From Methylorubrum extorquens (GTDB taxonomy: Bacteria > Pseudomonadota > Alphaproteobacteria > Rhizobiales > Beijerinckiaceae), in assembly GCA_019695455.1 (NCBI GenBank), contig JAEUAC010000027.1, forward strand, positions 1-32,869: a stretch of DNA of 32,869 nucleotides, given 5' to 3'. The notes beneath the pieces are model-generated. The model was not told where the DNA came from. It was given only the letters and a program-made list of their open reading frames with translations, and did not search any database. This document shows positions 1-32,869 of the stretch, piece after piece. The first letter of the stretch is position 1. The number at the start of each line of letters is the position of its first letter. The translations under genes and the position numbers were made by a program.

Positions 1-1014
1 CTCATGGCCGCGCTCGACGAGGCCGGGGCCACGCTGGTCGGCTTCACGGAGATGACCGCCCTCGCCTACGAGCCGTCCGGCGCCAATGCCGACAGGGGCC
101 GCCCGCTCAACCCGGCCGCGCCGGACCGGATCTGCGGCGGCTCGTCGTCCGGCTCCGCGGTCGCGGTCGCGGCGGGCCTCTGCGACGTCGCGATCGGCTC
201 GGACACGGCCGGCTCGCTCCGCATCCCGGCGCAGGCCTGCGGCGTCGCCGCCTGGAAGCCGAGCGCCGGCCTCGTGCCCGACGCGGGCGCCATGCCGCTC
301 GCGCCGAGCCTCGACGCGCTGGGGTTCCTCGCCCGCGACGTCGCGGTGCTCGACCGCGTCGCCGCGCTCTTCGCCCCCGACGCCGCGCCGGCCATCCGAT
401 CGGTCGCGATCGCGGCCGACATCCTGGCCGGGTGCGACCCGGCCGTGGCGTCCGCCTTCGACGCGGCCCGGCGCGCCCTCCCGGCGACCATCGACGTCGC
501 CCTGCAGCCGCTCCTCTCCGAATGCGACGCGCCCTGCCTCGTCATCCTGCAGGCCGAGGCCGCGCGCAGCCATGCGGGCCTCCTCGCCGGCGGCCGGCTC
601 GACCCGGTGCTCGCGCGCCGTCTGGCGAAGGGCGCCGACCTGCCCGCCGCGCAGGTCGAGGCGGCCTATGCGGCCCTGCGCCGCCTGCGGGCGGAGGATC
701 CGACCCGCCTCATGGGCGGGGCGGACGCGATCCTGCTGCCCGTCATGCGGATCCCGACGCCGCGGGTCGAGACCTGCGAGCCCGGCCAGGCCGCCTTCGA
801 TCCGAAGACGCTCTACGCCCTGTCGGCCCTGACCCGCTTCGCGAACCTGCTCGGCTGGCCCGCCGTCGCGATCCCGGTCGGACGCGACGACGGAGGGGCG
901 CCGCTCGCCGTGCAGCTGGTCGGCCGGCCGGGGAGCGACCGCGCCCTCCTGGCGCTCGCCGGCACCATGGCGGCCGCAAACGGATCGGGCCGCGACGGGG
1001 GAGACGCATCGTGA
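1..1014 (+). CDS. Amidase signature family protein (5' end outside window)
   Basis: Reading frame open from base 1; amidase-signature core GGSSSGSAVAVAAGLCDVAIGSDTAGSLRIPAQACGVAAWKPS; stop at 1012-1014 overlaps the next GTG start. Confidence 0.9.
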   Translation, partial: LMAALDEAGATLVGFTEMTALAYEPSGANADRGRPLNPAAPDRICGGSSSGSAVAVAAGLCDVAIGSDTAGSLRIPAQACGVAAWKPSAGLVPDAGAMPLAPSLDALGFLARDVAVLDRVAALFAPDAAPAIRSVAIAADILAGCDPAVASAFDAARRALPATIDVALQPLLSECDAPCLVILQAEAARSHAGLLAGGRLDPVLARRLAKGADLPAAQVEAAYAALRRLRAEDPTRLMGGADAILLPVMRIPTPRVETCEPGQAAFDPKTLYALSALTRFANLLGWPAVAIPVGRDDGGAPLAVQLVGRPGSDRALLALAGTMAAANGSGRDGGDAS

Positions 1015-2201
1015 CGACCGCGCGATCCAGGGCCCTCGAGGGCCTCGTCGTCCTCGACCTGACGCGCGTCCGCGCCGGCCCGACCTGCTGCCGCGTGCTG
1101 GCGGATTTCGGCGCGGACGTCGTCAAGGTGGAGGCCCCGCCGGGGATCGATCCGAACGAGGCCATGTCGGGGCCGCGGCACGGCTACGACATGCAGAACC
1201 TGCATCGGAACAAGCGGTCGCTGACGCTGAACCTGAAGCGCCCGGAGGGCCGGGACGTGTTCCTGGCGCTCGTGCGGACGGCGGACGTCGTCGTCGAGAA
1301 CTACCGCCCGGACGTGAAGGACCGGCTCGGCATCGGCTACGAGGCGCTGCGGGCCGAGAACCCGCGCGTGATCCTGTGCTCCATCTCGGGCTTCGGCCAG
1401 ACCGGCCCGTACCGGGACCGGGCCGGCTTCGACCAGATCGCGCAGGGCATGGGCGGCCTGATGGGCGTCACGGGCGAGCCGGGCCAGGGACCCATGCGGG
1501 CCGGCATCGCCATCGCGGATTCGAGCGCCGGCCTCTACGCGGCGACCGGCATCCTCGTGGCCCTGGCCGAGCGCGAGCGCTCCGGCGAGGGCCAGTGGGT
1601 CCAGACCTCGCTCTTGCAATCCCAGATCGCGCTCTGCGACTTCCAGGCGGCGCTCTATCTCGTCGACGGCAAGGTGCCCGCGCAGGCCGGCAACGACCAC
1701 CCGTACTCGACGCCCATGGGCGTCGTCGCGACGGCCGACGGCTTCATCAACATCGGCGTCGGGGGCGACGGCCAGTGGCAGGCCTTCTGCCGCGCCGTCG
1801 AGCGGCCCGACCTCGCGGCCGACCCGGTCTACGCGACGGGGACGGCCCGCTTCGAGAACCGGCCCAGGCTGCGGCCGATCCTGGCCGCGATCTTCCGCGA
1901 GAAGACCTCGGCCGAATGGCTCGACATCCTCGAGCGGAACCAGGTCCCGGCGGGGCCGATCTACGGCATGGACGAGGTCTTCGCCGATCCCCAGGTCCGG
2001 CATCTCGCCATGGCGGCGCCGGTCCGTCATCCTGTCCGCGGCGAGATCGCCGTGGTGGCCCAGCCCGTGACCCTATCCCGCACGCCCGCGAGCGTCGTCA
2101 GCGCGATCCCGGAACCGGGCGAGCACACGGACGAGATCCTGGCGGCCGCGGGATTCGGGCCGCAGGCGATCGCGCGGCTGCGCCGGGACGGAGTGGTATG
2201 A
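1011..2201 (+). CDS. CaiB/BaiF (class III) CoA-transferase family protein
   Basis: LEGLVVLDLTRVRAGPTCCRVLADFGADVVKVEAPPG...NKRSLTLNLKRPEGRDVFLALVRTADVVVENYRPDV...ILCSISGFGQTGPYRDRAGFDQIAQGMGGLMGVTG is typical of family III CoA-transferases; GTG start at 1011 in a GTGA overlap. Confidence 0.92.
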   Translation: MTTARSRALEGLVVLDLTRVRAGPTCCRVLADFGADVVKVEAPPGIDPNEAMSGPRHGYDMQNLHRNKRSLTLNLKRPEGRDVFLALVRTADVVVENYRPDVKDRLGIGYEALRAENPRVILCSISGFGQTGPYRDRAGFDQIAQGMGGLMGVTGEPGQGPMRAGIAIADSSAGLYAATGILVALAERERSGEGQWVQTSLLQSQIALCDFQAALYLVDGKVPAQAGNDHPYSTPMGVVATADGFINIGVGGDGQWQAFCRAVERPDLAADPVYATGTARFENRPRLRPILAAIFREKTSAEWLDILERNQVPAGPIYGMDEVFADPQVRHLAMAAPVRHPVRGEIAVVAQPVTLSRTPASVVSAIPEPGEHTDEILAAAGFGPQAIARLRRDGVV

Positions 2202-3004
2202 CGAGCATGCAGGCAACGGCACCCGGGACGGTCCGCTACGAGGCGCGGGACGGCGTCGCGATCCTCACGATCGACAACGAGGCGCGGCGCAACGCCATGT
2301 CGCTCGCGATGTGGCGGAGCCTGCCTTCGCTCGCGGCGCAGGCCGACGCGGATCCCGCCGTGCGGGCCATCGTGCTGCAGGGCGCGGGCGACAAGGCCTT
2401 CTGCGCGGGCGCCGACATCTCCCAGTTCGGCGAGGCGCGATCGAGCGAGGCCGCGGTCGCGGCCTACGACGAGGCGGTGGCGCAGGGCGGCGGCGCGCTG
2501 GTGCGCGCCGCGAAGCCGAGCCTCGCCCTCATCCGGGGCGTCTGCTTCGGCGGCGGGCTCGGGCTCGCCATGGCGTGCGACATCCGGCTGGCCGCCGGCG
2601 GCTCGCGCTTCCGCATCCCGGCCGCCCGCCTCGGGCTCGGCTACGGCTACGAGGGCGTCCGCACGCTCGTCGGCCGCATCGGCTACCCGGCGACGGCCGA
2701 CCTCCTGGTCTCGGCCCGCATCGTCGAATCCGACGAGGCCGAGCGCCTGGGCATCGTGAACCGGGTCTGGCCCGCGGATCGCTTCGAGGCGGAATCCTCC
2801 GCCTATCTGGCGCAGGTCGGACGGAACGCGCCGCTGACGCTGAAGGCCACGAAGGGGGCGCTCGCCGCCCTCGCCCGGCCGGAGGCGGAGCGGGACCTCG
2901 ACGCCGTCGCGGCGCTCGTCGCGGCGTGTTTCGGCAGCCACGACTATCGCGAGGGGCAGGCCGCCTTCCGCGAGAAGAGAGACCCGGTCTTCCGGGGCGA
3001 GTAG
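2198..3004 (+). CDS. Enoyl-CoA hydratase/isomerase (crotonase) family protein, atypical active site
   Basis: VAILTIDNEARRNAMS, FCAGADISQFGE and GGGLGLAMACDIRLA crotonase signatures; ATG overlaps the upstream stop (ATGA). Confidence 0.9.
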   Translation: MTSMQATAPGTVRYEARDGVAILTIDNEARRNAMSLAMWRSLPSLAAQADADPAVRAIVLQGAGDKAFCAGADISQFGEARSSEAAVAAYDEAVAQGGGALVRAAKPSLALIRGVCFGGGLGLAMACDIRLAAGGSRFRIPAARLGLGYGYEGVRTLVGRIGYPATADLLVSARIVESDEAERLGIVNRVWPADRFEAESSAYLAQVGRNAPLTLKATKGALAALARPEAERDLDAVAALVAACFGSHDYREGQAAFREKRDPVFRGE

Positions 3005-3060
3005 CGCATGGCCGCCACCCCGCCCCGCGAAGCCGGCCACCACGGCCACGGAGATCGGAC

Positions 3061-4053
3061 ATGAAGCGTCGTCACGTTCTGGCAAGTCTCGCGGCCTCGG
3101 GCCTCGCGGCCTCGCTCGCCTTCGCGACGGGTGCCGTCGCGCAGGCGCCGGCGCCCCTGAACCCGCCCGTCACGCTGACGGTCGGGTACCAGAAGGTCGG
3201 GCACCTCGCGCCGATCACGCTGATCGAGGACGAGCTGAAGAAGGGCGGCGTCGACCTCAAGCTGGTCGAGTTCGCCCGCTACGCCGACGCCCGCACGGCG
3301 CTGCTCTCGGGCTCGCTCGACGCGGCCTCGGTCGGCCCGGCGGACCTCGCCATCGCGCTCGCGAACGGGGCGACGGGGATCGTCGGCATCATGGGCGTCG
3401 GCTCCTCGCCGAAATACGTGATCGGCAAGACGGGCACGAAGCTCGACAGCTGGGACGACCTGAAGGGCAAGAAGGTCGGCATCGCGCCGGGCTCGGCCGT
3501 GTGGTTCCAGTTCGCGGCGGCGCTGACGGAGCGCGGCATCCCCTATTCGAGCTTCAACGCCGTCAACATCCAGGGCGCCGGCACCAACTTCAACCAGGCG
3601 CTCCAGCGCGGCGACGTCGACGCGATCGTCACCTGGGAGCCCTTCGAGTCGATCCCGGTCATCCAGGGCTACGGCTTCTTCGCCAAGAACCTCGACTACA
3701 GCCGCTCGCAGGCGGTCGGCGCCGAGCTCGGCATGTTCGTGGCCACCAAGGCGGCCGCGACGGACAAGAAGGAGGCGCTGCAGCGCTTCGTGACGGCCTA
3801 TGTCGGCCGCATGAAGGCGCTGTCCGCCTCGCCCCCGGATTTCGCGGCCGCGATGGCGAAGCTCACGGGCCTCGAGCCGTCGCTCGCCGCCAAGGTCTCG
3901 GAGGTGATCCAGCTCGGGCCCGTCATCACGCCTGAGCAGATCAAGCGCCAGGCCAAGGCCTTCAACGAGCTCGGCGTCATCCAGAAGGACGTCTCGGGCG
4001 AGATCGACAAGTACTGGGCGCCGGAATTCGTCCAGCGCGCCACGGGCGGCTGA
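3061..4053 (+). CDS. ABC transporter substrate-binding protein, NMT1/SsuA/TauA-like
   Basis: Signal peptide (MKRRHVLASLAASGLAASLAFATGAVAQA), then TVGYQKVGHLAPITLIEDELKKGGVDLKLVEF...DLKGKKVGIAPGSAVWFQF...GDVDAIVTWEPF; followed by permease and ATPase genes. Confidence 0.9.
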   Translation: MKRRHVLASLAASGLAASLAFATGAVAQAPAPLNPPVTLTVGYQKVGHLAPITLIEDELKKGGVDLKLVEFARYADARTALLSGSLDAASVGPADLAIALANGATGIVGIMGVGSSPKYVIGKTGTKLDSWDDLKGKKVGIAPGSAVWFQFAAALTERGIPYSSFNAVNIQGAGTNFNQALQRGDVDAIVTWEPFESIPVIQGYGFFAKNLDYSRSQAVGAELGMFVATKAAATDKKEALQRFVTAYVGRMKALSASPPDFAAAMAKLTGLEPSLAAKVSEVIQLGPVITPEQIKRQAKAFNELGVIQKDVSGEIDKYWAPEFVQRATGG

Positions 4054-4062
4054 GCGCGACCG

Positions 4063-4941
4063 ATGTCCACCGTCGTCCTGTCCGCCGAGAAGAGCCAGCC
4101 CGCCCCGCGCGCGAGTCTCGGGGTGAGCCTCGGGCCCACCCTCGGCCGGGCCGGCCAGCTCGTGGCCGGGCTCGCCCTGCCGGTGGCGCTGGTCGCGATC
4201 TGGCAGCTGGCCTCGACGGACGGCTCGCTCTTCGGCGGCGCGCTGCCGAGCCCGGACCGCGTCTGGCGGGCCTGGCTCGTCTGGGCCTTCGGCAATCCCG
4301 GCATGGGGCTGAACCCCTATAGCGGGACCTGGTGGGACAACGTCGTCTTCTCGTCCATCCGGGTCGCCAAGGGCTTCGGGCTCGCCATCCTGGTCGGCGT
4401 GCCCCTCGGCATCATGATCGGCTGGTCGCGCGCGGTCGCGCTCGCGGTCGATCCGACCATCCAGATCCTGCGGCCGATCCCGATCACGGCCTGGCTGCCG
4501 ATCTCGCTCGCGATCTTCGGCATCCGCGACTTCGGCGCGATCTTCCTGATCCTGCTCGGCGCCTTCTACCCGATCGTCATCAACTCGATGCACGGGGCGC
4601 GCGGCATCGACCGCAACTGGATCCGGGCCGCCATGATGATGGGCGCCTCGCGCACCGCCATCCTGCGCCGCGTGGTGCTGCCGGCCGCCCTCCCGTCCAT
4701 CTTCACGGGGCTCCGCATCGGGCTCGGCATCGGCTGGACGGCCGTGATCGTGTCCGAGATGGTCGCCGTGAAGTCCGGCCTCGGCTACGTCCTGTGGGAC
4801 GCCTACTACGTCGGCCGCATGGAGGTCGTCATCGCCGACATGGTCTCGATCGGCGTGATGGGCTTCCTGTCCGACCGGCTGATCGTCCTTCTCGAGCATT
4901 GGGCGCTGCGCTGGCGCCGGCTCCAATCCTTCTCGGCCTGA
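4063..4941 (+). CDS. ABC transporter permease, SsuC/TauC-like
   Basis: Hydrophobic protein with the BPD-transporter EAA-type loop (MMMGASRTAILRRVVLPAALPSIFTGLRIGLGIGWTAVIVSEM). Confidence 0.92.
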   Translation: MSTVVLSAEKSQPAPRASLGVSLGPTLGRAGQLVAGLALPVALVAIWQLASTDGSLFGGALPSPDRVWRAWLVWAFGNPGMGLNPYSGTWWDNVVFSSIRVAKGFGLAILVGVPLGIMIGWSRAVALAVDPTIQILRPIPITAWLPISLAIFGIRDFGAIFLILLGAFYPIVINSMHGARGIDRNWIRAAMMMGASRTAILRRVVLPAALPSIFTGLRIGLGIGWTAVIVSEMVAVKSGLGYVLWDAYYVGRMEVVIADMVSIGVMGFLSDRLIVLLEHWALRWRRLQSFSA

Positions 4942-4949
4942 GGCATCCG

Positions 4950-5711
4950 ATGGGCGCGATCTCGTTCTCGGCCGTCGACAAGACCTACGGCGGCCGCGCC
5001 GCGCCCGTCCGGGCGCTCGCCGCCGTCGACCTCGAGGTGGGGGACGGCGAGTTCGTGGCGCTCTTGGGCCCCTCCGGCTGCGGCAAGTCCACGCTCCTGA
5101 ACCTCCTCGCCGGGTTCGAGCCGCCGTCCGGCGGGCGCCTCCTCTTCGACGGCGGCCCCGTCGCGAAGCCCGGGCCCGACCGGGCCGTCGTGTTCCAGGA
5201 GGCGGCGCTCCTGCCCTGGCTCACCGTCTGGCAGAACGTGACCTTCGGCCCGCAGGTGCAGGGGCTGTCGCGCGGCGACTACGAGCCGCGCGCGGCCGAG
5301 ATGATCCGCCTCGTCGGGCTCGACGGCTTCCGCGACGCGCTGCCGGCGCAGCTCTCGGGCGGCATGCGCCAGCGCGTGGGCATCGCCCGCGCGCTCGTCA
5401 TGGACCCGAAGGCGCTCCTGATGGACGAGCCCTTCGGGGCGCTCGACGCGCAGACGCGCCTCACGATGCAGCAATTGCTGCTCGACGTCTGGCAGCGCCT
5501 GCGCACCACGGTCCTCTTCGTGACCCACGACATCGACGAGGCGATCCTGCTGGCCGACCGGGTCCTCGTCATGTCGGCGCGGCCGGGCCGGATCACGCGC
5601 GACATCCCCATCACGCTGCGCCGGCCGCGCTCGGTCGACGACCTCACGAACCCGGACTTCATCCGCTTCAAGGCCACCATCATGGCCGACATGCGGGCCA
5701 CCGGGCACTGA
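4950..5711 (+). CDS. ABC transporter ATP-binding protein, SsuB/TauB-like
   Basis: Walker A GPSGCGKST, signature LSGGMRQRVGIARAL, Walker B ALLMDEPFGALD, H-loop VTHDIDEA; ATG at 4950. Confidence 0.95.
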   Translation: MGAISFSAVDKTYGGRAAPVRALAAVDLEVGDGEFVALLGPSGCGKSTLLNLLAGFEPPSGGRLLFDGGPVAKPGPDRAVVFQEAALLPWLTVWQNVTFGPQVQGLSRGDYEPRAAEMIRLVGLDGFRDALPAQLSGGMRQRVGIARALVMDPKALLMDEPFGALDAQTRLTMQQLLLDVWQRLRTTVLFVTHDIDEAILLADRVLVMSARPGRITRDIPITLRRPRSVDDLTNPDFIRFKATIMADMRATGH

Positions 5712-5728
5712 CACGAGGACCTCGCCGC

Positions 5729-6604
5729 TTGGCCAATCCGCGCATCCCCTACCGGCTCTCGTCCGAGCGCCACCGCCTGCCCGCCCTCGGCGGCAAGCGC
5801 ATCCTCGCCCATCTCGTCGTGAACGTGGAGCACTGGCAGTTCGACCAGCCGATGCCGCGCACCATCATCACGCCGCCGCACGGCCGCGAGACCGTGCCGG
5901 ACGTGCCGAACTTCGCCTGGGCGGATTACGGCATGCGGGCCGGCCTGCCCCGCATCCTGCAGCTCTTCCGGGACCGCCACCTGCCCGCCTCGACGAGCTG
6001 CAACGCGGGCGTCGTGGAGGCCTATCCGCAGGCCGCGACCGCCATGCTGGAGGCCGGCTGGGAGTTCATCGGCCACGGCATGCACCAGAGAGCGATCAAC
6101 CACGCCGAGGGCGGCGAGGAGGCCGTGATCGCGGCCGCCCTCGACACGCTGGCGGCCTTCACGGGGAAGCGACCCACGGGCTGGCTCTCGCCGGGCCTGC
6201 GCGAGACGCTGGACACGCCCGAGATCCTGGTGCGGAACGGGATCGACCACGTCTTCGACTGGGTGGTGGACGACCTGCCGTCCTGGATGGAGACCCGCGA
6301 GGGCCCCCTCCTGGCGATGCCCTACAACGTCGAGATCAACGATTCGATCGTCTACGCGGTGGAGAAGCACGCGACCGGCGAGATGCTGCGCCGGCTGGAC
6401 CACACGCTGCGACGGTTCGAGGAGGAGGCCGACGACAACCCGCGGGTGCTCGCCATCGGCCTGCACCCGCACCTGATCGCCGTGCCGCACCGCATCCACG
6501 AACTCGTCGGCATGGTGGACCGGCTCCTCGCGTCCGACGACGTGATCGTGACGACGGGGCCGGCGATCCGGGACTGGTACGCGGCAGCCGAACCGAAAGG
6601 ATGA
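5729..6604 (+). CDS. Polysaccharide-deacetylase-fold hydrolase, PuuE/cyclic-imidase-like (divergent metal site)
   Basis: LVVNVEHWQFDQ...WADYGMRAGLPRILQLFRDRHLPASTSCNAGVVEAYP...GWEFIGHGMHQRAIN...GWLSPGLRETLDTPEIL...AIGLHPHLIAVPHR; TTG start as in the ORF track. Confidence 0.85.
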   Translation: MANPRIPYRLSSERHRLPALGGKRILAHLVVNVEHWQFDQPMPRTIITPPHGRETVPDVPNFAWADYGMRAGLPRILQLFRDRHLPASTSCNAGVVEAYPQAATAMLEAGWEFIGHGMHQRAINHAEGGEEAVIAAALDTLAAFTGKRPTGWLSPGLRETLDTPEILVRNGIDHVFDWVVDDLPSWMETREGPLLAMPYNVEINDSIVYAVEKHATGEMLRRLDHTLRRFEEEADDNPRVLAIGLHPHLIAVPHRIHELVGMVDRLLASDDVIVTTGPAIRDWYAAAEPKG

Positions 6605-6608
6605 CGGG

Positions 6609-7376
6609 ATGGACCTCGGATTGAAGGGCAGGCGGGTCGTCGTCACGGGCGGCTCGGCCGGGATCGGGCTCGCCTGCGCCCGGGCCTACGCGCAGGAGGG
6701 CTGCGACGTCGTCCTCGCCTCGCGCGACCGGGCGAAGCTCGACGCGGCGGCGGCCACGCTCGCTCCCCACGGCGTCCGCGTCGACGTCTTCGCGGGCGAC
6801 CTCGGCGTCGCGGCCGACCGGGAACGGCTCGCGGCCGCGCATGGGGAGGCCGACATCCTGGTCAACAACGCGGGCGCGATCCCGGGCGGCGGCCTCCTCG
6901 ATTTCGACATGGGCGCCTGGGAGGCGGCCTGGGCCCTCAAGGTCATGGGCTACATCCACCTGACCCAGCTCTATCTCGGCGCCATGAAGGCGCGCGGCGC
7001 GGGCACGATCGTCAACGTGATCGGGGCCGCCGGCCGCTCGCCCCGCTACGACTACGTCTGCGGCGGCACGGGCAACGCGGCCCTGATGGCCTTCACGGGC
7101 GCGGTCGGCGGCCGCTCCCCCGCCTGGGGCGTGCGGGTCTTCGCCATCAACCCCGCCATGACGCGGACCGACCGGGCCGTGACCCTCTCCAAGGCGCGCG
7201 CCAAGGAGCGCTTCGGCGACGAATCGCGCTGGGAGGAGCTGCTCTCCGGCCTGCCCTTCGGCCGCGCCATCGAGCCGGCCGAGATCGCGAACGCGGCCGT
7301 GTTCCTGTCCTCGCCGGCCTGCGGCTACGTCAGCGGCGCGACGCTCGACGTGGACGGCGGCGGCGCCTTCGCCTGA
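6609..7376 (+). CDS. Short-chain dehydrogenase/reductase (SDR) family protein lacking canonical YxxxK
   Basis: TGGSAGIGLACARAYAQEG cofactor motif, DILVNNAGAIPGGG (NNAG), C-terminal YVSGATLDVDGGGAFA. Confidence 0.9.
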   Translation: MDLGLKGRRVVVTGGSAGIGLACARAYAQEGCDVVLASRDRAKLDAAAATLAPHGVRVDVFAGDLGVAADRERLAAAHGEADILVNNAGAIPGGGLLDFDMGAWEAAWALKVMGYIHLTQLYLGAMKARGAGTIVNVIGAAGRSPRYDYVCGGTGNAALMAFTGAVGGRSPAWGVRVFAINPAMTRTDRAVTLSKARAKERFGDESRWEELLSGLPFGRAIEPAEIANAAVFLSSPACGYVSGATLDVDGGGAFA

Positions 7377-7378
7377 CG

Positions 7379-7392
7379 GGCCGCGCGCGGCC
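7379..7392. repeat. Perfect 14-bp palindrome GGCCGCGCGCGGCC between convergent genes; possible bidirectional terminator stem
   Basis: GGCCGCGCGCGGCC equals its own reverse complement and begins just after the SDR stop; a longer GGGCCGCG (7378-7385)/CGCGGCCC (7425-7432) pairing is also possible. No T-tract seen. Confidence 0.35.
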
Positions 7393-7451
7393 TGGCGGCG
7401 GGGAGCGGAGGGGAGCGGCGCGCCCGCGGCCCTTCGCCCTCCGGCCGGCGG

Positions 7452-9128
7452 TCAGGCCACGCCCGGATGCAGGAAGCGGTGGATCGCCTGGACGACGACC
7501 GAGCCCTCGCCGACGCCGGACGCCACGCGCTTGACCGATCCCGACCGCACGTCGCCGACCGCGTAGATGCCGGGCGTCGTCGTCGCGAAGGGCGAGGCGA
7601 GCGCCTGCCCGGCGCCGTCGTGGCCGGTGACGACGAAGCCGGCCGCGTCGAGCGGCAGGCAGCCGGACAGCCAGTCCGTGTTCGGGACGGCGCCGATCAT
7701 GACGAACAGGCCGCCGATCGCGTGCCGCTCGGTCGCGCCGGTGCGGCGGTCGCGCCAGGTCAGGCCGTGCAGGAAGCCGTCGCCGTCCAGGCCCGACACC
7801 TCCGTGAACGGGTGCACGGTGACCTGCGGCGAGGTCGTGATGCGCTGGACGAGGTAGTCCGACATGGTCGCCGCGAGACCCGCCCCGCGCACCAGGATGT
7901 GCACGTGCGACGCCGAGCGGGACAGGAACATGGCGGCCTGTCCGGCCGAGTTGCCGCCGCCGACGATCGCGACCGGCTGGCGCTCGCAGAGCTGCGCCTC
8001 CATGCCGGTCGCCGCGTAGTAGATGCCCTGCCCCTCGAAGCGGTCGTAATCGGGCAGGTCCAGCTTGCGGTAGCGGGCGCCCGTCGCGATCACGATGGCG
8101 GCGGCCCGGACCGTGCGCCCGTCCTCCAGGGCGAGCCGGTAGGGGCGGCCGTCGCATTCCACGGACGCGACCGCGCGCGAGATCGCCAGATGGGCGCCGA
8201 ACTTCTGGGCCTGGGTCTGCGCCCGCCCGGCGAGCGCCTGGCCCGAGATGCCGGTCGGGAAGCCGAGATAGTTCTCGATCCGGGACGACGTGCCGGCCTG
8301 CCCGCCCGGCGCCTCCTGCTCGATCACGATGGTCTCGAGGCCCTCGGAGGCCGCGTAGACGGCCGCCGCGAGCCCGGCCGGGCCGGCGCCGACCACGGCC
8401 ACGTCGTAGACCCGCGCCTCGTCGATCGGCTCCGTCAGGCCGAGGCGATCGGCGAGGTCGTAGATCGCGGGATTGCGCAGGACGACGGGGCCCGGCACGA
8501 CGACGGCCGGCAGGTCGCCCTCCCCGACCCTGAGCCGCCGCATCGTGTCGGGCGCCTCCGGGTCGAGGTCGGTCGCGATCACGCGGTGCGGATAGCCGTT
8601 GCGGGTCATGAACCGCTGCAGCCGCAGCGTGTCCGCGCAATGGCTCGGGCCGAGCAGCGTGACGCCGCCGTGCCCGTGCCGGATGAAGCCGACGCGCCGC
8701 AGGATGAAGGCCCGCATCACGATCTCGGCGATGTCCGGCTCGGCCGCCATCAGGCGCCGGAACTGCGGCCGTGAGATCCGCACCAGGCGCGTGTCGCGGC
8801 AGGTCAGCGTGCTGACCAGCGATTCCCGCCCGTTCAGGAAGTTCGTCTCGCCCGTGAACTGGCCGTTCCCGTGGGTCGCGAAGACCCGGCGCTCGCGGCT
8901 CGGCCCCTCGTCGAACACCTCGGCCTCGCCCTCCAGGATGAGGAAGAAGTCGGCCGCCCGGTCGCCGCGGCGATAGAGGTACTGGCCGGACGGCACGGTC
9001 TCGGTGACGCCGTAGGCCGCGATGCGGGCGACCAGATCCGCGCCGAGCCGCGGAAAGGTCTGCGTCTCGCGCTGGTAGGGATCGGACGGATCGATCGCGT
9101 CCAGGGCCGATCCGGGCGAAGCAACCAT
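7452..9128 (-). CDS. FAD-dependent thioredoxin-reductase-like protein with N-terminal cyclic-nucleotide-binding domain and glutaredoxin-like middle region
   Basis: Start [16 protein letters not shown] at 9128 with RBS GGAGGATGTCCC-ATG; cNMP-like [72 protein letters not shown]; second nucleotide site [15 protein letters not shown]-terminal [24 protein letters not shown]. Confidence 0.9.
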
Positions 9129-9519
9129 GGGACATCCTCCAGACATGCGGTTCGGCCGGGCAGCATCGCGCATCGCGAGACCCGGGCCAAACCGGGATCG
9201 GCATCCGACCGGGCGCATCCGGCGATCGACTGACGCGCACTGCGCGCCGCGCTGCGCTTGTCTTGGCGAGATCGGGCCCGCGCTCGCGGATCGGCGCCCG
9301 TGCCGGCGGACGACGCGCCCGCGCACGCGGTCGCCGGCCCTGCCCGCGACGGATGCGTCCTCTCGGTCCGACTGGCCGACGACTTGCCTGGACTTTGGGC
9401 GCGACCCGCCCCGGCGACCGGGCTATGGGGCGCCGTTCCGATCGGAGAACGCGAACCCGACCGCCCGGTCGGCCGCGGGCCCGTCCCGGCGCCGTCGCCG
9501 CAGACCTGCTGGAGCCACC

Positions 9520-10347
9520 ATGACCCACGTCACGACCGCCGACGGCACCCGGATCTTCGTCAAGGATTGGGGGCCCCGGGACGCGACGCCCGTCGTGTTC
9601 TCGCACGGATGGCCGCTCTCGTCGGACGCGTGGGACGGCCAGATGCTGTTCCTGCTGCAGCAGGGCCTGCGCGTCGTCGCGCACGACCGGCGCGGGCACG
9701 GCCGGTCGGACCAGCCGGCGACCGGCAACGACATGGACACCTACGCGGACGACCTCGCGGCCGTCATGGACGCGCTCGACATTCGGGGGGCCACCCTCGT
9801 CGGGCACTCGACCGGCGGCGGCGAGGTCGCGCGCTACATCGGCCGGCACGGCACGGGGCGGGTCGCCAAGGCCGTCCTCGTCGGGGCGGTGCCGCCCATC
9901 ATGGTGTCGAGCGCGGACTGGCCGGGCGGGCTCGCCCTCTCCGTCTTCGACGGCATCCGCAAGGGCGTGTTCGACAACCGCTCGCAATTCTACCTGGACC
10001 TCGCGGTGCCGTTCTACGGCATGAACCGGCCGGGCGCCGTCGTCAGCGAAGGCCTGAAGCACACCTTCTGGGGCCAGGGCATGATGGGCGGCATCGTCGG
10101 CCAATACGCCTGCATCCGCGAGTTCTCGGAGGTCGACTACACGGCGGACCTGCGCCGATTCGACGTGCCGACGCTCGTCATCCACGGCGACGACGACCAG
10201 ATCGTGCCGATCGGGCATGCGGGCCGGCTCACGGCCACGATCGTGAAGGGCGCGACGCTGAAGGTCTACGAGGGCGCACCGCACGGCCTCGCCTCCACGC
10301 ACCAGGACCGGCTGAACGCCGACCTCCTCGCCTTCGTCGCAGGCTGA
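9520..10347 (+). CDS. Alpha/beta hydrolase, non-heme chloroperoxidase-like
   Basis: [16 protein letters not shown], nucleophile elbow [36 protein letters not shown]. Confidence 0.92.
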
Positions 10348-10377
10348 CGGCGGGGCCCGGGGCGGCGGCCGGCGGCC

Positions 10378-11361
10378 TCAGCCCGCGAAGTGGCAGGCGG
10401 CCTCCTGGCCGCCCGCGTCCCGGAGCAGCGGGCGCTCGCTGCGGCACGGGTCCGGCACGCGCGCGATCGGGCAGCGCGGGTGGAAGGCGCAGCCCGGCGG
10501 CGGATCGAGCGGCGACGGGATCTGGCCGACGGCCGGCGTGAACACGGCGCGCCCGGCCTCGAGCCGCGGCACGGCCGCCAGCAGCGAGCGCGTGTAGGGG
10601 TGCTGCGGGTCCTCGTAGACGGAGCGGGTCGGGCCGATCTCGACGATGCGGCCGAGATACATGACGGCGACCCGGTCGCAGAGGTGCCGGACGATCCCGA
10701 GATCGTGGGAGATGAAGAGGGTCGTGAGGTCGCCGCCGGCCCGCAGCCCGAGCAGCAGGTTCACGATCTGCGCCTGGATCGAGACGTCGAGCGAGGCGAC
10801 CGGCTCGTCGCAGACGAGCACGTCCGGCCGCATGGCGAGCGCCCGCGCGATGGCGACCCGCTGGCGCTGGCCGCCCGAGAACTGGTGCGGGAAGCGCCCG
10901 ACCATGTCCGGATCGAGCCCGACGGCCGCGAGCCGGTCCCGCGCGAAGACCGTGGCGTCCCGCCGGTCGACGAGGCCGTGGGCCAGCGGCCCCTCCGTCA
11001 GGGCCTCGCCGATGCGCATGCGCGGATCGAGTGACGAGAACGGGTCCTGGAACACGGTCTGGACGCGCGTCGTGACCTTGCGGCCGGCTGCCCTGACGGG
11101 CGCGCCGTCGATCTCGATCCGGCCGGCGCTCGGATCGAGGATGCCGGCGACGAGGCGCCCGAGCGTGGACTTGCCGCAGCCGGATTCGCCGACGAGCCCC
11201 AGCATCTCGCCGCGGCGGATCGCGAGCGAGACGTCCGACACGGCCTGGACGGGCCGGGTCTCGACGGAGGCCCCCAGCCGCGCCGCGATCCGGTCACCGA
11301 CCGACAGCGCGGGCCGGAAGAGCTTCGAGACGCCCGCGACGGAGACGAAGGCGTCGCTCAT
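10378..11361 (-). CDS. Oligopeptide/dipeptide ABC transporter ATP-binding protein, DppF/OppF-like
   Basis: GESGCGKSTLGR, FSGGQRQRVAIARALAMRPDVLVCDEPVASLDVSIQAQI, C-terminal Cys-rich GCAFHPRCPIARVPDPCRSERPLL. Confidence 0.93.
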   Translation of the reverse strand: MSDAFVSVAGVSKLFRPALSVGDRIAARLGASVETRPVQAVSDVSLAIRRGEMLGLVGESGCGKSTLGRLVAGILDPSAGRIEIDGAPVRAAGRKVTTRVQTVFQDPFSSLDPRMRIGEALTEGPLAHGLVDRRDATVFARDRLAAVGLDPDMVGRFPHQFSGGQRQRVAIARALAMRPDVLVCDEPVASLDVSIQAQIVNLLLGLRAGGDLTTLFISHDLGIVRHLCDRVAVMYLGRIVEIGPTRSVYEDPQHPYTRSLLAAVPRLEAGRAVFTPAVGQIPSPLDPPPGCAFHPRCPIARVPDPCRSERPLLRDAGGQEAACHFAG

Positions 11362-12344
11362 GCGGCCTCCGCCGGATCGAGCGTGAGCGGAAAGTGGCAG
11401 CGCGCCCGGCGGAGCGGGCCGCCGGTCGGCTCCGGTGCCACGCGGCAGGTGGCCGGGACGGCGCGCGGGCAGCGGGGCTGGAAGGCGCAGCCCTCCGGGA
11501 TCCGCAGCAGAGAGGGCGCCTGCCCCGGGATGGGCCGGAGCGGCACGCCGGGCTCGGCCTGGGACGGGAGCGAGGCGAGGAGCCCCGCCGTGTAGGGATG
11601 GCGCGGCGCCGTGAGGACCAGCGCCGTCGGGCCCTCCTCCACGATGCGGCCGGCATACATGACGGCGAGCCGGTCCGAGAGCGCGGAGACGACGGCGAGG
11701 TCGTGCGAGATCCAGACGAGCGCGGTCCCGCTCTCCGCCACCAGGCTCCGCATCTCGGCCAGGATGCCGGCCTGGACGGAGACGTCGAGCGCGGTGGTCG
11801 GCTCGTCCGCGATGATGACGGCCGGACCGTGCAGCAGCGCCACCGCGATCGCGACGCGCTGGCGCATGCCGCCGGAGAACTGGTGCGGATAGGCGTCGAG
11901 CCGCGCCTCCGGCTCGGGCAGGCCGACGCGGCGGAGCACGTCGGCGGCGCGGGCCCGCGCGGCGCGCGCCGAGACGCGCTCGTGCGCGACCACGGCGAGG
12001 CGCATCTGCTCGCCGATCCGCAGCACGGGGTTGAGGGTCGTCGCGGGGTCCTGGAAGACCATGGCGATCTCCCGCCCCCGCACCCGGCGCAGCTCCCGCG
12101 GCGGCAGCCCCACGAGCTCCCGCCCGTTCAGCCGCACGGAGCCCCCGACGATGCGGCCGGGCGGATCGACGAGGCCGAGGAGCGAGAAGCCCGTGACGCT
12201 CTTGCCCGAGCAGGATTCGCCGACGAGCCCCAGCACCTCGCCGCGGTCCAGCGCGAAGGACACGCCGTCGACCGCCTTCGCGACGCCGGCGCGGGTCGCG
12301 AAATGGGTCGCGAGATCGCGGACGACGAGGACGGGCTCCGTCAC
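11358..12344 (-). CDS. Oligopeptide/dipeptide ABC transporter ATP-binding protein, DppD/OppD-like
   Basis: GESCSGKSVTG, FSGGMRQRVAIAVALLHGPAVIIADEPTTALDVSVQAGIL, C-terminal GCAFQPRCPRAVPATC; 4-bp overlap with the downstream ATPase gene. Confidence 0.93.
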   Translation of the reverse strand: MTEPVLVVRDLATHFATRAGVAKAVDGVSFALDRGEVLGLVGESCSGKSVTGFSLLGLVDPPGRIVGGSVRLNGRELVGLPPRELRRVRGREIAMVFQDPATTLNPVLRIGEQMRLAVVAHERVSARAARARAADVLRRVGLPEPEARLDAYPHQFSGGMRQRVAIAVALLHGPAVIIADEPTTALDVSVQAGILAEMRSLVAESGTALVWISHDLAVVSALSDRLAVMYAGRIVEEGPTALVLTAPRHPYTAGLLASLPSQAEPGVPLRPIPGQAPSLLRIPEGCAFQPRCPRAVPATCRVAPEPTGGPLRRARCHFPLTLDPAEAA

Positions 12345-13216
12345 CGCTTCAGCCTCGGGTTGAACTGGTCGCGCACCTGGTCGCCGACGAGGTTGATGGC
12401 GACGATCAGCACGATGAGGGCGATGCCGGGATAGACCGAGATCCAGGTCCGGCCGCTCATCATGTACTGAAAGCCGTTGGCGATCAGCATGCCGAGCGAC
12501 GGCTCCGTCACGGGCAGGCCGAGGCCCAGGAAGGACAGCGTCGCCTCGAGCGCGATGGCGTTCGCGACCTGCACGGTCGCCACCACGACGAGCGGCGGCA
12601 GCGTGTTCGGCAGGAGGTGGCGGAACACGATGCGGCGCCCCGACAGCGGCGTCGCGGCCGCGGCCTCGATGTAGTCCTTGCGGCGCTCGGCGGAGGCGGC
12701 CCCGAAGGCCGTGCGGGCGAAGTAGGCGTATTGGGCCGCGACGAGCGCGGTCACGAGCTGCGCCTTGCCCTGCCCGAGCAGCGCCGACAGGACCAGCGCG
12801 AGGAGGATCGCCGGGAACGAGAGCTGCAGGTCGACGACCCGCATCACGATCGCCGCGACCCAGCCGCCCCGGTAGGCCGCGAGCAGCCCGAGGCTCGCGC
12901 CGATCGCGAGCGCGAAGGTGCCCGCCGCGAGCCCCATCTCGATGGAGATGCGCAGGCCGTAGAGGATGGCGGAGAGGAGGTCGCGCCCCTGCGCGTCCGT
13001 GCCGAGCCAGTGCGTGTAGCCCTCGGAGCCGACGAAGCCCGGCGGGCGCCGCGCGTCGGCCAGGCTCAGGTTGGCGATGTCGTAGGGGTCCTGCGGCGCG
13101 ATCCAGGGCGCCGCCAGCGCCAGCGTCACGATGGCGACCACGACGGCCAGCGCGACGACGGCGAGCGGGCTCTCGCGGTACTCGGCCCAGAACCGGCCCC
13201 AGGGCGTCTCGGTCAC
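12341..13216 (-). CDS. Peptide ABC transporter permease, DppC/OppC-like
   Basis: GTG start at 13216 (VTETPWGRFWAEYRESPLAVVALAVVVAIV); HWLGTDAQGRDLLSAILYGLRISIEMG and EATLSFLGLGLPVTEPSLGMLI motifs. Confidence 0.92.
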   Translation of the reverse strand: MTETPWGRFWAEYRESPLAVVALAVVVAIVTLALAAPWIAPQDPYDIANLSLADARRPPGFVGSEGYTHWLGTDAQGRDLLSAILYGLRISIEMGLAAGTFALAIGASLGLLAAYRGGWVAAIVMRVVDLQLSFPAILLALVLSALLGQGKAQLVTALVAAQYAYFARTAFGAASAERRKDYIEAAAATPLSGRRIVFRHLLPNTLPPLVVVATVQVANAIALEATLSFLGLGLPVTEPSLGMLIANGFQYMMSGRTWISVYPGIALIVLIVAINLVGDQVRDQFNPRLKR

Positions 13217-14187
13217 GCGGGCGCTCCCCGGCCGAGCCGCGGATCGAGCGCCGCGTAGGCGAGGTCCACGAGGAGGTTGATGGTGACGAAGACGAGCGCG
13301 ATCAGGACGAGGTAGGCGACCATGACGGGCCGGTCGAGCGAGGTGATCGAATCGATGATCAGCTTGCCGAGCCCGGGCCAGGAGAAGATCGTCTCCGTCA
13401 CGACCGCGAAGGCGAGCGTGGAGCCGAACTCGAGCCCGAACACCGTCACGATCGGGATCGAGATCAGCTTGAGCACGTGCCGGCGCAGGATCGTCCATTC
13501 CGACAGGCCGGCCGCGCGGGCGAACTTGATCGTGTCGGTGCCCATCGTCTCCCGCGTCCCGGCGCGCGCGAGGCGGATCATGAGGGCGAGCTTGAAGAGC
13601 GACAGGTTCAGCGCCGGCAGGACCAGGTGCGAGAGGCCGTTCAGCGTGAGGACGCTCCATTCGACGCCGCCGACCGAGACCGTGGCGCCGCGCCCGCCCG
13701 CCGGGAGCCAGCCGAGCTCGACGGAGAAGACGAGGATCAGGATGAGGCCGATCCAGAAGGTCGGCACCGAGAAGCCGATGACGGAGACCGCCATCACGGC
13801 CTTCGCGACCGGGCTCGCGGGCCGGTAGCCGGCATAGATGCCGAGCGGCACGCCGATGCAGGTCGCGGCGAGCACGGCCGCGAGCGTCAGCTCCAGCGTC
13901 GCCGGCAGGCGGCTCAGGATCAGCTGCAGCACCGGCATGCCGAACACGAACGAGCGGCCGAAATCCCCGGACAGGAGGTTGCCCAGGAAGGTCGCGTATT
14001 GGCGCCAGAGCGGCTGGTCGAGCCCGTAGCGCGCGATGGTGGCGGCGCGGATGTCCTGCGTCGCGTCCGGCGAGAGCAGCACGTCGATCGGGTTGCCGAC
14101 CGCGTACACGCCGACGAAGACCAGAGCCGACATGACGAGCATGACGAGCGCGGCCCCGAACAGTCGCTGGATGAGAAAGCCGAGCAT
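13213..14187 (-). CDS. Peptide ABC transporter permease, DppB/OppB-like
   Basis: MLGFLIQRLFGAALVMLVMSALVFVGVYAVGNPIDVLL; RAGTRETMGTDTIKFARAAGLSEWTILRRHVLKLISIPIVTVFGLEFG. Confidence 0.92.
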   Translation of the reverse strand: MLGFLIQRLFGAALVMLVMSALVFVGVYAVGNPIDVLLSPDATQDIRAATIARYGLDQPLWRQYATFLGNLLSGDFGRSFVFGMPVLQLILSRLPATLELTLAAVLAATCIGVPLGIYAGYRPASPVAKAVMAVSVIGFSVPTFWIGLILILVFSVELGWLPAGGRGATVSVGGVEWSVLTLNGLSHLVLPALNLSLFKLALMIRLARAGTRETMGTDTIKFARAAGLSEWTILRRHVLKLISIPIVTVFGLEFGSTLAFAVVTETIFSWPGLGKLIIDSITSLDRPVMVAYLVLIALVFVTINLLVDLAYAALDPRLGRGAPA

Positions 14188-14321
14188 TCGACGCCTGTAG
14201 CAAGGTCCGTGCGGGCCGCGCACCTGCAAAAGCGGCGCAGGCCCGACCGCGTCCGGCGCCGATTGTCGGGCCCGCGGCGGCGTGCGAGGCGTGGGCTCCG
14301 ACGCGGACCACCGGGACGACC

Positions 14322-15224
14322 ATGAGCGACACGCCCCTCGAACCCTGGCAATGGCCGGAGGCGCAATGGCGCGGGATCGTGAACCACGTGCGGGCCGGCC
14401 GCGGCTACCGCCCGGCCTCCTGGCCCGGCGGGGCGCGCTGCGCGGTCGCGCTCTCCTTCGACAGCGACCACGAGACGAACGAGCTGCGCGACGGCGGCAC
14501 CTCCATCGGCCGGCTGTCCTGGGGCCAGTTCGGCAACCGCGTCGGCGTGCCCCGCATCCTGGCGCTCCTCGCGCGCCACGACGTCCGGGCGAGCTTCTAC
14601 GTGCCGGCGGTGGCGGCCCTCCTGCACCCGGACGAGCAGCGGCGCGTGGTGGCCGAGGGTCACGAGATCGGCATCCACGGCTGGATCCACGAGCTCAACT
14701 CCGTCCTGCCCTACGAGGCGGAACGCGACCTCATGTTCCGCTCGGCCGACACGCTCGAGAAGATCACGGGCGTGCGGCCGGTCGGCCTGCGGACGCCGTC
14801 GTGGGACTTCAGCCCCTCCACGCTGAAGATCGAGGGGGAACTCGGGCTTCTCTACGATTCGTCGCTCATGGCGGACGAGGATTGCTACGCGTTGCTGCTC
14901 GACGGGGTCGACACGGGGATCGTCGAGGTGCCGGTGGAATGGGTGCGCGACGACGCCGTCTACTTCATGATGAATCGCTTCCAGTCCCTCCGGCCGTACA
15001 CGCCGCCGGCCGACGTCCTCGACATCTTCCGGCGCGAGTTCGACGCGGCCTACGAGGAGGGCGGGCTGTTCCAGCTGACCATGCACCCGCACATCATCAC
15101 GCACCGGTCGCGCATCTGGATCCTCGACGAGCTGATCCGCCACGCGCGCGCCAAGGGCGACGTCTGGTTCGGCACCCATGCGGAGGTCGCCGCGCACGCG
15201 AAGGCCGCGGCGGTCGAACCCTGA
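14322..15224 (+). CDS. Polysaccharide deacetylase family protein (PuuE/imidase-like)
   Basis: NodB-type motifs: SFDSDHETNELRDGG (D-x-D-H), EIGIHGWIHELN, LRTPSWDFS, TMHPHIITHRSR. Confidence 0.88.
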   Translation: MSDTPLEPWQWPEAQWRGIVNHVRAGRGYRPASWPGGARCAVALSFDSDHETNELRDGGTSIGRLSWGQFGNRVGVPRILALLARHDVRASFYVPAVAALLHPDEQRRVVAEGHEIGIHGWIHELNSVLPYEAERDLMFRSADTLEKITGVRPVGLRTPSWDFSPSTLKIEGELGLLYDSSLMADEDCYALLLDGVDTGIVEVPVEWVRDDAVYFMMNRFQSLRPYTPPADVLDIFRREFDAAYEEGGLFQLTMHPHIITHRSRIWILDELIRHARAKGDVWFGTHAEVAAHAKAAAVEP

Positions 15225-15225
15225 C

Positions 15226-15258
15226 GATCGGCGCCCGCGGCTTGAGACGGCGCCGATC
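15226..15258. repeat. 10-bp perfect inverted repeat (GATCGGCGCC / GGCGCCGATC, 13-nt loop)
   Basis: Arms 15226-15235 and 15249-15258, directly after the deacetylase stop codon (15222-15224). Confidence 0.55.
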
Positions 15259-15270
15259 CGCCTCTAGCAT
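15242..15270 (+). promoter_or_regulatory. Candidate sigma70-type promoter for the substrate-binding protein gene
   Basis: TTGAGA (15242-15247), exactly 17-bp spacer, TAGCAT (15265-15270); start codon at 15323. The upstream hairpin overlaps the -35 region. Confidence 0.45.
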
Positions 15271-15322
15271 GATCCCGCGGCCGCCGATCCCTCGGCCCGG
15301 CCCACGCCCCTACGGATACGGA

Positions 15323-16912
15323 ATGCGCCGCCTCTCTCCGACCTTCGCGCTCGCCTTCGGCCTGTCCACGGCGCTCGCCGGGGCCGCGTCCGCCCAGAAC
15401 CTGACCATCGGCGTGCGGGCCGGCCCTGATTCGATCGACCCGCACTTCACGGCGTCGGGCACCCATGCGGAGGCGCTGAAGCACGTGTTCGACACGCTGG
15501 TCTGGTCGGGCGACCAGCTCCAGCTCGAGCCGGGGCTCGCCGAGAGCTGGCGGGCGGTCGATCCCACGACCTGGGAGTTCAAGCTGCGCCGGGGCGTGAA
15601 ATTCCACGACGGGTCCGACTTCACGGCCGAGGACGTCAAGTTCTCGATCGAGCGCATTCCGACCGTCTCGGGCCCGAACCCGACCACGATCTACGTGCGC
15701 CGCGTGAAGGAGACGAGGATCGTCGATCCCCATACGATCCAGATCGTGACCGAGGGCCCGGCGCCGACGCTGCCGAACGACTTCATCCGCCTGTTCATCG
15801 TGTCGTCGAAGGCCGCCGCGGGCCTCACGAAGGACAACGCCAACGAGGCCTTCAACACGGGCCGGGCGGCGATCGGCACGGGGCCGTTCAAGTTCGTGTC
15901 CTGGACGCCGAAGGACCAGCTCGTCCTCGAGCGGAACGACGCCTATTGGCGCGGCCCCGCCGCCTGGCAGCGCGTGGTCCGCAAGGAGATCCCGAACGAC
16001 GCCGCGCGCGTGGCGCAGCTGCGGGCGGGCCAGCTCGACATGATGGTGCGGACGCCCGCGACCGACGTGCCCGGCATGACGCGCGACCCGAAGCTCGCCG
16101 TCGTGAAGGTGGACACGGTCTACGTGTTCTACATGGAACTCGACATGCGGGATAAGCCGCCGCAGATCACGGCGAAGGACGGTTCGGCGCTGCCGAAGAA
16201 CCCGTTCCAGGACGCCAAGGTGCGCGAGGCCGTCGACCTCGCGATCGACCGCGACGCTTTGGCCGAGATCGCCATGGAAGGGCTCGGCAAGCCCGTGAAC
16301 CAGGTAGTGACGTCGAACATCTTCGGCTTCGACCCGGCCATCACGGTGCCGAAGGCCAACGTGCAGCGGGCCCGCGCCCTCATGGGCGAGGCCGGCTACC
16401 CGAACGGCTTCAAGGTCGTCCTCTCCTTCACCAACGACCGCCTGCCGGGCGACGGCGCCGTCGGGACGACGCTCGCCCAGATGCTGGCGCGGATCGGCAT
16501 CGACGTGCAGGCCGCCGGCCAGCCCGGCGCCGTTCTCTTCCCGGCCCGCACGCGCGGCGACCTCTCGATGGTCATGTCCGGCTGGGGGACGCTGACGGGC
16601 GAGGCCAACTACACCCTGTCCTCGCTGGCGCATTCCTACGCGCCGAACCTGCGCCTCGGCGCCTTCAACTGGCGCAACTACAAGAACGAGCAGGTGGACA
16701 AGCTGCTGGAGGACGCCGCGATCGAGATGGACGAGGGCAAGCGCCGCACGCAGCTCCAGCAGGCGGGCGCCCAGTTCCGCGCCGACCGCTCGCTCCTGCC
16801 GCTCGCCGCCGTCTCGTCCGCCTGGACGCTGCGCAAGGACAAGGTCTCGATGCCGAAGCCGCGCGTCGACGAGGACACCCTCGCCTACGACCTGAAGCCG
16901 GGCACGCCGTAG
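15323..16912 (+). CDS. Peptide/nickel-type ABC transporter substrate-binding protein (SBP family 5, DppA-like)
   Basis: Signal peptide MRRLSPTFALAFGLSTALAGAASAQ; IDPHFTASGTHAEALKHVFDTLV...LAESWRAVDPTTWEFKLRRGVKFHDGSDFTAEDVKFSIERI. Confidence 0.93.
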   Translation: MRRLSPTFALAFGLSTALAGAASAQNLTIGVRAGPDSIDPHFTASGTHAEALKHVFDTLVWSGDQLQLEPGLAESWRAVDPTTWEFKLRRGVKFHDGSDFTAEDVKFSIERIPTVSGPNPTTIYVRRVKETRIVDPHTIQIVTEGPAPTLPNDFIRLFIVSSKAAAGLTKDNANEAFNTGRAAIGTGPFKFVSWTPKDQLVLERNDAYWRGPAAWQRVVRKEIPNDAARVAQLRAGQLDMMVRTPATDVPGMTRDPKLAVVKVDTVYVFYMELDMRDKPPQITAKDGSALPKNPFQDAKVREAVDLAIDRDALAEIAMEGLGKPVNQVVTSNIFGFDPAITVPKANVQRARALMGEAGYPNGFKVVLSFTNDRLPGDGAVGTTLAQMLARIGIDVQAAGQPGAVLFPARTRGDLSMVMSGWGTLTGEANYTLSSLAHSYAPNLRLGAFNWRNYKNEQVDKLLEDAAIEMDEGKRRTQLQQAGAQFRADRSLLPLAAVSSAWTLRKDKVSMPKPRVDEDTLAYDLKPGTP

Positions 16913-16934
16913 GCCGGGCGCGCGGGGCACGCCC

Positions 16935-17639
16935 ATGCGCATCGCGGACATGAGCTGGAGCGACGTCGCCGCGCAGGTCGCACGCGACGATCGCTGCGTG
17001 CTTCCGATCGGCTCGACGGAGCAGCATGCCGGGCTGTCGCTCTGCGTCGACTCGATCCTGGCGGAGCGCGTGGCCGTCGAGGCCGCCGAACCGCTCGGCG
17101 TGCCGGTCTACCCGGCGATGCCCTTCGGGCTCGCGCCCTATTTCGACGCCTTTCCCGGATCCGTCTCGCTCCGGGTCGAGACGCTGCTCGCGGTGGTGCG
17201 CGACGTCGTCGGCTCGCTCCACCGCTCCGGCTTCCGGCGCATCCTGATCGTGAACGGGCACGGCGGCAACGCGCCCGTGGGCGCGCTCGCCTCCGAGCTG
17301 ATGTCCGGACGGGACGACCTGTCGGTGAAGTTCCATTCCTGGTGGAACGCGCCCCGGACCTGGGAGGCCGTCCAGGCCATCGACCCGTCCGGCTCGCACG
17401 CCAACTGGATGGAGAACTATCCCTGGACGCGGCTGCGCGAGGAGCCCGTCCGCACCAAGCCCTCCGTCGACCGCGACCTCATGCGGGCCTCGAACCCGGC
17501 CGGCGTGCGGGCGCTGCTGGGGGACGGCAGCTTCGGCGGCGACAGCGTGAAGCCCGATGCCGACATGCTGGCGCTCTGGGCGGTCGGGGTCGCCGAGACG
17601 CGCGACGCCATCGAGGGACCATGGCCGGACCGATCCTGA
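16935..17639 (+). CDS. Creatininase family protein
   Basis: CVLPIGSTEQHAGLSLCVDSILAERVA...RILIVNGHGGNAPV...GSHANWMENYPWTR match creatinine-amidohydrolase-family motifs. Confidence 0.88.
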   Translation: MRIADMSWSDVAAQVARDDRCVLPIGSTEQHAGLSLCVDSILAERVAVEAAEPLGVPVYPAMPFGLAPYFDAFPGSVSLRVETLLAVVRDVVGSLHRSGFRRILIVNGHGGNAPVGALASELMSGRDDLSVKFHSWWNAPRTWEAVQAIDPSGSHANWMENYPWTRLREEPVRTKPSVDRDLMRASNPAGVRALLGDGSFGGDSVKPDADMLALWAVGVAETRDAIEGPWPDRS

Positions 17640-18637
17640 TCTGGGGCGCCGGCGCGATCGGCGGCACGCTCGGCGCCTATTGGGCGCGCGCCGGCCACGA
17701 CGTGCTGCTGGTCGACCGCGAGGCGGCGCACGTGGAGGCCTGCCGCACGACCGGGCTCGCGATCGAGGGGCCGGTCGAGAGCTTCGTGCAGGTCGTGCCG
17801 GCCGCGACGCCGGACGAGGTCGCGGGCGTGTACGGCCGCATCGTGCTCGCCGTGAAGGCCCACGGCACGGACGCGGCGCTGGACGCGCTCGCGCCCCATC
17901 TCGCGCCGGACGGCTACGTCCTGTCGGCGCAGAACGGCCTCAACGAGATCGCCATCGCCGACCGGGTCGGCGCGGCGCGCACGATGGGGTGCTTCGTCAA
18001 TTTCGGCGCCGACTGGCTCGGCCCCGGCCGCATCCTCTACGGCAACCGCGGCGCCGTGGTCGTGGGCGAGATCGACGGCGCGATCCGCGAGCGCACGCGG
18101 GCCGCCTTCGAGCTCCTGCGCATCCTCGAGCCCGACGCGATCCTGACCGACAACGTCTGGGGCTATCTCTGGGGCAAGCTCGCCTACGGGGCGATGCTGT
18201 TCGGGACCGCGCTCACGCCGGAATCCATGGCCGCCAACTTCGCCGATCCGGCCCGCCTCCCGGCCTGGCGCGCGCTCGGCCGAGAGGTCATGGCGGTCGC
18301 CGCCCGGCGCGGCGTCGTGCCGGTCGGCTTCGGCGCGTTCCGGCCGGAGGCCTTCGCGCCGGGCGCGTCCGACGCGGAGGCCGATGCCGTGATCGCCTGG
18401 CTCGCCGACTACACGAGCCGCACCGCGAAGACGCATTCCGGCATCCACCGCGACCTCGCCGTGCGCAGGCGCCCGACCGAGGTCGACGCGCAGATCGGCA
18501 TCGTCGGCGCGCTCGGCCGCGAGGCCGGCATCGCGACGCCGGCGCTGGATCGGCTGGTCGCGCTGATCCACGACATCGAGGCCGGCCGCCGGCCGCAATC
18601 GGCCGACACGCTCGCCGCCCTGATCGACCGATGCTGA
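17621..18637 (+). CDS. Ketopantoate reductase (ApbA/PanE) family oxidoreductase
   Basis: ILIWGAGAIGGTLGAYWARAGHDVLLVDR Rossmann motif; LAVKAHGTDAALDAL; LSAQNGLNE; C-terminal PTEVDAQIGIVGALGREAGIATPALDRLVALI. Confidence 0.9.
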   Translation: MAGPILIWGAGAIGGTLGAYWARAGHDVLLVDREAAHVEACRTTGLAIEGPVESFVQVVPAATPDEVAGVYGRIVLAVKAHGTDAALDALAPHLAPDGYVLSAQNGLNEIAIADRVGAARTMGCFVNFGADWLGPGRILYGNRGAVVVGEIDGAIRERTRAAFELLRILEPDAILTDNVWGYLWGKLAYGAMLFGTALTPESMAANFADPARLPAWRALGREVMAVAARRGVVPVGFGAFRPEAFAPGASDAEADAVIAWLADYTSRTAKTHSGIHRDLAVRRRPTEVDAQIGIVGALGREAGIATPALDRLVALIHDIEAGRRPQSADTLAALIDRC

Positions 18638-19386
18638 TCCGGCTCGACGGCCGCGCCGCGCTGGTGACGGGCGCCGCGCAGGGCATCGGCCGGGCGGTCG
18701 CGGCCGCGCTCGTGGAGGCCGGCGCCCGGGTCCACCTGGCGGATCGGGACGCGGACGGCGTCGGGCGGGCCGGCGCCGAACTCGGCTGTCCCGTCCACGT
18801 CGCGGACCTCTCGGACCGGGCCGCCGCGGGCGCCGTCGTCCAGGCCATCCTCGCCGGGGAGGCGCGGCTCGACATCCTGGCGCTCGCGGCGGGCGGCGTC
18901 GCGGGCCAGGTCGGCGGCCCCATCGAGGACGTGACGGAGGAGAGCTGGCGCGTCCTGTTCGCGGCCAACGTGGACGGCGCGTTCTGGCTGGCCCAGGCGG
19001 CCGCCGGCGCCCTGAAGGCGAGCGGCTCGGGCCGGATCGTGACGATCGCGTCCGGGGCCGGCCTGCGGCCGAGCCTCACGGGCATCCAGGCCTACACGGC
19101 CGCCAAGCACGCGCTGGTCGGCCTGACGAAGCAGCTCTCCTGGGAGCTCGGGCCCCACGGCATCACCGTGAACGCGATCGCGCCGGGCTTCGTCCTGTCG
19201 AACCCGGCGACGCTCCGGCAATGGGAGAGCTACGGGCCCGACGGGCAGGCGAGCCTCGTCCAGTCGATCCACCTCCGCCGCCTAGGCTGCCCGGAGGACA
19301 TCGCCGCGACGGCCCTGTTCCTGGCGAGCGACGCGGCCGGCTGGATCTCCGGTCAGGTCATCGCCGTCGACGGCGGCCGTTCGTAG
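18631..19386 (+). CDS. SDR family oxidoreductase (canonical)
   Basis: AALVTGAAQGIGRAVAAALVEAGARVHLADRD; catalytic S...YTAAK (QAYTAAKHALVGLTKQL); GWISGQVIAVDGGRS; ATG at 18631 overlaps the end of the previous gene. Confidence 0.93.
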   Translation: MLIRLDGRAALVTGAAQGIGRAVAAALVEAGARVHLADRDADGVGRAGAELGCPVHVADLSDRAAAGAVVQAILAGEARLDILALAAGGVAGQVGGPIEDVTEESWRVLFAANVDGAFWLAQAAAGALKASGSGRIVTIASGAGLRPSLTGIQAYTAAKHALVGLTKQLSWELGPHGITVNAIAPGFVLSNPATLRQWESYGPDGQASLVQSIHLRRLGCPEDIAATALFLASDAAGWISGQVIAVDGGRS

Positions 19387-19432
19387 AGCGGACCCACCTC
19401 CCGTCGGGCGGTCCGCGGCACTTCACCCACCG

Positions 19433-19531
19433 GCGTCATGCTGAGGAGCAGCGCGAAGCGATGCGTCTCGAAGCACGCGAGACCTGGGTGCGTGCTTCGA
19501 GACAGGCCTGCGGCCCTCGTCGGCATGACGC
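19433..19531. repeat. REP-like palindromic intergenic element
   Basis: Nested inverted repeats: outer GCGTCATGC (19433-19441)/GCATGACGC (19523-19531); inner GTCTCGAAGCACGC (19465-19478)/GCGTGCTTCGAGAC (19490-19503), 14 bp perfect with 11-nt loop. Lies between convergent genes. Confidence 0.75.
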
Positions 19532-19578
19532 GGTCGGGGCCCGAGTGGGCCCGGCCCAGAGCGACGATCGCCCGCCGA

Positions 19579-20802
19579 TCAGGTCGGCATGGCGCAGCCG
19601 CCCTGCCCTTCCGGCCGGAACGCCTCGTCGGCCGGCGTCGTCGCGAGCACGTTCAGGAGGTCCCACTCGCCCTTGTTCTGGCCGGGCGCCTTGGCCTGCA
19701 GGAGGTAGGACGGGTGCAGCTTGCGCCCGTCCGCCCGGATGCGGCCCGCCCCGAAGGCGTCGTCGTCGGTCGGCATCGCCTTCATGCGGGCGACGACGGC
19801 CCGGGCATCGGCCTTCGCGGCGGCGGGGCCCAGATCGGCCACGGCCTTCAGGTAATGCAGCGTCGCGCCGTAGCAGCCGGCCTGCACCATGTTGGGGTAG
19901 TGCTTCGGCACCTTCGGCTTGATGCGCTCCATGAAGGCGCGCGTCCGGTCGTTCAGGTCCCAGTAGAAGCTTTCCGTCATCATCAGGCCCTGGGCCATGT
20001 CCTGGCCAAGCGCGTGGACGTTGCTGTTGTAGAACAGGAGGGCGGCGATCTTCATGGTCTTGTTGACGCCGAATTCGTGCGCCTGCTTGATGCAGTTGAT
20101 GGTGTCGTTGCCGGAATTGGCCAGCCCCAGCACCTTGGCGCCCGAGGCCTGGGCGGCCAGGAGCTGGGCCGAGAAGTCGGTCGTGTCCGGGAACGGATAG
20201 GGGCGGCTGCCGAGCACCTTGCCGCCCGAGGCCTCGACCACGCGGGCCGTGTCCCGCTGCAATTGCTGGCCGAACGTGTAGTCGGCCGTGATGAAGAACC
20301 AGGTGTCGCCGCCCGCCTTGACCATGGCGCCGCCGGTGCTCTTCGACAGCATGTAGGTGTCGTAGGTCCAGTGGATCGTGTTCGGGCTGCATTGGGCGCC
20401 CGTGAGGTCGACGGTCGCGGCGCCCGAGTTCAGGTGCGTCTTGTTCTTCTCGCGGCAGATCTGGTTCACGGCGAGCGCGACCGAGCTGGTCGGCACGTCG
20501 ATGATCGCGTCGACGCCCTCCCGGTCGAGCCACTGGCGCGCGATGGAGGAGCCGATGTCCGGCTTGTTCTGGTGGTCGGCGTAGATCACCTCGACCTTGA
20601 AGCCGCGGTCGCCGAATTCCTGCACGGCCTGGCGCACGCAGGCGACGGACGTGAGGCCGGTATCGTCGCTGTAGATGCCGGACTGGTCGTTGAGCACGCC
20701 GAGCTTGATGGTGGGCGCCTGCGCCCGGGCGGGCCGGATCAGCGGGATCGCGGCGGTCGCGGCCGTGGTGGCGAGCAGATGTCGACGGTTGATGGGCAGC
20801 AT
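19579..20802 (-). CDS. Branched-chain amino acid-type ABC transporter substrate-binding protein (LivK-like)
   Basis: Start MLPINRRHLLATTAATAAIPLIRPARAQAPTIKLGVLNDQSGIYSDDTG at 20802 preceded by GGAGGAAACCCG; FKVEVIYADHQNKPDIG; WFFITADYTFGQQLQRD. Confidence 0.92.
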   Translation of the reverse strand: MLPINRRHLLATTAATAAIPLIRPARAQAPTIKLGVLNDQSGIYSDDTGLTSVACVRQAVQEFGDRGFKVEVIYADHQNKPDIGSSIARQWLDREGVDAIIDVPTSSVALAVNQICREKNKTHLNSGAATVDLTGAQCSPNTIHWTYDTYMLSKSTGGAMVKAGGDTWFFITADYTFGQQLQRDTARVVEASGGKVLGSRPYPFPDTTDFSAQLLAAQASGAKVLGLANSGNDTINCIKQAHEFGVNKTMKIAALLFYNSNVHALGQDMAQGLMMTESFYWDLNDRTRAFMERIKPKVPKHYPNMVQAGCYGATLHYLKAVADLGPAAAKADARAVVARMKAMPTDDDAFGAGRIRADGRKLHPSYLLQAKAPGQNKGEWDLLNVLATTPADEAFRPEGQGGCAMPT

Positions 20803-20987
20803 CGGGTTTCCTCCGGATCTTCGGTATCTTGCTTGTTCTTGGTCGCGCCGGGCGATCGTCGTCGCCGGGCGCCGGTCCTGGACCGACGCCGCGCCAGCGT
20901 GACGGCCGCCGATGCGGAAGGCAACCCGGCCGGCGGGCGGGTCCGGCGCGGCTCCCATGCCCGGGTGGATCGGCGCGATGCGCGCCG

Positions 20988-21662
20988 TCAGGGCCGCGCC
21001 ATCTCGAGGGGGCGGCCGCCCTCGGCCTTGGCGAAGCTCGCGGGTCCGGACGGCTCGAGGCGCAGCGACGTCTCGGGCCGGCCGTAGAGCATGAGCGTGT
21101 CATCCTCGACGCGGGCGCTGTTCAGCCTGAGCCGCGCGACGGCCGGGTCGCAGGGCGTGCCGGTCCTCAGCGCGAGCTCCGTCGCGCCGCCCTTGGGGTC
21201 GCGGGAGAGGGTCAGCGGGCAGAGCGGCCGGCCGCCGGGCCGGCGCAGCACCCAGGCCCCGACGAGATCCGGTGCGAAGGGCGCGCGCTCGACGCCCGGC
21301 TTCGCCCGCACGAGGAAGTGCACCGGCTTCGTCTCGAACCGCGTCTTCAGGAGGGTGGTCTCGTCCTCCTGAAAGTCCAGCACCGTCGCGCCGCCGCCGT
21401 CGAGCAGCCTCACGCCGCCCTCGTAGAGCCACGCGACCGCCCGGCCGACGGCCGGAAGGCGGGCCGCGCAATCAGACGCCGGGGTCGCGCGCCAGCCGCC
21501 CTTCGCCGCCTCCGCCCCGAGCACGATCCGGCAGCCGGGCCGTCCGTCGTCGGTCGCGACCAGCCATTCGCCGATGCTGTCCTTCGCAAAATCGGGCAGG
21601 GGCGCCTCCGTCGCAGCAGCGGAGGCAAGGGCGGCGACGAGGCCGAGAGCCGGACGACGCAT
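20988..21662 (-). CDS. Secreted/periplasmic protein with two tandem AprI/Inh-like (metalloprotease-inhibitor fold) domains
   Basis: Signal-like N-terminus; two repeat units, IGEWLVATDDGRPGCRIVLG...ASDCAARLPAVGRAVAWLYEGGVRLLDGGG and VGAWVLRRPGGRPLCPLTLS...GTPCDPAVARLRLNSARVEDDTLMLYG, with the W..C..L..C pattern typical of Inh domains. Confidence 0.65.
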   Translation of the reverse strand: MRRPALGLVAALASAAATEAPLPDFAKDSIGEWLVATDDGRPGCRIVLGAEAAKGGWRATPASDCAARLPAVGRAVAWLYEGGVRLLDGGGATVLDFQEDETTLLKTRFETKPVHFLVRAKPGVERAPFAPDLVGAWVLRRPGGRPLCPLTLSRDPKGGATELALRTGTPCDPAVARLRLNSARVEDDTLMLYGRPETSLRLEPSGPASFAKAEGGRPLEMARP

Positions 21663-21672
21663 GGGAAGGATC

Positions 21673-21725
21673 CTCGCGGCAGGGACACGGACCGGCCGCG
21701 AGCTTCGGGCCGGCTCTCGCGGCCG
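21673..21725 (-). promoter_or_regulatory. Putative leader RNA with mutually exclusive hairpins upstream of the Inh-like gene
   Basis: Minus-strand transcript: CGGCCGCGAG-13nt-CUCGCGGCCG (21725-21716/21702-21693), and the same CUCGCGGC (21702-21695) can instead pair with GCCGCGAG (21680-21673), whose end overlaps the SD-like GAGGA before AUG at 21662. Confidence 0.3.
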
Positions 21726-21876
21726 TCAATCCGGGCGCGGTCCCGGACACCATGACGAGCGAAAACAGAAACTCTGGTTTTCCATCGTTTCCATTTACGG
21801 CCGGCACGTCCGGCCCGATGATCTCTCCACGGCCGCCGCGACATCGATCGCCGACGGGCCCAGCGGAGGACGGACG

Positions 21877-22521
21877 ATGCCCCAGCCCTACAATCGCCTC
21901 GACATCGATCAGGCAGCGGTTCTTCTCGTGGACCATCAGGCCGGCCTGATGTCGCTCGTGCGCGACATCGACCCGGACCGCTTCCGGAACAACGTGCTCG
22001 CGGTCGCGGACCTCGCGGCCTATTTCAAGCTTCCGACCATCCTGACGACGAGCTTCGAGGACGGTCCGAACGGCCCGCTCATGCCGGAGCTGAAGGCGAA
22101 GTTCCCGGACGCGCCCTACATCGCCCGGCCCGGCCAGATCAACGCCTGGGACAATCCCGACTTCGTCGCGGCCGTGAAGGCGACGGGCCGCAAGCAGCTG
22201 CTCATCGCGGGCGTCGTCACCGAGGTGTGCGTCGCCTTCGTGGCGCTCTCGGCGATCGCCGAGGGCTACGAGGTCTTCGCGATCACGGACGCGTCGGGCA
22301 CGTTCGCCCCGATCGTGCGGGAGACCGCCTGGACCCGGATGTCGGCGGCCGGCGTGCAGCTCGTGAACTGGTTCGCGGTCGCCTGCGAACTGCATCGCGA
22401 CTGGCGGCGGGACGTCGAAGGCCTCGCGACGCTGCTCGGCGACCACATCCCGGATTACCGCAACCTGATGACGAGCTATGCTGCCCAGAAGGGCGCCATC
22501 CCGCAGGCGGCCCGCGCCTGA
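21877..22521 (+). CDS. Isochorismatase-fold cysteine hydrolase, YcaC-like
   Basis: AAVLLVDHQAGLMSLVRDI; LIAGVVTEVCVAFVALSAIAEGYEVFAITDASGTF; ATG at 21877 with upstream GGAGGA. Confidence 0.9.
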   Translation: MPQPYNRLDIDQAAVLLVDHQAGLMSLVRDIDPDRFRNNVLAVADLAAYFKLPTILTTSFEDGPNGPLMPELKAKFPDAPYIARPGQINAWDNPDFVAAVKATGRKQLLIAGVVTEVCVAFVALSAIAEGYEVFAITDASGTFAPIVRETAWTRMSAAGVQLVNWFAVACELHRDWRRDVEGLATLLGDHIPDYRNLMTSYAAQKGAIPQAARA

Positions 22522-22591
22522 CGCACCCGCACCCGCCGCGGCCCGGACACCCGGTCGCGGCGGCCTCGGCCTGCCACGAAGAGGATCCGTC

Positions 22592-23554
22592 ATGAGCTGG
22601 ACACCCTGCCCCGACCCGACGCCCGGCGACCGGAAGGCCGCGGACGCGATCGAGCTCCTGATCGTGCCGCGCGCCGTCGATCTCGGCGAGATGACCGTGC
22701 GGCGCGCGCTTCCCTCCATCAAGCGCCAGATGGTCGGGCCCTTCATCTTCTTCGACCAGATGGGTCCGGCCGAGTTCCTGACCGATCAGGGCATCGACGT
22801 GCGCCCCCACCCGCACATCAACCTCGCCACCGTGACCTACCTGTTCGAGGGCCAGATCCTGCACCGCGACAGCCTCGGCACGGAGCGGACCATCGAGCCC
22901 GGCGCCGTGAACTGGATGCGGGCGGGGCGCGGCATCGTGCATTCGGAGCGCACGAGCCCGGAGCGCAAGCACGCGGGCCAGAGGCTGTTCGGCATCCAGA
23001 CCTGGATGGCGCTGCCGACCGCCCAGGAGGAGAGCGACCCGGCCTTCGTCCACCACGGCGCCGACGCGCTGCCGATCGTCGAGGCGGACGGCATCCGGGC
23101 GCGCGTCATCTCGGGCGAGCTGCTCGGGGCGCGCTCGCCGCTCGTGAGCCCCTCCGAGACGGTCTACGCGCACCTGCAGCTGCGCGCCGGCGCCCGCCTG
23201 CCGGTCGAGCCCTCCTTCGACGAGCGCGCCGTCTACACGCTTGCGGGCGAGATCGACATCGCGGGCGACCGGTTCGGGCCGGGCCAGCTCCTCGTGCTGC
23301 GTCCCGGCGACCCGATCGTCGTCGGCGCCGTCAGCGATGCCGAGTTCATGCTGTTCGGCGGGGCGCCCATGGAGGGGCCGCGCTACATCTGGTGGAACTT
23401 CGTGTCGTCGCGCCTCGACCGCATCGAGCAGGCGAAGGAGGAATGGGCGAACGGCCGGTTCGACACGGTGCCGGGGGACGTGGAGGAGTTCATCCCCCTG
23501 CCCGACACGGCCGACAGCCCGCGGCGCGCGACGGGCGGCGTGTTCTACCCCTGA
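22592..23554 (+). CDS. Pirin family protein
   Basis: VGPFIFFDQMGPAEF...DVRPHPHINLATVTYLFEGQILHRDSLGTERTIEPGAVNWMRAGRGIVHSERT is characteristic of pirins (HPH...E cupin metal ligands). Confidence 0.95.
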   Translation: MSWTPCPDPTPGDRKAADAIELLIVPRAVDLGEMTVRRALPSIKRQMVGPFIFFDQMGPAEFLTDQGIDVRPHPHINLATVTYLFEGQILHRDSLGTERTIEPGAVNWMRAGRGIVHSERTSPERKHAGQRLFGIQTWMALPTAQEESDPAFVHHGADALPIVEADGIRARVISGELLGARSPLVSPSETVYAHLQLRAGARLPVEPSFDERAVYTLAGEIDIAGDRFGPGQLLVLRPGDPIVVGAVSDAEFMLFGGAPMEGPRYIWWNFVSSRLDRIEQAKEEWANGRFDTVPGDVEEFIPLPDTADSPRRATGGVFYP

Positions 23555-23560
23555 CGCGCC

Positions 23561-23580
23561 CGGCGGGCCGCGGCCCGCCG
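23561..23580. terminator. Perfect 20-bp palindrome CGGCGGGCCGCGGCCCGCCG; possible bidirectional terminator
   Basis: Self-complementary over 20 bp, filling most of the 28-bp gap between the convergent pirin (stop 23554) and DUF4166 (stop 23583) genes; no U-tract. Confidence 0.4.
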
Positions 23581-23582
23581 CG

Positions 23583-25250
23583 TCACGGCGACGACCGTCT
23601 CCCGCTCGCGCCGGGATCGGGCGGAGCGACGTCCAGCCAGCCGCGGTAATGCACGACCGGGCCGACGAGCGGCAGCGCGATCGGGACGTCGAAGCGGAAA
23701 TGGCCGTCCTCCTCCCACTCGCGCGCCTCCGAGCGGGGCGCGAGCGCGAGCGGCAGCGGCACGCCGGCGACCGACCATCGGCGCATCGCCATGCGCAGGC
23801 CGCTCCCCTCCGTCGCCAGGTCGAAGGCGAACCGGAACGGTCCGAACCGCTCGACGAGCCGCGAGCCGCCGCGCGAGAGCTCGCTCGTGAAGCGCCGTCC
23901 GGCGAAGTCGCGCGTCCAGCGCTCCACGCCGTCGCGCTCCGCGAACGCGACGTGCAGGGCGTGCTCGCCCGCGGCGGGGAAGCGGAACAGGGCGGCGACG
24001 AGCCGCGCGAGCGGATGGGCGCCGCGCAGGACAACGGCGCGGCCGGAGGCGCCCCCGTCCCGGAGCACGCCGTGCAGGGCCGCGAGCGTGGGTGCGAGGC
24101 CGTCGAAACGCTCGCCCATGACGCGCCGGTAGAGCGGATCGGGCTGGGGGACCTCGACGGTCTCGTGCCGGACGGAGAGGGCCGCGAAGCCCGGGGCGAA
24201 GTCGGCGAGCGCGAGGCTCTCGCCCGCGTCCCGCGCGCCGGGCGCGACCCGGCCGGCGAGCACACGCTCCGCCAGGACGGCCGCCGCCAGCGTCGGGATC
24301 TCGGGCCCGTGCCCGTCCGCCGCGATCAGCGTCCAGCGCCGCTCGACGCGACGCCCGTCGGCCCACCCGAAGAGCCGCACGACCATGCCGGACCGGTCGG
24401 AGCCCCACCGGGCCGTCAGCCGCTGGACCGGCAGGAGGAAACGCGACAGCCGGCGCAGCGAGGGGACGAGTCCCCACCGGACCGGCCAGCTCGCCAGCCA
24501 CAGGCCGACCGACTGGATCGCGAGCTCGGTCCCGGCCCGGAACACGACGGAGGGCCGGCCGGGCAGGCGGTCCGGCAGCAGGTCGAGATCCGGCACCTCC
24601 GCCAGCGCGACCCAGCGGCGGCCGAGCGAGGGTCCGTCCGAGAGCGCGAACCGCTCGCGCCGCAGCTCCTGCCAGCCGTGGCCGGCGACGACCCGCCGGC
24701 CGCGCCACAGGGCGACCGGCCGGCCGACATAGCCCAGGATGGCGGCCGCGACCGACGCGCCGGCCGTCGCCCGGTTGGAGGCGCTGATCGCGATCTCGAC
24801 CGCGCTCACGCGCTCCAGGCCGGCCGCGAGATGCCGCACGACGGCGCCCGACAGCGCGGGCACGCTCGAGCAGCCGGAGAGCACGACGGTTCCGGCGGCG
24901 CGGGCGGCGGCGTCGAGCGCGCCGATGCCGGCCACGAAGTCGCGGGCGTCGGCGAGGTCGAGATAGGGGATCGCGGCCGCGACGCAGGCGGCGGGCACCC
25001 GGGCTTCGCTGCCCTGGAAGGGGCCCGCGGCGTCGATCACGAGGTCCGGCCCCACCGTCGCGAGGAGCGACGCGACGCCGGCGTCGCGATCCGCCCGGAT
25101 CGGACGGCAGCCGGCGTGCCGGAGGCAGAAGGCGGCGGCCCGCGCGCGATGGCGGCCGGCGACCACGACGTCGTGGCCGGCCGCCGCGAGCCGGCGCGAC
25201 AGCCGGCCGCCGAACCCGCCATAGCCGCCGAAGACGAGGATCGTGCTCAT
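23583..25250 (-). CDS. Saccharopine-dehydrogenase-like Rossmann NAD(P)-binding protein with C-terminal DUF4166-like domain
   Basis: MSTILVFGGYGGFGGRLSRRLAAAGHDVVVAGRHRARA; VIDAAGPFQGSEARVPAACVAAAIPYLDLADARDFV; C-terminal region FDGLAPTLAALHGVL...WTRDFAGRRFTSELSRGGSRLVERFGPFRFAFDL...VVHYRGWL. Confidence 0.82.
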   Translation of the reverse strand: MSTILVFGGYGGFGGRLSRRLAAAGHDVVVAGRHRARAAAFCLRHAGCRPIRADRDAGVASLLATVGPDLVIDAAGPFQGSEARVPAACVAAAIPYLDLADARDFVAGIGALDAAARAAGTVVLSGCSSVPALSGAVVRHLAAGLERVSAVEIAISASNRATAGASVAAAILGYVGRPVALWRGRRVVAGHGWQELRRERFALSDGPSLGRRWVALAEVPDLDLLPDRLPGRPSVVFRAGTELAIQSVGLWLASWPVRWGLVPSLRRLSRFLLPVQRLTARWGSDRSGMVVRLFGWADGRRVERRWTLIAADGHGPEIPTLAAAVLAERVLAGRVAPGARDAGESLALADFAPGFAALSVRHETVEVPQPDPLYRRVMGERFDGLAPTLAALHGVLRDGGASGRAVVLRGAHPLARLVAALFRFPAAGEHALHVAFAERDGVERWTRDFAGRRFTSELSRGGSRLVERFGPFRFAFDLATEGSGLRMAMRRWSVAGVPLPLALAPRSEAREWEEDGHFRFDVPIALPLVGPVVHYRGWLDVAPPDPGASGRRSSP

Positions 25251-25290
25251 GGCCCCGCGGTCCCGGGCGAAGGCGGTCGCCTCTCCACCG

Positions 25291-25863
25291 TCAGGGCCGC
25301 CGGACGGTCAGGCCGTCGACGAAGATGTCGACCATGCGCTGCACGCTCTCCTGCCAGCCCGGCCGGTCCTGCAGGTAGCACATGCCCACGAGCGTCCTGA
25401 CGACGTCCTCGGGACCGACGTCGCGGCGGATCTCGCCCGCCGCCACGGCCCGGTCGAGGAGCGCGCCGACCGCGGCCGTCAGGCGCTCGAAGCTGGAGCG
25501 CGTCAGCTCGGATTGTCCGTCGACCACCAGCGCGAGGGCCGCCACCATGCCCTTCTTCGTGGCCACGAACTCGACGTTGGCCCGCAGCCAGTGTCGGAGC
25601 GCATCCGTCGCGCTCGCCTCCTTCAGGAGGTCCTGCGCGAGGTCGGAGAGCTGCTGCACCTCGCGCCGGTAGACCGCCTCGAACAGTTCCTGCCGCGTCG
25701 GGAAATGGCGATAGAGCGTGCCGATGCCGACGCCGGCCGTGCGGGCGACCGTCTCGAGGCTCGCGTCCGGGCCGCCGGCGCTGAACACGGCCTTTGCGGC
25801 CGCCAGCACCCGCTCGCGGTTGCGGACCGCGTCCGCGCGCGGCTTGCGCGCCCCGACCGGCAT
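25291..25863 (-). CDS. TetR/AcrR family transcriptional regulator
   Basis: RNRERVLAAAKAVFSAGGPDASLETVARTAGVGIGTLYRHFPTRQELFEAVY helix-turn-helix; start MPVGARKPRADAVRNRERV at 25863 preferred (ORF track extends to 25908). Confidence 0.92.
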   Translation of the reverse strand: MPVGARKPRADAVRNRERVLAAAKAVFSAGGPDASLETVARTAGVGIGTLYRHFPTRQELFEAVYRREVQQLSDLAQDLLKEASATDALRHWLRANVEFVATKKGMVAALALVVDGQSELTRSSFERLTAAVGALLDRAVAAGEIRRDVGPEDVVRTLVGMCYLQDRPGWQESVQRMVDIFVDGLTVRRP

Positions 25864-25902
25864 GGCTCGTCCGCCCACGATCCCCACTCCCACTTGTCCC
25901 AC

Positions 25903-25931
25903 TTGCAAACCGGAGGCGCCCTCCGTATCTA
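25903..25931 (+). promoter_or_regulatory. Candidate sigma70 promoter with an operator dyad in its spacer
   Basis: TTGCAA (25903-25908), 17-bp spacer, TATCTA (25926-25931); spacer contains CGGAGG-CGC-CCTCCG (25911-25925). Located between the divergent TetR and molybdoenzyme genes. Confidence 0.6.
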
Positions 25932-26057
25932 GCTTCCAGCCGTTCCAAACTGCCGGGACGCCGCCCGGCCGCCAGCCATGGCACGGACGTCGTCTGTTTT
26001 CGATCCCGTTCGCCGACGTCGCTCCCGACCGGCGGACAGCTCTGAGCGGAGCCCTGC

Positions 26058-26555
26058 ATGAGCCTCACCGCCACCTTCACCGTGAACGGGGTCCGACGAC
26101 AGGTTGACCTCCCCGACCCGCGCGTCACGCTGCTCGACCTGCTGCGCGAGCGGCTGGACCTCACCGGCACCAAGAAGGGCTGCGACCGCGGGCAATGCGG
26201 GGCCTGCACGATCCTGGTCAACGGGCGGCGCACCAATGCCTGCCTCGCGCTCGCGATCAGCCACGACGGCGCGGAGATCACGACCATCGAGGGGCTCGCG
26301 ACGGACGGCGTCCTGCATCCCGTGCAGGAGGCGTTCATCGCCCATGACGGGTTCCAGTGCGGGTTCTGCACGCCCGGCCAGATCATGAGCGCGGTCGGCC
26401 TCATCGCCGAGGGCCAGGCGGGGATGGACCCGGAGCGGGTGCGCGAGGGCATGAGCGGCAACCTCTGCCGCTGCGGTGCCTATGCGGGGATCACGGAGGC
26501 CGTGCTGGACGCCCAGGCCCGGCTCGACGCGCAGGACCGGAGCCAGGCGGCATGA
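26058..26555 (+). CDS. Xanthine dehydrogenase/aldehyde oxidoreductase family (2Fe-2S)-binding subunit (PaoA-like, no Tat signal)
   Basis: GCDRGQCGACTILVNGRRTNACL and QCGFCTPGQIM...GNLCRCGAY cluster-binding motifs. Confidence 0.95.
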   Translation: MSLTATFTVNGVRRQVDLPDPRVTLLDLLRERLDLTGTKKGCDRGQCGACTILVNGRRTNACLALAISHDGAEITTIEGLATDGVLHPVQEAFIAHDGFQCGFCTPGQIMSAVGLIAEGQAGMDPERVREGMSGNLCRCGAYAGITEAVLDAQARLDAQDRSQAA

Positions 26556-27610
26556 AGACCTTCGACTACGTCCGGCCCGCCTCCGTCGCCGAGGCCGTCG
26601 CGGCCGCGGCCGCGCCCGGCGCCGCCTTTCTCGCCGCGGGCACGAACCTGCTCGACCTCATGAAGGGCGGCATCGCCCGCCCCGACCGGCTCGTCGACGT
26701 GACGCGGCTGCCCGGGCTCGACCGCATCGAGCGGAGCCACGACGGCGGGTTCCGCATCGGCGCGACCGTCCGCAACGCGGACCTCGCCCACGACGCGGCC
26801 TTCGCCCGCGCCTGCCCGGCCGTGGCGGAGGCGCTGCTGTCCGGCGCGTCCGCCCAGCTGCGCAACGCCGCGACCACCGGCGGCAACCTCCTCCAGCGCA
26901 CGCGCTGCCCGTATTTCTACGACACGGCCAGCGCCTGCAACAAGCGCGAGCCCGGCTCCGGCTGCGACGCGCGCGAGGGCGAGAACCGCCTCCACGCGGT
27001 GCTCGGCTGGAGCGACAGCTGCATCGCCACGAACCCGTCCGACCTCTGCGTGCCGCTCGTCGCCCTGGACGCGATCGTCGAGATCGAGGGCCGGGCCGGC
27101 CGGCGCGAGATCCCGCTCGAGGCGTTCCACCGCCTGCCGGGCGACGCGCCGGAGCGCGACAGCGTGCTCGAACCGGGCGACCTGATCGTCGCCGTCCGCG
27201 TCCCGGCCGAGGCGGCCGCCTTCGCCGGCCATGCGCGCTACCTGAAGGTCCGGGAGCGCACCTCCTACGCCTTCGCGGTCGTGTCCGCCGCGGCCGGCCT
27301 GCGGCTCGAGGGGGGCCGGATCGCCGAGGCCCGCATCGCGCTCGGGGGCGTCGCCCTGAAGCCGTGGCGCGCCCGGGAGGCCGAGGCGACGCTCGCCGGA
27401 GCTCCGGCCGGTCCCGAGGCGTTCCGCCGGGCCGCCGACGTCGCGCTGGCCGAGGCCCGGCCCTCGGGCGACAACGCCTTCAAGATCGAGCTCGCGCGCC
27501 GGATCGTGGTGCGCGCGCTGACGCTCGCGGCCGCCGGCACGCCCGACCGGGTCGCGGCGCTGCCCGCCTCCGCCTTCGCCGCATCGACCGGAGCCACCCT
27601 CCATGTCTGA
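26552..27610 (+). CDS. Molybdoenzyme FAD-binding subunit with PaoB-type [4Fe-4S] insertion
   Basis: FLAAGTNLLDLMKGGIARPDRLVDV FAD site; RTRCPYFYDTASACNKREPGSGCDAREGENRLHAVLGWSDSCIATNPSDLCV cysteine pattern. Confidence 0.93.
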   Translation: MKTFDYVRPASVAEAVAAAAAPGAAFLAAGTNLLDLMKGGIARPDRLVDVTRLPGLDRIERSHDGGFRIGATVRNADLAHDAAFARACPAVAEALLSGASAQLRNAATTGGNLLQRTRCPYFYDTASACNKREPGSGCDAREGENRLHAVLGWSDSCIATNPSDLCVPLVALDAIVEIEGRAGRREIPLEAFHRLPGDAPERDSVLEPGDLIVAVRVPAEAAAFAGHARYLKVRERTSYAFAVVSAAAGLRLEGGRIAEARIALGGVALKPWRAREAEATLAGAPAGPEAFRRAADVALAEARPSGDNAFKIELARRIVVRALTLAAAGTPDRVAALPASAFAASTGATLHV

Positions 27611-29857
27611 GATCGCCCTCAACCAGGCGCCCGCCCATCTCCGGCAGGGCTCCAACATCGGCCAGCCGCTGACCCGCCGCGAGGGGATCCTCAAGGTGAC
27701 CGGCGCCGCGACCTACGCGGCCGACAACAACCCGCCCGGGATGCTCTACGCCGTCCTCGCCGTGAGCAGCGTCGCGCGCGGCCGGGTGGCCTCGCTCGAC
27801 GTGGCGGCCGCCAGGGCGCATCCGGGGATCGTCGACGTCATGACGCCCGGGAACCGCCCGGCGCTCGCCCAGGACCCGGACGCGAAGGACCATCCCTTCA
27901 TGTTCCGCATGGAACTGCTGCAGAACGACCGGGTGCGCTACGCCAACCAGCCGATCGCGGTCGTGATCGGCGAGACGCTGGAGGCCGCGACCGAAGGCGC
28001 GACCCTCCTCGCGCCGACCTACGAGACCGAGACCGCCCGCACGGGGCTCGACGGCGGCGAGAGCTTCGCGCCGCCCGCCGTCGGCGTCGGCAATCCGGCC
28101 TCCGTGGACCGCGGCGACGTCGAGGCGGGCCTCGCGGCCGCGTCGCGCACGATCGACGCGACCTACGAGACGCCGGCGCAGTACCACAACGCCATGGAGC
28201 CGCACGCGATCGTGGCGTCCTGGACCGCGGACGGGCTGTCGATCGACACGCCGAGCCAGGGGCTCGCCATGGCGCAGGGGCGCATCGCCGGCCTCTTCGG
28301 CATCGCGCCGGACTCGATCCACATCCGGTCGCCCTATCTCGGCGGCGGGTTCGGCTCGAAGGGCCTGATCTCGGGCCCGCAGATCCTCGGCATCCTGGCC
28401 GCCAAGATGACGGGCCGGCCCGTGAAGCTCGTGCTGCGGCGCGAACAGATGTACGGGCCCGTCGGCCACCGGGCGCCCACGCGCCAGCGGCTGCGGCTCG
28501 GCGCGGATGCCGGAGGGGCGCTGACGGCGCTCGACCACCACACGAGGACGGCGTCGAGCACCTTCGACGACTTCTTCGAGCCCGCCTCCGACATCTCGCA
28601 CACGCTCTACGCGAGCCCGAACCTCGCCACCTCGCACGAGGCGGTGCGGCTCGACACGGGCACGCCCCTCTTCATGCGGGCGCCCGGCGAGGCGACGGGG
28701 TCGATCGCCCTCGAGAGCGCCATCGACGAGATGGCGGAGGCCTGCGGCATGGACCCGCTCGCCTTCCGCCTGAGGAACTACGCCGACGCGGAGCCGATCT
28801 CGGGCAAGCCGTTCTCGTCGAAGGCGCTGCGCGAATGCTACCGGCAGGGCGCCGAGCGCTTCGGCTGGTCGGCGCGCCCGCTCGCGCCCCGGCAGATGCG
28901 CGACGAGGCGGGACTGCTCGTCGGCTGGGGCATGGGCACGGCGACCTTCCCGGCGCTGATGTTCGCGGCCGAGGCGCGCGCCGTCATCCGCCGCGACGGG
29001 ACGGGTCTCATGGAGACGGGCGCCCACGACATGGGCCAGGGCGCCTGGACGGCGCTCGCCCAGATCGCGGCCGACGGGCTCGGCCTCGACATCGACCGCG
29101 TCGAGTTCAGGGCCGGCACCTCCGACCTGCCGGATGCGGGCATCGCCGGCGGCTCGGCCCATACGGCGACCGCCGGCACCGCGCTCCACAAGGCGGGCGA
29201 GGACGCGATCGCGAAGCTCGCGGCGCTGGCCCTCCGGGACGAGCGCTCGCCGCTCTACGGGGCCGGCAACGCGGGCGTCGTCGCCCGCGACGGTCGCCTG
29301 CACCGCCGCGACGACGAAAGCCGCAGCGAGAGCTACGCGGACATCCTGGCGCGGGCGGACGTCCCGTCCGTCGAGGGTCGCGGCAAGGGCGCGGCCGATC
29401 CGGCGGCGCAGGAGGCCTACGCCATGCACGCCCACGGCGCCGTGTTCGCGGAGGTGAAGGTCGATCCCGACCTCGGCCAGGTGCGGGCGACGCGGCTCGT
29501 CGGCGCCTTCGCCATCGGGCGGGTGATCAATCCCCGCATGGTGCGCAGCCAGATCTACGGCGGCATGATCTGGGGCGTGTCGTTCGCCCTGCACGAGAAG
29601 GCCATCGTCGACGCCCGCACGGGCCGGCCCATGAACCCGAACCTCGGCGAGTACCACATCCCCGTGAACGCCGACGTGCCGGCCCTCGAGGCGATCGTCG
29701 TCGACGAGCAGGACGCGCACGTGAACGCGCTCGGCATCAAGGCGTGGGCGAGATCGGCGTCACGGGGTCGGCGGGGGCCGTCGCCAACGCGATCTGGCAC
29801 GCGACCGGGACGCGCGTCCGCGAGTTCCCGGTCACGCTGGACCGCCTGCTCGGCTGA
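27603..29857 (+). pseudogene. Molybdopterin-binding large subunit (PaoC/XdhB-like), apparent -1 nt frameshift at about 29741; functional status unresolved
   Basis: ORF 27603-29909 gives GGGFGSKG, MRAPGEATGS, HDMGQGAWTALAQI, but the expected C-terminus (GVGEIGVTGSAGAVANAIWHATGTRVREFPVTLDRLLG) is only in the frame ending at 29857. Could be a true mutation or an assembly error. Confidence 0.88.
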
Positions 29858-29871
29858 CGACCAGCCCGCCG

Positions 29872-29904
29872 GATGCGGCTCCCCCCTGGAGCCGGCGCCG
29901 CATC
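29872..29904 (+). terminator. Hairpin downstream of the molybdoenzyme operon (terminator-like, no U-tract)
   Basis: GATGCGGCTCC (29872-29882) can pair with GGAGCC (29888-29893) plus GCCGCATC (29897-29904), with a small bulge. Confidence 0.3.
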
Positions 29905-29950
29905 GGTGACAGGATGGATCCCGACCCATGACGAGGATCGGGAGCATCCC

Positions 29951-30586
29951 ATGAGCGATGGCGGGCTGGACGCGAAGGCGCCGATCCGGACGGCGGACGA
30001 GCTTCGGCGGGAATACGGGCCCATCAACCCGCTCGCCGACAAGAAGGTGATGCCGTTCCTCGACACGTTCTGCCGGGACTTCATCGCGCTCTCGCCCTTC
30101 CTCGTCCTCGCCTCCAGCGACGGCGAGGGGCGGGCGGATGCGAGCCCGCGCGGCGACGCGCCCGGCTTCGTCGCCGTGCTCGACGACAGGACGCTCCTCA
30201 TCCCCGACCGGCTCGGCAACAAGCGCGTCGATTCGTTCGGCAACATCCTGGCCGCGCCGGGCGTCGGCCTCATCTTCATGGTGCCGGGCATCAACGAGAC
30301 GCTGCGCGTGAACGGCCGGGCCGCGATCACGCGGGACGCGGCCCTGCTGGCGCCGCTCGTCGCGGGCGGCAAGGTGCCGACCGTCGGCCTCCTCGTCCAC
30401 GTGGACGAGACCTTCTTCCATTGCGGCAAGGCGCTGATGCGCTCGAAGCTCTGGGACGCGGGCGCGCAGGTCCCCCGCGACGCCTTCCCGACGCTCGGCC
30501 GCATCATCGCCGAGCAGACCGCCTCCATCGACGTCGCGACCGCCGAGAAGACCATGGAGGAGGCCTACCGGCTCCGCCTCTACTGA
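29951..30586 (+). CDS. Pyridoxamine 5'-phosphate oxidase (PPOX) family FMN-binding protein
   Basis: FLVLASSDGEGRADASPRGDAPGFVAVLDDRTLLIPDRLGNKRVDSFGNILAAPGVGLIFMVPGINETLRVNGRAAIT; ATG at 29951. Confidence 0.9.
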   Translation: MSDGGLDAKAPIRTADELRREYGPINPLADKKVMPFLDTFCRDFIALSPFLVLASSDGEGRADASPRGDAPGFVAVLDDRTLLIPDRLGNKRVDSFGNILAAPGVGLIFMVPGINETLRVNGRAAITRDAALLAPLVAGGKVPTVGLLVHVDETFFHCGKALMRSKLWDAGAQVPRDAFPTLGRIIAEQTASIDVATAEKTMEEAYRLRLY

Positions 30587-30593
30587 GGGCCGG

Positions 30594-32869
30594 TCAGGCG
30601 GACGCGGGCGCGGCCGACAGCTCGTCCAGGAGCCCGGCGGCGGCGTTTGAGCGGGGCGTCCACAGCCCGCGCCGGATCGCCTCCGCGAAGCGCTCCGCCA
30701 TCTCGCGCAGCGCCGCCGGGTTCGCGCCGGCGAGGAAGTCGCGCACCGCGTCGTCGGCCAGGTAGGCGGCGAAGACCTGGTCGAAATGGTGGTCGCGCAC
30801 GGCGTCCGTCGTCGCCGCGAAGCCGAACAGGTAGTCGAGCGTGGCGGCCATCTCGAAGGCGCCCTTGTAGCCGTGCCGCATGGCGCCCGCGATCCATTTC
30901 GGGTTGGCGGCCCGGCCGCGCACCACCCGGGCGATCTCCTCGCCGAGCGTGCGCGCCAGCGGCGTCTCCGGCCGGGAGGTGTCGAGATGGTAGATGCGGG
31001 GCGCCGCGCCCCGGGCGACCTCCACGGCGGCCGCGAGCCCGCCCATGAACTGGTAGTAGTCGTCCGAATCGAGCACGTCGTGCTCGCGGTTGTCCTGGGC
31101 CTGCACGACGGCCTCGACGCGGGCGAGGCTGCGCACGAGGCCGTCGCGCGCCTCCGCGCCGTCGAGGCCGCTCCCGTAGGCGAAGCCGCCCCAGGCGAGG
31201 TAGGCGTCCGCGAGGTCGCCGCGGCCGCTCCAGCCGCCCTCGTCGACGAGGGCCTGCAGGCCCGCCCCGTAGGCGCCGGGCTTGGAGCCGAAGACGCGGG
31301 TGCCGGCGAGGCGCGCGGCCACGTCGGCGCTCAGGCCCTCGGCCGCGAGGCGCGCCGAATCCGCCCGCGCGTGGGCCGCGAGCGGGTTGTCCTCGTCCGG
31401 CTCGGGGAGCGCCGCGATGGCCCGGACGGCCGTGTCGAAGAGGTCGACCTGGATCGGGAAGGCGTCGCGGAACAGGCCGGAGATGCGCAGCGTGACGTCC
31501 ACGCGCGGGCGCCGCAGCTCGTCCGTGCGCATCACCTGGAAGCCCGTGACGCGGCCGGAACCGGGCTCCCAGACGGGCCGCGCCCCGATCAGGGCCAGCG
31601 CCTGCGCGACGTCGTCGCCGCCCGTGCGCATGTTGGCCGTGCCCCAGACGGAGAGCGCCACCGCGCGGGGCCACTCGCCCTCCTCCTGCCAATGGCGCTC
31701 GACCAGCCGCTCGGCCGCCTCCCGGCCCGTGCGCCAGGCGGTCTCGCTCGGCACCGCCCGCATGTCGACGGCGAAGAAGTTGCGCCCCGTCGGCAGCACG
31801 TCCGGCCGGCCGCGGGTCGGCGCTCCCGACGGGCCCGGCGGCACGAAGCGCCCGTCGAGCGCGCCCAGCACGCCGGCGATCTCCGCCGCCCCGCAGGCCG
31901 CGAGGCGCGGCCGCAGCACGGCCTCCACCCAGCCGAGGACCGCGCGCGTCCGGGTCCAGGCCGGGGGCGCGTCCATCGCGCCCGCGACGAGGGCCAGCGC
32001 CAGGTCCTCGATCCGCTCCACGGCGTCGCCCGCGAGCCGCCACGGCGCGGCCGACCGGGCGGCGAGGACGGGCGGGCGCGGGCCCGTCCAGGGCGCCGCG
32101 AGGTCGGGCCCGAGCGGATCGAAGCCGTCGAGGCCGAGATCGGCCGCGATCGCCCGGTGGAGGGACGCGTCCTCCGGGCGGAGCTCCGACCGCGGCAGGC
32201 GCAGGATCGCGACGATCAGCGGATCGCGGACGGCCGCCTCCGGATCGCGGCCGAAGACGTGCAGCCCGTCGCGGATCTGCATCTCCTTCAGGTCGCAGAG
32301 ATGGGCGTCGATGCGGCGGAGCACCTCGCCCTCGTCCGTGTCCGGCCGGATGTCGAGGTCGGCGTCGAGCCGCAGCGCGCCGGCGCTCGCCGCGATCTCG
32401 CGACCGAGCCGCGCCGCGCGCGCCGGGTCGAGGTCGGAGGCGAGCGCGTATTCGTCCGCGAGCCGCTCGAGGAGCACGAGGTCGCCGTGCAGCTCGGCCC
32501 GGGCCAGCGGCGGCGTGAGGTGGTCGACGATCACGGCCGCCGTCCGGCGCTTGGCCTGCACGCCCTCCCCGGGATCGTTGACGATGAAGGGATAGACGTT
32601 CGGCAGCGGCCCGAGGATGGCGGCGGGGCCGCAGGCATCCGAGAGGCCGGCCGCCTTGCCGGGCAGCCATTCGAGGTTGCCGTGCTTGCCCACATGCACG
32701 ACGGCGTGGGCGTCGAAGGCCGTGCGGAGCCAGAGGTAGAACGCGACGTAGCCGTGCGGCGGCGCGAGGTCCGGCGCGTGGTAGGTCTCCTTCGGGTCGA
32801 TGTTGTAGCCGCGCGCCGGCTGCACGCCGATCGCGAGATGCCCGAAGACGTGGAGGCCGAGGCGGATCG
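30594..32869 (-). CDS. cobN: Cobaltochelatase subunit CobN (N-terminal part lies beyond the window)
   Basis: Open through the right edge: IRLGLHVFGHLAIGVQPARGYNIDPKETYHAPDLAPPHGYVAFYLWL...AVVHVGKHGNLEWLPGKAAGLSDACGPAAILGPLPNVYPFIVNDPGEGVQAKRRTAAVIVDHLTPP. Confidence 0.95.
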   Translation of the reverse strand, partial: IRLGLHVFGHLAIGVQPARGYNIDPKETYHAPDLAPPHGYVAFYLWLRTAFDAHAVVHVGKHGNLEWLPGKAAGLSDACGPAAILGPLPNVYPFIVNDPGEGVQAKRRTAAVIVDHLTPPLARAELHGDLVLLERLADEYALASDLDPARAARLGREIAASAGALRLDADLDIRPDTDEGEVLRRIDAHLCDLKEMQIRDGLHVFGRDPEAAVRDPLIVAILRLPRSELRPEDASLHRAIAADLGLDGFDPLGPDLAAPWTGPRPPVLAARSAAPWRLAGDAVERIEDLALALVAGAMDAPPAWTRTRAVLGWVEAVLRPRLAACGAAEIAGVLGALDGRFVPPGPSGAPTRGRPDVLPTGRNFFAVDMRAVPSETAWRTGREAAERLVERHWQEEGEWPRAVALSVWGTANMRTGGDDVAQALALIGARPVWEPGSGRVTGFQVMRTDELRRPRVDVTLRISGLFRDAFPIQVDLFDTAVRAIAALPEPDEDNPLAAHARADSARLAAEGLSADVAARLAGTRVFGSKPGAYGAGLQALVDEGGWSGRGDLADAYLAWGGFAYGSGLDGAEARDGLVRSLARVEAVVQAQDNREHDVLDSDDYYQFMGGLAAAVEVARGAAPRIYHLDTSRPETPLARTLGEEIARVVRGRAANPKWIAGAMRHGYKGAFEMAATLDYLFGFAATTDAVRDHHFDQVFAAYLADDAVRDFLAGANPAALREMAERFAEAIRRGLWTPRSNAAAGLLDELSAAPASA

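Follow-up and report, generated by a model that had tools for sequence, protein, structure and literature searches.

The window, by which we mean the whole stretch of 32,869 nucleotides of Methylorubrum extorquens DNA that was analysed, carries a TetR-family regulator gene on the minus strand and a molybdoenzyme operon on the plus strand. The regulator gene and the iron-sulfur gene that opens the operon are divergent, with 194 bp between them, and a perfect inverted repeat lies in this intergenic region inside a candidate promoter for the operon. The features are as follows.

25291 to 25863, minus strand: TetR-family regulator gene, 190 aa, TetR_N and SbtR-like C-terminal domain (profile and structure-sequence matches)
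25903 to 25908, plus strand: predicted -35 element TTGCAA of the operon promoter
25911 to 25925, no strand: predicted TetR operator CGGAGG-CGC-CCTCCG
25926 to 25931, plus strand: predicted -10 element TATCTA of the operon promoter
26058 to 26555, plus strand: 2Fe-2S subunit of a molybdoenzyme of the xanthine oxidase family; its gene is predicted to open the repressed operon (family searches)
26552 to 27610, plus strand: FAD-binding subunit (family search)
27603 to 29909, plus strand: molybdopterin-binding subunit, aldehyde-oxidase-like (family and structure-sequence matches)

The regulator, the enzyme and the site

The regulator has a TetR N-terminal helix-turn-helix (PF00440, 49.1 bits against a cut-off of 24) and a TetR-type C-terminal ligand-binding and dimer domain (PF21597 TetR_C_43, 65.6 bits against a cut-off of 27). 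Its best solved relative by sequence was PDB 2q24 (E 6.8e-42, nearly full length). By this near-full-length match and by the C-terminal domain above its cut-off, it resembles 2q24, which is deposited as a putative regulator, and the SbtR-like proteins (Pfam TetR_C_43) in protein sequence. Among the TetR proteins, conservation was 0.93 in the recognition region versus 0.64 in the ligand part, so the DNA-binding domain was far more conserved. About 40 bp behind tetR, on the same strand, lies a gene whose predicted N-terminus is like that of NAD-dependent epimerases (24000 to 25250, minus strand), which may be co-transcribed with tetR.

The three-subunit make-up of the xanthine oxidase family was found in the operon, with PF01799/PF00111, PF00941/PF03450 and PF01315/PF02738/PF20256 all above cut-off. 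The closest solved structures to the large subunit were the aldehyde oxidase 5y6q (E 3.9e-124) and PaoC 5g5g (E 2.8e-98), and the operon shares with E. coli PaoABC and with 5y6q the set of 2Fe-2S, FAD and Mo subunits. However, the operon proteins fell far under the NCBIfam equivalog cut-offs (215 of 322 bits for PaoA and 487 of 1180 bits for PaoC); the enzyme is therefore a relative of PaoABC and not PaoABC itself. By this relation, the substrate is likely to be an aldehyde. In the region 29735 to 29857, the frame of the molybdopterin subunit slips by one base near 29740, just ahead of the conserved GVGEIG segment, and the conserved C-terminus runs on in another frame and ends near 29857; either the assembly is wrong here or the gene is broken. 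Behind the operon is a pyridoxamine-phosphate-oxidase-like (PNPOx_N) gene (29873 to 30586, plus strand), and the position directly downstream of the operon showed no chaperone gene of the XdhC/PaoD type.

The segment 25903 to 25931 reads TTGCAA-AC-CGGAGG-CGC-CCTCCG-TATCTA. The 17-nt spacer between the two hexamers contains the dyad, which has perfect 6-bp arms and is centred on G25918. The sequence-only reading had given these letters and coordinates correctly, and the gene coordinates agree with its placing of the dyad between the minus-strand TetR gene and the plus-strand molybdoenzyme operon. Its description of the hexamers as a good sigma70 match, however, was overstated: they share 4/6 and 3/6 positions with the E. 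coli consensus TTGACA/TATAAT, and a promoter scan of the window did not call the pair. Because the hexamers of the window itself are weak (7/12), the strength of this promoter is uncertain.

The dyad, on the evidence of the window alone, is not beyond chance. There are 21 perfect 6-3-6 inverted repeats in the window, and CGGAGGN3CCTCCG with at most two mismatches was found 14 times against 11.35 expected. We therefore judged the dyad to be real from its conservation across loci and not from window statistics. We considered whether the regulator has a regulon across the genome from which the window comes and rejected this, as the exact dyad occurs at 2 places in the whole genome versus 3 for the reversed control. 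Since the second of these places also falls within long overlapping open frames, the regulator looks local.

Conservation of the dyad and of its promoter frame

When the TetR protein was searched against genome contigs, 80 orthologues with 68-79% identity were obtained. Bradyrhizobium supplied most of them, and Skermanella, Roseomonas, Paracraurococcus and metagenome bins contributed some. In 79 of them, the regulator gene was divergent to the iron-sulfur gene of this operon, and the exception (L076) lies on a contig covered in part. The set used for counting comprised 106 loci with a divergent TetR and an iron-sulfur orthologue of at least 68% identity; it included the window and the loci added by whole-genome searches, with duplicates removed. 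Conservation of the dyad at orthologous loci had been named beforehand as a check on its role, and the outcome was clear: the dyad was present with at most two mismatches in 106/106 loci and was perfect in 96. Because Bradyrhizobium accounts for most of the loci, these raw counts overstate independence, and 18 representatives whose TetR proteins are less than 75% identical pairwise were used to correct for that. Anchored on the dyad, the representatives held 1.4-1.9 bits of information in the arms, 0-0.5 bits at the three central bases, which vary among loci, and little in the outer flanks.

The conservation extends to the promoter frame. A TTG lay 16 or 17 bp ahead of the -10 element in 110 of the 113 loci tested and in 16/18 representatives. 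The background for a TTG at two adjacent offsets is 2.5%, which gives a binomial p of about 3e-24 for the representatives. The two representatives that had no TTG at either spacing are distant loci with a TetR identity of 42-44%. The mirror-image CAA on the other side of the dyad was absent in 18/18 representatives, which places the TTG outside the palindrome. Its distance from the dyad shifts by one nucleotide, as would be allowed for a -35 element that is read on its own. On the downstream side, TAT stands right behind the dyad in nearly all loci, in hexamers such as TATCTT, TATATG, TATATA and TATAAT. Orthologues carry better hexamers than the window does (TTGAAA, TATATA and TATAAT). The conservation of the TATA bases could come partly from extended operator half-sites (TAWACGGAGG) instead of the -10 element. 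A rhizobial sigma70 query has been given as CTTGAC-N17-CTATAT (PMC2573895), and its layout agrees with the frame conserved here.

Association of the site with one group of TetR regulators

In 398 genomes of the order, the strict 17-base pattern ACGGAGGN3CCTCCGTATA was found at 18 places and its reversed control at none. All 18 places adjoin a TetR relative with 42-69% identity to the regulator of the window; the iron-sulfur gene is present at 15, and a short-chain dehydrogenase gene stands in its stead at 3. A sample of 399 genomes from the phylum added 4 places, all beside a TetR relative, and here the reversed control matched once. Two of these have the iron-sulfur gene, one has a dehydrogenase gene, and one, with tandem dyads, is near an alpha/beta-hydrolase-like gene that was identified by eye from its sequence, not by family search. 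Across the approximately 800 genomes, the extended site was thus beside a relative of the window TetR at 22/22 places.

The same association was seen from the side of the enzyme. At 30 iron-sulfur homologue loci that were chosen regardless of the regulator, the site (at most two mismatches) was found in 15 of the 17 with an adjacent TetR gene versus 0 of the 13 without one (Fisher p 1.8e-6).

Two further arrangements were noticed among the relatives. At L006, L007, L008, L103, L143 and L146, where the TetR relatives have 43-52% identity, there are two tandem dyads about 22-27 bp apart; these loci adjoin a short-chain dehydrogenase gene, except for L146, which is near the alpha/beta-hydrolase-like gene. 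At L013 and L014, whose TetR relatives are more distant still, a shortened variant, CGGAGAANTCTCCG, precedes the TetR match by about 45 bp and has CAAG behind it. From this variant, the operator seems to drift along with its regulator.

Proposed mode of control and its meaning

In this study, we believe that the dyad is very probably the operator of the divergent TetR protein, whose dimer would block the promoter of the three-gene aldehyde-oxidase-like operon until a small molecule releases it. In the proposed course of events, a TetR dimer would occupy CGGAGG-N3-CCTCCG and so fill the spacer between the -35 and -10 elements; the bound dimer would exclude RNA polymerase from the promoter of the molybdenum enzyme operon; and a small molecule, plausibly an aldehyde or a related compound handled by the enzyme, would free the repressor from the DNA. 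The sequence-only reading had already proposed that the divergent TetR binds the dyad and sterically blocks the promoter, and comparison among the orthologous loci and the places found in other genomes supports this proposal well. The operator overlaps the promoter of its presumed target, and it is conserved along with the regulator, as promoter occlusion would lead one to expect. We infer binding, and repression rather than activation, from this arrangement. Promoter occlusion by TetR proteins is a standard mechanism that is already known, and the present locus resembles TetR repressors with an operator over a divergent promoter in its divergent regulator gene, its perfect inverted repeat on the promoter, its TetR_N helix-turn-helix and its C-terminal ligand domain. 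It differs from the textbook cases in the operator, CGGAGG-N3-CCTCCG, and in the target operon.

The dyad might instead serve mainly for autoregulation of tetR, with the operon controlled elsewhere. In the window, it precedes the tetR start codon by about 48 bp, its distance from the TetR match is 44-74 bp in several orthologues, and the tandem dyads of some distant relatives could serve two promoters. However, most Bradyrhizobium loci have the dyad closer to the operon (about 112 bp) than to tetR (about 135-150 bp), and the conserved -35/-10 pair faces the operon, a mirror TTG for tetR being absent. The analysis identified no promoter for tetR. We consider this reading improbable as the main role of the site; some autoregulation of tetR in addition to control of the operon is possible. 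Activation of the operon by TetR from the same dyad is less probable still. Nothing among the present results speaks for it: a few TetR-family proteins are activators, but most are repressors, and a dimer bound between the -35 and -10 elements should block the polymerase.

The least credible reading is that the inverted repeat arose by chance or acts as RNA, in the form of a hairpin, an attenuator or a terminator: any 6-3-6 palindrome, such as the perfect ones counted in the window, could form a hairpin, but no Rfam match and no terminator-like site was found in the scans, the dyad is upstream of the -10 element and would therefore not be transcribed from the operon promoter, and a perfect site appeared in none of 21,200 shuffled intergenic sequences. 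The RNA-structure form of this reading was rejected on the 636 arm pairs of the 106 loci, in which there were no two-sided, compensatory changes versus 11 one-sided deviations, mostly at the outermost pair (outer G to A). Since only one-sided changes occur, it is the bases that are conserved rather than their pairing, as expected for a protein site.

The operator frame of the TetR relatives, TTG-N2-AA-dyad-TATA, can be compared with the enzymes beside it. These are molybdenum aldehyde oxidase operons, short-chain dehydrogenases and, once, a nearby alpha/beta-hydrolase, with tandem dyad pairs often present at the latter two. We tentatively suggest that these regulators may form one TetR subfamily, mainly of Alphaproteobacteria, in which the promoter-embedded operator stays fixed while the controlled enzyme is swapped; this would suggest that they all sense one class of ligand, for example aldehydes or other reactive carbonyls. 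A literature search, which left most subscription journals outside its reach, found no report of the operator or of TetR control of such operons, and within the same limit, it found no member of this TetR subgroup with a characterised operator. The subfamily is apparently undescribed.

The most interesting extension of these results is that a single promoter-embedded operator is re-used with three kinds of enzyme. If the ligand is an aldehyde, the conserved site would be a ready-made sensor part. The regulation of molybdenum aldehyde-oxidase-like enzymes becomes directly testable, and the TetR subfamily gains a defined operator and targets across many alphaproteobacteria, the retrieved loci being mostly from Bradyrhizobium.
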